Shown here one piece after another: positions 1 through 64,000 of a stretch of DNA of 64,000 nucleotides. The translations under genes were made by a program, and so were the position numbers. Under the pieces are notes generated by a model. That model saw only the letters and a program-made list of their open reading frames with translations. It did not search any database and was not told the DNA's origin. The stretch is taken from contig WASS01000015.1 in NCBI GenBank assembly GCA_009712635.1, positions 558,001 to 622,000 of the forward strand, written 5' to 3'. Every line of letters begins with the position of its first letter. The stretch's first letter is position 1. The DNA is from Hungatella sp. GTDB lineage: Bacteria > Bacillota > Clostridia > Lachnospirales > Lachnospiraceae.

Positions 1-714
1 ATTTCCCGTTTTGAGCGGATTCTTCTGCTCAGTGAAAAGGGAGAAAGCTATGAGATCAGAAACCATATTACAGCTCCATGGATGATCAGTCATCTGGAAG
101 ATTCCATTACCTCTGCACCGGATATCATTCAGGCAAACGAGCTTTTAAATTCCGTTTTTATTGACTCCATGCCCCCGGCAACTGCCAGAAGCCTTGCCCT
201 TGGCCTTTTTCTTCAGGCAGATTTAAGCCAGGAAAAACCGCCCATTGACGCTGCCTGTGACTTTTTCCGCCGGCTCTATTCCTGTGATAACGTAACGGAA
301 ATCCGGAATCTCCTTTCCGTGGTTCTGGTACAGAAAGAGCATGAAACAGGGGGACATAAGGCCAGCTCCAACATCGCGCTGTTAAAAACCTATATCAGGG
401 AACACTTAGATTCAGAGAACCTGTCTTTAAAATGGCTGGCTGAGAATTACCTGTTTGTCAGTGTGGGATATTTAAGCAAACAGTTTGTGAAAGAAGAAGG
501 TATGCGTTTTTCCGACTATTTAAACAAAGCGCGCATGGAGGAAGCTATTCGGCTGATGACCTACTATCACAATGACAACATCAAACAAATCGCAAGGCAG
601 GTGGGATTCGGAAGCAATCCCCAGTATTTCAGCCAGGTATTCAAGCGTTACACAGGTCTTCCGCCCACAGATTACATCGAAAAGCTAAAAAACACAAAAC
701 ATAAAGGAGAATGA
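1..714 (+). CDS. AraC/YesN-type transcriptional regulator, 5' end cut by window
   Basis: The frame is open from base 1 with no stop, so the gene begins upstream; the first ATG at 82 is internal. The visible 237 residues end in an AraC-type double helix-turn-helix (about the last 100 residues), recognisable from the KTYIREHLD..LSLKWLAENYLFVSVGYLSKQFVKEEG pattern split over two HTH units and the terminal VGFGSNPQYFSQVFKRYTG signature. This layout is typical of YesN-like response regulators and of AraC sugar regulators; the N-terminal part that would decide (receiver or cupin) is missing. It is followed directly by the GH105 hydrolase, so it probably controls pectin or rhamnogalacturonan catabolism (inference). 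Confidence 0.85.
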   Translation: MSRFERILLLSEKGESYEIRNHITAPWMISHLEDSITSAPDIIQANELLNSVFIDSMPPATARSLALGLFLQADLSQEKPPIDAACDFFRRLYSCDNVTEIRNLLSVVLVQKEHETGGHKASSNIALLKTYIREHLDSENLSLKWLAENYLFVSVGYLSKQFVKEEGMRFSDYLNKARMEEAIRLMTYYHNDNIKQIARQVGFGSNPQYFSQVFKRYTGLPPTDYIEKLKNTKHKGE

Positions 715-719
715 CAACA

Positions 720-1838
720 ATGACAAACGAGAGGCTGCTGGAAAAAATCCATCTGGTTGTGGAGAAACTCATGAATCTGGGAGGCTGTGATTATGACAAA
801 GACAAATCAGTCAGCTCTACAGACACAAAAAAAGGAATTATACAGAGGGATTTCGGCATTGAAGAATGGGACTGGCCTCAGGGTGTTGGTCTCTATGGCT
901 TGTACAAACTCCAGGATTTCTATGGAGATGACCGGTATCTTTCCTTTTTTGAAAACTGGTACAGCGGACATATGAAAAACGGTCTGCCCTCCAGAAACAT
1001 CAATACAACGGCTCCCTTCCTCCCCCTAGCCTGCCTTCATACCAGTCTTAAAGACTCAGAGAGCTTCTATCAGCTCTGTACAGAACAGGCAGACTGGCTG
1101 ATTAACGGGCTTCCAAAAACCACTGACAATGGATTTCAGCACGTGACAAGTGCAATTGGTGACAGGAACGGAGTAAACTTAAATGAAGGGCAGATATGGA
1201 TCGATACTTTATTTATGTCTGTGCTTTTCTTAAACCGAATGGGACAGCAGGCAGAAAATCCGGTTTGGAAAAACGAAGCCCTTCATCAGTTTCTGGTACA
1301 CATCAAATATTTATTTGATAAGCAGACCGGACTTTTCCATCACGGATTCAGTTTTGAGCGTATGGATAATTTCGGCGGCGTTTTCTGGTGCCGTGGAAAC
1401 TCCTGGTTCACCTATGGAATTATGGAATTTTTAGACGCCTGCGGATCTGATTTAAACGAAGGCGTAAGAACTTATCTGATTGACACCTTCCGTTCTCAGG
1501 CTTCCGCTCTCTTAAAGCTCCAGGCTCCCTCCGGATTGTGGAGAACCGTACTGACCGATGAAACCAGCTACGAAGAGGTATCGGGTTCCGCTGCCATTGC
1601 TGCCGGTATTTTAAGAGGTGTAAAGGCCGGAGTTTTAGATGATACCTACAAAGCTGCGGCAGACCGTGCAATCTCTGCTATATGCGATAACATTTCTGAA
1701 GATGGAACCGTCCTTAATGTTTCAGCAGGTACAGGAATCGGTATGGACGGCGACCACTATAAAAATGTTTTAATCATGCCTATGGCCTATGGTCAGGCTC
1801 TTGCTCTTACAGCACTGTGTGAGGCACTTGAAAAATAG
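720..1838 (+). CDS. GH105 (GH88-like) unsaturated rhamnogalacturonyl hydrolase
   Basis: 372 residues, cytoplasmic, no signal peptide. It matches the YteR/YesR family: alpha6/alpha6-barrel enzymes that remove the unsaturated galacturonyl residue left on rhamnogalacturonan fragments by lyases. Supporting motifs are GVGLYGLYKL near the N-terminus, the central NEGQIWIDTLFMSVLFL helix and WCRGNSWFTYG, close to the family's W-x-RGN-x-W core. Two in-frame ATGs exist: the one at 711 lies one base after the AGGAGA ribosome binding site (705-710), too close to use, so the ATG at 720 is chosen. The frame overlaps or abuts the upstream regulator, implying one operon. A bidirectional hairpin follows the stop. 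Exact substrate is inferred. Confidence 0.9.
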   Translation: MTNERLLEKIHLVVEKLMNLGGCDYDKDKSVSSTDTKKGIIQRDFGIEEWDWPQGVGLYGLYKLQDFYGDDRYLSFFENWYSGHMKNGLPSRNINTTAPFLPLACLHTSLKDSESFYQLCTEQADWLINGLPKTTDNGFQHVTSAIGDRNGVNLNEGQIWIDTLFMSVLFLNRMGQQAENPVWKNEALHQFLVHIKYLFDKQTGLFHHGFSFERMDNFGGVFWCRGNSWFTYGIMEFLDACGSDLNEGVRTYLIDTFRSQASALLKLQAPSGLWRTVLTDETSYEEVSGSAAIAAGILRGVKAGVLDDTYKAAADRAISAICDNISEDGTVLNVSAGTGIGMDGDHYKNVLIMPMAYGQALALTALCEALEK

Positions 1839-1852
1839 AACTTCCCTGATAT

Positions 1853-1902
1853 AAAAAGAGGCGAATAGAACGTTACTGCTCCGTTCTTTTCGCCTCTTTT
1901 CT
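1853..1902. terminator. Bidirectional terminator between GH105 gene and AraC gene
   Basis: A long inverted repeat (AAGAGGCGAA..AGAACG paired with CGTTCT..TTCGCCTCTT) has A-rich bases on its left and T-rich bases on its right, so it reads as an intrinsic terminator on both strands. Its right arm lies inside the last codons of the leftward AraC gene, so that gene's C-terminus is partly encoded by the terminator stem. Confidence 0.8.
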
Positions 1903-2736
1903 GTATTTCAAAGGTGTCGCATCCGTATGCTTTTTAAATACCCGTTCGAAATAAGTAACACTTTCAAAGCCCAGAACTTCTGATATCTCTGTTACAGAGT
2001 ATTCACTGTTTAAAAGTAGTTCCCTGGCTTTCCGCACCCTTGCCAAATTCCTGTATTCATTAACTGAAAACCCCGTTACCTCCCGGAAAATACGGCTTAA
2101 ATAGGATTTACTGATAAAGAACCGTTCTGCCAGTTCTTCCAGACTCTCTGGTGTCTCACAATGGAGAGTGAGATACTCAGCCACCTCATGCACTTTACCA
2201 TGTTTTGAGGTTTGAACCGTAACAGGCATATCCTTTAACAGGTTTTTTTTACGGCTTCTGTAAACCATAAGAAGAATTCTGGAAATCATAAGACGAACCA
2301 TGACTTCATATCGTTCTCTTCTGCTTTTTATTTCATCTCTGATGGACAGAAGCAGGGATTTCATCTCCTCCCATTCCTTTTCAGAAAGTCTTGCAACCCC
2401 ATAATAATCGCTAAACAGCTTTTCCAGGGAAGTGACCCCTGCATGATTTAACCATGACTCCAGATACCTGCCGTTAAGCTGAAGCAAAATACGGTCATGG
2501 CTTCCGCTTCCCGCCTGGCTTGTTTTATGCACCTGCTGCCGGTTGACCAATACCACATCTCCGGTTTTTACGTAATAGGTTTCTTTTTCAATAAAATAAT
2601 AACGTTCTCCGCTTAAGAGAAAATACAGCTCATAAGTATCATGAAAATGCTTCATTGTCATGGAAAATCCGTCATCTCTTGCCACTTCATCGATGACTAC
2701 GCCTTCCATGCTCTCTTCAAATATGATTCGTTCCAT
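1873..2736 (-). CDS. AraC family regulator with N-terminal cupin domain
   Basis: 287 residues. The N-terminal half has the sugar-binding cupin pattern of AraC regulators (FHDTYELYFLLSGERYYFIE, then DVVLVNRQQVHKT), and the C-terminal ~100 residues hold two helix-turn-helix units (SLEELAERFFISKSYLSRIFRE; VTEISEVLGFESVTYFERVFKKH). A longer frame starts with TTG at 2760 but has no ribosome binding site; the ATG at 2736 follows AGGAGAGG and is chosen. It is divergent from the GH4 glycosidase across a 148-base gap with a perfect 16-bp palindrome, so it most likely controls that gene in response to a sugar or uronate (inference). Confidence 0.9.
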   Translation of the reverse strand: MERIIFEESMEGVVIDEVARDDGFSMTMKHFHDTYELYFLLSGERYYFIEKETYYVKTGDVVLVNRQQVHKTSQAGSGSHDRILLQLNGRYLESWLNHAGVTSLEKLFSDYYGVARLSEKEWEEMKSLLLSIRDEIKSRRERYEVMVRLMISRILLMVYRSRKKNLLKDMPVTVQTSKHGKVHEVAEYLTLHCETPESLEELAERFFISKSYLSRIFREVTGFSVNEYRNLARVRKARELLLNSEYSVTEISEVLGFESVTYFERVFKKHTDATPLKYRKEAKRTEQ

Positions 2737-2795
2737 TTTCCTCTCCTGATCAGTAGCCAAAAGTATGATTATTGCAAAATAAGCATCAATTTTAT

Positions 2796-2811
2796 TAGTA
2801 TTATAATACTA
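2796..2811. promoter_or_regulatory. 16-bp perfect palindrome in the divergent AraC/GH4 promoter region
   Basis: TAGTATTATAATACTA is its own reverse complement and sits midway between the AraC start and the GH4 start. It contains a TATAAT hexamer readable on both strands, and a second TATAAT follows at about 2820-2826. It could be an operator, overlapping back-to-back -10 boxes, or both. A strong AGGAGG for the GH4 gene is at 2871-2876. Confidence 0.45.
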
Positions 2812-2884
2812 TAATGCATTATAATATGCAATAGAGAGTGATACGAACCTATTCAATATTTCTTAGTTTCAGGAGGAAACCTTT

Positions 2885-4282
2885 ATGAAATACGAAAACA
2901 ACAAAGTAAGTGATATTAAAATCGCTTACATCGGCGGCGGTTCCAGAGGCTGGGCATGGACTTTTATGACCGACCTTTCCATGGATGATTCCATGAGCGG
3001 AACAATCCGGCTTTATGACATTGATCCTGCTGCTTCAAAAAACAATGAAATTATTGGCAACCAGCTGAGCGCCCGCAAGGATACCATTGGAAAATGGGAT
3101 TACGTCCAGTCTGATTCTTTAAAAGATGCACTGACAGGCTGTGATTTTGCTGTTATCTCCATACTCCCCGGAACCTTTGACGAGATGGATTCCGATGTTC
3201 ATCTACCGGAAAGGCTTGGTATCTATCAGTCAGTTGGTGATACAGCCGGCCCTGGCGGAATGATCCGCGCACTGCGTACCATTCCAATGTTTATTACCAT
3301 CGCGGAGGCAATCAGGGAATACTCTCCTGATGCCTGGATTATTAACTATACAAACCCAATGTCTCTGTGTGTAAAGACCCTTTATCATGTATTTCCACAG
3401 ATTAAGGCATTTGGCTGCTGTCACGAAGTATTTGGTACCCAGAAGGTGTTAAAGGGGATCTGTGAGGAAACCCTGGGACTGGAATCCATTGACCGCAGGG
3501 ACATTCATGTCAATGTTCTTGGTATTAACCATTTTACCTGGTTTGATGAGGCCTCTTATAAAGGAATCGACTTATTTCCTGTTTACCGGGATTATATCAA
3601 TGCTCATTATGAAGAGGGCTATGAAGAGCCGGATAAAAACTGGGCAAACAGCACATTTGAATGCGCTCACCGGGTGAAGTTTGACCTGTTCCGCCGTTAT
3701 GGTCTGATTGCAGCTGCAGGAGACCGTCATCTTGCAGAATTCATGCCTGGAACCGATTATCTGAAAGACCCGGAAACGGTTAAATCCTGGAAATTCGGTC
3801 TCACCACCGTTGACTGGAGAAAGAATGACTTAAAAGAACGCCTGGAAAAGAGCCGCCGTCTGGCTGAAGAGGAACAAGAAATTGAGTTAAAACCATCAGG
3901 AGAAGAAGGAATTCTTTTAATTAAATCATTATGCGGTCTCGAACGGACCATCAGCAATGTAAATATACCAAACTCCTTCTTACAGATTGCAAATCTGCCT
4001 AAAGATGCAGTTGTAGAGACAAATGCAGTATTTAGCCGGGACAGCATTAAACCCGTAATCGCAGGTTCCATTCCTGAGGAAGTGCTGGAACTGATTAAAC
4101 CCCACGTTGCAAATCATGAGCGCATTTTAAAAGCAGCCCTTACTTGCGACCGCACACTGGTTTATGAAGCTTTCTTAAGCGATCCTCTGGTAAAAGGCAG
4201 AGCAAGCGACGAAGAAGTGAAAAAGCTGGCAGACGATATGATTGAAAATACCAGAATTTACTTGCCAAAAGGCTGGAATTAA
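2885..4282 (+). CDS. GH4 glycosidase, probable alpha-galacturonidase (LplD-like)
   Basis: 465 residues. The family is clear from the NAD-binding start (IAYIGGGSRG, residues 13-22), the GDTAGPGG loop, the metal-binding CHEV motif at 179-182 and LGINHFTW at 212-219. GH4 enzymes need NAD+, Mn2+ and a reducing agent and act by an oxidation-elimination mechanism; in this family the four residues after Cys sort substrate classes, and CHEV is shared with alpha-galacturonidases such as B. subtilis LplD and with some alpha-glucosidases. The GH105 neighbour and uronate-type setting favour alpha-galacturonidase (inference). ATG follows AGGAGG by 8 bases; a terminator follows the stop. Confidence 0.85.
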   Translation: MKYENNKVSDIKIAYIGGGSRGWAWTFMTDLSMDDSMSGTIRLYDIDPAASKNNEIIGNQLSARKDTIGKWDYVQSDSLKDALTGCDFAVISILPGTFDEMDSDVHLPERLGIYQSVGDTAGPGGMIRALRTIPMFITIAEAIREYSPDAWIINYTNPMSLCVKTLYHVFPQIKAFGCCHEVFGTQKVLKGICEETLGLESIDRRDIHVNVLGINHFTWFDEASYKGIDLFPVYRDYINAHYEEGYEEPDKNWANSTFECAHRVKFDLFRRYGLIAAAGDRHLAEFMPGTDYLKDPETVKSWKFGLTTVDWRKNDLKERLEKSRRLAEEEQEIELKPSGEEGILLIKSLCGLERTISNVNIPNSFLQIANLPKDAVVETNAVFSRDSIKPVIAGSIPEEVLELIKPHVANHERILKAALTCDRTLVYEAFLSDPLVKGRASDEEVKKLADDMIENTRIYLPKGWN

Positions 4283-4288
4283 TGAATG

Positions 4289-4337
4289 AGGAACATGGTC
4301 GCAGATAGTTTCACAAGCTGCAGCCATGTTCCTTTTA
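4289..4337 (+). terminator. Intrinsic terminator after GH4 gene
   Basis: AGGAACATGG and CCATGTTCCT form a stem around a ~25-base partly paired loop, followed by TTTT on the plus strand. It separates the GH4 gene from the convergent mccA gene. Confidence 0.75.
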
Positions 4338-4344
4338 AACAAAA

Positions 4345-5256
4345 TCAGTCAAAGATATGCTTGCTGAAATACCGTTCTGCCCTATCCGGCAGAATCACAG
4401 CAATCCGTCCGGAGGCTATGCTGTCTGCAAGTTTTCTGGCAGCCGCCAATGCAGCTCCGGATGAGGAACCTGCAAAAATCCCCTCATATCTGGCGATATT
4501 TTTTACCTCATGAAACGCCTCCCCATCACTAACTTTAATCACACGGTCAACAAGAGACATATCCATGGTATCTGCAACAAAATCATTGCCAATTCCCTCT
4601 ATTTCATAGTTTGCGTGTTCCCCTCCACCCAGTGTGGAACCGATGGGGTCTGCCAGTACTCCTTTTATCTCCGGATTCTGCTCTTTTAAATATTTCATAA
4701 TACCCGTAAATGTACCCCCGCTTCCTGCACCGGCAACCACATAATCCAAATTCCCATTTAGATCCCGGTACAATTCCGGACCGGTAGTCTCATAATGAGC
4801 CAACGGATTTGCCATGTTTTTAAACTGTTCCAGGGTCACTGAATTGGGAATGCTCTCTCTCAGCTCTTCCGCTTTTCTTGTTGCGCCAAGCATACCTTCC
4901 TCCAATGGGGTTGAAATAATTTCTGCTCCCAGCGCCTTTAAAAGAATCTGTTTCTCCTGAGAGAATTTTTCTGGAATGACAAAGACAAGACGATACCCAA
5001 GATTAAGGGCAGCAAATGCGATACCAAGCCCTGTGTTTCCTGCTGTAGCTTCAATGATCGTATCTCCTGGTTTTAAGACTCCCCGCATTTTAGCATCCTG
5101 GATCATATAGGTCCCGATCCGGTCCTTAACGCTTCCGGAAGGATTATAAAACTCCAGCTTTCCATATATCTGCACCGTATCTGGAAATCCCAGATGATCC
5201 AGTCTGACAAGAGGCGTATTGCCAATTAGATCCTTCATAGAATCGTACAGACTCAT
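4345..5256 (-). CDS. mccA: PLP-dependent cysteine synthase / cystathionine beta-synthase (MccA-like)
   Basis: 303 residues, fold type II PLP enzyme. The PLP lysine is in SGSVKDR (about residues 40-46), the phosphate-binding loop is TAGNTG rather than the TSGNTG of ordinary CysK, and GSSSGAA is near the C-terminus. TAGNTG is characteristic of B. subtilis MccA (YrhA), which condenses O-acetylserine with homocysteine to cystathionine and also has O-acetylserine sulfhydrylase activity. The frame is open 51 codons further upstream, but the ATG at 5256 follows GGGAGG and overlaps the mccB stop in ATGA form, so it is the start. No regulatory CBS domains. Paired with mccB it gives reverse transsulfuration. 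Confidence 0.88.
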   Translation of the reverse strand: MSLYDSMKDLIGNTPLVRLDHLGFPDTVQIYGKLEFYNPSGSVKDRIGTYMIQDAKMRGVLKPGDTIIEATAGNTGLGIAFAALNLGYRLVFVIPEKFSQEKQILLKALGAEIISTPLEEGMLGATRKAEELRESIPNSVTLEQFKNMANPLAHYETTGPELYRDLNGNLDYVVAGAGSGGTFTGIMKYLKEQNPEIKGVLADPIGSTLGGGEHANYEIEGIGNDFVADTMDMSLVDRVIKVSDGEAFHEVKNIARYEGIFAGSSSGAALAAARKLADSIASGRIAVILPDRAERYFSKHIFD

Positions 5257-6410
5257 TGTTTCGCCTCCCGGATTGCCTGTTCTAAGTCTGCGGCAAGATC
5301 CTTTCCATGTTCTATTCCAACCGAAAGCCGGATAAGCCCATCTGTAATACCAACCTTTTCCCGAATCTCCCTTGGAATTGAGGCATGGGTCATGGTAGCA
5401 GGATGACATACCAGAGATTCCACACCGCCCAGGCTTTCTGCCAGGGCAATCAATTTCAGGCTTTCAAAGAATCGATCGATACTGTATCCTTCCTTAAGTT
5501 CAAAAGATATCATAGCTCCCCCGTTCTTCGCCTGCTTCAGGTTTATATCATAGCCCTGTGCATCCGGAAGTCCGGGATAATAAACTGTTTTTACTGCTTC
5601 ATGTTCTTTTAATAATTTAGCAAGCTCCACTGCATTTTCCACATGTCGGTCCATTCTGACGCTTAGGGTTTTAATGCTGCGGATCAGCAGGAATGAATCA
5701 AATGGCTGCAGTACTCCCCCTGTTGCATTTTGAATGAAATGAAGCCTTTCTCCAAGTTCTTTTGAGCGAACCACAACAAGACCGGCAATTAAGTCGCTGT
5801 GGCCTCCAAGATATTTAGTCGCCGAATGAAGGACAATATCAGCTCCCAGTTCCAGCGGACGTTGGATATAAGGAGTCATAAAGGTGTTGTCTACTACCAA
5901 CAATGCTTCCGTGTTTTTCACAAGTTCCGCCACGGCTTTTATATCTGTTACTGTCAGAAGAGGGTTTGCCGGACTCTCTATAAGAACTGCTTTTACATCC
6001 GGAGTGAGCGCTTTAGAAAGTGCCGTAAGATCTGTGGTATCAGCAATGGTGTAGGAAAATCCGAAATTCTGAAAGACCTTATCCAGAACGCGGAAAGTCC
6101 CCCCATAGACGTTGCTTGATATAACAATTCTGTCGCCGCTTTTAAAAAGACTTAACACCGCAGTAATAGCAGCCATTCCAGAAGCAAAGGCAAATCCTGA
6201 TTCTCCGTTTTCCAGTTCTGCAATCAGCAATTCCAGTGCCTCGCGTGTAGGATTTCCCGTACGTGAATATTCGTATCCTCTGTTTTTGCCCAATCCATCC
6301 TGCATATACGTTGATGTTTGGTATACCGGAGTATTTACAGCACCGGTTCGTTCATCCCCATAGATTCCTCCATGAATCAGAGCTGACTCTATATACTCAT
6401 AATTTTTCAT
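5253..6410 (-). CDS. mccB: Cystathionine gamma-lyase / Cys-Met metabolism PLP enzyme (MccB-like)
   Basis: 385 residues, fold type I PLP enzyme of the Cys/Met metabolism family. YSRTGNPTREALE near residue 50, SGMAAI, DNTFMTPY and the PLP lysine in HSATKYLGGHSD (about residue 200) are diagnostic. In B. subtilis the equivalent mccA-mccB pair turns homocysteine plus O-acetylserine into cystathionine and then cysteine. Sequence alone does not exclude cystathionine gamma-synthase, but the ATGA overlap with the mccA-type gene favours the lyase. ATG follows AGGAGG by seven bases. It sits 35 bases after a sulfonate-type ABC ATPase, tying it to sulfur supply (inference). Confidence 0.87.
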   Translation of the reverse strand: MKNYEYIESALIHGGIYGDERTGAVNTPVYQTSTYMQDGLGKNRGYEYSRTGNPTREALELLIAELENGESGFAFASGMAAITAVLSLFKSGDRIVISSNVYGGTFRVLDKVFQNFGFSYTIADTTDLTALSKALTPDVKAVLIESPANPLLTVTDIKAVAELVKNTEALLVVDNTFMTPYIQRPLELGADIVLHSATKYLGGHSDLIAGLVVVRSKELGERLHFIQNATGGVLQPFDSFLLIRSIKTLSVRMDRHVENAVELAKLLKEHEAVKTVYYPGLPDAQGYDINLKQAKNGGAMISFELKEGYSIDRFFESLKLIALAESLGGVESLVCHPATMTHASIPREIREKVGITDGLIRLSVGIEHGKDLAADLEQAIREAKQ

Positions 6411-6445
6411 GATAAGACCTCCTAATAATGAAATAAATAATTTTA

Positions 6446-7231
6446 TTAAATATTGTATTCCACTTGTGGTATGGTACTGGCAAGATGAAGTTTTTCCAGT
6501 ATGCTGCTGCGCATTACCATAAAGTCCTGGCTGTTCTTCTGCCTGGGCCTTGGAAGTGAAATATTTATTATTTCACTTATTTTTCCGGGGCGGGGAGACA
6601 TGATCACGACCCTGTCACTCAAATACAACGCTTCCTCTACATCATGGGTTACCAAAATCATAGTCGTCTCATTTTTCTTCCACAGTTCCAGGATCTTATC
6701 CTGAAGATCTGCCCTTGTAAAAGCATCAAGAGCTCCCATTGGTTCATCTAAGAGCAATGCCACAGGGTGATTGATCAATGACCTTGCAATGGCAACACGC
6801 TGGGCCATGCCTCCTGAAATCTGATGAGGATACACTTCTTCAAACCCGCCAAGCCCGATCATGTTAATATATTGGGCAATCTCATTTTTATGCTTCTTAT
6901 ACACCCCTCTCGCCTTAAGTCCTGTGGCAATGTTCATCTCAACCGTCAGCCATGGAAAAAGACTGCCTTGCTGGAACACATATCCCCGGTCAGGATGTGG
7001 CCCCTTTATCTCCTCTCCTTCCAGTGTTATTACTCCGGATTCAGGTACATCTAACCCTGCCAAAAGACGCAGTAGTGTGGTTTTACCACATCCAGAAGGG
7101 CCAATGATGGATAGAAACTCCCCCCTTCTGATAGAAAGATTAATATCTTTAAGAGCATCCACCGTATGATTGTTGGCATCTACATAAGTACGGTCTACTG
7201 ATTTTATTTCCATAAGTATTTCGTTGCTCAT
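6446..7231 (-). CDS. ABC importer ATPase, nitrate/sulfonate/taurine (SsuB/TauB) type
   Basis: 261 residues with Walker A GPSGCGKTT, Q-loop QQGSLFPW, signature ISGGMAQRVAIARS (Ile in place of the usual Leu), Walker B ALLLDEP and switch THDVEEAL. This arrangement and the C-terminal SRPRPGKISEI-like tail (here SPRPGKISEI) are those of ATPases of the nitrate/sulfonate/bicarbonate importers. A GTG-started extension exists, but the ATG at 7231 overlaps the permease stop in ATGA form and is chosen. With the adjacent permease and lipoprotein it forms one transporter; substrate probably an organosulfur compound given mccAB downstream (inference). Confidence 0.88.
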   Translation of the reverse strand: MSNEILMEIKSVDRTYVDANNHTVDALKDINLSIRRGEFLSIIGPSGCGKTTLLRLLAGLDVPESGVITLEGEEIKGPHPDRGYVFQQGSLFPWLTVEMNIATGLKARGVYKKHKNEIAQYINMIGLGGFEEVYPHQISGGMAQRVAIARSLINHPVALLLDEPMGALDAFTRADLQDKILELWKKNETTMILVTHDVEEALYLSDRVVIMSPRPGKISEIINISLPRPRQKNSQDFMVMRSSILEKLHLASTIPQVEYNI

Positions 7232-8289
7232 TTTACCAGCCCCCTTTGCCACCGCAGAACGCGGTTTTGTATGAAACCAATTCCCTTCATAATAGAGGAA
7301 AACAGCACTGCCATCACAATAATAGCCGCAAACACCTTATAATAAGCAGACCATACTTTTGATGCGTTGATGTAATAGCCAAGCCCTCCTGGCTGCCCCA
7401 TCATCTCAGACATGACCAGGGTCGTGAAGGCAAAACCATTTGCCGTTGAAATACCTGTAAAAATCTGGGGCATTGCATGAGGGATTGCCACATGAAAGAC
7501 CAGATACGGCGTTTTTGCTCCAAGGGTCCTGGCAACTTCAAAATGCACCTTTGGCGTACTTGCAATTCCCTGTGCCGTTAAAAATGCAACTGGAAACCAG
7601 GCACAGATGACGATGAGAAATGCAGCGGCAGAGAAAGGATTGGGTAAAAGCGTCAGCGCAAAGGGCATCCATGCTACTGCCGGTATGACTCCCGTAATCT
7701 TTAAAACCGGATACACCCAGTAATAGACCTTGGGGAACCAGCCTATTAAAATCCCGGTTCCTACACCAAACACGACTCCAGATACGAACCCCACCGTAAA
7801 AAGCCGAAGGGAGTACAGAGTATTTTGAAAAATATAATCTCCCTCCATAAGAAACGACTCTATAATTTTAGAAGGTCCCGGAAAAAAAGGCTGAGGTAAA
7901 AGCAAAAGCTTCGTTCCCAAAATATCCCACAATGCCAATGCTAACCCCATCGCCAGGCGAAATGGGACGCGGCTTAAATATCTTTCCCTTAAATCCCCAC
8001 GAAAAAATGAGTAAACTCCAATTACCCCATAGAGAAATATAAGTCCGGCCAGCACCAGCCGGTATGCCTGATCGGCCGTAAGACTGACCGAATTGCTGAC
8101 TGCATAGGATTTTATTTCAACAGATACAGCCTGGGGAAATAACAAATTAACCAGTACTGCGGCAAAAAATCCCGCAACAGAGACTAGAGTCAGTAAAAAG
8201 TATTTTCTGCCATCCGTACAAACCGGGGCAGGCTGCACCGGTAGAAATCGATGCAGTTTTGAATGCTTGAATCCAGAAATGTTATTCAT
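7228..8289 (-). CDS. ABC importer permease, SsuC/TauC type with N-terminal extension
   Basis: 353 residues. The C-terminal ~230 residues are a standard binding-protein-dependent permease domain with the EAA loop EVARTLGAKTPYLVFHVAIP, which contacts the ATPase. Unlike the ~260-residue SsuC, it carries about 100 extra N-terminal residues with two more predicted membrane spans (KYFLLTLVSVAGFFAAVLV and LVLAGLIFLYGVIGVYSFF). The start at 8289 follows GGAGG by about eight bases; the upstream in-frame ATG lacks a site. Four-base overlap with the ATPase gene; the lipoprotein gene ends 33 bases earlier in transcription order. Confidence 0.87.
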   Translation of the reverse strand: MNNISGFKHSKLHRFLPVQPAPVCTDGRKYFLLTLVSVAGFFAAVLVNLLFPQAVSVEIKSYAVSNSVSLTADQAYRLVLAGLIFLYGVIGVYSFFRGDLRERYLSRVPFRLAMGLALALWDILGTKLLLLPQPFFPGPSKIIESFLMEGDYIFQNTLYSLRLFTVGFVSGVVFGVGTGILIGWFPKVYYWVYPVLKITGVIPAVAWMPFALTLLPNPFSAAAFLIVICAWFPVAFLTAQGIASTPKVHFEVARTLGAKTPYLVFHVAIPHAMPQIFTGISTANGFAFTTLVMSEMMGQPGGLGYYINASKVWSAYYKVFAAIIVMAVLFSSIMKGIGFIQNRVLRWQRGLVK

Positions 8290-8322
8290 CCTTCTATCCT
8301 CCTCCAAAAGCATATTGTATCC

Positions 8323-9360
8323 TTATTTCACTTCTACCTTCTGGTATATCTGATTCGCAAATGCGTCCGCATCATTTGTTTTAAGATATCCGATGTTTTT
8401 AAGCTCCGTTACAAAATACTTAACATCTTCTGCAACGTGGGAACCCCCTGACTCCCGTTCCTTTATTGTGGGATATGCATAGCTGACTACAAGTTTTTCT
8501 GCCAGTTCTTTATCATCAATGGCAGAGTACTTTTTATCAGAAATAATGGCAACGGCTTCCTTGGGGTTTTCAGCTATCCAGTTCTGGGCCTTTCTATAAG
8601 CGCTTAACAGGGCAGATATCTTTTCTGGCTCGGAATCCAGAACTTTGGAAGAAGCATAGAGAAAGCAGCAGTATTTCCCTGCAAACGCAGGATCTGTGGA
8701 TAAATCGAATACCACCCGATAGTCTCCGCTCTTTTCTGCAATGGATCCAAGAGGGTCCCAAAGTGCAGCGACGTCTACCTCACCGCTTTTTGCGGCTTCC
8801 AGTTCCAGATTTCCGTCCGAATAAGGCAGGAATGTTACATCTCCATCCTGTGGTTTTGCTGAGATACCGGCCTTTTCCAGCCACAGACTGGCAACCTGGT
8901 GAGGAGTTCCTCCGACTTCATCGATTGCAATTTTCTTTCCTTTAAAATCTTCTACTGTTTTGATTGGAGAATCCTTTGGAACAACGAATTTAATACAGCC
9001 ATTGTGCAGACCATCCACAACCTTTACTTTAACTCCCTCCTCAATGGAAGGAAAAAATTGAAAGTCTCCGTTTACAATTGGAATTGTACCATTATTCAGT
9101 CCGATTTTACGTGTTTCACTATCGGCAGATATTAAGTTTACGTCAAAACCTTCCTCTGCAAAGAATCCTTTTTCATAAGCAATGTAGATAGGAGCAGCGC
9201 AAAGAGCACCGTCTTTTCCAGGAATATCAATTTTTCCATATTTGTATTGCGCCGTTCCTTCTGACGTATTGGAAGCATTCTTAGAACCACATGCCGTACC
9301 CCCTAATGCAAGGGCCAGAATAAGTGCAAAAATACCAAAATCCTTTTTTCTTATTATCAT
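8323..9360 (-). CDS. ABC importer substrate-binding lipoprotein, NMT1/SsuA type
   Basis: 345 residues. A lipoprotein signal peptide (KK then a hydrophobic run, lipobox GTAC with Cys24) is followed by a binding protein of the nitrate/sulfonate/thiamine-precursor class: APIYIAYEKGFFAEEGFDVNL, then IAIDEVGGTPHQVASLWLEKAG and VDVAALWDP. The ligand cannot be read from sequence; the company of mccA/mccB suggests sulfonates, sulfate esters or another organosulfur source. First gene of the importer; only 37 bases, carrying an AGGAGG site, separate it from the LolD-like ATPase upstream, so all may be cotranscribed. Confidence 0.87.
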   Translation of the reverse strand: MIIRKKDFGIFALILALALGGTACGSKNASNTSEGTAQYKYGKIDIPGKDGALCAAPIYIAYEKGFFAEEGFDVNLISADSETRKIGLNNGTIPIVNGDFQFFPSIEEGVKVKVVDGLHNGCIKFVVPKDSPIKTVEDFKGKKIAIDEVGGTPHQVASLWLEKAGISAKPQDGDVTFLPYSDGNLELEAAKSGEVDVAALWDPLGSIAEKSGDYRVVFDLSTDPAFAGKYCCFLYASSKVLDSEPEKISALLSAYRKAQNWIAENPKEAVAIISDKKYSAIDDKELAEKLVVSYAYPTIKERESGGSHVAEDVKYFVTELKNIGYLKTNDADAFANQIYQKVEVK

Positions 9361-9397
9361 ACTAAATTTCCTCCTTTTTTTCCCCTCTCTGAGGCAT

Positions 9398-10066
9398 TTA
9401 AATATACATCTGCAGCTTGCCTTTATCCATTAGAAAAGTCCTGCTGCCAAAATCCAGAACCTCCAGCTCATGAGTAACCATAATAATTCCAGTTCCATTT
9501 TCTGCTATTTCTTTTAACAATTTCATGATTTCCAGCGTTGTTTCTGCATCCAGATCACCGGTAGGCTCATCGGCAATTAAATAGTCCGGATTATTGATCA
9601 GGGCTCTTGCAATGGCAACCCTCTTTAATTCTCCTCCTGAAAGGTGTTTTGGATATACATCAGATAAATGAGATATCCCGGTCTGTTTCAGTCTTAACCT
9701 TGCCGGCTCCACGGAATTTTTTCCTCTATTCCATAAATGGAAGGGTATTCTCACATTGTCAAGCACATTCAGGCTGGACAGTGCGCTGCTGCCTTGAGGA
9801 ACATACCCTATTTTTGAATTGCGAAACGCCGATGCTTCCTGATCCTTCATGGAGAAGATGTTGCTTCCATCTATCTCAACTACTCCGGAGGTGGGAGTAA
9901 GCAGACCTGCGACCATATTAAGCAACGTGCTCTTTCCGCTTCCGGAGCGACCTATGATATTAATAAAATCCCCTTTATCCAGACTAAGATTTACCTCATT
10001 GACCGCTTTAAATAAACCGTTTTTTCTAGCATACTCTTTGGTCACTTCTTTTAATTCAATGGCCAT
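9398..10066 (-). CDS. ABC transporter ATPase, LolD/MacB type
   Basis: 222 residues with Walker A GRSGSGKST, signature LSGGELKRVAIARAL, Walker B YLIADEPTGDLD and MVTHE. The DEPTGDLD form is typical of ATPases that power MacB/FtsX-like mechanotransmitters (LolD, MacB, FtsE). ATG after AAGGAG, one base past the stop of the FtsX-like permease gene, so the two form a single complex. It is not the ATPase of the downstream importer, which has its own. Role may be export or envelope remodelling; the substrate is unknown. Confidence 0.87.
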   Translation of the reverse strand: MAIELKEVTKEYARKNGLFKAVNEVNLSLDKGDFINIIGRSGSGKSTLLNMVAGLLTPTSGVVEIDGSNIFSMKDQEASAFRNSKIGYVPQGSSALSSLNVLDNVRIPFHLWNRGKNSVEPARLRLKQTGISHLSDVYPKHLSGGELKRVAIARALINNPDYLIADEPTGDLDAETTLEIMKLLKEIAENGTGIIMVTHELEVLDFGSRTFLMDKGKLQMYI

Positions 10067-10067
10067 T

Positions 10068-11288
10068 TTATTCTCCTTCTCTTATCAAAACACAGGTTTC
10101 TGTCCTGCTCACCTTTCCGGCAGAATATATGGCCGCTACGGGACCTGTTGCTATTGCAAGAACAAGATTACCCACCAACAGGCGTATGGAAGATATTACA
10201 TCAGGGAGCAGATAGGGAAGGTGCAGCGACTCCCCAATATATGTACTGAATGGAAAAACAACCAGCGATGCCAGGAAAGCCCCCAGTACTCCTCCAAGTA
10301 TGCTGATCATCAGGGATTCCGTCAGTACAATTTTGCATAATTTCACTCTGGCAGCTCCCAGAGAACGCAAGAGCGCAAACTCTTTCTTCCTGCCATTCAT
10401 AATAACAGTGAACATCACTGCCAGAACAAATACCGCTATGATCCAAAGAGCGTAGGCAATTGTATTTACAAAAGTGATCAGAACAGAAATCTGATTTGCT
10501 GCAGAGAGAAACACATTTTTTGATTTCACTATGCCGATTCCTGATACCTGGCGCCTGATGTTGGTGGTTACGGTATCCACATCATAGCCTTTCTTAAGCT
10601 TTACCAGTACGGTAGAAATCGAATGGTCAATGTCTGTGCCATAAACATCAACGCTTAGATTCATTCCCGTTTTTTTCGCTCCTTCTAACAACATCCTCAT
10701 CGTATCCATATTGGCATATATGGAATAATCCATGCCCGTAGAAGTTTTTTCCAGCTGTGCTGCAACCGGGTAGGTGTCGTTAAAAAACTTTAAGGTTTTG
10801 CTGTCGTTTATTACAATATCACTGCCTGCAATCAGTTGTCCGGTCTCCAGCTTTCTGCCATATACTTTTGTAATCCATGGCTTTATTACAAAATCCGAGT
10901 CTGGGTCAAACCCGATTACCTGAACCGGAACCGAACAGCAGGCTGCAGAAAGAGTGGATAAATACAATTGGGGCGATACCTCCTCAACTCCCTGTATCTC
11001 CTTAATCTGTTGTTCCATTGACCGGTCAAAATAAAAACGGCTGGGCTCCCCGGAAAGAATAATTCCTTCATACTGTGATTCATGTTCGAGGGGCACCACC
11101 GCCAGATCTGCTCCAAGCCGATTCTTTAAGCTGTCTAACCCGTTTTTCAGACTCTGTGACAAGACGGCTCCTCCAAACATGGTGAAGGAAAGTACGGATA
11201 CAACCATTACCAGACAGACAGTTCGAAAAGGATTACTACGCAGATTATTCTTTGACAGCTGCCTGGTGGTCAGAGGTTTTAGGCCCAT
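10068..11288 (-). CDS. MacB/FtsX-like ABC permease
   Basis: 406 residues. One membrane span at about 23-45, a large extracytoplasmic domain (about 46-265), then three spans in the last 140 residues forming the FtsX domain (FVNTIAYALWIIAVFVLAV; ESLMISILGGVLGAFLASLVV; LLVGNLVLAIATGPVAAIY). This is the MacB-type mechanotransmission topology. The start at 11288 follows AGGAGG by eight bases and lies 44 bases inside the DUF4418 gene, suggesting translational coupling. In other bacteria DUF4418 and FtsX-like ABC genes can occur near iron-handling P19/FTR1-type loci; here those partners are absent, so the cargo stays open. Confidence 0.85.
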   Translation of the reverse strand: MGLKPLTTRQLSKNNLRSNPFRTVCLVMVVSVLSFTMFGGAVLSQSLKNGLDSLKNRLGADLAVVPLEHESQYEGIILSGEPSRFYFDRSMEQQIKEIQGVEEVSPQLYLSTLSAACCSVPVQVIGFDPDSDFVIKPWITKVYGRKLETGQLIAGSDIVINDSKTLKFFNDTYPVAAQLEKTSTGMDYSIYANMDTMRMLLEGAKKTGMNLSVDVYGTDIDHSISTVLVKLKKGYDVDTVTTNIRRQVSGIGIVKSKNVFLSAANQISVLITFVNTIAYALWIIAVFVLAVMFTVIMNGRKKEFALLRSLGAARVKLCKIVLTESLMISILGGVLGAFLASLVVFPFSTYIGESLHLPYLLPDVISSIRLLVGNLVLAIATGPVAAIYSAGKVSRTETCVLIREGE

Positions 11289-11778
11289 ATGGTCTTCCTC
11301 CTATCCTGTCTTTTTTATAAAGATTGATTCCATTCATAACAGAACAAACAATTACCGAGACACTAATAATAACCAGTGCAGGAAGCGTCAGAGAACGGCA
11401 ATCCATTCGTGTGCTGCCGCAAACTCCTGTCAGAATCGTGGGAAACAGCAACGATAAGATCCCGCTTAGTCCAATTGCTGCATTCAGTCCAAAACGTGTC
11501 TGCCTGCTGTCAAAAAGAGTTAATAAAAATCCTTCAAATGCTATCAGCAATCCCACCCCAAGCTCTGCCCTTGCGGTCCAATGACATTTCATGGAAGTAG
11601 TTCCTTTCATATTTCCCATGTTATGTTCACTCATATCCTTGTTTTTCTCTGAAGCAGTTTTTGTTACTTCTTCGCCGGAATCCGTAATTCTGCAAACCGG
11701 AAAAATCGTTTGTGGCCCCAGTGCGATCAGTAACCCTAAAGCTAAAAATACAATTCCAGATACCAATCTATTTTTCAC
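11245..11778 (-). CDS. DUF4418 family membrane protein
   Basis: 177 residues with four predicted membrane spans (about 5-22; 75-92; 100-118; 135-155). It matches DUF4418 by the FPVCRI segment after the first span and the MKCHWTARAE segment, plus CGSTRMDCRS; the conserved Cys and His suggest metal or haem contact, or a disulfide (inference). Start chosen as GTG at 11778, seven bases after AGAGG; an ATG at 11838 in the same frame lacks a ribosome binding site. It overlaps the MacB-like permease by 44 bases and is the first gene of the leftward train. Function not established. Confidence 0.7.
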   Translation of the reverse strand: MKNRLVSGIVFLALGLLIALGPQTIFPVCRITDSGEEVTKTASEKNKDMSEHNMGNMKGTTSMKCHWTARAELGVGLLIAFEGFLLTLFDSRQTRFGLNAAIGLSGILSLLFPTILTGVCGSTRMDCRSLTLPALVIISVSVIVCSVMNGINLYKKDRIGGRPYGPKTSDHQAAVKE

Positions 11779-11955
11779 ACTATATCCTCTCTTAACTGTA
11801 AGGCACTTACCAAAGAAGAACCCCTTTGTGCCTGCCATCTGGTCTCATTAAAGAAACAGATTCTGTCATGGTATTCCAAGCAGGCAAATATAACGTATGA
11901 TGCGTTTCCCTTTAAAATAAAACCATATTCTCATCTCATATCCCTCATATACCGA

Positions 11956-11998
11956 AACAAAAAAGGCAGCCCGGATAATTCTGTTCCGGACTGCCTTA
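11956..11998 (-). terminator. Strong intrinsic terminator of the 12-kb micro-gene
   Basis: On the minus strand AAGGCAGTCCGGA pairs with TCCGGGCTGCCTT around a nine-base loop and is followed by a run of T. The stop codon of one possible reading frame of the micro-gene lies at the base of the stem. It separates that unit from the DUF4418 gene train. The 180 bases between this point and 11778 showed no S-box, T-box or other riboswitch I could recognise. Confidence 0.85.
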
Positions 11999-12137
11999 TG
12001 TGGCATTCGCAAGAAGAAAATTCGACTTATCCGTCAGAAATACAATATTTAACCATAGCAAAACAAGGCATACAGCAACACTGAATGCCCATAACAAAAT
12101 AAGTAGTACAATAACCTGTAAATACTCTGTTTTCCAT
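11996..12137 (-). CDS. Micro-gene for a small hydrophobic peptide, apparent frame change
   Basis: ATG at 12137 follows AAGGAG by nine bases. Read directly it gives 36 residues, Cys-rich (six Cys, with a CCC triplet), stopping at 12027. If one A of the AAAA run at 12130-12133 is skipped, the frame becomes 46 residues: MET then a ~28-residue hydrophobic segment (VIVLLILLWAFSVAVCLVLL within it), a short polar tail TDKSN and a stop exactly at the terminator stem. The second frame looks more like a real single-span membrane peptide. Either the deposited sequence has one extra A, the gene is broken, or slippage occurs. I recognise no family. Confidence 0.4.
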
Positions 12138-12190
12138 AGTTAAATTCTCCTTTCCTGCGCAATACATTTTTACATACTAGATTTATATGT

Positions 12191-12219
12191 ATTATATGTA
12201 TCAATATTCCTCTTGTCAA
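12191..12219 (-). promoter_or_regulatory. Perfect consensus sigma-A promoter of the micro-gene
   Basis: Minus strand TTGACA (12219-12214), a 17-base spacer and TATAAT (12196-12191): both hexamers match consensus exactly. It points at the micro-gene 54 bases downstream. The rest of the 12138-12500 gap holds only a terminator at 12420-12458; 12220-12415 is AT-rich with no gene or structure I can support. Confidence 0.85.
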
Positions 12220-12419
12220 TTCATAATAAAAAGTTTGATTTTTTTCGTGTTTATCGCCAAACTATTGATGGATTACAAGGTACTTGATTGGTTATTATTA
12301 CACGTAATCCATATATCTGGTATATTTTCTAGAAATAGCCACTGTTCTATTAAAAAATCAGAAAAAATCTAGCTTAAGATCAGCTGCGGCTGCTTACCCC
12401 CTCCATTTTAAGTAAATAA

Positions 12420-12458
12420 ATAAGGGCACACTTTAATAATAAAAAAGTGTACCCTTAT
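12420..12458 (-). terminator. Terminator after yfcE-type gene
   Basis: AAGGGTACACTTT and AAAGTGTGCCCTT (minus strand, two G-U pairs) form a 13-bp stem with an AT loop, 45 bases after the stop of the phosphodiesterase gene. The tail is AT-rich rather than a pure T-run. Confidence 0.6.
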
Positions 12459-12500
12459 CCATTATAATCTGACTATCCATAAAAGTTTGGATGCTTAGGT

Positions 12501-12995
12501 TTATTCTTTATCCAGGAAATTCAGTGTAAAATGAGCTTCTCCCTGCTCATCCAGTTCCATAATCATATAAGAGGGTCTTCTGCCTTCCTGGCGGGGATAG
12601 GACATACTACCGGGATTTAAAATAATGATCCCGTTATGTACCTCATAAAATGGTCTGTGGGTATGTCCGAACATGGCGATCTGAATATTACGCTCCATGG
12701 CTTCCGCTTCCAGCCGCTCCACTCCAAGAGATACATTATAATAGTGTCCATGAGTCAGAAGTATCCGGTAACTGCCCAGTTTGATTTCTTCCTCCCGTTC
12801 CAGATCAGAGAAAAAATCATTGTTACCAAGAACCATATGCAGTTCACAGCCCTCATCCAGCCAGCCCTCAATCTTCTTTTCACTTCCTTCGGAATCTCCC
12901 AGATGAATCAGCATGTCAAAAGGTTTATTCTCTTGGATCACCCGCAAAAGATTCTCATCCCTGCGGTGAGTATCACTGACAATCAGTACTTTCAT
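12501..12995 (-). CDS. YfcE/MJ0936-type metallophosphodiesterase
   Basis: 164 residues, cytoplasmic. All calcineurin-like metal motifs are present in order: VSDTHRR (D-x-H), HLGDSEG, LGNNDF (GNxD), LLTHGHYY and MFGHTHRP. Members hydrolyse phosphodiesters with Mn2+; the true cellular substrate is unknown. The start overlaps the end of the rdgB gene by 23 bases, so the two are cotranscribed, as in many Clostridia. A second paralogue lies at 16104-16652. Confidence 0.9.
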   Translation of the reverse strand: MKVLIVSDTHRRDENLLRVIQENKPFDMLIHLGDSEGSEKKIEGWLDEGCELHMVLGNNDFFSDLEREEEIKLGSYRILLTHGHYYNVSLGVERLEAEAMERNIQIAMFGHTHRPFYEVHNGIIILNPGSMSYPRQEGRRPSYMIMELDEQGEAHFTLNFLDKE

Positions 12996-13605
12996 GACGC
13001 TCCTCTCCCAACTGCTCTTTCAGCTTATCTTTCATGGCTTCCAGCGCCTTTCCCCTGTGACTGATCCTGTTTTTCTGATCCATGGTAAGCTCTGCTGAAG
13101 TCATATGAAATTCCGGTATATAAAGAATGGGATCATAACCAAATCCTTCCCCGCCAGCCGGTTTGTCCGCAATCAGACCCTCCATAGCTGCCTCTGTATG
13201 AAGGACCCTGCCGTCAGGAAGAACTGCAGCAATGTTGCATACAAAGCGTGCACTTCTGTCCTCTCCTTCAAAAAGAGCTGCACGATTTAATATGGTCTGA
13301 TTTTTAATCTCGTAGGAAGTCTCCTCCCCCATGTAACGGGCAGAATAAATTCCAGGCTCTCCGCCCAGACAGTCTACCACCAGTCCGGAATCATCAGCAA
13401 GAACGATTCCTCCAGACTTTTTCCACACTGCCATGGCTTTTATTTCAGCGTTTTCCCCAAATGTGGTTCCGTTTTCCTCAATATCAAGGCAAATACCAGC
13501 CTCTTTCATGGAACAGACTTCCATTCCAAGATCCTTTAATATTTCACGGATTTCCCGCATTTTTCCTTCGTTCCCAGTTGCAAAAATTATTCTGTTCTCC
13601 CTCAT
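12973..13605 (-). CDS. rdgB: XTP/dITP diphosphatase (RdgB/HAM1)
   Basis: 210 residues. The N-terminal FATGNEGKMREIREIL, the catalytic LADDSGLVVDCLGGEPGIYSARY (shown here in part) and GFGYDPIL are the family's three signatures. The enzyme cleaves dITP, ITP and XTP to monophosphates and keeps deaminated purines out of DNA. ATG after AAGGAG by seven bases. Overlaps the downstream phosphodiesterase gene and follows the papain-like protease gene by 24 bases in the same direction. Confidence 0.95.
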   Translation of the reverse strand: MRENRIIFATGNEGKMREIREILKDLGMEVCSMKEAGICLDIEENGTTFGENAEIKAMAVWKKSGGIVLADDSGLVVDCLGGEPGIYSARYMGEETSYEIKNQTILNRAALFEGEDRSARFVCNIAAVLPDGRVLHTEAAMEGLIADKPAGGEGFGYDPILYIPEFHMTSAELTMDQKNRISHRGKALEAMKDKLKEQLGEERHESTDCQ

Positions 13606-13629
13606 CTGTTCTCTCCTTCAAACCTTTTT

Positions 13630-14949
13630 CTATTGGGCAGCTGTATATGCCTTCAGACACAAATTGCAGTTCTGCTTTTCTTCCACCCGCTCCCACACTT
13701 TGCCGTCAGCACTGATATAACCCTCCCCGTCAGATAAATCTACAAAGGTTCTTCCGTCTCCTGCATCATACTCAATGGCTGCAGGATGAACTGTATCGGG
13801 AGTGGTAATTTTCACAATCACTGCAAACCGCTCTCCCTTTTTTAATTTCAGTTCCTTTTTTGTTTTTTTATCAAATGATACGGTATAATAACCGGCATTT
13901 TCAAACACCCCGTCTGTCAGGAAAATCTTCCGGTCAAACCCATCCCCTTCTGTAATATCAGATTCTTTTCCCGTCTGACGTACTGCGTAAATCTCATAAG
14001 AGGTACCAGGAGCTGTTGCATAAAACCCTACAGCCTTTAAATACTGGGATTCTTCTGCTTCATAGACATTAGAAAACCATGCGGTATCATTCCCATAACC
14101 CAGCTGGCCAACCCAGCCCCGTAAATCCGACTGATAGATCCTGTCATATCTGCCCGGATCTTCTACTTCAGAGTATACAATGTTATTCATACCGATATTG
14201 GAATCATAATAGGATACATAAAAAAAGCCCTGGTCACCAAATCCATCTCCCCAGCTGTTCATGCAGATAAATGCACCATCACCATTTACCGGAACATTAA
14301 AATTTTCTCTGGAAAATCCATCATCCCAGCCGATAATTACGGAATCGTGATTGGGCGGTTCCGAGCCTATGTAGCAATAAGCGGACGCAGACTCATTATA
14401 ACTGGCGGACTTACTTCTGTCTCCATTCATGGCGGTATAGAGGGAGCTCTGGACTCCTCCGTAGCGAAGAACCGCCCGCTTTATTTTCTCGTAATCTTTC
14501 CCCGGTATCATCTGGATTTCCTGAACATGCTTACCTGCTTTGAGACCTTTGGGAGACATTCCATCACCATAAGGATCCTCTGACTCCAGTACCGGTCCCT
14601 GCCAGGAAAGGAGATATGCCATGGACATGGTATATTCTCCTCCTTCTTCCTGAGGAATACAAAACCCATTATTTAAGGACATATGATCCTCGGAGAAATC
14701 AAGTGATTCTTCTGGTAACAGTCTGGCTTCCAATGCCTGTAATGATGCAAACGCCCAGCAGGTACCAAGGGAACCCTGATTTTTCACTGCCGGAGCACGG
14801 CCGTTTTTCCTTCCGTCATAGACAGCCGGAAGCTGCCCTGTATCTGGATTATCTGTCTGTAATGGTACAAAATAGTCCGCCGCCAGGACGGCTGCTGCGG
14901 ATAACACAGCAAGAAAAAGGGCAAACCGGGTTTTATTTTTCAAACTCAT
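13630..14949 (-). CDS. Secreted C1A papain-like cysteine protease with lectin-like domain
   Basis: 439 residues. An N-terminal signal or anchor segment (about 8-24) is followed by a C1 peptidase domain with Gln58, catalytic Cys64 (NQGSLGTCWAF), His201 (PNHDSVIIGWDD) and Asn231 (MNSWGDGFGDQG): the full papain tetrad. No propeptide of usual length precedes the catalytic domain. Residues from about 270 on form a beta-rich domain like the lectin-like domain attached to clostridial C1A proteases, probably for wall or glycan binding (inference). The start overlaps the RNA methyltransferase gene by 17 bases, so a secreted protease is embedded in a housekeeping operon. Confidence 0.85.
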   Translation of the reverse strand: MSLKNKTRFALFLAVLSAAAVLAADYFVPLQTDNPDTGQLPAVYDGRKNGRAPAVKNQGSLGTCWAFASLQALEARLLPEESLDFSEDHMSLNNGFCIPQEEGGEYTMSMAYLLSWQGPVLESEDPYGDGMSPKGLKAGKHVQEIQMIPGKDYEKIKRAVLRYGGVQSSLYTAMNGDRSKSASYNESASAYCYIGSEPPNHDSVIIGWDDGFSRENFNVPVNGDGAFICMNSWGDGFGDQGFFYVSYYDSNIGMNNIVYSEVEDPGRYDRIYQSDLRGWVGQLGYGNDTAWFSNVYEAEESQYLKAVGFYATAPGTSYEIYAVRQTGKESDITEGDGFDRKIFLTDGVFENAGYYTVSFDKKTKKELKLKKGERFAVIVKITTPDTVHPAAIEYDAGDGRTFVDLSDGEGYISADGKVWERVEEKQNCNLCLKAYTAAQ

Positions 14950-16102
14950 CTCCTGCTTTTCTTTTCGGTGGCCTTGGCCCCATAAACTGATAGAAATAGG
15001 TCTTCATCATTCCATTATAAATCTTACGGTTTTTATCTGCTTTTCTTCCGATATATCGTTCCGCATCCTCATATGCAGTGATCATGTACAATGACCATGC
15101 ATCAAGAGCAGCATATCGCTCTCCGATCTGGCGGTAAAGTTTTGGAAGATTTTCCTTTTCTTCAAGTCGCTCTCCATATGGAGGATTGGTAATTATAAAA
15201 CCATATTTCTTCGGATGGCTTAACGCATCCACGGACCGCTGCTGAAAATGGATGAGGTGATCTACACCGGCAGATTCAGCGTTGGTTCTGGCTGCTTTTA
15301 CAATCTCAGGGTCAATATCATATCCCTGTATATCAACCTTTACGTCATTGTCTACCAGATCATTCGCTTCATCCATGGTATCATACCAGCATTTTCTTGG
15401 AATAATGTTCTTCCAGTCTTCTGATAAAAAGGACCGGTTCATACCCGGAGCTATATTAGCAGCCATCATGGCTGCTTCTATTACGAATGTACCGCTTCCG
15501 CAAAACGGATCCACCAGAATCCTGTCTTTGTTCCATGGAGTCAGCATGATCAGTGCTGCAGCCAGGGTCTCCGTAATGGGAGCCTTGCTGGTAAGGGTAC
15601 GGTAACCTCTTTTATGGAGGGAATCTCCCGTAGTATCGATTCCTACGGTAACCTGATCTTTATACAGAAAAACACGAAGAGGATAGCTTGCACCATTCTC
15701 TTCAAACCATTCTGCTTTATATGCACCCTTCATTCGCTCCACCATGGCTTTTTTCATAATGGACTGAATATCAGATGGGCTGAACAGCTTACTCTTAATG
15801 GAAGAAGCTTTAGCCACCCAGAATTTCCCATCAGCAGGAATATACTCTTCCCAAGGTATTTTCTTAGTCGCCTGAAAAAGCTCCTCAAAGGATTCCGCAT
15901 GAAAGCTTCCTGCCTTTAAAAGCACTCGTTCTGCAGTTCTTAAAAATACATTGGCTCGGCAGATGGCTTCGTCATCACCAAGAAAAGTCACTCTTCCGTC
16001 TTCCACTAAGGTTATATCGTATCCAAGATCTGTTATTTCTTTTTTTAACACCGCTTCCATACCAAAATGGCAGGGAGCAATGAGTTCGTAAGTTTTTTTC
16101 AC
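14933..16102 (-). CDS. THUMP-domain class I RNA methyltransferase (YpsC/RlmL-N type)
   Basis: 389 residues. The N-terminal ferredoxin-like and THUMP region (about 1-160) binds RNA; the C-terminal Rossmann methyltransferase has DPFCGSGTFVIEA (SAM loop) and the N2-guanine signature ITNPPYGERL. It corresponds to B. subtilis YpsC and to the N-terminal methyltransferase of E. coli RlmL, which makes m2G2445 in 23S rRNA; the target here is inferred. Ends two bases from, or overlaps, its neighbours on both sides, fitting an operon with the second YfcE-like gene. Confidence 0.9.
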   Translation of the reverse strand: MKKTYELIAPCHFGMEAVLKKEITDLGYDITLVEDGRVTFLGDDEAICRANVFLRTAERVLLKAGSFHAESFEELFQATKKIPWEEYIPADGKFWVAKASSIKSKLFSPSDIQSIMKKAMVERMKGAYKAEWFEENGASYPLRVFLYKDQVTVGIDTTGDSLHKRGYRTLTSKAPITETLAAALIMLTPWNKDRILVDPFCGSGTFVIEAAMMAANIAPGMNRSFLSEDWKNIIPRKCWYDTMDEANDLVDNDVKVDIQGYDIDPEIVKAARTNAESAGVDHLIHFQQRSVDALSHPKKYGFIITNPPYGERLEEKENLPKLYRQIGERYAALDAWSLYMITAYEDAERYIGRKADKNRKIYNGMMKTYFYQFMGPRPPKRKAGDEFEK

Positions 16103-16103
16103 A

Positions 16104-16652
16104 TTATTCTCCTAAGTTCATTTCTTTTACAATGTTACCATCAAAGTCCATAATCCTGAAAATCCGGTCTTCCAGCAATGCATAGGTCGGAGGATTTCCT
16201 CCTTTTGGAATGGAAACAGAGCCTGGATTGAGTATGGTAATGTCTCCAAAGGTTTCTGCAGTCAGGATATGGGTATGACCGTGAAGCAGAATATCTCCCT
16301 TTTGCATTGGCAAAAGATGTTCTTTGTTATAGATATGTCCATGAGTGGCATAAATAGTCAGGCCATTAATTGCAAACAACGCATAATCAGAAAGGACCGG
16401 GAATTCCAGTACCATCTGATCTACTTCCGCATCACAGTTTCCCCGGACATTATAAATCTGATCTTTATAACTGTTAAGCATGGAGATGACCTCTTTGGGT
16501 GCATATTCTTTGGGAAGATCATTTCTTGGTCCATGATAAAGAATATCCCCAAGGAGGATCAGTCTCTCAGCTCCTGATTTTTTATATACATCTAACAGCT
16601 CCCTGCAATAATAAGCAGAGCCGTGAATGTCGGAAGCAATCATATATTTCAT
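16104..16652 (-). CDS. yfcE: YfcE-type phosphodiesterase, second copy
   Basis: 182 residues, the length of E. coli YfcE. Motifs in order: ASDIHGSAYYC, LLGDILYHGPRN, VRGNCDAEVDQM, YATHGHIYN and LLHGHTHI. The GPRN extension after the second motif and the length are closer to YfcE than the shorter paralogue at 12.5 kb. Hydrolyses artificial phosphodiesters in known members; physiological role unknown. Last base of the RNA methyltransferase start codon is two bases from its stop. ATG after GGAG. Confidence 0.92.
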   Translation of the reverse strand: MKYMIASDIHGSAYYCRELLDVYKKSGAERLILLGDILYHGPRNDLPKEYAPKEVISMLNSYKDQIYNVRGNCDAEVDQMVLEFPVLSDYALFAINGLTIYATHGHIYNKEHLLPMQKGDILLHGHTHILTAETFGDITILNPGSVSIPKGGNPPTYALLEDRIFRIMDFDGNIVKEMNLGE

Positions 16653-16721
16653 ACGTATTTTCTCCTTTACTGTTTATCAGGTATATTTTAAGACCTGGAA
16701 GGTATATCTGTCAATGAATAC

Positions 16722-17030
16722 CTATCCACGTACCATATATTTTCCCCTGTAATAGGAGATTCCATTGGCCAGATTGATGACATTATAACCCATTGACTCC
16801 AAATGTCTGCAAACATTCATGCTTTGTCCGCCCCTGGCACAATAAAAGATAAGTGTTTTATCTCTGGGCAGCTGGTTTTTCCAATAATCATATTCCTCAT
16901 AAGGAAGATTGACTGCGCCCTTTAAATGTCCTTTTTGATAAGAAAATGAACTCCGCAGATCTATAATCATAATATTTCCATTATATTCTATATATTGATC
17001 GACTTCCCATACCGGTATTGTCGTGAACAT
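16722..17030 (-). CDS. Single-domain rhodanese-like protein
   Basis: 102 residues, one rhodanese domain: VIDLRSSFSYQKGHLKGAVNLP-type start (here IIDLRSSFSY) and the active loop CARGGQS with Cys64. A six-residue loop of this form fits sulfurtransferases that carry persulfide sulfur rather than Cdc25-like phosphatases. Cytoplasmic. It stands 69 bases from the yfcE gene and has its own terminator-bounded space on the other side. Donor and acceptor unknown. Confidence 0.85.
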   Translation of the reverse strand: MFTTIPVWEVDQYIEYNGNIMIIDLRSSFSYQKGHLKGAVNLPYEEYDYWKNQLPRDKTLIFYCARGGQSMNVCRHLESMGYNVINLANGISYYRGKYMVRG

Positions 17031-17087
17031 ACTATCACCTGTCCTTTCTAGTAATAATATATTCCGAATTTTCCAGGATGCGAAAAG

Positions 17088-17141
17088 GCAAAAAAAACGC
17101 GGGAAAGGACACGATGTCTCTTTCCCACGCCTTTTTTAATT
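17088..17141. terminator. Bidirectional terminator before rhodanese gene
   Basis: GCGTGGGAAAG and CTTTCCCGCG (minus strand, one G-U) form a long stem around ~11 bases, with T-runs on both sides depending on the strand read. It ends the repeat-protein gene leftward and would stop plus-strand transcription too. Confidence 0.8.
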
Positions 17142-17151
17142 TTTTCAGTTA

Positions 17152-17376
17152 TTAAAATTTGTTCTGGCTGCTGTTACGGCTGGAGTCACGGCTGGAATCA
17201 CGGCTGGAATCACGGCTGCAGTCACGGCTGGAATTACGGCTATCCTGCATTTTATCCTGCATCTTGTCCTGCATTTTATCCTGTGACTTGTTCTTATTGT
17301 TGTTCTGGCTTGATGTGTAATTCTTTGAAGAATTATTCATATCATTGTAGCTGTCATTATAATTATTCTTAGACAT
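17152..17376 (-). CDS. Repeat-built Asn/Lys/Ser/Arg/Asp low-complexity protein
   Basis: 74 residues with no hydrophobic segment and no known fold: an Asn/Asp/Ser/Tyr-rich start, three copies of KMQD, then SSRD/DCSRD repeats. The in-frame ATG at 17382 is one base past AGGAGG, so the ATG at 17376, seven bases downstream of it, is the start. The single Cys sits in the SRD repeats. Well-spaced ribosome binding site and terminator argue that it is expressed. Composition suggests a disordered, strongly charged, possibly nucleic-acid- or spore-associated protein, but that is a guess; I do not recognise a family. Confidence 0.65.
   Translation of the reverse strand: MSKNNYNDSYNDMNNSSKNYTSSQNNNKNKSQDKMQDKMQDKMQDSRNSSRDCSRDSSRDSSRDSSRNSSQNKF
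17176..17277. repeat. Two adjacent 12-bp tandem repeat blocks
   Basis: On the plus strand five copies of ACGGCTGGAATC (17176-17235, a few substitutions) are followed by three copies of ATCCTGCATTTT (17242-17277). Both have period 12, hence four codons, and encode the SSRD and KMQD repeats. Copy number is likely to vary between strains. Confidence 0.85.
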
Positions 17377-17583
17377 TTTCATACCTCCTGTGGGCGTTTT
17401 TTGTTACATGGTGTAGTATGGCGAAATATCCGGCAGAATATACTTGAATTTTTATATTGGATAATTCTGAATTTTTTAGAATTGTTTTTAAAATAACTTT
17501 GCATTTTTACATAGCCTATATTATAATTTAATTGAGGAATATTATTCCTCATCCTTATTAATTATTTATACTCCCCTCAGAAG

Positions 17584-17611
17584 CAGCCGAATAGCTCCCC
17601 TATTCAGGCTG
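17584..17611. other. Unassigned stem-loop in the 17.4-17.7 kb gap
   Basis: CAGCC-GAATAG pairs with CTATTC-GGCTG around a five-base loop, with one bulged A, and is followed by TTTCTCTTT on the plus strand. It could be a weak plus-strand terminator or part of a small RNA. The remaining 17383-17668 region is very AT-rich and holds no gene I can support apart from the leader of the repeat-protein gene. Confidence 0.4.
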
Positions 17612-17668
17612 TTTCTCTTTAATGAGAGATCTGTGTATTTTATGCAATGCATTATTGATAAGTTTATA

Positions 17669-17697
17669 TTGATTCCAAACAGAATATATGTTATATT
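17669..17697 (+). promoter_or_regulatory. Promoter of the antisense RNA
   Basis: TTGATT (17669-17674), a 17-base spacer and TATATT (17692-17697) form a good sigma-A promoter. It points toward the hairpin terminator at 17755-17789 and therefore defines a ~85-base plus-strand RNA converging on the toxin gene. Confidence 0.65.
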
Positions 17698-17703
17698 AGA
17701 ATT

Positions 17704-17790
17704 ATAAAAGGAACAACCGCCCACAAGGGGTTGACCTAGCTTAAGAGTTGAAAGAACCCCTGAACCGGTCAAGTTCACAGGGGTTTTTTC
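17704..17790 (+). ncRNA. Predicted type I antitoxin antisense RNA
   Basis: Bounded by the promoter above and by an intrinsic terminator: AACCCCTG-AAC paired with GTT-CACAGGGGTT (17755-17785) then six T. The RNA has no ribosome binding site or plausible frame. It ends a few bases short of the convergent toxin stop (17797), so it overlaps the 3' untranslated part of a toxin mRNA that reads through. The terminator loop GGTCAAG (17767-17773) repeats in direct orientation at 17917-17923 (GGTCAAC) in the DNA of the toxin leader, so the loop can also pair with the toxin 5' leader, as in the Fst/RNA II arrangement of pAD1. Boundaries inferred, not measured. Confidence 0.6.
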
Positions 17791-17796
17791 TATGTA

Positions 17797-17883
17797 TTAC
17801 TTCTTTGTTATAGTATAAACAAAGGTCAGTAATGCAAGAATGAATATTCCGAATTGCATTAGCTCTCCAAATGATATATTCAT
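17797..17883 (-). CDS. Small holin-like type I toxin, 28 residues
   Basis: A 28-residue peptide: short polar start, a ~17-residue hydrophobic span (FGIFILALLTFVYTI) and a KK end. This matches the putative holin-like toxin family of Firmicutes (membrane peptides of type I toxin-antitoxin systems) in size, the LMxFGxFILALLTF-like core and the C-terminal lysines. ATG at 17883 follows a strong GGGAGGTGA. Too short for ordinary ORF calling. The convergent antisense RNA completes the module. Overexpression of such peptides depolarises the membrane in known cases; toxicity here is inferred. Confidence 0.75.
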   Translation of the reverse strand: MNISFGELMQFGIFILALLTFVYTITKK

Positions 17884-17954
17884 CTGCCTCACCTCCCTTC
17901 ATGTAAAATGAAAAGAGGTCAACACACCCTGTAAAACGATTGTTCCATGCCACT

Positions 17955-17983
17955 ATGGTAACATATCCCATTTCAATGTGCAA
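17955..17983 (-). promoter_or_regulatory. Candidate promoter of the toxin mRNA
   Basis: Minus strand TTGCAC (17983-17978), 17-base spacer, TACCAT (17960-17955), preceded by TG-type bases at the -10. It would give a ~65-base leader. That leader contains GUUGACCU, complementary to AGGUCAAC at the 3' end of the same transcript (17737-17730), so a closed 5'-3' fold is possible, as seen in other type I toxin mRNAs. The 17984-18082 stretch shows nothing else. Confidence 0.45.
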
Positions 17984-18082
17984 TTACTTCTCTGATAGCA
18001 AATCAATCTTTCTCAGTTCTTTTCGTTGATTATTTAAAAAATCTCCACCCCTTACTATCGCGGCCATCGCCCGGCAAACACA

Positions 18083-18113
18083 AAGACCTCCGGCAATCCC
18101 ATGCCGAAGGTCC
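18083..18113 (-). terminator. Terminator after first NlpC/P60 gene
   Basis: Minus strand GACCTTCGGCA and TGCCGGAGGTC enclose a six-base loop and are followed by TTTGTGTTT. It lies 38 bases past the stop of the SH3-NlpC gene. Confidence 0.8.
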
Positions 18114-18150
18114 TATATCCCTTTCCAAAATCCGGTAATCCGCTATTCCA

Positions 18151-18882
18151 TTAATCGCCAAGCACGTTGACAATTTTTACAGGTGTCCGATAATTCCACG
18201 GAGATGTCTTAATACCTGTACTATAAGTTGAGGAATGTACTACTTCTCCATTCCCGATATACATGGCAACATGATTGATGGAGCTTCCGCTTCCGTAAAA
18301 AATCAGGTCGCCTGGGCGCATCTGATCTGCGCTCACGGATCTTCCCTGTGAAGCCTGTCCACCTGATGAACGGCTGATGGAAAGTCCTGCTGCATGCTGC
18401 ATTACATATCTTGTAAATCCGGAGCAATCCACTCCTGTATGAGGATCACTGCCACCGTAGGAATAACGACCGCCTACGAACTGCAGTGCATAAGTAACAA
18501 TGCTTTGTCTGAAATTAACGGTTGACTGAGCCTGAGCCTTCTCTTCCAGTGCTTTTAAAGTTTCTTCATCGGTTGCAGTTACAGTGGCACTTCCTTCTAC
18601 CGGCAAATAGCCATATGTATCGTTCACCTTAACTTTTAAAAATCCATCCCCCATATCTTCCACAACTTCAAAGGCGGATCCTTTGGAAGCGTTCATTAAG
18701 GGTTCTGTACCTTCTTCATCTTTACTGATTGTAACCTGATCTGTGTTTACGGTTACCATGTAATTCCCAAAACTTAATCCTGGACCGGATACCTCATCTG
18801 CTCTTACATCTGAAGGAACTGCTATGATCATTGTTCCACAAAAAGCCATAAGTCCTAACGTTTTCCATACTTTGTTTATCAT
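18151..18882 (-). CDS. Secreted SH3b-NlpC/P60 peptidoglycan endopeptidase (copy A)
   Basis: 243 residues. Signal peptide (INKVWK then a hydrophobic run ending at a likely DVRADE cleavage), an SH3b-like domain (about 40-105) and a C-terminal NlpC/P60 domain with catalytic Cys in GVDCSGFTRYV, His in INHVAMYIGNGEVVHSS and the third polar residue downstream. Such enzymes cut the D-Glu to diamino-acid bond of stem peptides. A longer frame begins at 18960, but the ATG at 18882 starts the signal peptide and follows AGGAG by 11 bases. The neighbour at 19015 is a clear paralogue. Confidence 0.88.
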   Translation of the reverse strand: MINKVWKTLGLMAFCGTMIIAVPSDVRADEVSGPGLSFGNYMVTVNTDQVTISKDEEGTEPLMNASKGSAFEVVEDMGDGFLKVKVNDTYGYLPVEGSATVTATDEETLKALEEKAQAQSTVNFRQSIVTYALQFVGGRYSYGGSDPHTGVDCSGFTRYVMQHAAGLSISRSSGGQASQGRSVSADQMRPGDLIFYGSGSSINHVAMYIGNGEVVHSSTYSTGIKTSPWNYRTPVKIVNVLGD

Positions 18883-19014
18883 CGGGAAATCTGCTCCTAT
18901 TTTTACTTTTTGAGTTTCAAATGTTACGTAATTATTAATTTCATTACGGTTATTATACATTTATTTTATCTTTTCGTCAAGTATTATTTAAAACTGCACG
19001 AATTTAAAATTATA

Positions 19015-19707
19015 TTAGTTTAAAACACTGACAAATTTCACAGGTTTGCGATACATGACGTTTGTTACGATAATTCCTGTTTTTTCGGTGGATGCATGGA
19101 CTACTTTCCCATCTCCCATATATAAAGCGACATGATTAATGGATCCGTTTTTTCCATAAAATACCAGATCACCGGGACGGGCCTGATCATAACTTATGAT
19201 TTTTCCTTCCCCTGACTGTGACCTTGCACTGTGATCCAGTTCAACATCTGCGGTCTTTTTAAGGACATATCTGGTAAAACCGGAACAGTCCACTCCTGTA
19301 CTGGGATTTACACCTCCATACACGTAACGTCCTCCAACGAACTGAAGAGCATAGTCCACAACTTCCTTCCGCTCCAGTGCAGACTCGTCCACTTTTTCCT
19401 GAGTCTTTTCGATCAGTGTTGCAGAATCACTTCGTATGTAACCATCACCTTCCGGTACCTTCACCTTCAGCCAGCCATCCTTGGCAGGCTCAATCACCTC
19501 ACAGGTCTGGCCTTCCAAAGCAGAAGTCACAACTGATCCTCCATCCTCCGCAGTGGTTCTGACTGATACAGGCTTGTCCAGTCTGGCATAAAGAGTGGTA
19601 CTGGTTTCTACTGTGATTTCATCCGCTTTCGCCTCTGTCTGATTGCTTAAACTTAAGGTAGTTAAAAGTCCTAAAAGTCCCATGACCTTCCACATTCTGA
19701 TTTTCAT
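19015..19707 (-). CDS. Secreted SH3b-NlpC/P60 peptidoglycan endopeptidase (copy B)
   Basis: 230 residues with the same plan as copy A: signal peptide (KIRMWKVMG.. to about TEAKADE), SH3b-like region, linker with a charged helix (KTQEKVDESALERKE) and NlpC/P60 domain with GVDCSGFTRYVLKK and INHVALYMGDGKVVHAS. ATG at 19707 follows AGGAG by seven bases. Copies A and B share most of the catalytic domain but differ in the SH3 region, indicating tandem duplication and divergence. No terminator is visible in the 132 bases between them, so they may be cotranscribed. Confidence 0.88.
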   Translation of the reverse strand: MKIRMWKVMGLLGLLTTLSLSNQTEAKADEITVETSTTLYARLDKPVSVRTTAEDGGSVVTSALEGQTCEVIEPAKDGWLKVKVPEGDGYIRSDSATLIEKTQEKVDESALERKEVVDYALQFVGGRYVYGGVNPSTGVDCSGFTRYVLKKTADVELDHSARSQSGEGKIISYDQARPGDLVFYGKNGSINHVALYMGDGKVVHASTEKTGIIVTNVMYRKPVKFVSVLN

Positions 19708-19815
19708 AACGAATCTCCTGTCTGCGTATGATAGCTGTCGCCGCAAATATTTGACTTAAATATTACATAATTGTTACATTTTGAATTATATCCTCTGTCG
19801 CAGCTTTTGTCAAGC

Positions 19816-19856
19816 AAAAACGGCATTTATGACCACTCTCAGTCATAAATGCCGTT
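19816..19856 (-). terminator. Strong terminator after DUF1700 gene
   Basis: A perfect 15-bp inverted repeat (AACGGCATTTATGAC / GTCATAAATGCCGTT) with an eight-base loop and a T-rich tail on the minus strand. Confidence 0.85.
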
Positions 19857-19902
19857 ATACTTTTGTAATATATTCCATTTATATTGTTACATATTAGTGA
19901 CA

Positions 19903-20376
19903 TTATCGTTTCAATCCTCTTACAAACCAGTAAATCAGGCCAATTAAAAGCAGTGGTCCCATCACAGGTGCGAGAAGGCTGAAAATACCAGTAACGATGG
20001 TTCCCACAAGGAGGAAAAAAAAGACAATGGCGACTATCCCAAGAAGCTTCCAATACCATTTACTTAAATCATAATAATGCATCCCCCGTCTCTCCTGCCT
20101 GGGTTCCTCATAAACATTCTGATCCTGTCCGGTAAAAGAGCTATAAAAACCGCCGGTGCTGCTGCTTTCCTTTGCGTTCTCACTGGCCTCTATAATCGTC
20201 TTGGCAATCAGTCTCGGGTCTCCAATTGCTTCGGTGACAGCTTCTTCCGAAGAGCCTTTTAAAACTTCTCCACGGATATATTCTTCGTAATATCTGATAT
20301 TTTCTTCCACCACGCTTCCGGGAACCTCTCCTGTAAGGGTATCCCTTAAACGCTGTAAAAATTCCTGTCTGCTCAT
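19903..20376 (-). CDS. DUF1700 (HAAS-type) membrane protein
   Basis: 157 residues. The N-terminal 70 residues are the DUF1700/HAAS helical module (SRQEFLQRLRDTL, then YYEEYIRGEV and SEEAVTEAIGDPRLIAKTI), and the C-terminus holds two membrane spans (LLGIVAIVFFFLLVGTIVTG; LLAPVMGPLLLIGLIYWFV). These proteins usually sit beside a PadR regulator that controls them together; no PadR gene is visible here. ATG at 20376, after GGAGG, preferred over the upstream start. Function unknown; a membrane-stress or regulator-partner role is inferred for the family. Confidence 0.82.
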   Translation of the reverse strand: MSRQEFLQRLRDTLTGEVPGSVVEENIRYYEEYIRGEVLKGSSEEAVTEAIGDPRLIAKTIIEASENAKESSSTGGFYSSFTGQDQNVYEEPRQERRGMHYYDLSKWYWKLLGIVAIVFFFLLVGTIVTGIFSLLAPVMGPLLLIGLIYWFVRGLKR

Positions 20377-20486
20377 CTGAGCCTCCTTCAATAAAGTAAG
20401 TAACTTCCGACTATTTTACCATTTGACAGGGGTTCCGTAAAGAAATCTTATCTGAAATAAATCTTAATTTTTCATAATGTGCCAGA

Positions 20487-22424
20487 CTACTCAACACGTT
20501 CTTTTATGATTCCCTCCCTGTATGCTGCCACCAGCTCCTTTAAATCCTCAATTCTTCCTGTCAGTTCCGCTCCTTTATCTGTATCGGCAACCATCACCCG
20601 TCGTTTCATATTCTCAACAACTGAGACCTTTGGTGTACTCTCCTTTTCCGGATCAAAAGGCTTGTGCTCTGCCAGAGCCAGGTGGTTGGAATTATAAATC
20701 AGTGTATATCCTGCAATTCCAGTCTTTAACTGATACGCCTTTGACAGCCCGCCGTCTATGAGAAACAGTCTGCCTCCAGCTTTCACCGGAGATTCTCCCT
20801 CTTTAATTTTTACCGGGACGTGACCGTTTATAATATGTGCACTTTCTCCTGGTAGCCCGAACTCACTTAATATTTTCTCGCAATATTCTTCCTTTATGCT
20901 TAAACGGTAATATGGATTCATGGGTTCCATATGGGTCTGATGATCTTCAATAAAATAATGTTCAAAGGTAGTCATCTTACTTTTTCCATATACCGGGGAC
21001 TTGGCTCCGCACCATAAATACCACATGAAATCTCTGGCATCTCTGCTTTCCTGAGTGTGTTCCGGAAGAAAATAAGCATTCTGAATCTTAGTATCAACAA
21101 AATCCATGAGAGCTTTTCCGGAATAGGACGAACCTTCCATATAAATTTCTTCAAATGTACCATCTTCCCGCATGGGAATGCATCCATGATAGAGGAGATT
21201 GGAATTATAGCATTTGTACATGCTTCCATGAGAATAGAGGAAACGCACGTGACGGTGAAGCAGTTCATTATGGAGAAATGAAAGCTGCAGCGTACGCAAA
21301 AGTTCCTCTTCCTCTTCGTTTAATGTCAGCGGACATGCCGGATCAATGGTGGGAAACGATGCATCAAGAAGAGGATATTCCTTTCCCTCTACTGTTACAG
21401 TTCCCTTATTGTAATCAATGGCATTCAGCAAAATTCTGTCATTCATTTCGTATTCCGGGTGACGCTTTATAATCTGCCCTTCCACTTTAAACTGAATTAT
21501 GGCAATTGCCTTATGCATCTTGGCTGCCAGTCCCGGATCCACAGCATCGTAAATATTTTCATCAAGAATCTGGGGTGAAAAACGCTCACAGGGGTCGTTA
21601 CGGTATACTCTGGCAGCGAACATGGAAAGCGGTCTTAAATTAATCCCATAACCATCCTCCAGAACATCAAAGCTGTTGTAGCTGATGGCTATTCTTAAAA
21701 CGTTGCAGATACAGGCCAGATTGCCTGTCGCTGCTCCCATCCATGAAATATCATGGTTTCCCCATTGAATGTCCACATCGTGAAACTGCAAAAGCTCATT
21801 CATAATCATATCTGCTCTCGGTCCCCGGTCAAAAATATCTCCTATGATATGAAGACAGTCAATGGTTAAATTCTGAATCAGTTCACAAAGAGCTATGATA
21901 AATTTATCTCCAATCCGAATATCAATAATGGATCTGATGATTTCGCTGTAGTATACCCGTTTGTTGTCATCGTTATAATCAACATGAAGAAGTTCGTCTA
22001 TGATGTAAGCAAATTCCGGTGGCATCTTTTTTCTGACTTTGGATCTGGTGTATTTTGAAGATACAACCTTGCAGATCTGCACCAGACGGTAAATTGTCAC
22101 CCTCAGCCAGTCATCATCTGCCTGCCCGCTAAGCTCCAGCTGATTCATAATGCGGTCGGGATAGTAAATCAGGTTTGCTAATTCCACTTCCTCTTTTTCG
22201 GGTAAGATATGACTGAACGTTTCAGAAATCTTTTCCCGAATCACACCGGAAGCACTCCTTAACAAATGGATAAAGGCCTCGTGTTCCCCGTGTAAATCAC
22301 TGAAAAAATACTCAGTTCCCTTGGGAAGTCCCTGAATTGCAGTCAGATTAATAATCTCACTGGAAGCCGCCCGAATGGTAGGATATTCCCTTGCCATAAG
22401 CTTTAAATAAGCCAAATCTTTCAT
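20487..22424 (-). CDS. fbp: Fructose-1,6-bisphosphatase class III
   Basis: 645 residues, the size of B. subtilis Fbp. It is a calcineurin-fold phosphatase, unrelated to class I/II enzymes: GDIFDRGPRADMI and WGNHDISWMGAA are the metal motifs, with HGxxPVKxxEGESP-like INGHVPVKIKEGESP near residue 560. It hydrolyses fructose-1,6-bisphosphate to fructose-6-phosphate in gluconeogenesis. Monocistronic; divergent from the metallo-hydrolase gene across ~150 bases. ATG follows GGGAG. Confidence 0.96.
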   Translation of the reverse strand: MKDLAYLKLMAREYPTIRAASSEIINLTAIQGLPKGTEYFFSDLHGEHEAFIHLLRSASGVIREKISETFSHILPEKEEVELANLIYYPDRIMNQLELSGQADDDWLRVTIYRLVQICKVVSSKYTRSKVRKKMPPEFAYIIDELLHVDYNDDNKRVYYSEIIRSIIDIRIGDKFIIALCELIQNLTIDCLHIIGDIFDRGPRADMIMNELLQFHDVDIQWGNHDISWMGAATGNLACICNVLRIAISYNSFDVLEDGYGINLRPLSMFAARVYRNDPCERFSPQILDENIYDAVDPGLAAKMHKAIAIIQFKVEGQIIKRHPEYEMNDRILLNAIDYNKGTVTVEGKEYPLLDASFPTIDPACPLTLNEEEEELLRTLQLSFLHNELLHRHVRFLYSHGSMYKCYNSNLLYHGCIPMREDGTFEEIYMEGSSYSGKALMDFVDTKIQNAYFLPEHTQESRDARDFMWYLWCGAKSPVYGKSKMTTFEHYFIEDHQTHMEPMNPYYRLSIKEEYCEKILSEFGLPGESAHIINGHVPVKIKEGESPVKAGGRLFLIDGGLSKAYQLKTGIAGYTLIYNSNHLALAEHKPFDPEKESTPKVSVVENMKRRVMVADTDKGAELTGRIEDLKELVAAYREGIIKERVE

Positions 22425-22580
22425 AAATACGTTCTCCCTTTTTTTGACACAGTTGCATTGCTTTGAATTTTATAGTATCATAAAAAACGTCAATTTTAAA
22501 CCCCTTTCGCCTGTCAGTCGTCCATGACCGGCCAGGCTATGAACGTAAAACCGGGAACACCCCAGAAAAAGGAGATACAT

Positions 22581-23387
22581 ATGGAACAATTATATGTTTT
22601 CGGAACTGGCAATGCCGCTGCCACCAAATGCTATAATACCTGCTTTGCCTTAAAAAATGACGAGGAATATTTTATGATTGACGCCGGAGGCGGCAACGGA
22701 ATCCTCTCTATATTAGATGACATGAATGTGGATCTGTCTCATGTCCACCATATATTTGCAACTCATGAACACACCGATCATATTCTTGGTATTATCTGGA
22801 TGGTGCGGTTTATTGGAGCCAGAATCAAATCAGAGAACTACGATGGGGATCTAAATATTTACAGCCATAAAAATCTGGTTTTCGTAATCGATACTCTCTG
22901 CCGCCTCACTTTGCAAAAAAAATTTTATGATCTCATTGGAACCAGAATTCATTTAATCCCGGTGGAAGACGGAGAAACCAGATCCATACTTGGATATGAC
23001 ATCACTTTTTTTGATATTCATTCCACAAAAGCGGAGCAGTATGGATTTACCACAACTCTGGGTAACGGAAAACGCCTGTCCTTTTGCGGCGATGAGCCCT
23101 ATAATCCCCAATGTCATGAATTTGTTGAAGGAACCAGCTGGCTGCTCCATGAAACCTTTTGCCTTTATAAGGACCGGGAAGTATTTAAGCCCTACGAAAA
23201 GCATCACAGTACAGTCGCGGATGCCTGCCAGCTTGCAGAGGAATTAAAGGCAGAGCATTTGATTTTATGGCATACTGAGGATAAGAACTTAAATAACAGA
23301 AAAGAGCTCTATATCAGTGAAGGCAGTCCTTTCTTTTCCGGTGAACTTTTAATTCCGGAGGACAAAGAAATCATTAAACTTTCCTGA
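22581..23387 (+). CDS. Metallo-beta-lactamase-fold hydrolase
   Basis: 268 residues. Metal motif THEHTDHILG (HxHxDH), the later His in STKAEQ/FDIHSTK, Asp in FCGDEP and His in LILWHTED match RNase Z-like/phosphodiesterase members of the superfamily. LHETFCL after the Asp motif resembles the RNase Z-like pattern, but the exosite of true RNase Z is not evident, so substrate is left open. The in-frame ATG at 22524 lacks a site; the ATG at 22581 follows AAGGAG by seven bases. Separate transcription unit. Confidence 0.85.
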   Translation: MEQLYVFGTGNAAATKCYNTCFALKNDEEYFMIDAGGGNGILSILDDMNVDLSHVHHIFATHEHTDHILGIIWMVRFIGARIKSENYDGDLNIYSHKNLVFVIDTLCRLTLQKKFYDLIGTRIHLIPVEDGETRSILGYDITFFDIHSTKAEQYGFTTTLGNGKRLSFCGDEPYNPQCHEFVEGTSWLLHETFCLYKDREVFKPYEKHHSTVADACQLAEELKAEHLILWHTEDKNLNNRKELYISEGSPFFSGELLIPEDKEIIKLS

Positions 23388-23454
23388 CAAAAAAATCACT
23401 CGTCCCCGACACTGCATATTATATAACAATAGAAAAAGCAAAGGAGTTTCTCAT

Positions 23455-23748
23455 ATGTTTTGCCCGGGCGGCTTTACCCCTTACCGTGACGTCGACTGCA
23501 GAGACCTGGCTATTTTCTATGAGGCCACCAGGGAATTACGCGGCACTACCTACAAGCCATATCTGGTGGCAACACAGGAAGCCAGGGGAGTCAACTTCCG
23601 ATTTATCTGCAACTCCACGATTATGACCAGACCTCCTCAGAATGCAATCACCATGGTTTGCATTTTTAAACCCTTTTGCAAAGAACATGATAAGGCCAGG
23701 GCGGTTGTGACGAGTATCTGTAAAATGGGATGCTACAATTGTAATTAA
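23455..23748 (+). CDS. Small cystatin/stefin-like protein
   Basis: 97 residues, no signal peptide, eight Cys (3, 15, 52, 69, 75, 89, 93, 96). After a short helix (CRDLAIFYEATREL) comes YLVATQEARGVNFRFICNS: this follows the stefin order helix - strand - Q-x-V-x-G loop - strand, with QEARG (41-45) where stefins have QVVAG and the following VNF where they have TNY. A second strand pair ending in FKPF fits the second inhibitory loop region. So a cystatin fold is likely; inhibition of papain-type proteases is inference. AAAGGAG site, ATG, own terminator. Not a family I can name with certainty. Confidence 0.6.
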   Translation: MFCPGGFTPYRDVDCRDLAIFYEATRELRGTTYKPYLVATQEARGVNFRFICNSTIMTRPPQNAITMVCIFKPFCKEHDKARAVVTSICKMGCYNCN

Positions 23749-23752
23749 TTAT

Positions 23753-23789
23753 AAATCGGAACGGTTTTCACACCGTCCCGATTTTTTAA
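23753..23789 (+). terminator. Terminator after cystatin-like gene
   Basis: AATCGGAACGGT pairs with ACCGTCCCGATT (one mismatch) around a six-base loop, followed by six T. It also lies just before the convergent alcohol dehydrogenase stop. Confidence 0.85.
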
Positions 23790-23803
23790 TAGTACCAATA
23801 TTT

Positions 23804-24991
23804 TTAAAATGCCATACGGTAAATCTCTATCATATCTTCTCTTCCCAACTCGCGGATTCCTGTCAGGGTTTTTTCTCCCTTTGAAGAGCATTTATCCGCC
23901 ATAAGGAGGAAATCCTCCTCAGTAATGCTGGAATTTAATTCCCGCAAAGATACCGGCATTTCTAGACTTTTAAAATATACTTCTAACCGATCGATTCCCT
24001 TTAATGCTGTATAAACCGGATTTTCAAAATCCATCTCCTGGTTGAATACCCTTACAGCCAGCTGGGCAAATCTCATTGGTGCATCCTTACATACGTATCT
24101 GGCCCAGGAACAAAACAGAGCAGATAAACCGGCACCGTGGGCAATATCAGGATATAACCCGGACAGTTCGTGTTCCAGCTGATGCACCTGCATGAGATAA
24201 TCTCTTCCAAGACCAGTCAGTCCGTCATGAGAAAGGCTTCCAGCCCACATGAGGGTGGCGCGAGCCTCATAGTCTGACGGATTTTTATCCGCCTTTTCTC
24301 CTGCTTCCATTACAGAGGTCAATAATCCCTCGGCGATCCGGTCTGTAAGAGGAGTATCTTTCGTAGCTCCTCCCAGATACCGTTCCAGTGTATGCATCAT
24401 AATATCAACCGTTCCGCAGCCAGTCTGAAACTTATTCACAGTAAAGGTCAGCTCAGGATTTAGCACTGCAAACAATGGGCGGTGTGTGGGGCTGTTAAAT
24501 CCTCTTTTCAGGCCTTCCTCTTCTTTGGTAATGACGCAGGACAAGCTGGTTTCGCTTCCGGAAGCAGACAGTGTCAGAATATTTCCGTGAGGAAGTGCCT
24601 TGCCAGGAACAGCTTTTTTCATAAAATAATCCCATGGATCAATATCCGGATTTAATACTCCGTCAGCCATGCATTTTGCAGAGTCAATTACACTGCCTCC
24701 TCCCACAGCAAGAATAAACTGGACGTTTTCCTTTCTGCACAGATTGATTCCTTCCATTGCCAGTGAAAGACCGGGATTAGGCCTCACTCCTCCAAGCAGT
24801 ACGTATTCAATTCCATGACTCTTTAAGGAATCTTCAACCTGATTTAAAAGACCGCTTTCCTTTACACTTCCCCCCCCAAAATGAACCAGAATCTTTTTAA
24901 ATCCATATCCGGCAATCAATTCTCCAATACTTTTATGGGTGTCACGGCCAAAAATCACCCTTGTTGGTACGCAATATTCAAAATTATTCAT
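23804..24991 (-). CDS. Iron-containing alcohol dehydrogenase (BDH/YqhD type), copy A
   Basis: 395 residues. Start motif FEYCVPTRVIFGRDTHKSIG, nucleotide loop VGGGSVIDSAK (about 95-105), and metal-binding His in MMHTLERY and DIAHGAGLSALF. The overall plan is that of NADPH-dependent butanol dehydrogenase/YqhD-type aldehyde reductases; substrate probably short-chain or toxic aldehydes (inference). Transcribed alone from the promoter at 25034-25062. A close paralogue (58631-59815) is adjacent to an aldo/keto reductase. Confidence 0.92.
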   Translation of the reverse strand: MNNFEYCVPTRVIFGRDTHKSIGELIAGYGFKKILVHFGGGSVKESGLLNQVEDSLKSHGIEYVLLGGVRPNPGLSLAMEGINLCRKENVQFILAVGGGSVIDSAKCMADGVLNPDIDPWDYFMKKAVPGKALPHGNILTLSASGSETSLSCVITKEEEGLKRGFNSPTHRPLFAVLNPELTFTVNKFQTGCGTVDIMMHTLERYLGGATKDTPLTDRIAEGLLTSVMEAGEKADKNPSDYEARATLMWAGSLSHDGLTGLGRDYLMQVHQLEHELSGLYPDIAHGAGLSALFCSWARYVCKDAPMRFAQLAVRVFNQEMDFENPVYTALKGIDRLEVYFKSLEMPVSLRELNSSITEEDFLLMADKCSSKGEKTLTGIRELGREDMIEIYRMAF

Positions 24992-25033
24992 TTAGAAACC
25001 TCTCTTTCTCCATCAGATTCATTCTTAGCTGAA

Positions 25034-25062
25034 ATTATAGCATGAACCCTTCTTTTTTCCAA
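25034..25062 (-). promoter_or_regulatory. Promoter of alcohol dehydrogenase copy A
   Basis: Minus strand TTGGAA (25062-25057), 17-base spacer ending in TGC (extended -10) and TATAAT (25039-25034), 43 bases before the ATG. Confidence 0.75.
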
Positions 25063-25189
25063 GACTGACTCTCTTTCCACCTTTTCCGTCATAAATTCTG
25101 TCCTTTTTGCATATCTTATATGGGAAAGCCAAAGAAAGCTGCTTTCCCTTTTCACATGCATCTAACATGGAACGACAAGGAGAATTCTT

Positions 25190-26359
25190 ATGAACCCATT
25201 CAAAAAGAGTTTTACATCTTTCCCAGTGGCAAAGCATCATCTGATAATATACATAGAAGTAGTCATTCTTACGTTTCTTTTAGTCTCCCTTTTTTTTATT
25301 TCTCCCGGCGGCAGATTCTCTTTTCCAGTTGTAAACCAGGAAGGGAAGGCCAGCTCTTCGGAAGCAAAAAAATACATTAAATGGGTGGATTTTAATGTAA
25401 CTGCAAGAGCCATGCAGGAAGCCTTTCGTTATGATGTCAATACCTGCCAGTCCCAGGTTCATTTAAACTGGGTGGATTTGCTTGCCTATCTGGGGGCCAG
25501 ATACGGAGGAGACTTCTCCAGATATTCAAGCAAAGATTTAGATTCACTTGCCGAACAGCTTCTCTCCGGAAAAACCATGGAAGAGCTGACTGGCAAAATG
25601 AAATACTATACGTATTACCGGGAAGCCTATGGAGCCGTGTTAGACGGTCTGGTTGGGCAATATGAGATTCAGATCCCTTCCGCCAATGCACCGCTTTACG
25701 CTACGCCGGACTTATTGCCGGACGGTTCGGTCAATCCGGATAAAGTCTGGGTGACAAAATACGGCTTGAAAGGATTTTCTCCCATTGCCAAAGGATTTCC
25801 CTACAACGATTTTGACGATTTCGGTACTGCAAGATCCTACGGATTCAAACGCCAGCATCTGGGGCATGATATGATGGGCCAGGTTGGAACCCCCATTATC
25901 GCTGTGGAAAGCGGCTATGTGGAAGCGATCGGCTGGAATCAATACGGTGGCTGGAGACTTGGTATTCGAAGCTTTGATGGAAAACGCTACTATTATTACG
26001 CCCATTTAAGAAAAAATTATCCCTATCATAAATCATTAAAACAGGGCGGTATCGTAAACGCCGGAGATGTCATCGGATATATGGGCCGGACGGGATACAG
26101 CCGGACAGAAAACACCAATAACATTAACCAGTCCCATCTTCATTTCGGGCTTCAGCTGATCTTTGATGAGTCCCAGAAAGAAGGAAACAATGAGATCTGG
26201 GTAGATTGCTATGAACTGACCAAATTTTTGTCTATGAACCGGTCTGAAACAGTAAAAAATCAGGAAACCAAGGAATACAACCGGGTTTATAATATGAAAG
26301 ATCCTGGCATTCCAGAGAATTTTGTCGCACCGCCGCCGCCTCTTGAAGAGGAGCAATAA
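25190..26359 (+). CDS. Membrane-anchored M23 (LytM-type) peptidase-like protein
   Basis: 389 residues. Lysine-rich N-terminus and one membrane span (about 19-38), an extracytoplasmic helical region (60-200) and an M23 domain (about 215-325) with all metal ligands: His223/Asp227 in HLGHD, His272 in YAHLRK and HLHFG at 316-320. Intact ligands suggest a real Zn endopeptidase rather than a SpoIIQ-like inactive form. A Pro-rich acidic tail (PPPPLEEEQ) ends the protein. AAGGAG then ATG; a terminator follows. Possible cell-wall or sporulation role (inference). Confidence 0.88.
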   Translation: MNPFKKSFTSFPVAKHHLIIYIEVVILTFLLVSLFFISPGGRFSFPVVNQEGKASSSEAKKYIKWVDFNVTARAMQEAFRYDVNTCQSQVHLNWVDLLAYLGARYGGDFSRYSSKDLDSLAEQLLSGKTMEELTGKMKYYTYYREAYGAVLDGLVGQYEIQIPSANAPLYATPDLLPDGSVNPDKVWVTKYGLKGFSPIAKGFPYNDFDDFGTARSYGFKRQHLGHDMMGQVGTPIIAVESGYVEAIGWNQYGGWRLGIRSFDGKRYYYYAHLRKNYPYHKSLKQGGIVNAGDVIGYMGRTGYSRTENTNNINQSHLHFGLQLIFDESQKEGNNEIWVDCYELTKFLSMNRSETVKNQETKEYNRVYNMKDPGIPENFVAPPPPLEEEQ

Positions 26360-26363
26360 AAAT

Positions 26364-26418
26364 GAAAGCAGCTTATTTACGGGGTCTTAAAATCAATCCC
26401 GTAAACAGGCTGCTTTTT
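26364..26418 (+). terminator. Terminator after M23 gene
   Basis: AAAGCAGC..TTTACGG pairs with CCGTAAA..GCTGCTTTTT (one interior mismatch) around a ~15-base loop. A TATAAT at about 26454-26459 downstream probably starts the GH39 transcript, though its -35 is poor. Confidence 0.7.
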
Positions 26419-26489
26419 ATGGCAGACACATTTATTTTCAAGTTAAAAAATGGTATAATTAAGGACAAATTACGGGGAAGGGGATTTAT

Positions 26490-28022
26490 ATGGAAAAGCA
26501 GATCAGCTATAAAATTCAAAATGAAACAGAGTACAGTTTTAAGAATCATGCAGATTTTTGTGTGGGAACCGGCAGAATGGGATTAACTCTGCAGCAGCAG
26601 TATCAGGAACAGTTAAAACTGGTGCAGGAGCAGATTGGTTTTCGCCACATCAGAGGACACGGAATCTTTTGCGATGATATGGCAATTTATCAGGAGTATA
26701 CAGATGAGTCAGGTAACATCAGGGCAGAATATAACTTTACCTATTTGGATATGGTCATGGATGCCTATCAGAATCTTGGGATTAAGCCTTTTTTAGAGCT
26801 TGGATTTATGCCTCAGAAAATGGCTTCCGGCGATCAGACCGTGTTCTACTGGAAAGGAAATGTTACACCTCCGAAAAGCTATGAGGCGTGGTCAGATCTG
26901 GTACAGGCAGTTCTTTTGCACCTTTTTGACCGCTACGGGAAAGAAGAGGTGGTGACCTGGCCGGTTGAGGTATGGAACGAGCCAAATCTTCCCGGATTCT
27001 GGAAAGGGGCTGACAAAGAGGAATATTTTACTTTGTTTCAGAAGACCTTTTCTGCTGTGAAAAAGACTGACAGCCGATTTCTGGTTGGAGGCCCGGCTAT
27101 CTGCGGGGTTGACGATGTTCTCTGGCTGAAACAATTCCTGGAATATTGCGAATCACAGGAGTTAAAACCGGATTTTATCACGCGCCACCATTACATGTGG
27201 GAAAAACCGGAGCAATGCGGTCATTACAGCTACGGATCCTTAAGAGATCCCGAAGCCGCCATGGAGGAGCTTAAGGTTTCCCGGGAAATAATAGACAGCT
27301 TTGAAGGGTTTCATGGGCTTCCCATGCATATAACGGAATTCAACACTTCCTACAGCCCTGACAGCCCGATTCACGACACCACAGTCAATGCAGCTTATGT
27401 AGCATGGCTTTTATCAAAGCTGGGTGATCTGTGTGAATCCTACTCTTACTGGACCTTTGGCGATATTTTCGAAGAAAAGGGGGTTCCATTTACTCCATTC
27501 CACGGCGGATTTGGATTAGTGGCAAACGGAACAATTCCAAAACCCACATTCTGGACCTTTGCATTCTTTAAAAAGCTTCAGGGCAAATGCGTTCATCGTT
27601 CTGACGAACTGATTGTTATGGAAAAAGAAGATGGAAGTTACTGCGCAGCCGCCTGGAATCTATGCCTTGGGCACTTGGAATGCCTGCATCTTTCCATCAC
27701 ATTACCGGTGAATGAAGACGGAGAATATTGTCTGCTTACAAAAACAGTTGATGAAGCTCATGGTAATCCCAGAAAAATCTGGCATGATATGGGAGAACCT
27801 TCCTGGCTCTCAAAAGAAGAAACAGAGATACTAAAAGAGAGTGCACACCCGTTGATTCATACAGAATCAGTAAGTGCTTCCGCTTTGGCTATTTCCATTT
27901 CTATTTCACTGCAGCCATGGGCAGTTATGTGGTTTCAGCTAAAGAAAATTAAAAGAAACGGGGACCGGGGGTATGATTACTGCCGCGGAGAAAACCCCGC
28001 GGCAGGTGCCAAAAGCCAATAA
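26490..28022 (+). CDS. GH39 beta-xylosidase-like glycoside hydrolase
   Basis: 510 residues, cytoplasmic. TIM-barrel GH39 enzyme: IGFRHIRGHGIFCDDM near residue 50, acid/base Glu164 in VWNEPN, nucleophile Glu283 in ITEFN, spaced as in the Thermoanaerobacterium XynB (E160, E277). Beta-sandwich follows the barrel. GH39 members include beta-xylosidases and alpha-iduronidases; the bacterial xylosidase pattern fits better. The domain should end near ISLQPWAVMWFQL; the last ~25 residues are unusual and are encoded by a GC-rich hairpin. Convergent with an oligosaccharide importer, so it probably degrades what that imports (inference). Confidence 0.9.
   Translation: MEKQISYKIQNETEYSFKNHADFCVGTGRMGLTLQQQYQEQLKLVQEQIGFRHIRGHGIFCDDMAIYQEYTDESGNIRAEYNFTYLDMVMDAYQNLGIKPFLELGFMPQKMASGDQTVFYWKGNVTPPKSYEAWSDLVQAVLLHLFDRYGKEEVVTWPVEVWNEPNLPGFWKGADKEEYFTLFQKTFSAVKKTDSRFLVGGPAICGVDDVLWLKQFLEYCESQELKPDFITRHHYMWEKPEQCGHYSYGSLRDPEAAMEELKVSREIIDSFEGFHGLPMHITEFNTSYSPDSPIHDTTVNAAYVAWLLSKLGDLCESYSYWTFGDIFEEKGVPFTPFHGGFGLVANGTIPKPTFWTFAFFKKLQGKCVHRSDELIVMEKEDGSYCAAAWNLCLGHLECLHLSITLPVNEDGEYCLLTKTVDEAHGNPRKIWHDMGEPSWLSKEETEILKESAHPLIHTESVSASALAISISISLQPWAVMWFQLKKIKRNGDRGYDYCRGENPAAGAKSQ
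27981..28004. terminator. GC-rich hairpin inside the GH39 3' end, between convergent genes
   Basis: TGCCGCGG and CCGCGGCA form a perfect 8-bp stem around eight bases, with AATTTTT ~16 bases later on the plus strand. It is the only terminator-like structure between the convergent GH39 and permease genes, yet it is translated as part of the GH39 frame. Confidence 0.5.
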
Positions 28023-28025
28023 TTT

Positions 28026-28931
28026 TTATCCTTTAACACCACCAATTGTAAGACCTGTAACAAAATACCGTTGTAGAAACGGATAAAGGCAGACGATAGG
28101 CAGCATGGTAAGTATGGTGGCAGCAGAGCGGACCGAAGTGGGCGTTACTGCCGCCACCGCATTTTTCATGGATTCTACAGAATTACTTTGATTACTTACA
28201 GATGATAATAACTTCATCAATTCATACTGCAGTGTGGTCAGATTGGCATTCATTCGATTGTAGAGCATGGCATCGAACCAGGAATTCCAATGTCCGACAG
28301 CACAGAATAATGCAATTGTTGCATATACCGGTTTGCACAAAGGTGAGATAATTTTCGTAAATATAACCAGGTCTCCGGCTCCGTCTAACTGCGCCGACTC
28401 TTCCAGGCTGTCAGGAAGCCCTACCATATATGTCCGGATTACCATCATATTAAAGGCTCCTACCATTCCAGGAATGATATAGACCAGGAAGCTGTTGGTA
28501 AGGCCTAAGCCCTTATATAAAAGAAAAACAGGAATCATTCCGCCGTTTACGTACATGGTAATAACCCAGAATAAGGAGAGCTGTCTCTTAAAAATAAAGC
28601 GTTTCCGGCTTACTATATAAGCAAGAAGGGCATTGGCGGCCAGTGCAGTAAGAGTGCCGATCACCGTCCTTGCAACACTTATATAAGCCCCTACCAGCAG
28701 ATTCTTTTTATGAAGGACTGTAATATAGTTTTGAAATGTCCATTTCCTGGGCCATAAATACAACCCTCCCCTCAGCGCATCGGTCCCGTCATTAAAAGCC
28801 AGGACAAGTGTGTTCCAAACCGGATAAAGGGTAATGATCACGAACAGAACCATGAATATGGTATTAAGGAAAACAAATATCTTATTACCCAGTGAACTTT
28901 TCCTTTTATGTAACATTCTATGATTAGTCAT
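28026..28931 (-). CDS. Carbohydrate ABC permease, LplC/YtcP type
   Basis: 301 residues, six membrane spans, with the CUT1 EAA loop in ESAQLDGAGDLVIFTKIISPL. The sequence type (NTLVLAFNDGTDALRGGLYLWP after span one) is that of the LplC/YtcP permeases that handle large oligosaccharides such as xylan or rhamnogalacturonan fragments. No ATPase gene is nearby, as usual for this class, which uses a shared MsmX-type ATPase elsewhere. Twelve bases after the partner permease gene. Confidence 0.93.
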   Translation of the reverse strand: MTNHRMLHKRKSSLGNKIFVFLNTIFMVLFVIITLYPVWNTLVLAFNDGTDALRGGLYLWPRKWTFQNYITVLHKKNLLVGAYISVARTVIGTLTALAANALLAYIVSRKRFIFKRQLSLFWVITMYVNGGMIPVFLLYKGLGLTNSFLVYIIPGMVGAFNMMVIRTYMVGLPDSLEESAQLDGAGDLVIFTKIISPLCKPVYATIALFCAVGHWNSWFDAMLYNRMNANLTTLQYELMKLLSSVSNQSNSVESMKNAVAAVTPTSVRSAATILTMLPIVCLYPFLQRYFVTGLTIGGVKG

Positions 28932-28943
28932 ATCTGCTCCCCC

Positions 28944-29879
28944 TTAGAATAAGCGTTCTTCGCCGGCCCGCTTTGCCATCTCATTTGCAATTAATATAAT
29001 GGAAATACTTACCACACTTTTAAATATTCCTGCTGCAGTACCCAGGGAATAATCTCCCTGACTGATACCCCATTTCAAAACATAGATATCAATGGTCTGG
29101 GATACACTCTGTACAAGTCCGTTTCCTAACAGATACTGGACTTCGAAACCGGCATTTAAAACATTCCCTGAATTCATTAAAAGTAGAATAATAATCGTAG
29201 GCTTAATACCAGGCAGCGTGATATATTTAATTCTGGCCCATCTTCCTGCTCCGTCTATTGCCGCCGCTTCATAGAGAGATGTATCTATGGCCGTGATGGA
29301 AGCCAGGTAGATAATGGCGTTCCAGCCTGTTTCCTTCCAGACATTGGCAAAGGCAACAATCCACCAGAAATACTTAGGATATGCAAAAAAATTAAGAGGT
29401 TCCTTTAACAGTTGAAAGCGAACCAGAAGATCATTGACTATCCCCGTCCCAGACAGAGCATCGTGCAAAATTCCAGTAACAATAATCCAGGATAAAAAAT
29501 GTGGAAGATATGAAATTGTCTGCACAACCTTTTTACCACCCTGTGACTTCACTTCGTTTAAGAGAATTGCAAACACAATAGCAGCGACCATGGTAGTAAC
29601 TAAATTAATGACTCCCATAGCCAGCGTATTTCTAATGACATGAATAAATCCATCATCAAGAAACAGCTGCCGGAATTTTCCAAGCCCTATAAATTCCGAG
29701 TGGAAAAAGCCAGCCTTTGGCTTATAGTTCTCAAATGCCATGAGCCAGCCTGCAAGAGGCAGATAACAGAATATAAATCCATAAATCACATAGCCTGCAG
29801 ACAACAGCAGGAGCACTTTCTGTTTTTTTATTTCTTTCCAATTGATACGTTCTTTTTTAACCTTTCCAATGGATGCCAT
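28944..29879 (-). CDS. Carbohydrate ABC permease, LplB/YteP type
   Basis: 311 residues, six membrane spans. Family marks: YVIYGFIFCYLPLAGWLMAFENYKP at the first span (quoted in part: FCYLPLAGW) and the EAA loop EAAAIDGAGRWARIKYITLPG. Partner of the LplC-type permease; together with the lipoprotein upstream they import a plant oligosaccharide. ATG follows AAAGGAG. Confidence 0.93.
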   Translation of the reverse strand: MASIGKVKKERINWKEIKKQKVLLLLSAGYVIYGFIFCYLPLAGWLMAFENYKPKAGFFHSEFIGLGKFRQLFLDDGFIHVIRNTLAMGVINLVTTMVAAIVFAILLNEVKSQGGKKVVQTISYLPHFLSWIIVTGILHDALSGTGIVNDLLVRFQLLKEPLNFFAYPKYFWWIVAFANVWKETGWNAIIYLASITAIDTSLYEAAAIDGAGRWARIKYITLPGIKPTIIILLLMNSGNVLNAGFEVQYLLGNGLVQSVSQTIDIYVLKWGISQGDYSLGTAAGIFKSVVSISIILIANEMAKRAGEERLF

Positions 29880-29948
29880 AGTATCACTCCTTTGCTAAAA
29901 AACAGGCTGGCGCAGATATATATAATTGCACCGCCTGTTTTCTACTAT

Positions 29949-31643
29949 TTAATTTGCTGCCGCTTCTTCTGCTACTTTAATTCTCCTGTCTACCTCCGGC
30001 TGTACTTCATCAAGAAATGCCTTTGGATTGCAGGTCTCATAAGCAGTTAAATATTCTTCCCAGCCAGCTTCAAAATCAGGTGCCATGACTACCTTTGGTA
30101 AATATTCATGTTTTAATTCTCTCATCTTAATCCATGCGGTTCCACCAGGTGTTGCCGTAGTCATGGTTCCAACAAACGTATAAATCGGATACCAGGGTCC
30201 AGGAATTTCATTTTCTCCTACCATATCCACATAGGTTTTACAGCCATATGCCTCAAGGCATTCCTGTACATTTTTCGGAAGACTATCCAGGAACTCGTTG
30301 GGCTGCAGCTCCGGTTTTGCTGCATTGATTCCATCCTGGCTCATTCCTGTCCAGATCGGGAAATAAGAATAAGTGCATAAATGAGAGGCTTTGTATGCAG
30401 TATTGGTGACTTTCATACGAATCTCAGGTGTCCGGTAGAATAAGCCCTCCTGATCCACCAGGTAATCCACATCCTTTTCTCCCCAGCTCCTGAGAGTGAT
30501 TACTTCTTCACTCAACAGATCATCTACGAATTTTAAAGCTCCTCTGACATCTTTACAGCTTATGGTAATAGACAGACCGGAACCTACATTTAACGTATCC
30601 CCGGAGGTATGCCATCTGTTTTTCACTCCCTTGTCAATGGTAATTGGAAGGGGTACATAATTACAGCCCTGATCCTCCAGCCCCTGCTGCTTGATTGCAT
30701 CATTAACGTGCCCATAAAAATCCCACCACTGGTCAATCATTCCAAGTACACGGCCTGTGGAGAGTTTTGCAATATATTCATCATAGATCTGAGTAAAGGA
30801 TTCCGGATCAACGATTCCCTTTTTAAATTCTTCATTCAGCTTCTGGAAATAGCGTTTTGCCGTAGGTGTCGTATTGTAATCAATTACTTTCTTCGTCTCA
30901 GGATCTACAATACAGCTTCCATCATTGGGATATCCGTCCAGGAACAACGGAGCGTTCTCAAGGCAGAAATATCTCCAGTCATCACATAATATTGTATATG
31001 GAATGTTCTTTGTTCCATCCTCCATGGTGGGGTTGGCTTCCTGATAACGCTCGATTAAGTCAAAATATTCGTCCATGGTGGTGATCTTTGGATATCCTGC
31101 CCATTTTAGTACTCGGGTCTGAATCCAGAAGGCCTCATCGTTGTGAGTGGTCTGCATATCCTTTTCATAGCTGTTGTTGAACTGAGGGATCCAGTAGATA
31201 TGTCCATCAGACTGGCGCAGCTGTTCCCATTCCAGTTTGGTAAAGAAATTTTTGATATTGGGATAATCATCAATATAATCATCAAGTGCGACCAGTGCTC
31301 CTGCATCATAAAGCTGGCTGGTTCCGTCACTGCCGCATATAAAGTCGGGATATTCTCCTCCTGCTATTAAGGTCCCCACAGCTTCTTCTGCTGTCTGTCC
31401 GGTCAGCCAGGTTTCCTTCACTTTGGCTCCTGTAATCTCTGCAATGTGCTGTTGAATTTCATTGTCATCATTGATTTCGTCTCCCGGTACCGCAAAAAAA
31501 GCGGTAAATTCTTTAATACCCCCGTCTCCTTTGGCTGTACTGCTGCCGGTAGCTGCTGTCCCCTTAGAGCAGCCAGTCAGAGTTTGCAACACCAAGGCAC
31601 CGATCACAAGCAGAGCTGTAAACTGTTTCTTTCTCAACGTCAT
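29949..31643 (-). CDS. Oligosaccharide-binding lipoprotein, LplA/YtcQ type
   Basis: 564 residues. Lipoprotein signal with lipobox LTGC (Cys25), then a large CUT1 binding protein: EYPDFICGSDGTSQLYDAGALVALDDYID-type fold (part shown: SQLYDAGALVALDDY), many Trp/Tyr for carbohydrate stacking, and a WPWYP-like GPWYPIYTF segment near the C-terminus. Length and pairing with LplB/LplC permeases indicate a long or branched plant glycan ligand; the GH39 neighbour suggests xylo-oligosaccharides (inference). Follows the response regulator gene by 111 bases containing an inverted repeat at 31683-31721. Confidence 0.93.
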   Translation of the reverse strand: MTLRKKQFTALLVIGALVLQTLTGCSKGTAATGSSTAKGDGGIKEFTAFFAVPGDEINDDNEIQQHIAEITGAKVKETWLTGQTAEEAVGTLIAGGEYPDFICGSDGTSQLYDAGALVALDDYIDDYPNIKNFFTKLEWEQLRQSDGHIYWIPQFNNSYEKDMQTTHNDEAFWIQTRVLKWAGYPKITTMDEYFDLIERYQEANPTMEDGTKNIPYTILCDDWRYFCLENAPLFLDGYPNDGSCIVDPETKKVIDYNTTPTAKRYFQKLNEEFKKGIVDPESFTQIYDEYIAKLSTGRVLGMIDQWWDFYGHVNDAIKQQGLEDQGCNYVPLPITIDKGVKNRWHTSGDTLNVGSGLSITISCKDVRGALKFVDDLLSEEVITLRSWGEKDVDYLVDQEGLFYRTPEIRMKVTNTAYKASHLCTYSYFPIWTGMSQDGINAAKPELQPNEFLDSLPKNVQECLEAYGCKTYVDMVGENEIPGPWYPIYTFVGTMTTATPGGTAWIKMRELKHEYLPKVVMAPDFEAGWEEYLTAYETCNPKAFLDEVQPEVDRRIKVAEEAAAN

Positions 31644-31754
31644 ATCCTCCCTTTTCTTTTATATTAATAGTTTACTTCAAAGCTGTGTTTTCACAACTGG
31701 AGAAAGCTAATAAAAACACAGGGGAAATTATAGAAGCAGTATCCATAATCTGCC

Positions 31755-33353
31755 CTATTTCTCTCTATTTTCCCCTCCCTTTCTAAACTTTGACGGTGTA
31801 CAGCCCTTAACGGAAATAAAACGGTTCACAAAGTAGTCCAGGTCCCGGTACCCAACCTCCTCCGCAATCTGGTATATTTTAAGATCGGTTCTTAACAGCC
31901 TGACTGCCGCCTGCTCAATACGGCAGTTATTTAAATAATCCTTAAAGGACATTCCGTACTTTTTCCGAAACAGCTGACCTAAATAGGCGCTGTTTAAATA
32001 ATATTTATTGCTATATTCTCTTAATGAAAGATTTTTTGCGTAATTTTTTCTGATGTCTTTCTCCACCTCATGAAGAATATCCTTTGATACATGCTTTCGA
32101 AGCTGTTCTAAGTAAGCCGCATACTCACAGGATAACCGGATTAAATGCTCCTTTCCGCCTCTGAGCATGTCCCCTTCAAAGACATTTTCACTGATATAGA
32201 GCATGATTTCTTCCTGATTTACATATCCGTCCTGATCAGAAGCCAGATGGATCAGCTGGAATAAAAGATAGTTAATATTTAAATTAACCGTATCCATGGC
32301 AAATCTTAAATGATTCATTTCTTCATACAGCCGCTCTACGCTTTCCTCAATTCTTCCCCGTTCATTCTGCTCCACAGCAAACAGCAGATCATCCAGATAT
32401 TGTTTACATAATACGATCCCATTGTTATTTACCTGTACCTCTTTTTCATAATAATAAATGGGCTGCTTTTTGCGAAAAGCCTGAAAAGAGCGGAGAATTC
32501 TGGCTGCCCCATAGGAATTTGAGATTTTTGAAATATCATTTACCTTTTTTCCTACCAGCATAACAACCGGCAGGCTCATGGCATCATTTAAATACTTTCT
32601 GAACCGCTCCAGATACGTTTTCTGAGTCTCCCCTGCATTTCCTGCCATATAATCACAATATATAAAACCAATATCATAGCTTTTTTCATGACTTGAAACA
32701 TCAAAAATACAATGATCCCCATCTCCTTTTAAAAATGCAAGGCAGGCACGGTAAAGTTCTCTCTGCTGGTTTCGTTTTTCCTCATCCATCAGCTCTTCCA
32801 TCTGCTCAATATTGTCAATTTCGATGTCCACATAACTGATTCCTTCCGACCACTTCATCTGTTCTCTGATATAATCCAGATTGATCTGGTCGTATTTTCC
32901 AAAGATAAGAGATATCATATTTCTGGCAAGATATGCCTTCTCCATCTTGATTTTGTTAAGCTGTTGCTTTTTACTGCCCTGCCTCTGATAATTCAGCCGG
33001 TGCAGCACCCGTATCAGTTCTTCCTTCACAACCGGCTTTAAAATATAATCAAAGCAGTCAAATCGAATTGCCTGCTGGGCAAAGGAAAAATCGCTGAAAC
33101 CGCTTAATATAATAAAATCTGCACGGGAAACCTTATCTCTTCTCAAAATTTCCAGCAGTTCCATTCCTGACATCACAGGCATTTTTATATCTGCAATAAT
33201 TAAATCCACCTGATTATTTTTCAGGTAATCAAGAGCCTCCATTCCATTTGCAGCCGTTTTGACAATCTCATAGCCTTCTTCCTCCCAGTTAATCAGTACC
33301 TTTAATCCCTGAACAATAAATGGTTCATCATCCACTAATAAGACACGTATCAT
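31755..33353 (-). CDS. YesN-type response regulator, receiver plus AraC HTH
   Basis: 532 residues. Receiver domain 1-120 with acidic pocket DDE at 8-10, phospho-acceptor Asp55 (IIADIKMPVMSG) and Lys in YILKPV; a long middle region; C-terminal AraC double HTH (LSLREYSNKYYLNSAYLGQLF and IYQIAEEVGYRDLDYFVNRF). Partner of the YesM-type kinase 18 bases upstream. By analogy it activates the binding protein and permease genes directly downstream. Confidence 0.95.
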   Translation of the reverse strand: MIRVLLVDDEPFIVQGLKVLINWEEEGYEIVKTAANGMEALDYLKNNQVDLIIADIKMPVMSGMELLEILRRDKVSRADFIILSGFSDFSFAQQAIRFDCFDYILKPVVKEELIRVLHRLNYQRQGSKKQQLNKIKMEKAYLARNMISLIFGKYDQINLDYIREQMKWSEGISYVDIEIDNIEQMEELMDEEKRNQQRELYRACLAFLKGDGDHCIFDVSSHEKSYDIGFIYCDYMAGNAGETQKTYLERFRKYLNDAMSLPVVMLVGKKVNDISKISNSYGAARILRSFQAFRKKQPIYYYEKEVQVNNNGIVLCKQYLDDLLFAVEQNERGRIEESVERLYEEMNHLRFAMDTVNLNINYLLFQLIHLASDQDGYVNQEEIMLYISENVFEGDMLRGGKEHLIRLSCEYAAYLEQLRKHVSKDILHEVEKDIRKNYAKNLSLREYSNKYYLNSAYLGQLFRKKYGMSFKDYLNNCRIEQAAVRLLRTDLKIYQIAEEVGYRDLDYFVNRFISVKGCTPSKFRKGGENREK

Positions 33354-33371
33354 AGTTACCCCCCATTATTT

Positions 33372-35135
33372 CTATATATTTGATACCGGAACTTTAATTG
33401 TTACCATGGTTGAAATTCCGGCTTCACTTTCCAAATCAAAGCTTACCATATTATTCGTTACCATCTTAAGCCGCAGGCAGGCATTTAGTATGCCTACTCC
33501 TTTCTTAGTTTTTAGCATCTCAATACTGGCATGGTTCATCTTGTATTTCAATTCCTCCAAAAAGGACTCTTCCATTCCATCCCCGGTGTCTTCGATTTCA
33601 ATATAAAACATTTCATCTTCTAAATATACATGGACAAAAATCCACCCATCTGCTGTTTTACTTTCAATGCCATGAATACAGGCATTTTCAGCAAATGTAA
33701 CAATGGTCATCTTTGGAATCCGGTAGTCCATACATTCTTCCATAATATCAAGCCGGTAAGACAGCCGATCTCCAAAACGGTACTTCTGCAGCTGCAAATA
33801 TGCCTCTACAAATGAAATTTCTTCCCTTACTGTGATAAAATCCGTACCCCAGTCAAAGTTCTGGCGCTCCATAATTGCCAGCTGTTCCACCATGCTGGCG
33901 GTTTCTGTTTCATTTTTTAGCAGACTGTGCATACGGATGCTCTCCAATGCGTTAAATAGGAAATGGGGATTAATCTGGCTGTGAAGCGCTAAAAGTTCCG
34001 CTTTCTGCCGTTCGATATCCATCTCCTGTTCTCTTAAACGGTTAATATAAACAGTCTGGATTAACTCATTAATAGTAGCCACCATGCGATTATAATTGCG
34101 CATTACAATTCCAATTTCATCTTCTCCTCTGATGTTCTCAATCTTCATAAGCTTTTCATCATCAATACGCTTAAAGGCCTGACTCAGCTCCTTCAGCCGT
34201 TCGGTAAAGGATTGATTGATCGCTATCATAAATCCCAATGGCAGCAGGATATTTATAAAAACCAGCAGGATGAACAGGGGAATATTTTTTAACATCTGCC
34301 TTACGATTACTGTCTGGGGCTTTAAAACATAAATTGTAAGATCCGCCCCGTAGGAAGCAAAATTCATCTGATAGCCCACTTTTTCCTGCAGATCAAAGGT
34401 CTCAAAATCCTTCCATTGTCCGTAATTGCCCTGATTGGAAAGTATGATTTTATCATCCCAGCATACATAAACCGGGGCCTCATAATTCATTTTTACAAAG
34501 CTCCTCGCCATGGTGCTATAGTCTATATCCATTTTTACAAGCTTTTCGCAGCCATCTCTTTTGTAAAAATTCAAATTCCTGATAAAGGATATTTTCCGTT
34601 TGGAATCTACAGTGGGAATTCTGCTCTCATCATAATACATATAAAGCAACCCATCCCTGCTTGAGCCCTTTAAATACTGGTACCACTCCTGGTCTTTTAC
34701 TGTGGAAAGCTGTTTAAATTCCCCTCCGCTTACTATGGTGGGATTGTCCGCATACATGGTGATGGAAGACGCTGTCGTTCCGATGCTGCTTTCAAATAAT
34801 GAGTCTTTCATAAAAGCCTGATAACTTAAAAAATAGTCCAGCTCCGACTCAAACTGCTTATCCATGAACTGGTTCACATATTTGTTCATATATATTTTCT
34901 TTGTTGTACCGGCAGCTTCTTCTATATCATAGAAAAAATTGTATTTTACCGCATTTGCAATATTCTCCATGCCCTTTTTCATGGATGCACTTTCCGACGC
35001 TATAAATATGGTAACAATCACACTATCCGTTATAAAGATTGGCAGAAGAACGCTGTATATGTAAAGTATCCTAAGCTTTTTCTTCAATTTAAAATCATCT
35101 AACCTGCTGCTGATCCTTTTTAAAATATACTTCAT
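33372..35135 (-). CDS. YesM-type sensor histidine kinase
   Basis: 587 residues. Membrane spans at about 26-46 and 285-305 flank a Cache-like extracellular sensor. A HAMP domain follows, then the LytS/YesM-type His_kinase domain with the phospho-accepting His in LHSQINPHFLFNALES and a C-terminal ATPase domain (ENACIHGIE for the N-box, DTGDGM for the G-box, KKGVGILNACLRL). Likely senses an extracellular sugar, perhaps through the neighbouring binding protein. First gene of the kinase-regulator-importer operon; ATG at 35135. Confidence 0.95.
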   Translation of the reverse strand: MKYILKRISSRLDDFKLKKKLRILYIYSVLLPIFITDSVIVTIFIASESASMKKGMENIANAVKYNFFYDIEEAAGTTKKIYMNKYVNQFMDKQFESELDYFLSYQAFMKDSLFESSIGTTASSITMYADNPTIVSGGEFKQLSTVKDQEWYQYLKGSSRDGLLYMYYDESRIPTVDSKRKISFIRNLNFYKRDGCEKLVKMDIDYSTMARSFVKMNYEAPVYVCWDDKIILSNQGNYGQWKDFETFDLQEKVGYQMNFASYGADLTIYVLKPQTVIVRQMLKNIPLFILLVFINILLPLGFMIAINQSFTERLKELSQAFKRIDDEKLMKIENIRGEDEIGIVMRNYNRMVATINELIQTVYINRLREQEMDIERQKAELLALHSQINPHFLFNALESIRMHSLLKNETETASMVEQLAIMERQNFDWGTDFITVREEISFVEAYLQLQKYRFGDRLSYRLDIMEECMDYRIPKMTIVTFAENACIHGIESKTADGWIFVHVYLEDEMFYIEIEDTGDGMEESFLEELKYKMNHASIEMLKTKKGVGILNACLRLKMVTNNMVSFDLESEAGISTMVTIKVPVSNI

Positions 35136-35267
35136 CCCTGATCCCCCTGCTAACTTTTGTATAATCCTATTATACCTCTCTCTAATAATTATACGGGATA
35201 AACTTTTTCTATCCTCCTGACAAATTATATAAACTATCCAGACAAAGTTTAATTATGTGGCTGAAAT

Positions 35268-35312
35268 ACAAAAAAGCGTATCAGACGGTAGTAAATAAGT
35301 CTGATACGCTTA
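35268..35312 (-). terminator. Terminator of the agmatine operon
   Basis: A perfect 13-bp inverted repeat (AAGCGTATCAGAC / GTCTGATACGCTT), 12-base loop, then T-run on the minus strand, 16 bases after the aguA stop. Confidence 0.9.
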
Positions 35313-35327
35313 CAATATTTTATTTCA

Positions 35328-36428
35328 TTATTTTACTTTCGGCTGCTGCTGAGTGATACAGTGAATATTTCCGCCTCCAAATGCAACCTCTTCGGTACGT
35401 ACTCCTACTACTTTCCGATCTGGGAACATTTCCTGAATCTGCTCTAAGGCTAATGCATCGTTTTCATCACCATACTGGGGAACAATTACACCGCCGTTTA
35501 CGATGAGGAAGTTCATATAGGAAGCAATGGAAATTTCCCCATCTTCTCTTGGAAGAGTTCCTTCTACCAGATCGATGGAATCTGCACCGTTTAACCGTAC
35601 TGGCTCTTTTGTAAGGCAAAGCTTGTGAACCTTGAGTCTGCGTCCCTTTGCATCAACTGCTTCTGAAAGAGTTTTGTAAGCGGCCTGTGCTTCTGCATAG
35701 AACGGATTTTCTTCATCCTCTGTCCAGATGCAGGCAACCTCACCTGGTCTTACATACTGGACAACGTCATCAATATGGCCGTTGGTTTCATTTGGATCAA
35801 TTCCATCTTTAATCCAGATCACTTTTTCACAGTTTAAATACTGACAGAGCATTTCCTCTATCTCTTCTTTTGCCATAAGGGGGTTGCGCCCCTCGCTTAA
35901 CAGGCACATCTCTGTTGTAACTACAGTACCCTCACCGTCTACATGGAAGGATCCGCCCTCCAGTACAAATCCTTCTGTCCGGTATGAATCGATTCCTTCC
36001 AGATCACATACTTTCTGCGCTACCAGATCATCCTGATCCCATGGGAAGTACAGTCCGTCAACAAGTCCGCCCCAGGCATTAAAGGTCCAGTCACATCCTC
36101 TGATTCCGCCTTTGTCATTGATTACAAAGGTTGGTCCGCAGTCACGAATCCAGGCGTCGTTGCTGGTTACTTCTACTACACGGATGTCAGATGGCAGGTG
36201 TGCACGGCAGTTCTGAAACTGGGCTGGGGAAGCACATACGGTAACCGGCTCAAACTGACGGATCGCTTTTGCAACCTGGGCAAATACGGTCTGTGCAGGC
36301 TTTGCACCGTTTCTCCAGTTATCCGGTCTTTCCGGCCAAAGCATCCAGACTCTTTCCTGTTCTTCAAATTCTGCAGGCATACGGTAACCGTCCTGCTTTG
36401 GGGTTGTATTTTCAATTCTCTTTGCCAT
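35328..36428 (-). CDS. aguA: Agmatine deiminase
   Basis: 366 residues, pentein-fold guanidino-modifying enzyme. It hydrolyses agmatine to N-carbamoylputrescine and ammonia. GGGNIHCITQQ places the catalytic Cys at 357, the same position as in Enterococcus AgDI; WIRDCGPTF, GCDWTFNAWGG and ETNGHIDD supply the substrate-binding and catalytic acidic residues and His. Last gene of the operon; 18 bases from the antiporter gene. ATG after AGAAGG. Confidence 0.97.
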   Translation of the reverse strand: MAKRIENTTPKQDGYRMPAEFEEQERVWMLWPERPDNWRNGAKPAQTVFAQVAKAIRQFEPVTVCASPAQFQNCRAHLPSDIRVVEVTSNDAWIRDCGPTFVINDKGGIRGCDWTFNAWGGLVDGLYFPWDQDDLVAQKVCDLEGIDSYRTEGFVLEGGSFHVDGEGTVVTTEMCLLSEGRNPLMAKEEIEEMLCQYLNCEKVIWIKDGIDPNETNGHIDDVVQYVRPGEVACIWTEDEENPFYAEAQAAYKTLSEAVDAKGRRLKVHKLCLTKEPVRLNGADSIDLVEGTLPREDGEISIASYMNFLIVNGGVIVPQYGDENDALALEQIQEMFPDRKVVGVRTEEVAFGGGNIHCITQQQPKVK

Positions 36429-36445
36429 AATAGATACCTTCTCTC

Positions 36446-37807
36446 TTATTTATCTCTTTTTCTGTTGACTATTACTTCACCGATTATAATGAATATTACC
36501 GCACCTATGGTGATTGGGAGTTTTGATGACAAAGTCTCTGCATCAAAGCTTAATGGAATTGCTGTAAAGATCAGTGCAATCACAATCAGTATCATAGGCA
36601 GACTTGCTAATATCTTTAAAAATAACGGACTGCCTGGAACTTTAAACGGCCGTTCTGTATCTGCATCTGTCTTTCTCAGCTTAATAAATGCAGGAAATAC
36701 AGGCAGGTAAGAAAGCAGAAACATAACCAGGTTCAGTGCGAAGAAACTCCAGAATAAATCCTCATTTGGCATAAACGGAGCAATAATAAGAACCAGGCTG
36801 GCAACCAGGCCGTTCATAACTGCTGAACCGATTGGCATATTTGTTTTTTTGCTGCGTATTTTAAATACTCCGGGCATATCTCCATTTTCTGCGGAATAAG
36901 CGGCCACATTGTTTACTCCCAGTGACCAGGAAATCATATTTCCAAAAAGCGTAAGCAAAAATCCAATTGCTACAGCAATTACAATCACACCTCTTGTTGA
37001 ACCAGTTAAAATCTGAACACTTGCAACAAGACCTGTACTGGTGCTGATCTGATCGGAAGGAATTGCAACTCCGATTCCAAATGCCATAAAGATGTAAATA
37101 GCTGCTATTACCAGACCTCCAGCAATAATTGACTGGGGAATCTGCTTTTTCGGATTTTCCATATCTCCCGCAAAGGTACAGACTACTTCAAATCCAAGGC
37201 AGTTAAACAAAATTACGGATATATAGGATAAGCTGTTTAAATCAAATTTGGGAAGCATGGAGGATAAGGTGTATTCATTTGCTACACCATGGGTTACGGC
37301 TCCGTAAATACCAAGTATTCCTAATGTAACGGCAATTAAAATTTTAATTGCAGCTGCCCCATTTAAAATCCAGGCACTGTCACAAATTGAATTAAAACTG
37401 ATTAATACGATAATCCATACAAAAGCCAGCTCAATCAGTAAAGATGGAACAAGTCCCATTTCGGTTCCTGTCAGCAAACTGATAACATTAGGGAACATCA
37501 GCGCCAAAGAAGCCATCCAGAGGGGAAAATTAATCCAGTAATACCACGCTACTCTTCCTCCCCACTTATTTCCAAAAGCCTTTGATACCCAGTCATACAT
37601 TCCACCGTCCCCTTCATAGGTTGTACCAAGTTCTGATGAAATCAGGCCATATGGCAGCAAGAATGTAATAAGCAGAAAGATCCACCAGAAGTACTGGGAA
37701 TTACCGATTGCTGCTACCGGTGCTGCTGCTTCTGCCACAAATACCACACAGATTACGGTCATTATGGCATCGATTAAACGAAATTTTTTCTTTGGCGCTT
37801 CTGACAT
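36446..37807 (-). CDS. aguD: Agmatine/putrescine antiporter, APC superfamily
   Basis: 453 residues, about 12 membrane spans. APC glutamate:GABA-antiporter-like family: SSELGTTYEGDGGMYDWVSKAFG near residue 60 (part: YEGDGGMYDWV) and FNCLGFEVVCTFAGDMENPKKQIP (part: LGFEVVCTFAGDMENP). In lactic acid bacteria the equivalent AguD swaps external agmatine for internal putrescine, driving the pathway. Position between aguB and aguA fixes this assignment. Confidence 0.92.
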   Translation of the reverse strand: MSEAPKKKFRLIDAIMTVICVVFVAEAAAPVAAIGNSQYFWWIFLLITFLLPYGLISSELGTTYEGDGGMYDWVSKAFGNKWGGRVAWYYWINFPLWMASLALMFPNVISLLTGTEMGLVPSLLIELAFVWIIVLISFNSICDSAWILNGAAAIKILIAVTLGILGIYGAVTHGVANEYTLSSMLPKFDLNSLSYISVILFNCLGFEVVCTFAGDMENPKKQIPQSIIAGGLVIAAIYIFMAFGIGVAIPSDQISTSTGLVASVQILTGSTRGVIVIAVAIGFLLTLFGNMISWSLGVNNVAAYSAENGDMPGVFKIRSKKTNMPIGSAVMNGLVASLVLIIAPFMPNEDLFWSFFALNLVMFLLSYLPVFPAFIKLRKTDADTERPFKVPGSPLFLKILASLPMILIVIALIFTAIPLSFDAETLSSKLPITIGAVIFIIIGEVIVNRKRDK

Positions 37808-37819
37808 GGTGACTCCCCC

Positions 37820-38848
37820 TTATCTGATATGTCTCTCATCCATGAATTTTTCTAACTGCTCTTTTGCTGCTGCGATCTGCAATTCACTAGCTGCCTGCTC
37901 TCTCTGATACTGAGTAAAATAAACCAGCAGACCTCTCATTGCAGTCAGACGGTTACCTGCCTCTAAGAATGCAATGGAACTTTCACTGTCAAGTACCTCA
38001 TCGGTCACGTCCTCTCCTCTTGTAGCAGGGAGACAGTGCATGAATTTACATCCGATATTTCCAAGAGACATCAAATCTTTGTTTACCTGGTAATCTTTAA
38101 AAGTAGCAACTCTCTCTTCTTTTGGTGTCTCGTTTTCATAAAGGCCATACCAAACATCTGTGTAAATGAAGTCTGCACCTCTTACACTTTCACGGTTATC
38201 GGTTACTTCCCATGTGCCGCCTGATATCTTACAGTTTTCTTCCATGATTTTTTTGTGCTCTTCTAAAAGCTGGTTTTTTTCCGGACCATAATGTACAAAG
38301 TGCATGCCAAGCTTTGTTGTGATAAAACCAAGGGAAGCACATACCTGAGTGCCGTCTCCTACGAATACCACCTTGCAGTCTTCCAGTTTCTTTCCTCTTG
38401 GAAGATGCTCTACGATTGTGCACAGATCGCCGATTTCCTGAGTTGGATGGTTATAGTCGCTCATTGCATTTAATACTGGAATGGAACTTGCACTTGCCAG
38501 TTCCACTACGCTCTTATGCTCAATGACTCGTGCCATAACTACATCGATCATCTGGGATAAAACTCTTCCTGTATCGCCGATGGTCTCATGACCGCCAAGC
38601 TGAATCATGCCAGGTCCCAAGTACTGAGCATGTCCGCCAAGCTGCTCCATTGCTGTTTCAAAGGATACACGGGTTCTTGTAGAAGACTGCTGAAAGATCA
38701 TTCCCAGTGTCTTTCCCTTCATAAGGGGTGGATTGTATCCTGCCTTAATACTTTTTTTAATCTCTAAGGAAAGATGAATGATGTCTAACAGTTCTTCCTT
38801 TGTAAAATCATTGGTGTCAATAAAATGACGAATTCCGTTTGCTCTCAT
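37820..38848 (-). CDS. aguB: Putrescine carbamoyltransferase
   Basis: 342 residues. Carbamoyl-phosphate site STRTRVSFE, the HPTQE site (here [10 protein letters not shown]) and HCLPA are shared with ornithine carbamoyltransferase; the agmatine operon context and the helical C-terminal extension ([19 protein letters not shown]) of putrescine enzymes assign it to carbamoylputrescine phosphorolysis, giving putrescine plus carbamoyl phosphate. AGGAGG seven bases before ATG; 22 bases after the kinase gene. Confidence 0.93.
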
Positions 38849-38870
38849 AGTGAATCCTCCTGTTTTTTAT

Positions 38871-39815
38871 TTAATTAAAAGTGAATACAGTTCCGGTTTT
38901 CCCGTCCAAAGCTTCAATCGCCTTATTCAGAGAAGTGATAATTGCTTTCTTAGAGGGATTGGATCTTACAAACTTCATGGCTGCCTGCACCTTTGGAAGC
39001 ATACTTCCGGGAGCAAACTGTCCCTCTTCGCAATATCTATTTGCTTCATAAATACTTAAGTGATCCAGATTCTTCTGATCCGGTTTATTGTAATTAACTG
39101 CAACCTTCTCAACTTCAGTCAGAATCATAAGAATGTCTGCTTCTACCTGTTCAGCAAGAAGCTCTGCTGCGAAGTCCTTATCAATTACTGCTGCAGTTCC
39201 GCAAAGACAACCAGTCGGATGTTCAATAACCGGAATTCCGCCTCCTCCACAGGTAATTACGATTGCTTTTGGCCAAAGCTCTTTTACTGCATCAATTTCC
39301 ACAATTTTCTGGGGAAGGGGTGATGCAACAACTCTTCTGTATCCCCGGCCTGCATCTTCCTTCATTACGTATCCTTTTGATGCTGTCAGCTCTTCGGCTT
39401 CTTCTTTTGAATAAAAAGGACCAATTGGTTTGGTTGGATTTAGAAATGCAGGATCCTTCTCATTTACTACAACCTGAGTCGCAATGGTGACTACGGGGAA
39501 ATTCTGATTTCTCTTATTCAGTGCATACTTCAGCGCCTGTTGCAGATGATATCCGATATATCCCTGTGACATGGCTCCGCATACATCAAACGGCATTGGC
39601 GGCGTTACATCCTTTGCAGCTTCAGATGCCATAAGAATTCTTCCGACCTGGGGTCCGTTTCCATGTACAATGGCCATTTCATACCCGCGTTCGTTCATTT
39701 CTGCAATATACTCACAAGTCTTATGAACGACTGAAAGCTGAGCCTGCGCTGTTGCTTCTCCTTTTCCTGACTGAAGGGCATTACCGCCTAAGGCAAGAAC
39801 TATTTTTACAGCCAC
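38871..39815 (-). CDS. aguC: Carbamate kinase
   Basis: 314 residues. VKIVLALGGNALQ start, VHGNGPQVGRIL, TCGGGGIPVIE and KDFAAELLAEQVEAD are the amino-acid-kinase family signatures of carbamate kinase. It turns carbamoyl phosphate plus ADP into ATP, CO2 and ammonia, the energy-yielding step. The open frame reaches 39872, but GTG at 39815 lies eight bases after AGGAGG and gives the normal family length, so it is chosen. First gene of the operon, unlike the lactic acid bacteria where it is last. Confidence 0.95.
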   Translation of the reverse strand: MAVKIVLALGGNALQSGKGEATAQAQLSVVHKTCEYIAEMNERGYEMAIVHGNGPQVGRILMASEAAKDVTPPMPFDVCGAMSQGYIGYHLQQALKYALNKRNQNFPVVTIATQVVVNEKDPAFLNPTKPIGPFYSKEEAEELTASKGYVMKEDAGRGYRRVVASPLPQKIVEIDAVKELWPKAIVITCGGGGIPVIEHPTGCLCGTAAVIDKDFAAELLAEQVEADILMILTEVEKVAVNYNKPDQKNLDHLSIYEANRYCEEGQFAPGSMLPKVQAAMKFVRSNPSKKAIITSLNKAIEALDGKTGTVFTFN

Positions 39816-39973
39816 TGGTGAAACCTCCTTTATTTTGTTTTTGCTGTGATTGCCGTTGTGAATCGCTCTCACAAGACGAAAATAGCAGTTTTCGGACCGG
39901 TTGAGAATGTAGCTAATGGGTAGAATTTTATAACACTTTTTACTGTTTTACACATAAACTTTTCTAAACTTTT

Positions 39974-39986
39974 GTGCATTATGCAC
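39974..39986. promoter_or_regulatory. 13-bp palindrome between agu operon and aguR
   Basis: GTGCAT-T-ATGCAC is a perfect inverted repeat in the 272-base divergent gap. It is the only strong dyad there and sits upstream of both genes' likely -35 regions, so it is a candidate AguR operator. The rest of the gap is AT-rich. Confidence 0.5.
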
Positions 39987-40017
39987 TAATGTTTTGTCGT
40001 TTTTTGTAATTTCGCAG

Positions 40018-40045
40018 TTGAAAAAAGTTTTTATTTTGTTATACT
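40018..40045 (+). promoter_or_regulatory. Promoter of aguR-like gene
   Basis: TTGAAA (40018-40023), 16-base spacer, TATACT (40040-40045), 43 bases before the ATG. Confidence 0.65.
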
Positions 40046-40087
40046 GATAATAACTTACAAAAAGCGGCTTACGAACTGGAGGCACAT

Positions 40088-41104
40088 ATGGAAAAGGGTG
40101 TTAGCTTTCTCTACAATTTGTTTATCATCATTGTCTATTCCGGGATTATGTGGATGTCATTTTTTCTGTTTCTAAATGGAAAAGATAAAATTCTGCTTTG
40201 GATCGGGATTATTTACTCGGCAATTATAATAGATGATATTGTGACTTTCGCATCAGAACAGTTTCAGAGTTTTGCAGAAAACTATAATCGGATTTTTATG
40301 ATCGTACCAACTCATAAGACATTAATTTATTTAACCATGTCACTTGGTTATCTGATCATATTTAAGAACCTGATCAACAAAAAAATAACCTGGTATGACT
40401 TCAGTATTCTTGGCATCTATGTAACCTACATGTTTTTCATCCCTGTTTTGGATAACAGTGCATGGAAAATCTTTCTCTATTACCTGCCAAGCCAGCTTTA
40501 TAATGCCTATGTAGGTGCAGAAGTTTTATGGACAATAAAAAAGAACCCTGAATTTTATCAGGGCTCGTTCTATCAATGGTGCAGATTCCTTTTTTGTTTT
40601 ACTATTATTATAAACCTGTGTATCATCGCGGAAGATTCCATTGTAATTTTTCATTTTGATGTGTATTCCAAATACTATATCAATATGAATAACCGAAGTA
40701 TCACCTCCGATATTATGTATCTGACCCACGCTGCATTTTCCGCTTGTTATTTAATGTATTATTTAAAAACTTCATTGCGAAACAATACAATTGTGAATTC
40801 TGTAAACAGCCATACACACTCCAGCCTGCCTTCTGATATTGAAGAAAGCATTCTGCATCGTTTCTGCGAGACCTACCATTTAACAATCAGAGAACGTGAA
40901 ATTTTAAAAGTACTGCTCTTAGATAAAACCAATCAGGAAATCAGCGATGATTTGTTTATCTCTCTTGGAACAGCCAAAACCCACGTCCATAACATCTTTC
41001 AGAAAATAGGCGTTGTAAAGCGCCCTCAGCTTCTGAATATATACGACACTTTCCGGAAAGACCAGCTGAATGCAAAGCCGGAAAATGAAACACCGTCCCC
41101 GTAG
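40088..41104 (+). CDS. aguR: Membrane LuxR-family regulator, AguR-like
   Basis: 338 residues. The N-terminal ~225 residues contain six or seven hydrophobic spans; the C-terminal 65 are a LuxR HTH (TIREREILKVLLLDKTNQEISDDLF, then GTAKTHVHNIFQKIGV). This is the layout of AguR in Streptococcus mutans and Lactococcus, a one-component membrane sensor that activates the agu genes in response to agmatine. Divergent position here fits. GGAGG five bases before ATG. Signal and operator are inferred. Confidence 0.85.
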   Translation: MEKGVSFLYNLFIIIVYSGIMWMSFFLFLNGKDKILLWIGIIYSAIIIDDIVTFASEQFQSFAENYNRIFMIVPTHKTLIYLTMSLGYLIIFKNLINKKITWYDFSILGIYVTYMFFIPVLDNSAWKIFLYYLPSQLYNAYVGAEVLWTIKKNPEFYQGSFYQWCRFLFCFTIIINLCIIAEDSIVIFHFDVYSKYYINMNNRSITSDIMYLTHAAFSACYLMYYLKTSLRNNTIVNSVNSHTHSSLPSDIEESILHRFCETYHLTIREREILKVLLLDKTNQEISDDLFISLGTAKTHVHNIFQKIGVVKRPQLLNIYDTFRKDQLNAKPENETPSP

Positions 41105-41134
41105 CCTGTTGGCTTCGGGAACGGTGTTTTCTTA
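41088..41134. terminator. Bidirectional terminator between aguR and DUF1015 gene
   Basis: AAACACCGTCCCCG pairs with CGGGAACGGTGTTT around a ~13-base loop, with A-run before and T-run after. It overlaps the last codons of aguR and the stop of the leftward gene. Confidence 0.85.
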
Positions 41135-42370
41135 TTTCAGCATATGAATAAACAGCCCACTTCTTAACTTGGGTTCAAACCAGGTTGATTTTGGCGGCAT
41201 TAAAAGCCCTGCATCCGCAACTGAGAATAGTTCTCCAATTGAGGTGGGATACATGGAAAACGCCACTGTCATATCTTCTTCACAGCGTTTTTCCAGTTCC
41301 TTTAATCCACGGATTCCTCCGATAAAATCGATCCGCTTATCAATTCTCGGATCTCCGATTCCCAAAATGGGGCCTAAGAGATTGTCCTGTAAAATAGATA
41401 CGTCAAGACCTTTTACCGGATCCTGGCTCATTAATCCAGTCTTCGCCGTTAAGCAATACCAGGTTTTATTGAGATACATTCCGAAGGTTCCCTTTTCAGT
41501 TGGACCATAAGCTTCTTCTCCCAAAGAAGTAACGGTAAATCCATTGGAGAGTTCCGTCAGGAATGCTTCCTGGGATAATCCGTTTAAATCCTTTACCACA
41601 CGGTTATAAGGAAGAATCATCAGCTGGTCATCGGGAAAAAGTACGGACAGGAAGAAATTAAATTCCTCATCTCCCGTATATCCGGTGGTCTCTTCCCGCC
41701 TCTTTAAGCCTACTTTTACAGCAGACGCAGCACGGTGATGACCGTCGGCGATATAGGTAGCTGGGATTTGCAGAAAGCTTTCTTCTATCATTCCCACGGT
41801 TTCGGGATCTGCGATTTTCCATACCTTATGACTGATTCCGTCATCTGCGGTAAAATCATAAAGCGGTTCCGTCTTCTTTTTTTCTTCCACCAGCCTGTTA
41901 ATCTCCTCAACAGAACGGTACGCCAGGAAGATGGGTCCAGTCTGGGCATCTGTGGTATCCACATGACGGATTCTGTCCAGTTCCTTTTCCTCCCTGGTAT
42001 TCTCGTGCTTTTTAATCACACCATTTACATAGTCATCAATGGAGGAACATGCCACAATTCCGGTCTGGCTTCTTCCTTCCATAATCAGCTCATAAATATA
42101 ATACGCCTTTGTCCCGTCCAACTCAAAGGTTCCATCTTTCATCCAGTCCTTCAGCAGGGCTGCCGCCTTTTCATAAACCCGGTCATCGTATATATCGATA
42201 TCCTGTGAAAACTGTGTTTCCGGGCGGTCAATATTTAAAAATGATTTTGGATTCTCAGCCGTTATCTCACAGGCTTCCTTCCGGTTATATACGTCGTAAG
42301 GAAGGGCCGCCACCAGGCTGGCCTCTTCCTTATTCGGTCTTACACATTGAAATGGTTTTACGATTGCCAT
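41132..42370 (-). CDS. DUF1015 family protein in serine operon
   Basis: 412 residues, cytoplasmic. Family marks: IVKPFQCVRPNKE start, ALPYDVYNRKEA, LIMEGRSQTGIVACSS and YIADGHHRAASAVKVG. The DGHHR element resembles the phosphate-handling motif of the ParB/sulfiredoxin fold used by the archaeal free-serine kinase SerK, which makes a serine-phosphoserine role attractive (inference). Genes of this family commonly follow serC and serA, as here, 11 bases after serA. No serB-type phosphatase is in the operon. Function not settled. Confidence 0.88.
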   Translation of the reverse strand: MAIVKPFQCVRPNKEEASLVAALPYDVYNRKEACEITAENPKSFLNIDRPETQFSQDIDIYDDRVYEKAAALLKDWMKDGTFELDGTKAYYIYELIMEGRSQTGIVACSSIDDYVNGVIKKHENTREEKELDRIRHVDTTDAQTGPIFLAYRSVEEINRLVEEKKKTEPLYDFTADDGISHKVWKIADPETVGMIEESFLQIPATYIADGHHRAASAVKVGLKRREETTGYTGDEEFNFFLSVLFPDDQLMILPYNRVVKDLNGLSQEAFLTELSNGFTVTSLGEEAYGPTEKGTFGMYLNKTWYCLTAKTGLMSQDPVKGLDVSILQDNLLGPILGIGDPRIDKRIDFIGGIRGLKELEKRCEEDMTVAFSMYPTSIGELFSVADAGLLMPPKSTWFEPKLRSGLFIHMLK

Positions 42371-42380
42371 GATTTCTCCC

Positions 42381-43544
42381 CTATTTGATTACTCTGACCC
42401 GTATTACGCCTTTGATGGCATTCAGTTTCTGAATGCTTACGGCATCCGGTACATTCTCCAGATCAAGGAGAGTATATGCATACTTTTCACGGCTCTTATT
42501 GGTCATGTCGGAGATATTCACATTACCGGCTGCCAGCGTTCCTGTAATCTGACCAATCATGTTGGGGATATTTAAATGCAGGACTGCAATACGGCTTGCA
42601 GCATTGCAGATTCCCATATCACAGGCAGGGAAATTGACTGAATTACGGATATTACCATTGTCGATATAATCCACAATCTCTTCCACTGCCATCTTCGCAC
42701 AGTTATCTTCTGATTCCTCTGTAGAAGCACCAAGATGAGGAATAACAATGGCGCCTTCCATATGCACTGAAGTCGGATTTGGGAAATCAGTTACGTATTT
42801 TTTAATCTTTCCGGACTTTAATGCTTCAGCCATATCTGCCTCATTCACCAGAATGTCTCTGGCAAAATTGAGAACGACTGCTCCATCCTTCATATTATCA
42901 AAGGCTGCTTTATTGATCATTCCCTTTGTTGCATCCACTAACGGCACATGAAGGGTAATGTAATCACACTCTTTATAAATGGTTTCCACAGCAGTAATGT
43001 GTTTTACATTTCTGGAAAGTCTCCAGGCAGCATTAACTGAGATGAAGGGGTCGTATCCGTACACATCCATTCCGAGGGAAGAACAGGCATTGGCAACCTC
43101 TGCACCGATGGCGCCAAGACCAATGACTCCAAGCTTCTTACCTCTGATTTCGCATCCCGCAAACGCACTTTTGGCTTTTTCCGCAGATTTGGAGATGTTC
43201 TCATCTTCCTGATTTTCCTTACACCAGCGGATTCCGCCTTCAATATCACGGGAAGCTAACATCAGTCCTGCTATTACCAGCTCCTTTACTCCGTTTGCAT
43301 TGGCTCCTGGTGTATTAAATACCACGATTCCTTCTGCAGCACATGCCTCTAAAGGAATGTTATTGACACCTGCTCCTGCTCTTGCAATTGCAAGAAGCCC
43401 GTCGGGGAGTGCCATCTCATGCATGGAAGCACTTCTGACAAGGACGCCATCTGCACCTTCCATCTGATTTGTAAGCTCATATTCTTCTGTTAACAATGCG
43501 GTTCCGTATGTAGAAATCGCATTAAGGCAATGAATTTTTTTCAT
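42381..43544 (-). CDS. serA: D-3-phosphoglycerate dehydrogenase with ACT domain
   Basis: 387 residues. NAD-binding GVIGLGAIGAEVANA, catalytic Arg and Glu region, and catalytic His in PHLGASTEESE; a C-terminal ACT-type domain (about 320-387, LNIPNMIGQITGTLAAGNVNI in part NMIGQITGTLAAGN) for likely serine feedback. It oxidises 3-phosphoglycerate to phosphohydroxypyruvate. Short SerA type lacking the intervening domain of long forms. Follows serC by 15 bases. Confidence 0.95.
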   Translation of the reverse strand: MKKIHCLNAISTYGTALLTEEYELTNQMEGADGVLVRSASMHEMALPDGLLAIARAGAGVNNIPLEACAAEGIVVFNTPGANANGVKELVIAGLMLASRDIEGGIRWCKENQEDENISKSAEKAKSAFAGCEIRGKKLGVIGLGAIGAEVANACSSLGMDVYGYDPFISVNAAWRLSRNVKHITAVETIYKECDYITLHVPLVDATKGMINKAAFDNMKDGAVVLNFARDILVNEADMAEALKSGKIKKYVTDFPNPTSVHMEGAIVIPHLGASTEESEDNCAKMAVEEIVDYIDNGNIRNSVNFPACDMGICNAASRIAVLHLNIPNMIGQITGTLAAGNVNISDMTNKSREKYAYTLLDLENVPDAVSIQKLNAIKGVIRVRVIK

Positions 43545-43559
43545 GGCTGTGATCTCCTT

Positions 43560-44654
43560 TCAGTCTGCCTGTGCTATATGTTTTTCTTCAAAGTCCTTCA
43601 TAAAGGAAACCAGCTTCTCCACTCCTTCTACAGGCATGGCATTATAAATGCTGGCACGCATACCGCCTACGGATCTGTGACCTTTTAAATTCTCAAATCC
43701 CGCAGCTTTTGACTCTTTCACAAATAAGGCATCCAGTTCTTCATTGCCGGTAACAAAAGGTACATTCATAAGAGAACGGTCCTTCTCAACCACAGTGCCG
43801 TGAAACATCTTACTCTGATCCAGAAAATCATAAAGAATTGCTGCTTTCTTTTCATTAATCTTTTTCATTGCTTCCAGTCCGCCTAAGTTCTTTAACCACT
43901 TAAATACCTTGCCGCAGATATAGATACCATAGGCAGGCGGTGTATTATAAAGGGATTTTGCATCTGCATGTGTCTTATAACGCAGCATGGTAGGTGTCTC
44001 TTTTAATACGTCCTCCCGGATTAGATCTTCCCGGATAATGACAATCACAACACCGGCCGGTCCCACATTTTTCTGTGCTCCGGCAAAAATAAGTCCATAC
44101 TTACTCACATCGACAGGTTCCGATAAGAAGCAGGAGGAGAGGTCTGCTACCAGTATTTTACCTTTCGTGTCAGGCAGTGTTTTAAATTTGGTTCCGTAAA
44201 TGGTGTTATTTTCACAGATATATACGTAATCCGCATCTTCTGAGATAGGAAGATCGGAAACATCCGGTATATAACTGAATGTTTTATCAGCACTGGAAGC
44301 TACTGCATTGGCTGTACCATAAAGTTTTGCCTCCTGGTACGCTTTCTTTGCCCACTGTCCGGTGATGATATAATCTCCAACCCCATTCTGAAATAAATTC
44401 ATGGGAACCATGGCAAACTGCTGGGACGCTCCGCCCTGTAAAAACAGCACCTTGTAATTATCCGGAATTGACAATAAGTCTCTTAAATCAGCCTCGGCTT
44501 CATTGATGATGGTTTCATAAGCCTTGGATCGGTGACTCATTTCCATAACCGACATTCCGGTTCCCTTATAATCCATCATCTCATCTGCTGCTTCTTTTAA
44601 GACTTCTTCCGGCAGGACTGCAGGTCCTGCAGAAAAATTGTACACTCTGCTCAT
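43560..44654 (-). CDS. serC: Phosphoserine aminotransferase
   Basis: 364 residues. FSAGPAVLPEEVL start, SHRSKAYE, LQGGASQQFAM, and the PLP Lys in FAGAQKNVGPAG are the class V SerC signatures. Transfers the amino group of glutamate to phosphohydroxypyruvate; can also serve in pyridoxal phosphate synthesis in other organisms. Lies between ilvB and serA in one operon. Confidence 0.97.
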   Translation of the reverse strand: MSRVYNFSAGPAVLPEEVLKEAADEMMDYKGTGMSVMEMSHRSKAYETIINEAEADLRDLLSIPDNYKVLFLQGGASQQFAMVPMNLFQNGVGDYIITGQWAKKAYQEAKLYGTANAVASSADKTFSYIPDVSDLPISEDADYVYICENNTIYGTKFKTLPDTKGKILVADLSSCFLSEPVDVSKYGLIFAGAQKNVGPAGVVIVIIREDLIREDVLKETPTMLRYKTHADAKSLYNTPPAYGIYICGKVFKWLKNLGGLEAMKKINEKKAAILYDFLDQSKMFHGTVVEKDRSLMNVPFVTGNEELDALFVKESKAAGFENLKGHRSVGGMRASIYNAMPVEGVEKLVSFMKDFEEKHIAQAD

Positions 44655-44702
44655 ATCTCTTCCTCCTCAAATTCGGGACTCTTATCCCTTTCCTTACTGA
44701 TG

Positions 44703-46382
44703 TTAGATCTTTAAATCCTCTTCGTCAAATGCATCCTCGATGGGGGCTCCCGGTGAAACCATAGGGAATACCTTGTCATCGCAATGAATCTGACAATCTA
44801 TAACAACAGGAACATTAAGTGCAATGGCTTCTTTTAAGACTTCTTCAAACTCTTCTTTTCCGGTAACCCGGTAAGCCTTTGCTCCCATTCCTTCTGCTAT
44901 CTTAACAAAATCAACCTGGTCATTAAGAACTGTATGTGAATACCTCTTTCCATAGAACAGGGTCTGCCACTGACGCACCATACCCAGTACATGATTGTTT
45001 AATACAACCTGGATAATCGGGATGTTATAACGGGTTGCAGTTGCAATCTCGTTTAGATTCATACGAAAACACCCGTCTCCTGCCACATTGATGACTGTTT
45101 TGTCCTTACAGCCCATCTTTGCACCAAGGGAAGCGCCAAGACCATATCCCATGGTACCAAGCCCTCCTGATGTAATAAAGCTTCTGGGCTTTTTATACTG
45201 ATAGTACTGTGCCGCCCACATCTGGTGCTGTCCTACCTCTGTGGTGATAATGGCATCTCCTTTTGTTACCTCATAGATCTTTTCTATAATATAGGGACCG
45301 GTGAGAATACTCTTTTCATAGCGCATGGGATACATATCCTTCAGGCGGTCAATATGAGCAACCCATTCCTCATGATTAATGGGATCCAGTCTTGCGTTTA
45401 ATTTTCTTAAAATGGATTTCACATCACCAATTACACTGGCATAAGCCTTTACATTTTTATTGATCTCAGCCGGGTCCACATCAAAATGCAGAATCTTTGC
45501 ATTTCTGGCAAAACGGGATGCATTGCCGGTCACCCGGTCACTGAATCTGGCTCCAATTACGATTAAAAGATCGCATTCTGTAATACCAAAATTAGATGTC
45601 TTGGTTCCGTGCATACCAACCATTCCGGTATAGAGCTCATCTGTTCCGTCAAAAGCACCTTTGCCCATGAGACTGTCTGCAACCGGTGCCTGAATCTTAT
45701 GGGCAAATGCTGCAAGCTCATCAGAAGCATTGGCAATGACTGCGCCTCCGCCTACAAAAATGTAAGGCTTTTGTGATTTGCGAATCAACTGGAGCGCCTG
45801 CTCTAAATCCTCTTCCAATATGGTATCTTCCTGGCGGATAATTGGCTCTGGTTCCTTCTCTTCATATTCGTAATTGCTGGCAGTCACATCCTTCGTTATA
45901 TCAATTAATACAGGACCTGGTCTGCCGGTCTGGGCAATCTTAAATGCCCTGCGGATGGTATCCGCCAGTTTACTGATGTCTTTTACAATAAAATTATATT
46001 TTGTTATAGGCATGGTAACGCCGGCAATGTCAATCTCCTGAAAGGAGTCTCTGCCAAGGAGACCAACTGCTACGTTGCAGGTAATGGCTACCATGGGTAC
46101 GGAATCCATAAATGCAGTGGCGATTCCAGTTACCAGGTTGGTTGCCCCCGGACCTGAGGTCGCCAGACATACCCCGACTCTTCCGGTTGCTCTCGCATAA
46201 CCGTCCGCTGCATGGGCAGCTCCCTGTTCATGGGCGGTAAGTATATGGTTGATCTCATCCTGATGCTTATAAAGAGCATCATATATATTTAAAATGGTGC
46301 CGCCCGGATATCCGAAAACGGTATCCACGCCCTGTTCCTTCAAGCACTCGATTACGATCTCTGCTCCAGTTATTGTCTTCAT
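44703..46382 (-). CDS. ilvB: Acetolactate synthase, catalytic subunit
   Basis: 559 residues. ThDP enzyme: catalytic Glu in LTAHEQGAAHAADGYAR, FAD-contacting middle domain, and ThDP/Mg motif GDGCFRMNLNEIATA. Condenses two pyruvates (or pyruvate plus 2-oxobutyrate) for branched-chain amino acids. No ilvN small subunit gene follows; feedback subunit must be elsewhere or absent. Frame extends upstream to 46448, overlapping ilvD, but ATG at 46382 follows AAGGAG and matches the family start MKTITGAE. Confidence 0.95.
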   Translation of the reverse strand: MKTITGAEIVIECLKEQGVDTVFGYPGGTILNIYDALYKHQDEINHILTAHEQGAAHAADGYARATGRVGVCLATSGPGATNLVTGIATAFMDSVPMVAITCNVAVGLLGRDSFQEIDIAGVTMPITKYNFIVKDISKLADTIRRAFKIAQTGRPGPVLIDITKDVTASNYEYEEKEPEPIIRQEDTILEEDLEQALQLIRKSQKPYIFVGGGAVIANASDELAAFAHKIQAPVADSLMGKGAFDGTDELYTGMVGMHGTKTSNFGITECDLLIVIGARFSDRVTGNASRFARNAKILHFDVDPAEINKNVKAYASVIGDVKSILRKLNARLDPINHEEWVAHIDRLKDMYPMRYEKSILTGPYIIEKIYEVTKGDAIITTEVGQHQMWAAQYYQYKKPRSFITSGGLGTMGYGLGASLGAKMGCKDKTVINVAGDGCFRMNLNEIATATRYNIPIIQVVLNNHVLGMVRQWQTLFYGKRYSHTVLNDQVDFVKIAEGMGAKAYRVTGKEEFEEVLKEAIALNVPVVIDCQIHCDDKVFPMVSPGAPIEDAFDEEDLKI

Positions 46383-46398
46383 AAGCTGCTCCTTTTCT

Positions 46399-48060
46399 TT
46401 ATATTTCCAGGATTGCCCCACGGCTTGCCGGGGCTGCCATTGCCGCATATCTTGCCAGATATCCGGAAGTAACTAACGGCTTCCTTGGCTGCCATTTTTC
46501 CTTTCTGGCTGCCATCTCTTCGTCAGATACGTTTACATCCAGTCTGTGATTGTCAATATCAATGGATATGATGTCGCCTTCCTCCACCAGTGCTATGGGG
46601 CCGCCCACGGCTGCCTCTGGACAGGTATGGCCGATGGAAGCTCCTCTGGAGGCCCCGCTGAACCGTCCGTCTGTGATGAGGGCTACGGTGGAGCCAAGTC
46701 CCATACCAGCGATGGCTGAGGTTGGGTTTAACATTTCTCTCATTCCAGGGCCGCCCTTTGGACCTTCATAACGGATTACTACCACGTCTCCTGCAACGAT
46801 CTTTCCGCCCTTGATTGCTTCAATGGCATCCTCTTCACAGTCAAAGACTCTTGCAGGACCTTCGTGTTTTAACATTTCAGGTGCAACGGCAGAACGTTTT
46901 ACAACTGCACTGTCCGGTGCTAAATTTCCTTTTAATATGGCGATACCGCCGGTGCTGCTATAGGGATTTTCCACCGGGCGAATAACTTCGGGATCTTTAT
47001 TTACACATCCCTTAATGTTTTCTCCCACTGTTTTTCCAGTTGCCGTAATACAGTCCAGTTCTAAAAGTCCCAGCTTGCTGATCTCATTCATGACTGCATA
47101 AATGCCGCCTGCCTCATTTAAATCTTCTATATAAGTAGGACCAGCCGGAGCAAGGTGACAAAGATTAGGAGTTTTTGCACTGATCTCATTGGCAAGCTCC
47201 AGATTTAAGTCCACGCCTGCTTCATGGGCAATAGCCGGAAGATGAAGCATACTGTTGGTGCTGCATCCAAGAGCCATATCCATGGTAAGAGCATTTCTAA
47301 ATGCCTTCTCACTCATAATGTCACGGGGACAAATATTTTTCTTTAACAGCTCCATAACCGCCATACCTGCATGTTTTGCAAGCTTTAAACGCTCGGAGTA
47401 AACCGCTGGAATGGTTCCATTTCCCTTTAAGCCCATTCCAAGAACCTCTGTTAAACAGTTCATACTGTTAGCTGTATACATACCGGAACAGGAACCGCAG
47501 GTCGGACATGCCTTCTGCTCATATTCCTTTACATCCTCTTCCGTCATCTTACCTGCAGTATAAGCTCCCACTGCTTCAAACATGCTGGAAAGGCTGGTCT
47601 TATGGCCCTGCACACGTCCAGCCAACATTGGTCCGCCACTGACGAACACTGTAGGTATGTTAATGCGCGCTGCTGCCATTAAAAGTCCGGGAACATTTTT
47701 ATCACAATTGGGTACCATAACCAGAGCATCAAAGGCATGGGCTCTTGCAAGACATTCCGTGGAGTCTGCAACTAAATCCCTGGTGACCAGTGAATACTTC
47801 ATACCAATATGTCCCATGGCAATTCCGTCACAGACTGCAATGGCAGGAACCATGACCGGTGTTCCGCCCGCCATGGCAACTCCCATTTTGACGGCATCGA
47901 CTATTTTATCCAGATTCATATGGCCTGGTACAATTTCATTATAGGAACTGACAATACCAATTAAAGGCCTTTCCATCTCTTCCTCTGTCATTCCCAATGC
48001 ATTAAAAAGGGAACGATGAGGTGCCTGCTGCATACCTTTTTTAACTGAATCACTTTTCAT
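46399..48060 (-). CDS. ilvD: Dihydroxyacid dehydratase
   Basis: 553 residues. Fe-S enzyme with the cluster Cys motifs [14 protein letters not shown] and [19 protein letters not shown] (part) and C-terminal [14 protein letters not shown]. Converts dihydroxy-isovalerate and dihydroxy-methylvalerate to the 2-oxo acids. The GTG at 48069 is one base past AAGGAG; the ATG at 48060, ten bases away, is preferred. It ends 16 bases before ilvB. The 126 bases between leuB and ilvD hold a TATAAT-like box that might add a second promoter. Confidence 0.96.
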
Positions 48061-48186
48061 CTGCTGCACACTCCTTTTCTTTTTTCATAACTTTCTGATT
48101 ATATGGAAATCCGGGAGCGTATAAAATCTGATGTTTTATCCGCTTCCGGCAATTTTTAAATATTAAATTGTTGGGTGTCAGATAAG

Positions 48187-49272
48187 CTAAATAATCCGCT
48201 CTGCGATTAAATCACCCATTTCTGTTGTAGACACCTTTTTAAACCCATCCGAGTAAATGTCTCCGGTCCGGTATCCTTCTTTTAAAACCTGCTCCACGGC
48301 TGCTTCCACAGCATCTGCTTCCCTGTCTAAATCAAAGGAATACCGAAGCATCATGGCTGCGGAAAGAATGGTTGCGATCGGATTTGCAATATTTTTTCCT
48401 GCGATATCAGGTGCAGAACCGTGACTTGGTTCATACATGCCAAATTTGCTTTCATTCATACTGGCTGAGGAGAGCATTCCGATGGACCCTGTAATCATGC
48501 TGGCTTCATCGGATAATATATCCCCGAACATGTTCTCAGTAAGAATCACATCAAACTGTCCCGGATTCATCACCAGCTGCATGGCACAGTTGTCTACCAG
48601 CATATGGTTCAGTGTCACTTCCGGATAATCCTGAGCCACCTCTTCCACCACTTTTCTCCAAAGTCTGGAGGAGTCCAGTACATTGGCCTTATCTACGCTG
48701 ATGACCTGCTTTTTCCGCTTCATGGCAATATCAAATGCCTTTACTGCGATTCTGCGGATCTCATTCTCATTATAGGTAAGAGTATCCACTGCAGTCATCA
48801 CACCGTCCACCTCTTTGGTGTAACGGTCTCCGAAGTAGAGTCCCCCGGTGAGTTCTCTCATGATGACCATATCAAACCCATCTCCGATAATCTCTTTTTT
48901 TAAAGGACAGGCATCAGCAAGTTCTTTATAAAGATATGCCGGGCGGATATTTGCAAATAAATTAAGACCTTTACGGATGGCTAGCAGCCCCGCTTCAGGT
49001 CTCAGATTCGGTGCCACATCGTACCATTTTGAATTTCCCACATTCCCCCCGACTGCACCAAGGAGAACGGAGTCGCTATTTTTTGCTGTTTCCAATGCTT
49101 CGTCCGTTAATGGGACGCCATATGTATCAATGGATATCCCTCCCATTAAGACTTCTGTATAATCAAACAGGTGGTGATAAACTGCCCCAACCTTATCTAA
49201 TATCTTTTTCGCCTCTCCAATGATTTCAGGCCCTATCCCGTCGCCAGGGATTACTGCAATGTTATAGTTCAT
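48187..49272 (-). CDS. leuB: 3-isopropylmalate dehydrogenase
   Basis: 361 residues, decarboxylating beta-hydroxyacid dehydrogenase. [11 protein letters not shown] start, [27 protein letters not shown] and the NAD-site [13 protein letters not shown] identify LeuB rather than isocitrate or tartrate dehydrogenases. Leucine pathway. First gene of the operon; leuA, leuC and leuD are not in the window. Confidence 0.95.
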
Positions 49273-49320
49273 TTGTACTCTCCCTCTGTGTCACTGTAAT
49301 CTGCTGATATATTTCTTCTC

Positions 49321-49349
49321 ATAATAGAACATTTGTCAGGATTTTTCAA
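49321..49349 (-). promoter_or_regulatory. Promoter of leuB-ilvDB-serCA operon
   Basis: Minus strand TTGAAA (49349-49344), 17-base spacer, TATTAT (49326-49321), 49 bases before the leuB ATG. I found no T-box or leader-peptide attenuator in this short leader. Confidence 0.75.
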
Positions 49350-49417
49350 CTAAAATAAAATATTTTTACTGGAAAACATATATGAGAAAGGAATTGATAC
49401 TATAATTGAAGGTTATA

Positions 49418-49475
49418 AAAGAAAAGAAACCACCTGCCCGAACCTCAGATAAAGCAGCTATGAGGTTGGGACAGA
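49418..49475 (-). terminator. Terminator after CapA-like gene
   Basis: Minus strand CTGTCCCAACCTCA and TGAGGTTCGGGCAG form a 14-bp stem (one mismatch) around 13 bases, with a TTTCTTTTCTTTT tail. Confidence 0.85.
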
Positions 49476-49485
49476 TGGAATGAAA

Positions 49486-50820
49486 TCAGGAACGGATTTT
49501 TAATTTCAAACGGTTATCTTCTAATATGATTTCAGTATTATAACGCCCATTGCTGATTTGATTTAAACGGTTGGCAAGTGATGCTTTATCTTCCACTCCA
49601 GCAAGTACAGGCAGCCCCCTTTTTGTTACTAACGGACTGTTTAGCTGTAAATCAATGGGTATGAGTTCAAAGTCAAACTGTTTCTCATCACGGTTTAGCT
49701 GAAATAAAACCATAAAGTTCTGGGAGAACTTTTTATCACTGTAAAATCCCTGCCAGTTACCATCTTTATCCTTTACTCTGTTCTTATGAAGAGTGGAGGG
49801 CGATTCATCCGCCCCATACCCGTAGGCAGCAAACATTTCCGGGGAGATAATGGACTCCCCCGCTTCAAACTCCATAAAAAGGCTTCCCAGGTTATAGAAA
49901 ACAGGTTTTCCATGATAAAGCTCCGCCCCCCTGGTAAAATGAGCTCCATGCCCAAAAACACAGTCAGCACCTGCTTCTACTGCATAGTGTGCAAACGTTT
50001 CAATAAATGTTGCCGGATAATCCGAGTACCAGTTCTCGTTCTCCCCTTCATGGGTATGCAGATTTACAAAAACAAAATCGCTTCGCTCTTTTGCATCACG
50101 GATGGATCGCAAAATTTCTTGCTGATCCTTTTCATTGGCGGTTGTTTTTACACCCGGGTTTTCTCCTTTTTCAAATGTTAAGTATCCTTCAAACAGAGAG
50201 CCGAATTGGTAGAGGTGATCTGGTCCGGGTTGAAATGTTTCTATTTTCTTTCCTTCCCTCATGCTGTCATCGATACCGATTCTCTGACTGATTTTTTGTA
50301 TGGTATCAAAGTCCTCCTTATTTACCACATAAGTACGGGACCAGCGAAGAGGATTCAGTCCCGGACGCCCCGGCACTCCGTTTCCCGGATCCGCTGCTGC
50401 AAAAACCTCACTTCTTGTCACTCCTACTGTAATAATTGCGATTCTCCCATCAGGAGTATCAAGAAATACCGGTCTTCTGGCATCGGAGAGACTTCTCCCC
50501 ACGCCCAGTGGCGTAAGCTCTAACCGCTCTGCTTCCTGAATGGTGTCAAGCATTCCTTCTATTCCATAATCTCCTGTATGGTTATTGGCAAAACCTACAT
50601 TCCGAATGTTCAGCTTTTCAAATTCCTTTAATGCTTTTGGCCTGACGCTGGTCTGATACCCTCTTCCTGCGGCAGGTGCCGTATTTTTTTCTGGGGTCAC
50701 AAATTCCGCATTGGTAAACACTTCATCTGCATCCCTTAGAATCTTTAACACACCCGGATCAATTGTCTTATGGAGATTACTGCTGGAAAACAGCGAATCT
50801 CCTGTAATGAGAAGCTTCAT
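49486..50820 (-). CDS. CapA family (poly-gamma-glutamate synthesis type) metallophosphatase-fold protein
   Basis: 444 residues. ITGDSLF start, FTNAEFVTPE, VGFANNHTGDYGIEG (GxANNHxxD), FVNLHTHEGENENWYSDYP and CVFGHGAHFTRGAELY follow the CapA/PGA_cap pattern of a calcineurin-like fold. No signal peptide or membrane span is visible and no capB/capC is nearby, so a capsule role is unlikely; a cytoplasmic hydrolase is more probable (inference). Followed upstream by an amino-acid-type binding protein 15 bases away, suggesting cotranscription. Confidence 0.85.
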   Translation of the reverse strand: MKLLITGDSLFSSSNLHKTIDPGVLKILRDADEVFTNAEFVTPEKNTAPAAGRGYQTSVRPKALKEFEKLNIRNVGFANNHTGDYGIEGMLDTIQEAERLELTPLGVGRSLSDARRPVFLDTPDGRIAIITVGVTRSEVFAAADPGNGVPGRPGLNPLRWSRTYVVNKEDFDTIQKISQRIGIDDSMREGKKIETFQPGPDHLYQFGSLFEGYLTFEKGENPGVKTTANEKDQQEILRSIRDAKERSDFVFVNLHTHEGENENWYSDYPATFIETFAHYAVEAGADCVFGHGAHFTRGAELYHGKPVFYNLGSLFMEFEAGESIISPEMFAAYGYGADESPSTLHKNRVKDKDGNWQGFYSDKKFSQNFMVLFQLNRDEKQFDFELIPIDLQLNSPLVTKRGLPVLAGVEDKASLANRLNQISNGRYNTEIILEDNRLKLKIRS

Positions 50821-50835
50821 CTTATACTTCCTTTC

Positions 50836-51681
50836 TTATTTTTCTATCAATTCCTTTTTGGGAGTGTAATCTCCTAACAGCTGTTCCTGGCTGATCTTTA
50901 ATAAGGTTCCATCCTCATACAATTCTTTAATCCGCCGGTTAACTGCCTCAACTAACTTACTGTCTCCGGTTTTGGAAAAGAGAATGTAAGATCCGGGATC
51001 ACTGTTTTCACTTGCAAACGGTACAATTTTTAGATTGTTATATCCATGCTCTCTTATACCCTTTTCTGCTGAAATACGGGAAATAATGCGCACATCATAG
51101 CGGCCGGATTCAATTCCCTCAAACTGCTTTATAAAGTTCTCATCGGTATAGACAATTTCTGCCTGAGCACCTGGATTTTCCTTGTTGTAATTTTCCAGGA
51201 GCGTTGCACCGGAATTTCCAACTTCTGTTACTGCTTTATAACCGGCCAGATCTTTTAATGATTTCAGCTTGTCATCATCTTTTCTCACCACAAATACATT
51301 GGCATTTTCGATTACAGGTAGGGAGAACACATATTTTTCCCGGCGTTCAGCATTGGAACTGAAATTGTTTACTCCGATCTGGAATCGTCCGCTGTCAAGC
51401 CCGTTGAGTATGCTTTCAAATTCTACCAATTGAATATCCAGTTTATATTCCGGCAGTCCTTCAAAGATTTTTCGCAGCACTTCTACATCATATCCGGTTA
51501 AATTGCCGTCTTTCTGATAACTGAATGGATTGCTCACCCCACTGGTTGCTGCCACAACAGTGATTTTGTTTTCTCCGCTTTCTTTTGCTGCGCTCTCATC
51601 TGCTTTTTTACCAGTCTGGCATCCGGTAACTGCCGCTGCTATTAATATTGTTACGATTCCAAGTAATATTCTTTTCTTCAT
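50836..51681 (-). CDS. Amino-acid-type ABC substrate-binding lipoprotein
   Basis: 281 residues. Lipobox VTGC with a short signal, then a family 3 solute-binding protein: VSNPFSYQKDGNLTGYDVEVLRKI (part: NLTGYDVEV), FQIGVNNFSSNAERREKYVFSLP and GSYILFSKTGD. Such proteins bind amino acids (often cystine or polar). No permease or ATPase is adjacent. The frame runs 32 codons further up, but ATG at 51681 follows GGAGG by eight bases and begins the signal peptide. Downstream is the CapA-like gene. Confidence 0.88.
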   Translation of the reverse strand: MKKRILLGIVTILIAAAVTGCQTGKKADESAAKESGENKITVVAATSGVSNPFSYQKDGNLTGYDVEVLRKIFEGLPEYKLDIQLVEFESILNGLDSGRFQIGVNNFSSNAERREKYVFSLPVIENANVFVVRKDDDKLKSLKDLAGYKAVTEVGNSGATLLENYNKENPGAQAEIVYTDENFIKQFEGIESGRYDVRIISRISAEKGIREHGYNNLKIVPFASENSDPGSYILFSKTGDSKLVEAVNRRIKELYEDGTLLKISQEQLLGDYTPKKELIEK

Positions 51682-51811
51682 AATTACTGCCTCCATTTTT
51701 ATGCTGTTTTCTTGTTGTCGTATTATCATATCATACCTATATGTTAATATGTAATATATTTTATTTATATCAGGCAATTATATAAATTTATACCTGGCAA
51801 ATTGGAACAAC

Positions 51812-51850
51812 AAAAAAGCAGTCCCGGAATTACAACCGAAACTGCTCTTT
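51812..51850 (-). terminator. Terminator of the Gld-type ABC operon
   Basis: Minus strand GAGCAGT..CGG pairs with CCG..ACTGCT around a nine-base loop, followed by TTTTTTG. Confidence 0.75.
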
Positions 51851-51868
51851 TCCTGTTTTGTTATTCGT

Positions 51869-52852
51869 TTATTTACTGATTTCCTCATTGACAGTCAGAC
51901 ATTTGTCAACCGATGCCTTATCTATTTCATTTACAAAGGGAGAATTTTCTGTTCTAGTATAATAGCAGCTTGAATCCTCGTTAAGACTTCCTACTGAAAG
52001 CTGGAATGTCTCATCCGTTCCATTTTTGTTATAAGTATAAGAAATAACGGCAGAAGGCTGATCAAGGCCATAATCCTTTAACTGGGAATCCGTTACATTA
52101 TAGTTAGGGCAGCTTTTTACCTTCAGGCCTGCAAGGGAATCAGCCAGCACATTTAATGGAGAGTTGTCATCCACCTTATTTTCCGCGGAGTCTGCTGAGT
52201 CCTTATACCATTCAATGGTTCCTTTCTCATCGTCCAGCTTTTTCTTTACGAACTGTTTCCTGTTGTCTCCCTTAGTCACAGTAATTCCTGTGATATCGGT
52301 TCCGGCAATTGCCGGGAATTCTTCCAGAGCCATAAAGTCATTCAGACTGCTGTCTGTCTCCGTATAAAGGGAAGAACCGATGAGATAAGGGGTATCCTCT
52401 CCCTGGATTGCAGCATAGTAATCTCCGTCTGGAGTGGCATTCCCAAGAAGAATCACTGACTTTTTATTGTCTGTACCAGTGACTGTAATGGTACGGATGG
52501 GCTGATCCAGTCCATATGCACCAAATCCATCTCCGTCTTCCAGTTTTCTCACTGCTTCCAGCTTAGAAACAGTGGAAGCAATCCCGTCCATTTTGGTCTG
52601 CATCACCGGAAATTTCTCATCCTGATCATAGACCCATTTGCCGTCCTTTTTTGTAAAGGAGATCTCATTGCCCTCCCTGTCATAAGAAACTGACTGAATT
52701 TCAGAAAAGTCGGTCATATAAACTTTGGAGGCCTCTTTCTGATTTTCCGTTTTTTTCTGGGAGCGGTCCATGTACTGCCCAACTCCCACATACACTGCAC
52801 AGAGTACCACTAACGCGGCAGCCCCAAATATCAGTCCGTTTTTTTTCTTCAT
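51869..52852 (-). CDS. DUF4340 domain protein, Gld-type ABC accessory
   Basis: 327 residues. One N-terminal membrane anchor (about 7-25), the rest extracytoplasmic, with two DUF4340 repeats (VSYDREGNEISFTKKDGKWVY start and ITVTKGDNRKQFVKKKLD). Always found after GldG-type genes in Clostridia, as here (15 bases). Its role with the transporter is unknown. Last gene of the operon. Confidence 0.85.
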   Translation of the reverse strand: MKKKNGLIFGAAALVVLCAVYVGVGQYMDRSQKKTENQKEASKVYMTDFSEIQSVSYDREGNEISFTKKDGKWVYDQDEKFPVMQTKMDGIASTVSKLEAVRKLEDGDGFGAYGLDQPIRTITVTGTDNKKSVILLGNATPDGDYYAAIQGEDTPYLIGSSLYTETDSSLNDFMALEEFPAIAGTDITGITVTKGDNRKQFVKKKLDDEKGTIEWYKDSADSAENKVDDNSPLNVLADSLAGLKVKSCPNYNVTDSQLKDYGLDQPSAVISYTYNKNGTDETFQLSVGSLNEDSSCYYTRTENSPFVNEIDKASVDKCLTVNEEISK

Positions 52853-52867
52853 AAGTCCTGCCTCCTT

Positions 52868-54244
52868 CTACAGACGTCTGCGTTTTAACCAGATCATAAG
52901 TCCGCAGCCAAGGGATGCCGCAGGAATAATTAAGATAAACAGGATTCCCCACATACCGCCATGTGTCACAGTATTATAAGTAACGTCAAGACTTTTGGAG
53001 GGGATGGAAACATTAGCTACGTCTTCAAAATTAGAGGTCACGGCGTTCATAAACAGAGTCAGGTTACTTAAGTTGGTAAAACTGGTATTTAAACTTTCAT
53101 CAATCAGGGAAGGGGTAGAAAATACAGTCAGGCGGGTTGTACCTGTATCCAGCTTCTTTTCTGAAACAGCCCCCAGAATGTAGGTTCCTTTCTTCTGGGA
53201 ATCCGGAGTAACAAGCATTCCTGCGTCACTGGTCTGCATAAACGGAGTTACGTTGACTCCCTCCGGCAGATTTTCAGCCTGAGTAAATGCACCTGACTGG
53301 AGAACCAGTGCTGCACTCTTTATATCTACACCATTAGTCACTTCACTGCCAGACTCTATGGTTGGGAAAATGTAGTAAGGATTGTTCTGATAAAAGTTCT
53401 TGGTATCAGCAGCCATACCATTTTCCAGGTTCAGTCCATATGCGCTCATGACAGAAGTAAGGTTGGGACGCTCTTTTTCTGAATATCCGGCAATGATTAA
53501 CACGTGGCCGCCTTTGTCCAGATAATCGGAGATCATGGTCTTCTCATCATTGGCAAGATCGGAAGCTGGAGCGTTCATAAGAAGAAGTTCGCAGTCCTCA
53601 GGAATCTTTCCGTCTTTTAATAGATTAATGCTGTTAACCGTTAAATTGGATTTGCCCAGCATATCGGTTACCGTAGCTCCAAATGCCGCCTCTCCATGTC
53701 CCTCTGTGACATAGATGGTTTTGGAAACATTGCTGGTCACATGGGAAATCGCTCCTGTCACCTGACCTTCTCCGTCAAATGCGGTCTCTTTTGCCTGCCC
53801 GTAATAGTAATAAGAGGACTCATCCATTTTTATGATATCGGTAAATGGAATGGACTGGGTTTTATTGGTGGATTCGCAGCTTACAAGAATTGTGCCATCT
53901 GTGGCATTCAGCTTTTTAACCTGTTCCGGGTGAAGGACTGAATCCACGGTTTCCACCTTAACATGGCTGGATAAATCCTCGTAACGTTTTAAAAAGCTGG
54001 TAATCCGTTTATCCACACTTGCAGGATCTCCTACCACATAAATCGTCACATCCTTATCCAGTGCTTTGATTAAGTCACTGGTGGTTCCTCCCAGGGTATA
54101 GATCTGGCTGCTGCTCATATCCCATTGCCGCACCTTTTCGGGAAGACGTCCCACAATCAAATTGAGTATAATTACCGCAGCTATGACAATCACGGAAAGG
54201 ATTGCAGTATAGCCGCCTTTTTTTAATTTTCTGGTCATTTCCAT
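52868..54244 (-). CDS. GldG-type ABC auxiliary protein
   Basis: 458 residues. N-terminal span (about 13-31), a large extracytoplasmic ABC_transp_aux domain (VTIYVVGDPASVDKRITSFLKRYE; VYVTEGHGEAAFGATV-type motif, here IYVTEGHGE; LLLMNAPASDLANDEK) and a C-terminal span (GILFILIIPAASLGCGLMIWL). The GxGE/NxPxxD pattern belongs to GldG and related proteins that partner ABC-2 permeases. Four bases after the permease gene. Confidence 0.87.
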   Translation of the reverse strand: MEMTRKLKKGGYTAILSVIVIAAVIILNLIVGRLPEKVRQWDMSSSQIYTLGGTTSDLIKALDKDVTIYVVGDPASVDKRITSFLKRYEDLSSHVKVETVDSVLHPEQVKKLNATDGTILVSCESTNKTQSIPFTDIIKMDESSYYYYGQAKETAFDGEGQVTGAISHVTSNVSKTIYVTEGHGEAAFGATVTDMLGKSNLTVNSINLLKDGKIPEDCELLLMNAPASDLANDEKTMISDYLDKGGHVLIIAGYSEKERPNLTSVMSAYGLNLENGMAADTKNFYQNNPYYIFPTIESGSEVTNGVDIKSAALVLQSGAFTQAENLPEGVNVTPFMQTSDAGMLVTPDSQKKGTYILGAVSEKKLDTGTTRLTVFSTPSLIDESLNTSFTNLSNLTLFMNAVTSNFEDVANVSIPSKSLDVTYNTVTHGGMWGILFILIIPAASLGCGLMIWLKRRRL

Positions 54245-54248
54245 CCTC

Positions 54249-55115
54249 CTAACTCCATCTGCGTTTCTCTATGGACTGCACAGTCAGGAATACCAGCAGG
54301 AATATAATGCTGATATAGGTAACCAAACCGCCCAAATCAAAAATATAATGAGTAGCAAAGTTCTGGAATACACCGGTGATTGCAACCTTTTCCATCACAT
54401 TTGTCAAAGCCCGGTCAAACAAACCTTTTTTGATTAAGTATAATCCAACCATAACTATGATCCCAGCTGCTTCTAAAATTACTGCAAGACCGGTATGGCT
54501 GGTGACTCGGTTAACAATCAGTACTGCCAAAGACCAGAGCAGGAAAAATCCTATCAGAGAACCCAGTGCAGTAGTCGGTAAAAATCCCACCAGATTGGGC
54601 CACAAAAGCAGGAGAAGAATGATACCAAAGGTTCCTACTGCAGCAATGATCTGACTCTCTGTAAGGGAAGAAATAAACATTCCTATGGCAATATAAACAC
54701 AGCCCAGTAAGAAAAACGCAAGAATTGCCGCATAATCTGCCTTTAAATGGGCAGTCCCATTCATTTTGATGATCAGCGGGCAAAGGCAGGATAAAACAAC
54801 CGGAACTGCAAATACGGTAACCATGGAAAGATATTTTCCCAGAACTATTTTCCCCACGGAAACCGGAGAAGTTAACAATAGCTGATCGGTCTTAGTCTTT
54901 CTGTCATCTGCAAAGCTTCTCATGGTCAGAACCGGAATCCCGATCATAATGATTGTTACCATTCCAGATAAGGTATAAGAAAAATACGGATATCCGCTCA
55001 TCATGTTATACGCCATGAAGTAAATACCAATAAAAAGCACCATAAATGCTATAAATACATATCCGGTCATGGACTGGAAGTAAGATTTCAGCTCTCTTCT
55101 ATAAACAGCAGCCAT
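54249..55115 (-). CDS. ABC-2 permease, GldF type
   Basis: 288 residues, six membrane spans. Starts VYRRELKSYFQSMTGYVFIA, with PVLTMRSFADDRKTKTDQLLLTSPVS (part: LTMRSFADDRKTKTDQLL), the hallmark of GldF-like ABC-2 permeases. Its start overlaps the ATPase stop by one base (TAATG). Exports or organises an unknown envelope component. Confidence 0.9.
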   Translation of the reverse strand: MAAVYRRELKSYFQSMTGYVFIAFMVLFIGIYFMAYNMMSGYPYFSYTLSGMVTIIMIGIPVLTMRSFADDRKTKTDQLLLTSPVSVGKIVLGKYLSMVTVFAVPVVLSCLCPLIIKMNGTAHLKADYAAILAFFLLGCVYIAIGMFISSLTESQIIAAVGTFGIILLLLLWPNLVGFLPTTALGSLIGFFLLWSLAVLIVNRVTSHTGLAVILEAAGIIVMVGLYLIKKGLFDRALTNVMEKVAITGVFQNFATHYIFDLGGLVTYISIIFLLVFLTVQSIEKRRWS

Positions 55116-56185
55116 TATAATTCCTCCTCTCCATCACTATTTTTATTTTCTGGATCTGTATTTTCTGGTTCCAGATCTGCATTCATTTCTCCATCTTCCT
55201 GGAGTTCTTCCTGGAGTTCTTCCTGCCTATCCTCAGATTCTGCATCTGCCGTCAGCTCTAAGAATACTTCTTCCAGCGAAGCCTTGTTTACATGCATGGA
55301 AAGAATGGGCAGTCGGTTATCCGCAAAAGCAAAGAAGATGATTTCCCGGATATCCACTCCTTCTTCCCCTGTAGCGGCCAGCCGGAACGTAACCTTTTTC
55401 ACAGCCTCTTCTCCGCTTTCCTTCACTGTTACGTCAGCTGCCTGGGGAATGGTATCAAGAATATCACGGATCTGAACTTCTTCTCCCTTTATCAGCAGTT
55501 CCATACCGGAAGCATCTGCCATCTGGCGCTCTAAGTTTTCCGGTGTGTCGCTGGCAATCAGCCGTCCCCGGTCTATAATCAATACATGATCGCAGACTGC
55601 GCTTACTTCGGAAAGAATATGGGAGCTTAAAATAACCGTATGTTTTTGTCCCAGTTCTCTTATGGTATCCCGTATTTCAATAATCTGCTTTGGATCTAAT
55701 CCTACGGTTGGCTCATCTAATATAATAACCGGAGGGAATCCCAGAACTGCCTGGGCAAGCCCTACTCTTTGTCTGTAGCCTTTGGAAAGGTTACGGATCA
55801 GGCGCCCGCTTACATCAGTAAGCTTCGCTAAGTTCATTACTTTAAGGACTTCCTCTTCTCTGTCTTTTTTCGGTATTTTCTTTAATTCAGCAGCAAAATC
55901 AAGCTGCTCCTTCACTGTCATATCGACATAAAGAGGGGGTAGCTCCGGCAGATAACCAATACACCTTTTTGCCTCCTCCGGATCCTCTAAAATATTATGA
56001 CCATTAATCCACACATCACCCTCGGTCGCACCTATGTAACCGGTTATAATATTCATTGTAGTGGATTTTCCTGCTCCGTTGGGCCCCAGAAAACCATAGA
56101 TCTTGCCATCCTGAATGGTAAAGTTTAAATGATCCACAGCCAGATGCCCGCCGTAATCTTTTACCAGGTTTTTGACTTCAATCAA
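55115..56185 (-). CDS. ABC ATPase, GldA type, acidic C-terminal tail
   Basis: 356 residues from the chosen start. Walker A GPNGAGKST, signature NLSKGYRQRVGLAQA, Walker B VIILDEPTVGLDP, switch SSHILSE. An ATG at 56212 in frame has only AAGGA; a TTG at 56185 lies eight bases after a perfect AGGAGG and yields the family-typical MIEVKNL start, so it is preferred. The last ~45 residues are strongly acidic (EELQEELQEDGEM... repeats), unusual for the family. First gene of the GldA-F-G-DUF4340 operon. Confidence 0.88.
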   Translation of the reverse strand: MIEVKNLVKDYGGHLAVDHLNFTIQDGKIYGFLGPNGAGKSTTMNIITGYIGATEGDVWINGHNILEDPEEAKRCIGYLPELPPLYVDMTVKEQLDFAAELKKIPKKDREEEVLKVMNLAKLTDVSGRLIRNLSKGYRQRVGLAQAVLGFPPVIILDEPTVGLDPKQIIEIRDTIRELGQKHTVILSSHILSEVSAVCDHVLIIDRGRLIASDTPENLERQMADASGMELLIKGEEVQIRDILDTIPQAADVTVKESGEEAVKKVTFRLAATGEEGVDIREIIFFAFADNRLPILSMHVNKASLEEVFLELTADAESEDRQEELQEELQEDGEMNADLEPENTDPENKNSDGEEEL

Positions 56186-56241
56186 CTCTCTCTCCTCCTG
56201 TTCTATTTTCATAATCGTGTCCTTACTTAGGGTAAAAGGGA

Positions 56242-56282
56242 ATTGTGAAGATTGTGTGATTTAACTTTGTTTATTGTGTGAT
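56242..56282. repeat. Direct repeats ATTGTGTGAT upstream of GldA-type operon
   Basis: ATTGTGTGAT occurs at 56251-56260 and again at 56273-56282, 22 bases apart (about two helix turns), with a partial copy ATTGTGA at 56242. They lie 57-97 bases before the preferred start and may be an operator or activator site. Confidence 0.5.
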
Positions 56283-56304
56283 AAAAGTATGAATTATTTC
56301 GACA

Positions 56305-56349
56305 AAAGAAAAGACAAGAACAGCCTGGAGCATACCATGCCCAGACTGT
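56305..56349 (-). terminator. Terminator after OGG1-type glycosylase gene
   Basis: Minus strand CAGTCTGGGCAT pairs with ATGCTCCAGGCTG (one mismatch) around a short loop, then TTCTTGTCTTTTC. Confidence 0.65.
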
Positions 56350-56367
56350 CCGTTATAAAGAGGTGAT

Positions 56368-57228
56368 TTATTCAGCCGCCAACCGGTTTATTTTATGGTA
56401 AAACATATATTGCTGCAAGATTCCTGCATACCCCTCATACCGCTTAAGCGGGAAACCATTGGGATAATATGTGGTTATTATCTGCTTCACATGGGTATCT
56501 ACAGGGAATGCACCTACATGGTGAAGTCCGAACAGGCAGACACAATCTGCCACCTTCTTACCAATCCCATACTGTTCTAAGAGTGTTGCATGAGCATTCT
56601 CGTAATCCGCTTTCTTTAAATCAGACAGCCACTTCTTTCCCTCCGGCCCGCTGCAGCACTGAGCGATATGAAGAATATACTTATCCCGGTATCCCAGCCC
56701 CAGATCAGACAGACCGGGAAGACCGGCGGAGGCAATGGATTCCGGCGTAGGAAACGTCATATAGTTTCTCGTAACCTCTTCCCACATTCCAGCAGAAGAC
56801 ATTACCAGGCCTCTTCCCTTTTTTTCCGTTCCAAACCGATTACATAATTCCCTCACACTCCCCTTAATCCGTGGAATATTATTGTTCTGGGATATTAGAA
56901 ATGTAACAAGCATCTCCCATAAATCCTGGCGAAGAATCCGCACTCCCCAGCCGCACCGGATGGCTTCCCGTAAATAAGAGTCCTCTTCCGGTACCTGTTT
57001 CTTATAACCGCAGTAATCCCCTTCCAGATCAAAATAATGGGACCATACCCTTTGAAACTCTTCCTCTTCACTGGAAAAAAGAAACTCTTCTCCTTCTTTC
57101 ACTGCTTCTATGTATTGCGCTCCGGCCGTAACAGACCAGATCCCCTGCTCCAGTTCTTTCATGCGAAAACATTGTCCTGATTTTGCAATCTGTCCCAGAT
57201 CCATATCATCTATTTTAATCCGAACCAT
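56368..57228 (-). CDS. 8-oxoguanine DNA glycosylase, OGG1 family
   Basis: 286 residues. The helix-hairpin-helix and active site GIGKKVADCVCLFGLHHVGA (part) followed by FPVDTHVKQI align with human OGG1 GVGTK-VADC...PVDVHVWQI, giving the catalytic Lys (second K of GIGKK) and Asp (PVD). The N-terminal domain GQIAKSGQCFRM is the OGG_N pattern. It excises 8-oxoG and cuts by beta-elimination. Start set at ATG 57228, nine bases after TGGAG; a 30-base longer frame is possible. Overlaps the MerR-type gene, so both are cotranscribed. Confidence 0.9.
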   Translation of the reverse strand: MVRIKIDDMDLGQIAKSGQCFRMKELEQGIWSVTAGAQYIEAVKEGEEFLFSSEEEEFQRVWSHYFDLEGDYCGYKKQVPEEDSYLREAIRCGWGVRILRQDLWEMLVTFLISQNNNIPRIKGSVRELCNRFGTEKKGRGLVMSSAGMWEEVTRNYMTFPTPESIASAGLPGLSDLGLGYRDKYILHIAQCCSGPEGKKWLSDLKKADYENAHATLLEQYGIGKKVADCVCLFGLHHVGAFPVDTHVKQIITTYYPNGFPLKRYEGYAGILQQYMFYHKINRLAAE

Positions 57229-57625
57229 GACTGACTGCTCCAATCTCGCATTTTTCATCTAAATACTTCTCATACTGATCAGTGAAATACGTAATCTTAT
57301 GATCCACCTTGCATAAATACTTCTGCAGTCCGGCAATCTGATTCTCTACTTCCTTTTTGTGGACTATCAGCATGGAACACCGTTCTTTTAACGTCTCTTT
57401 TCCCTGTAAGCTCAGCTCCACAAATTCCCTGATCTGTTTAATCGCCATCCCTGTATTTTTCAGACAGCAGATTAAAGACAGCCACTCTAAGTCCTCTTCC
57501 GAATAACGGCGGATTCCGCTTTCACTTCTGTCTACGAATGGAAGAAGCCCTTCCCGTTCATAATACCGGAGAACGTGTGGCTTTAAATGTGTCTTTTCTG
57601 ATACCTGTTTTATGGTGTAATTCAT
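57215..57625 (-). CDS. adhR: MerR-family regulator, AdhR/NmlR-like
   Basis: 136 residues. N-terminal winged HTH (YTIKQVSEKTHLKPHVLRYYEREGLLPF, part), then the NmlR/AdhR region LICCLKNTGMAIKQIREFV with Cys53 and Cys54 beside the position of B. subtilis AdhR Cys52, and a C-terminal coiled coil. Family members sense aldehydes (formaldehyde, methylglyoxal) through this Cys. The operator at 57662-57692 in the divergent promoter matches the AdhR type. Symbol given by this analogy. Confidence 0.85.
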   Translation of the reverse strand: MNYTIKQVSEKTHLKPHVLRYYEREGLLPFVDRSESGIRRYSEEDLEWLSLICCLKNTGMAIKQIREFVELSLQGKETLKERCSMLIVHKKEVENQIAGLQKYLCKVDHKITYFTDQYEKYLDEKCEIGAVSHGSD

Positions 57626-57661
57626 TTTTATCCTTTTCCGGCAAATTTTCCAATCTGTCTC

Positions 57662-57692
57662 TTGACTTAAAGTTAACGTTAAGGTTTACAAT
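57662..57692 (+). promoter_or_regulatory. MerR-type promoter with 19-bp spacer and AdhR-like operator
   Basis: TTGACT (57662-57667), spacer of 19 bases (57668-57686), TACAAT (57687-57692). The over-long spacer carries the inverted repeat CTTAAAG-TTAA-CGTTAAG (57666-57683, one mismatch), nearly identical to the CTTAAAG-N4-CTTTAAG site recalled for B. subtilis AdhR. Typical for MerR activation by DNA untwisting. Drives the aldo/keto reductase and alcohol dehydrogenase. Confidence 0.85.
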
Positions 57693-57750
57693 ACTTACTA
57701 TACAATAGTTTGATCCGGTGATCAAGCGAAATCAATAAGGAGGTACCTGA

Positions 57751-58602
57751 ATGAAATCTTTATCAGACAACTATATACTGGCTAATGGTGTGAAAATCCC
57801 CTGCATCGGCTTTGGCACCTGGAAAGCTCAAAATGGAGAAACTGCAGTCAATGCAGTAAAGCAGGCTCTTAAGACTGGCTACCGTCACATCGATACTGCT
57901 GCACTCTATTACAATGAGGAAAGCGTTGGAACCGGAATTAAGGAAAGCGGTGTTCCAAGAGAAGAGATCTTTGTTACCAGCAAGCTTCAAAACCCAGAGC
58001 ATGGATATCAGGAAACACTGAATGCCTTTGAGGCAACCATGAAAAACTTAGATCTGGATTACTTAGATCTGTACTTAATTCATTGGCCTAATCCCATCAA
58101 GTCCCGTGCCAACTGGCAGGAAGCCAATGCAGGCACCTGGAAAGCATTTGAAGAACTGTATGAGGCGGGCCGTATCCGTTCCATCGGTGTCAGCAATTTC
58201 CGGATTCATCACTTAGAAGAACTTATGAAGACAGCAAAAATTGCACCTATGGTAAACCAGATCAGACTTTGCCCTGGTGATACCCAGGATGAACTGGTTT
58301 CTTACTTAAAGGAACACAATATACTGGCAGAAGCTTACAGTCCTCTGGGATCGGGAAAAATATTTGAAGTTCCGGAAATGATTGCACTGTCAGAGAAATA
58401 TGGCAAATCCATTGCACAGATATGTGTCAGATGGAGCTTACAGATGGGCTTTCTTCCTTTGCCCAAGTCCGTCACAAAAGAACGGATTGAAGAAAATGCC
58501 CATGTATTTGATTTTGAGCTTACAGCCGAAGATGTATCCATCATAGCCGGCTTAGAGGGCTGCTGCGGATATTCCAACAACCCGGATACCACAGATTTTT
58601 AA
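57751..58602 (+). CDS. Aldo/keto reductase
   Basis: 283 residues. Complete tetrad: Asp in HIDTAALYYNEE with Tyr, Lys in FVTSKLQNP, His in LYLIHWPNP; GVSNF, and C-terminal LPKSVTKERIEEN for NADPH. Typical AKR5-type, reducing aldehydes such as methylglyoxal. First gene after the MerR-type promoter; 28 bases before the alcohol dehydrogenase. AGGAGG before ATG. Confidence 0.95.
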   Translation: MKSLSDNYILANGVKIPCIGFGTWKAQNGETAVNAVKQALKTGYRHIDTAALYYNEESVGTGIKESGVPREEIFVTSKLQNPEHGYQETLNAFEATMKNLDLDYLDLYLIHWPNPIKSRANWQEANAGTWKAFEELYEAGRIRSIGVSNFRIHHLEELMKTAKIAPMVNQIRLCPGDTQDELVSYLKEHNILAEAYSPLGSGKIFEVPEMIALSEKYGKSIAQICVRWSLQMGFLPLPKSVTKERIEENAHVFDFELTAEDVSIIAGLEGCCGYSNNPDTTDF

Positions 58603-58630
58603 ATAATGTATAGAAAAGAGGGGTATTACC

Positions 58631-59815
58631 ATGTTAAATTTTGATTTTCACATTCCTACCCGTATCTGCTTTGGAAAAGACTCCCATAAGGAAATTGGAA
58701 GCCTTCTTGCTCCTTATGCCAAAAAGGTACTTTTGCATTACAGCGGGGACAGAATCAAAAAGAACGGTCTGTATGATACCGTTGTCCAGTCTTTAAAAGA
58801 AAATGGAATTGAATTTGCTGAGCTGGGAGGGGTCGTACCGAATCCACGGCTGTCACTTGTTTATGAAGGCATCAAACTATGCAAAGACCAGGATATTGAT
58901 TTAATTCTGGCAGTTGGCGGCGGAAGCGTGATTGACTCTGCAAAGGCAATCGCCATTGGCGTCTGCTATGAGGGAGACGTCTGGGACGTATATGAACAGG
59001 GAAAAGCCATTACTGCTGCCCTCCCGGTTGCCACGATTTTAACCATTCCGGCTGCAGGAAGCGAATCCAGTAATAGTACAGTCATTACCAACGAAGAAAA
59101 GCAGATGAAACTGGGATATGGAAGCGATCTGGTCCGTCCGGTCTTAAGTGTAATGAATCCCGAGTTTTTCTTTACTCTTCCCAAAAACCAGATTGCCAAC
59201 GGTGTGGCTGATATGATGAGCCATATATTTGAACGTTATTTTACCAATACCCTGAATACGGATCTGACAGACGGTCTCTGTGAAACTACATTAAAATCAA
59301 TTATGAGACATGCTCTTCTGGTTTCAGAAAATCCCAGGGACTACGACGCCTGGTGCCAGGTGGGACTGGGAGGCACCATTGCCCACAACGATTTGCTGGG
59401 TCTGGGCCGCAGACAGGACTGGGCATGCCACGGTATGGAACATGAACTGAGTGCAATATACGATGTAGCTCACGGCGCAGGGCTGGCTGTCCTTACTCCT
59501 GCCTGGATGAAATATGTTTATAAAACAAACATCAATATGTTTGTCCAGTTTGCTGTTAACGTTATGGGTGTGGAAGGAAGCTTTCGGGATCCTGACTCCA
59601 TCGTACTGGAAGGAATCAACCGCCTGTCCCAGTTCTTTGTGAGAATGGGTCTTCCCACGACACTTGAGGAACTGGGTATTGACAGCACCAATTTAGAGCT
59701 GATGGCGAAAAAATCAACCGGAGAAGCTTACGGCACAGAGCACCCACTAGGCGGACTGAAAAAGCTGTACTGGCAGGATGTTCTGGAAATTTATAAAATG
59801 GCTTCCAAATCATAA
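58631..59815 (+). CDS. Iron-containing alcohol dehydrogenase (BDH/YqhD type), copy B
   Basis: 394 residues. FHIPTRICFGKDSHKEIG start, VGGGSVIDSAKAIA, metal-binding His in MMSHIFERYF and DVAHGAGLAVL, and a further His in MEHELSAIYD. Paralogue of the gene at 23.8 kb with the same order of motifs. Cotranscribed with the aldo/keto reductase, so likely reduces the same reactive aldehydes (inference). AGAAAAGAGG precedes ATG. Confidence 0.93.
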   Translation: MLNFDFHIPTRICFGKDSHKEIGSLLAPYAKKVLLHYSGDRIKKNGLYDTVVQSLKENGIEFAELGGVVPNPRLSLVYEGIKLCKDQDIDLILAVGGGSVIDSAKAIAIGVCYEGDVWDVYEQGKAITAALPVATILTIPAAGSESSNSTVITNEEKQMKLGYGSDLVRPVLSVMNPEFFFTLPKNQIANGVADMMSHIFERYFTNTLNTDLTDGLCETTLKSIMRHALLVSENPRDYDAWCQVGLGGTIAHNDLLGLGRRQDWACHGMEHELSAIYDVAHGAGLAVLTPAWMKYVYKTNINMFVQFAVNVMGVEGSFRDPDSIVLEGINRLSQFFVRMGLPTTLEELGIDSTNLELMAKKSTGEAYGTEHPLGGLKKLYWQDVLEIYKMASKS

Positions 59816-59822
59816 AACAGAA

Positions 59823-59864
59823 AACAGGAGCCTGGGAGAATTAAATTAATCTCCCAGGCTCCTG
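59823..59864. terminator. Long terminator hairpin between convergent genes
   Basis: CAGGAGCCTGGGAGA and TCTCCCAGGCTCCTG form a perfect 15-bp stem around nine bases. The T-rich tail (GTTTTCTGTTTT) is on the minus strand, so it best serves the leftward protease gene, but the stem would stall both. Confidence 0.85.
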
Positions 59865-59900
59865 CGTGATTAAGCATATGTTATTAACTGTGTGGCTGAC

Positions 59901-60635
59901 TTATTCCCAATAAACCACAACATTTTTTGCCGCATCATCTACATACGTCATATACCGTATGGATTTTTCAAACTGACTTCTTGGCATACTGATTAAAACA
60001 GAAGTATCCCACGGATTGATCACCACTACAGTGTTTTTATTTACACTCTTAATGGAATAGGAATGACCGCCATCACCAATAATTCCTCTGCCTGGATCTG
60101 CTATATTAAAATCGCAGGCTGCTGTAATTCCTTCTCCATTCTGGCACTTGGCAGCCATGATATTCATGATTTCTGTTTTATTTGACTTCCAGTATGTTCT
60201 TTGCTTGAATCCGGTCATCGTCGTAAATACATCGCAGGCAAAGCAACTATTATATACATTCATGGCCTTCTGTAATCCAGCTTCAATGACTCTGGCATCC
60301 AGATCCCCTTCAATATACGCATTTTCAACATCCCAGTCCGTTACAGTTTGTCTTCCGGAACCGAAATTAAGTGTATAGGTACCATTATAATTATCTGTAA
60401 TCATTTTTCTAAAGATTTTTCTTCCATATTTGCTGTTATCCAGTGCCTGTATGGCTGAAACTGCTCCACAGTCATTGGCATCACCCTGATGAAATGTGCT
60501 TAGCTTCCCATCCAGTTGTGTTGCGGGATCACCTGCATAGGCTGTAATTGGTGTAAATGTCGCTCCTGCAGCAATTCCCAATGCTAAGCAGAATGCTCCA
60601 ATTTTTGTTTTTATTTTTCTCACTTTATTATTCAT
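59901..60635 (-). CDS. Minimal secreted calpain-like (C2-type) cysteine protease
   Basis: 244 residues. Signal peptide (KVRKIKTK, hydrophobic run, cleavage near AYAGD at about 35). Catalytic triad in calpain order: Gln50 and Cys56 (HQGDANDCGAVSAIQAL, Gln six residues before Cys as in calpains), His191 (GDGGHSYSIKSV) and Asn207 (VVINPWDTS, calpains NPWG). No C2-like, EF-hand or prodomain: the catalytic core alone is exported. A few bacteria have calpain-like proteases, most of them larger. Substrate unknown. Starts ATG after GGAAT-type weak site; promoter and palindrome lie at about 60821-60845. Confidence 0.75.
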   Translation of the reverse strand: MNNKVRKIKTKIGAFCLALGIAAGATFTPITAYAGDPATQLDGKLSTFHQGDANDCGAVSAIQALDNSKYGRKIFRKMITDNYNGTYTLNFGSGRQTVTDWDVENAYIEGDLDARVIEAGLQKAMNVYNSCFACDVFTTMTGFKQRTYWKSNKTEIMNIMAAKCQNGEGITAACDFNIADPGRGIIGDGGHSYSIKSVNKNTVVVINPWDTSVLISMPRSQFEKSIRYMTYVDDAAKNVVVYWE

Positions 60636-60820
60636 TCTGATATCGATTCCTTTCGTTTCTCAAGTCTGTATGTATAACGATGTCCGCAAGACTTTTTCAT
60701 ACTGCCCTTCTTCCACTCATAATATCCCAGGTACTCAATTTTGATTTTTTTCCTAGCTGCTGTCCATTTCTATTCATCCTCCCTGTTACTTCTTTGTCTT
60801 TTGGATTCGCTATCGGATTA

Positions 60821-60845
60821 ATTATATACTATTTTGTCACAAAAT
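60821..60845 (-). promoter_or_regulatory. -10 box and adjacent 15-bp palindrome upstream of calpain-like gene
   Basis: Minus strand TATAAT (60826-60821) is directly preceded by the perfect palindrome ATTTTGT-C-ACAAAAT (60831-60845), sitting where the -35 should be, so it may be a repressor or activator site. The implied leader is ~180 bases; I saw no gene or clear structure in 60636-60820. Confidence 0.5.
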
Positions 60846-60933
60846 GACGTATCATGTAAGAAATAGTGGTTTGCATGTAACTTTCTGCGGATTTATTCTT
60901 ATTTTTCAACCATTTGCTCTTAACTTTATTACA

Positions 60934-60966
60934 GAAAAAAAATCAGGGAGCTTTCGCTCCCTGACC
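60934..60966 (-). terminator. Terminator of MATE-HAD operon
   Basis: Minus strand TCAGGGAGC-GAAA-GCTCCCTGA: perfect 9-bp stem with GNRA-type loop, followed by eight T. It ends the HAD phosphatase transcript; nothing else is coded in 60846-60983. Confidence 0.92.
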
Positions 60967-60983
60967 GTTTGGCTTATTTATAA

Positions 60984-61592
60984 TTAATTCAATTTACTCA
61001 GACATTCTTTCAATGCTTCAATATTTCTGTCAGCAAAGCAGTAACCGTCCATACCGCACTCCCTTGCCCCTTCCACATTCATAAGCAGGTCATCAATAAA
61101 GAAACATTCCTCCGGTTTTAGATGAAACCGTTCAAAGAAATGCCCATACATTTCCTTTTGCGGCTTCATGCATTTTACTTCTGCAGAAAAGAGAACCCCA
61201 TCAAAATACTCGATTCCCGGTATAATAGTTGTATATGTCAACAGGCGGAGAGATGCATTGGAACATAAATAGATCCCATACCCCTGTTCCTTTAACTCCC
61301 GCACAAGTTCTCCCATCTCTTTTACAGGATGCATATTATATTCATGCCAGTGTTTCAGGCAGAGCTCTGCCATTTCCTTTGCGTGGTCTGTGGACAGACG
61401 GGACTGCATTCTCCTTAAAGCATCCTCCTCAGATATCAGCCCCATATCAAGCAACAGCCACTCCTGGGAATCGAAAACCGATGTGCAGACTTCCTTTCGT
61501 TCCGCTTCATCCTCCATAAATACTGCGCCAACCTTATGCCCTTCATAATCGACCAGTACTTTTCCCATATCGAATACTATATTCTTTATCAT
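60984..61592 (-). CDS. HAD-IA family phosphatase (YihX-like)
   Basis: 202 residues. Motif I VFDMGKVLVDYEG with nucleophile Asp, motif II LCSNAS, motif III Lys in KCMKPQKEMY and motif IV FIDDLLMNVEGA. The DxG in motif I, where most HADs have DxD, is shared with YihX-like sugar-phosphate phosphatases. Substrate unknown. Overlaps the MATE gene end in ATGA form. Confidence 0.88.
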   Translation of the reverse strand: MIKNIVFDMGKVLVDYEGHKVGAVFMEDEAERKEVCTSVFDSQEWLLLDMGLISEEDALRRMQSRLSTDHAKEMAELCLKHWHEYNMHPVKEMGELVRELKEQGYGIYLCSNASLRLLTYTTIIPGIEYFDGVLFSAEVKCMKPQKEMYGHFFERFHLKPEECFFIDDLLMNVEGARECGMDGYCFADRNIEALKECLSKLN

Positions 61593-62932
61593 CTGTCACT
61601 CTCCTGTAGTAATTCATTTCTATTTTTAAACCAAAAATAATAAGGTACTTCTGCAAGAAGCATGCAGGCCCAGCCGATGAGGCTGGCATATGCAACTCCC
61701 TTTAGTCCCATCACAGGGACGAAAAGAGATACGAATACCACCCGCACAGAGATCTGGATGAGGGTTGAGATCAAGGTAATGGACATGTTCCCCATACCCC
61801 TGAAAAATCCCTGAATGCCATTGGTAAACGCAGGCATGAGGTAGAAAAATGCCATCAGTCCCAGATATTGTACCCCAATGCCAACCATTCCCGTATCATT
61901 CTCTGATACAAACAGCTTCATCACAGGCTCTTTTATGACAAGGATTAAGATGCAGATGAAAACCCAGTATCCTGCCTCAACCATAAGTCCTGTACGAAAC
62001 CCCTTCCTGATCCGGCTGCTGTTTTTTGCCCCTCTGTTCTGGGCTACAAAGGTCATGATTCCGCTTGAAATACTCTGCTCCGGCGTAAATGCAAAATCAT
62101 CCACTCTGTTTACCGCATTGAATGCTGCAATGGTACTGACTCCAAGAGGATTGATCATCCCCTGAATCAGAAGCTTGCCGATGGGTTGACAGGATTGCTG
62201 CAGCGCTGTAATTGCTCCCTGTCTTAACGTCAGGTTTAATAGCTCCTTGTCCAGCCGCATTTCCTTCCTGCCCACTCTGAGAAGCGGAACCTTTCTATAT
62301 ATGTAAAGAATACAAAGCCCGGCAGATACCGCCTCTGCAATAACCGTAGCAACCGCTGCTCCGATCACATCCATATGAAACCATGCTACAAACACCACAT
62401 CTAGCAGCCCGTTTAACACGGCAGCAGCAGCCAGAAACCGAACCGGAGTTTTGGAATCCCCCACACTTCTCAGTGCAGATGCCACCGCATTATAAAAAAA
62501 CGTAAAAGGCATTCCCAGAAATATAATCCGCAGATACATGGCCGCAGCTTCCAAAATCTGATCCGGCACCCGAAGCAGCCTTAAGATGCCCCTGGACGTA
62601 AAAAATCCCAGTGCAGCAATAATGAGAGAAAAGAAACACCCGAAAATAAGTATGGTAGAAACCTCTTCTTTCAGCCTTTTTTCATCACCTGCTCCGAAGA
62701 ATTCACTCATCAGCACCGATGCTCCGATGCAGATTCCTGTAATTCCTAAAATTACAATGCTCATAACAGGGTTTGCAGTTCCCACTGCAGCAAGAGCATC
62801 TTCTCCCGCATAACGCCCGACTATAATGGAATCCACCGCATTGTAAGTCAGCTGAAATAAATTACCCAGAACCAGAGGAATGGAAAAACGAATCAGCTGG
62901 GAGGAAATATTGCCTTTTGTCATATCTTTCAT
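61589..62932 (-). CDS. MATE family efflux transporter
   Basis: 447 residues, 12 membrane spans. LVLGNLFQLTYNAVDSIIVGRYAG start and the paired-repeat structure are typical of DinF/NorM-like Na+ or H+ driven exporters of cationic compounds. Cotranscribed with the HAD gene and 23 bases after the GreA-type gene. Confidence 0.93.
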   Translation of the reverse strand: MKDMTKGNISSQLIRFSIPLVLGNLFQLTYNAVDSIIVGRYAGEDALAAVGTANPVMSIVILGITGICIGASVLMSEFFGAGDEKRLKEEVSTILIFGCFFSLIIAALGFFTSRGILRLLRVPDQILEAAAMYLRIIFLGMPFTFFYNAVASALRSVGDSKTPVRFLAAAAVLNGLLDVVFVAWFHMDVIGAAVATVIAEAVSAGLCILYIYRKVPLLRVGRKEMRLDKELLNLTLRQGAITALQQSCQPIGKLLIQGMINPLGVSTIAAFNAVNRVDDFAFTPEQSISSGIMTFVAQNRGAKNSSRIRKGFRTGLMVEAGYWVFICILILVIKEPVMKLFVSENDTGMVGIGVQYLGLMAFFYLMPAFTNGIQGFFRGMGNMSITLISTLIQISVRVVFVSLFVPVMGLKGVAYASLIGWACMLLAEVPYYFWFKNRNELLQESDR

Positions 62933-62954
62933 CTAGTAACCTTCCTTTGACGGA

Positions 62955-63458
62955 TTAGTAGCTTCTCAACTGATCGCTTCCATCATCCTTTGTTTTTTCC
63001 AGACGTTTTACCTCTACGTAGTAGCCTGTTTTATCATTTACCTTAACATAAATACGGTCTCCCACTTTATGTCCCAGAATAGCGCTGCCAAGGGGCGATT
63101 CAGAACTGATTAGACCCTTTATGGAATTTCCGCGGACGGTTGTCACCAGTTTGTAGGTCTCCACCTCATCATCATCTTCAAAATACAGATCTACGGTATT
63201 ATAAAGCCCAATTTCATCTTCCTTGGAATTGTCAGTAATAATTTGAGCTGTCTTAATCATTTTTTCCAGATAACGGATTCTGCTTTCATTCTGATTTTTA
63301 TCCTTTTTGGCTGCGTGGTATTCAAAATTTTCGCTTAAATCCCCATGGGCTCTTGCTTCCTTAACCGCTTCCAGGGCTTCCTTACGAACCACCAGTTTAC
63401 GGTGTTCTATTTCCTGTTTCATTTTTTCAATATCATTTTCTGTCAATTTGTCAAACAC
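62955..63458 (-). CDS. GreA/GreB-type transcription elongation factor
   Basis: 167 residues. N-terminal coiled coil (LTENDIEKMKQEIEHRKL; AREARAHGDLSENFEYHAAKKDK-type tip, here AHGDLSENFEYHAAK with the conserved acidic tip) and C-terminal FKBP-like domain (SPLGSAILGHKVGDRI). Gre factors reactivate backtracked RNA polymerase. Starts with GTG. It may be a second Gre beside the main greA elsewhere. Confidence 0.92.
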   Translation of the reverse strand: MFDKLTENDIEKMKQEIEHRKLVVRKEALEAVKEARAHGDLSENFEYHAAKKDKNQNESRIRYLEKMIKTAQIITDNSKEDEIGLYNTVDLYFEDDDEVETYKLVTTVRGNSIKGLISSESPLGSAILGHKVGDRIYVKVNDKTGYYVEVKRLEKTKDDGSDQLRSY

Positions 63459-63486
63459 GTTTCCACTTTCCCTTTCTTCCTGCTGG

Positions 63487-64000
63487 TTAAGAAAGGCTTT
63501 TACTCCCTTTTGGACTTTCCTCCACCGGTTTTCTCTTATAGAGGGACAAAAGCCTGTCTAAATAGATCGATTTCAGCTGTTTGCTTGCCATTGCCTGCTT
63601 TAACGGAGGAAGCTTTAAAATCGTTCCAAAAAGCGCTGCCATAGCACGGTGGCTGGCAAATGCCTGATTATCGAATATAAGATTCTGCAGAGTTCCCTTT
63701 TCAATAGCCTGGAGCACAAAGCGATGGGTGCTGTTCACCGGCGTGATAATCTGTTTTGGCCTTTTCTCCAGTTTAATCGCTTTTACACTGCAGTTTCTGG
63801 CGCATACACCGCAGCCAAGGCATATTTCCTCATCCACTACAGCTTTTCTTTTTCCATGCTCATTGGTTTCCATGGAGATTGCCAGAATGGGACATGCCTT
63901 CTCACATTTGCCGCATCCCACACAAGTCTCCCCGGATATATGGGGAATGTAATTAGTTGTCGCAACTGGCTGCATGGGACTGAATTTTCTGGCTGCCTGA
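63487..64000 (-). CDS. 4Fe-4S dicluster protein, 5' end cut by window
   Basis: The frame is open to the window edge (residues QAARKFSP precede the first visible ATG at 63975), so the N-terminus is outside. Two 4Fe-4S motifs CVGCGKCEKACP and CLGCGVCARNCS are followed by a ~100-residue C-terminal part with no cluster (SIYLDRLLSLYKRK near the end). The PVATTNYIPHIS stretch before the first cluster resembles long ferredoxin-like oxidoreductase accessory proteins (~370 residues). Redox partner unknown. Ends 29 bases before the gre gene. Confidence 0.82.
   Translation of the reverse strand, partial: QAARKFSPMQPVATTNYIPHISGETCVGCGKCEKACPILAISMETNEHGKRKAVVDEEICLGCGVCARNCSVKAIKLEKRPKQIITPVNSTHRFVLQAIEKGTLQNLIFDNQAFASHRAMAALFGTILKLPPLKQAMASKQLKSIYLDRLLSLYKRKPVEESPKGSKSLS

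Follow-up and report, generated by a model that had tools for sequence, protein, structure and literature searches.

Stefins (type 1 cystatins, I25A; human stefin A, PDB 1dvc) are proteins of about 100 aa that carry no signal peptide. Three of their elements, the N-terminal Gly, the QxVxG loop and the second hairpin, insert into the protease cleft and are referred to here as the wedge. Stefins have also been described in bacteria: Kordis and Turk (2009; PMC2784779) reported them in 17 genera (the set includes Clostridium asparagiforme, Oribacterium and Bacteroides), treated them as inhibitors gained by horizontal transfer and suggested a role in defence against host proteolysis. A preliminary description of the locus discussed here held that a native inhibitor in gut anaerobes would be notable, but stefins of such bacteria had already been published in 2009. 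The proteins treated here resemble the Kordis-Turk set in their patchy occurrence in Clostridia and gut bacteria, C. asparagiforme among them; they differ in that the part of that paper available to us describes no wedge-less, sporulation-linked branch. The locus in question encodes P0001, a protein that agrees with stefins in length, in the absence of a signal peptide and in the order of its elements (trunk-helix-strand-Q..G-strand-hairpin-strand). It departs from them in having QEARG in place of QxVxG, no second-hairpin Gly, eight Cys and a sporulation-type promoter.

Cystatin E/M offers another comparison, as its legumain-binding site lies away from the papain wedge. Its second functional site is built from two loops, one of which follows the helix (PDB 4N6N; PMC7863939), and it is in these parts that P0001 can be likened to it; unlike cystatin E/M, P0001 has a degenerate papain site, and a legumain-type target is not known for it. 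Staphostatins and Spi are cytoplasmic inhibitors of secreted bacterial cysteine proteases, the same role that one of the rival explanations weighed below would give to P0001; staphostatins are lipocalin-like, not cystatin-like, and are co-transcribed with their protease (PMC3462683). The P0001 gene is not co-transcribed with one. Among the matches listed in the open-access literature, no publication was found that ties a cystatin to bacterial spores; the sporulation literature naming a cystatin, again among the matches listed, concerned mouse cystatin A1 only, and these matches held no expression study of Lacrimispora sporulation.

A conserved gene in Lacrimispora

The gene lies in a 64 kb window (the whole stretch of DNA analysed), together with a ribosome-binding site and a hairpin:

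23440..23446, + strand: ribosome-binding site AAAGGAG, conserved among orthologues
23455..23748, + strand: P0001, a 97-aa stefin-type protein with an ATG start, kept across the genus and matched by the family HMM
23754..23787, + strand: terminator-like hairpin with a T run, present in part of the genus

A search with a 10-row profile found the gene in 25 of 25 genomes of the Lacrimispora genus, and its dN/dS is 0.145 (24 distinct DNA copies from the 25 genomes). Together with the conserved block of promoter and ribosome-binding site, these figures argue against an open reading frame that arose by chance: 23455-23748 is a real gene under purifying selection. Counts out of 25 refer throughout to genus genomes, and counts out of 21 to P0001-type copies that are distinct open reading frames from two collections, identical ones having been merged. 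Among close relatives in named records, six of nine are Lacrimispora and three are metagenome bins labelled Paenibacillaceae. Bins with that label (L007-L009) carry copies 99% identical to the P0001 gene, and their labels look wrong.

The features first read from the protein are all present: eight Cys (residues 3, 15, 52, 69, 75, 89, 93 and 96), QEARG at residues 41-45 and VNF at residues 46-48. Inspection of the N-terminus by eye found no hydrophobic stretch and no signal peptide, which agrees with the cytoplasmic location assigned at the outset. The gene had also been credited with its own terminator. A hairpin with a T run is indeed present; the terminator scan counted only five pairs in it, and shuffled sequence yields a mean of 0.8 terminator-like sites per 601 bases scanned. 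The hairpin was seen 3' of the stefin gene in 10 of 22 orthologue downstream sequences inspected by eye, out of 25 orthologues in total.

Relationship to cystatins

As a single sequence, P0001 gives no match at E<=10 in Pfam, NCBIfam or PDB. Relatives at about 30% identity, with GGW at the N-terminus and a typical cystatin loop (QVVAG, QVVNGTNY), were found in a search of 397 Lachnospiraceae genomes. When a profile was built from 48 domains with the P0001-type copies excluded, it matched P0001 at E 2.8e-7 (Z 100,000), as against E 83 for the best of 2000 shuffled P0001 sequences. Likewise, hhalign matches the P0001-type profile to the 48 other domains with a probability of 95.9 and an E of 5.5e-9. 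Profile A4, which consists of 22 of the 48 family domains chosen by hand for diversity, reaches 21 PDB sequences at E<=1 (best E 1e-4; human stefin A, PDB 1dvc, E 0.0023), and all 21 are named cystatin, stefin or cystatin-like inhibitor, one being labelled CPI. The P0001-type profile by itself has no PDB match at E<=10, so the cystatin link runs via intermediate family members. On this profile evidence P0001 is, by ancestry, a stefin-type protein of the cystatin superfamily. Both AlphaFold2 models of P0001 have a pLDDT below 40 (38.0 with an eight-row alignment of near-identical sequences, 39.5 from the single sequence), and its fold is therefore read from the sequence.

The Pfam Cystatin model (PF00031) is reached at E<=1 by 2 of 22 family members, with a best E of 0.13, and NCBIfam returned for 22 family members only single weak matches to unrelated models. 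What comes to view is thus a bacterial stefin-like family that Pfam and NCBIfam have missed, with no model of either above cut-off. Its members occur in 30 of 397 genomes of a Lachnospiraceae sample (10-row profile) and in 15 of 391 genomes of a class sample (22-row profile). A tree of 61 rows places the cytosolic single-domain proteins in one clade (support 97/97). Its members are the P0001 type, a group of wedge-intact proteins of three other Lachnospiraceae genera, and five sequences that come from outside this family. The P0001 type is sister to the wedge-intact cytosolic Lachnospiraceae stefins (support 94/82), and its stem measures 1.45 changes per column, a rough figure from few alignment columns.

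The source genome encodes a second cytosolic-looking stefin, with QIVAGKNH (L122:14020-14316, contig C6), near the end of a 14.6 kb contig. This QIVAG paralogue has an intact first loop, is found in 6 of the 25 genus genomes and is a lineage separate from P0001: its copies L069-L071 group in the tree with two other paralogue rows, apart from the cytosolic clade. Many of the stefin-like proteins look exported, and those at L076, L079-L093, L095 and L097 make up an unannotated family found in Lachnospiraceae and other Clostridia. By eye, such proteins mostly have GGW...QVVAG and often look like lipoproteins with two domains. Two cytosolic-looking stefin-like proteins from outside Lachnospiraceae in the class sample (L137, L138) have also lost the QxVxG loop, apparently independently of the P0001 branch. 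The idea of a mobile or phage gene was rejected: viral contigs held no relatives in searches with single proteins and one close alignment, and phage records gave only weak matches, the best at E 7.

Decay of the papain-binding wedge

Four segments of the protein differ sharply in how they have evolved:

23575..23589, + strand: QEARG, the degenerate QxVxG loop (L1 of the wedge)
23623..23652, + strand: MTRPPQNAIT hairpin, residues 57-66, invariant in the genus at 10 of 10 columns
23680..23706, + strand: L2 segment, residues 76-84, which differs between copies in both length and sequence and has no aligned family Gly
23707..23736, + strand: C-terminal VTSICKMGCY strand with Cys 89 and 93, pN/pS 0.07

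The ratio pN/pS is 0.79 at the N-terminus, 0.38 in L1 and 0.42 in L2, and falls to 0.04 in the MTRPPQNAIT hairpin and 0.07 in the C-terminal strand. Among Lacrimispora copies, 1 of 23 wedge columns is invariant versus 47 of 75 in the rest of the protein (Fisher 3.9e-7, with the wedge columns defined by stefin topology, but at a point when ten copies had already been inspected for conservation). When 22 other family domains are aligned, the invariant or near-invariant columns lie in the wedge elements, with the exception of one Ala. The pattern of conservation in Lacrimispora is inverted relative to these domains: the wedge is the least conserved part.

Single positions were compared between the 21 P0001-type copies and 43 other domains, a set that excludes five copies of the QIVAG paralogue. 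The Gly aligned to the second hairpin is present in 43 of 43 other domains and in 0 of 21 P0001-type copies, three of which have a Gly elsewhere in a lengthened L2. The third position of QxVxG is Val in 2 of the 21; Gln41 is retained in 20 and Gly45 in all of them. As for the N-terminal Gly of the wedge, Gly5 is found in 17 copies and Gly6 in 8. The family's Trp7 has become Phe or Tyr in 21 of 21, compared with 5 of 43 other domains, and the Trp is also missing in 5 of 38 exported-type domains. Gains are equally consistent: Cys 15, 75, 89 and 93 are present in every P0001-type copy and in none of the 43 other domains, and Cys 52 and Arg29-Gly30 likewise occur in 21 of 21. In P0001, conservation is among the highest at residues 28-40 and 57-66, and the MTRPPQNAIT hairpin would sit opposite the wedge, a position given by stefin topology and not by a structural model.

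These observations divide the original proposal of a stefin-like cysteine-protease inhibitor in two. Stefin ancestry stands, by profile homology; an active papain inhibitor is not supported by a sequence in which the wedge is degenerate. Some cystatins tolerate changes in QxVxG, and given this tolerance and the retention of Gln41 and Gly45 in most copies, a full loss of inhibition is less certain.

A sporulation-type promoter

In Clostridium difficile, sigma E and sigma K promoters are described as sharing a -10 type (CATATTAT and CATATAAT at sigK) and as differing at -35, which is ATA for sigma E and AC for sigma K (PMC3789822). Two elements upstream of the stefin gene can be compared with these:

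23398..23399, + strand: possible sigma-K -35 'AC' with a 15 nt spacer, weak
23415..23423, + strand: -10 box CATATTATA (CATANNNTA, mother-cell sigma E/K type) within the skeleton CATATNNTRTAAC

Directly 5' of the gene, and followed by the ribosome-binding site, all 25 copies have a conserved block, GCATAT[TCG]ATATAACA, with one base changed in L061. The -10 box CATANNNTA is found in 25 of 25 orthologues and the full 13-base skeleton in 24, L061 being one base off; within the 64 kb window the skeleton CATATNNTRTAAC occurs once, at 23415. The spoIVA gene of the same genus served as a positive control and has this skeleton 34 nt before its start at 24 of 24 loci, with the strict box at 7 and TG for TA at 17. 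The stefin and spoIVA promoters are not alike throughout, since the -35 ATA is present at 24 of 24 spoIVA loci and before 0 of 25 stefin orthologues. Of the 25 orthologues, 17 have an AC with a 17 nt spacer and 2, the window copy among them, have it with 15 nt; 6 have none at 15-17 nt. This weak -35 pattern leans to sigma K. Four orthologues (L063-L066) have a wholly different -35 region (CCTTAAGGTCAAGTT or near, versus CGTCCCC) and keep both the AC at 17 nt and the -10.

The box extends to the nearest relatives. CATANNNTR stands at -35 or -36 before each of the five wedge-intact sister stefins, which come from three genera: L073, L077, L078 and L094 carry CATANNNTA at -36, and L074, which matches the relaxed box only, carries CATANNNTG at -35. 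As controls, among open reading frames of at least 120 aa with a start supported by a ribosome-binding site, the strict box precedes none of 50 genes in the window and 2 of 71 in the vicinity of other stefins, and the relaxed box CATANNNTR precedes 4 of 121 genes. The strict box precedes none of the 16 exported stefins whose start was usable (5 of 21 were dropped for an unusable one, and the start of L083 is doubtful) and none of the 5 QIVAG paralogues; the relaxed box matches one exported stefin, the L075 gene in L124. Cytosolic relatives outside Lachnospiraceae show no box within 75 nt (5 loci), with L133 having one at -109. Across the genome, the exact long promoter pattern with no mismatch occurs only at the P0001 locus; allowing up to 3 mismatches gives 11 matches, and the reversed control gives 9, so nothing beyond the box is gained from the long pattern. 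Judged by its sequence, the stefin -10 is an element of the sigma-E/sigma-K (sporulation mother cell) type, although this AT-rich box could in part serve sigma A.

A proposed repurposing in sporulation

An explanation to which we give about even chances is that P0001 is a stefin recruited to the sporulation programme and repurposed, and that it is probably no longer a papain inhibitor. Its ancestor would have been a bacterial stefin whose papain-binding wedge was intact. Along the stem leading to Lacrimispora the wedge decayed (the QxVxG loop, the second-hairpin Gly and the Trp after the N-terminal Gly), four Cys were gained and fixed, and the opposite end came under strong constraint. Promoter resemblance suggests mother-cell expression of the gene during sporulation, with sigma K or sigma E as the likely transcribing factor. 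The product would be cytosolic and probably would not block papain-like proteases; it would most likely serve the developing spore as a binding or structural protein, with the conserved opposite face and the Cys residues making contacts or cross-links or binding a metal. Because the protease-blocking part has been lost and the promoter resembles that of a core spore gene, P0001 is probably a protein of spore formation that is built on the fold of a former inhibitor.

Stated more broadly, the endospore programme may have captured a branch of the cystatins, with a mother-cell stefin that is wedge-intact in sister genera becoming a Cys-rich spore protein that works through its opposite face; we hold this view tentatively, at slightly less than even confidence. 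If true, it would tie cystatins to bacterial spore formation and would provide a bacterial case of a protease inhibitor turned to other use. A change from inhibition to other functions has been described for vertebrate cystatins (PMC2784779). The wedge-intact cytosolic sisters with the same -10 type would also raise the question of which cysteine protease acts in the Lachnospiraceae mother cell.

Proteases, neighbouring genes and alternative roles

Two further genes of the window need to be considered:

13630..14949, - strand: papain-family (C1) protease, exported-looking, with a lectin-like domain (PF18560); Peptidase_C1 E 6.4e-18
22524..23387, + strand: MBL-fold hydrolase, RNase Z-like, the upstream neighbour, also in L013

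The preliminary description counted two papain-fold proteases in the window. One of them holds, 13630-14949 being the only PF00112 match in the source genome at E<=0.001. The other, at 59.9 kb (59901-60635, - strand), is exported-looking and has only a Peptidase_C2 match of 21 bits, under the cut-off of 23.8, which leaves its identity as a papain-fold protease uncertain.

By analogy with staphostatins, P0001 could be a cytosolic guardian, still binding the only papain-family protease of the genome until that enzyme is exported and keeping it from acting too early. Each of the 25 genus genomes has the stefin gene and exactly one PF00112 match at E<=0.001, and in 20 of the 25 the stefin and C1 genes are no more than 25 kb from each other on the same contig (of the other pairs, one is 46 kb apart, one is far apart and three are split between contigs). 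It is on account of this single match and this proximity that the idea is kept as a rival, and it is helped by the retention of Gln41 and Gly45 in most copies. Compared by eye, all seven genomes of the family sample with a cytosolic-group member also have a C1 protease, although these seven cover only four genera. We nevertheless consider a guardian unlikely. The C1 gene of the window does not share an operon with the stefin gene, lying 8.5 kb away and on the opposite strand; the wedge is the least conserved part of P0001; and a sporulation-type promoter would be ill-suited to the guard of a vegetative secreted enzyme. Co-occurrence is flat as well, with a C1 protease in 15 of 30 stefin genomes versus 204 of 397 overall (Lachnospiraceae sample, memberships compared by eye), and for want of enrichment the organism's own C1 protease was rejected as the obvious partner.

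Inhibition through the other face is less probable again. Here a mother-cell protease would be blocked by the MTRPPQN hairpin together with the Leu-Arg-Gly loop that follows the helix, much as cystatin E blocks legumain with its reactive loop and another loop; its contacts with legumain run via G37-I41 and a second loop from D72 (PMC7863939). Both segments, residues 28-40 and 57-66, belong to the best-conserved stretches of P0001, and Arg29-Gly30 is constant in the 21 copies. The Arg-specific candidates tell against the idea: YabG (PF05582) and clostripain C11 (PF03415), which prefer Arg, each have matches in 0 of 25 genus genomes and were rejected as targets. A metal or iron-sulfur protein, in which the four new Cys and Cys52 bind metal in the stefin scaffold, seems a little more doubtful still. 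The gain and fixation of Cys 15, 75, 89 and 93 and the constancy of Cys 52 would suit it, as would a cytosol that is presumably anaerobic, but P0001 matches no catalogued family (no Pfam match at E<=10). Very improbable is an 'emergency inhibitor' of host cathepsins, the role proposed for bacterial stefins in 2009 (PMC2784779), as P0001 has no export signal by eye, a degenerate wedge and a sporulation-type promoter of its own. An exported anti-host inhibitor would suit the N-termini of many family relatives and was rejected for P0001. The explanation we prefer remains that of a stefin repurposed in the sporulation programme.

The product of 22524-23387, immediately upstream, resembles RNase Z and cyclic-nucleotide phosphodiesterases. 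A conserved operon with this MBL gene was considered and rejected: the arrangement is kept in L013, but by eye several orthologues have other DNA above the promoter block. Open reading frame lists of the sister-stefin neighbourhoods, compared by eye, share no gene set common to the genera. Elsewhere in the window, 18151-19746 (- strand) encodes two adjoining NlpC/P60 proteins with SH3 domain matches.
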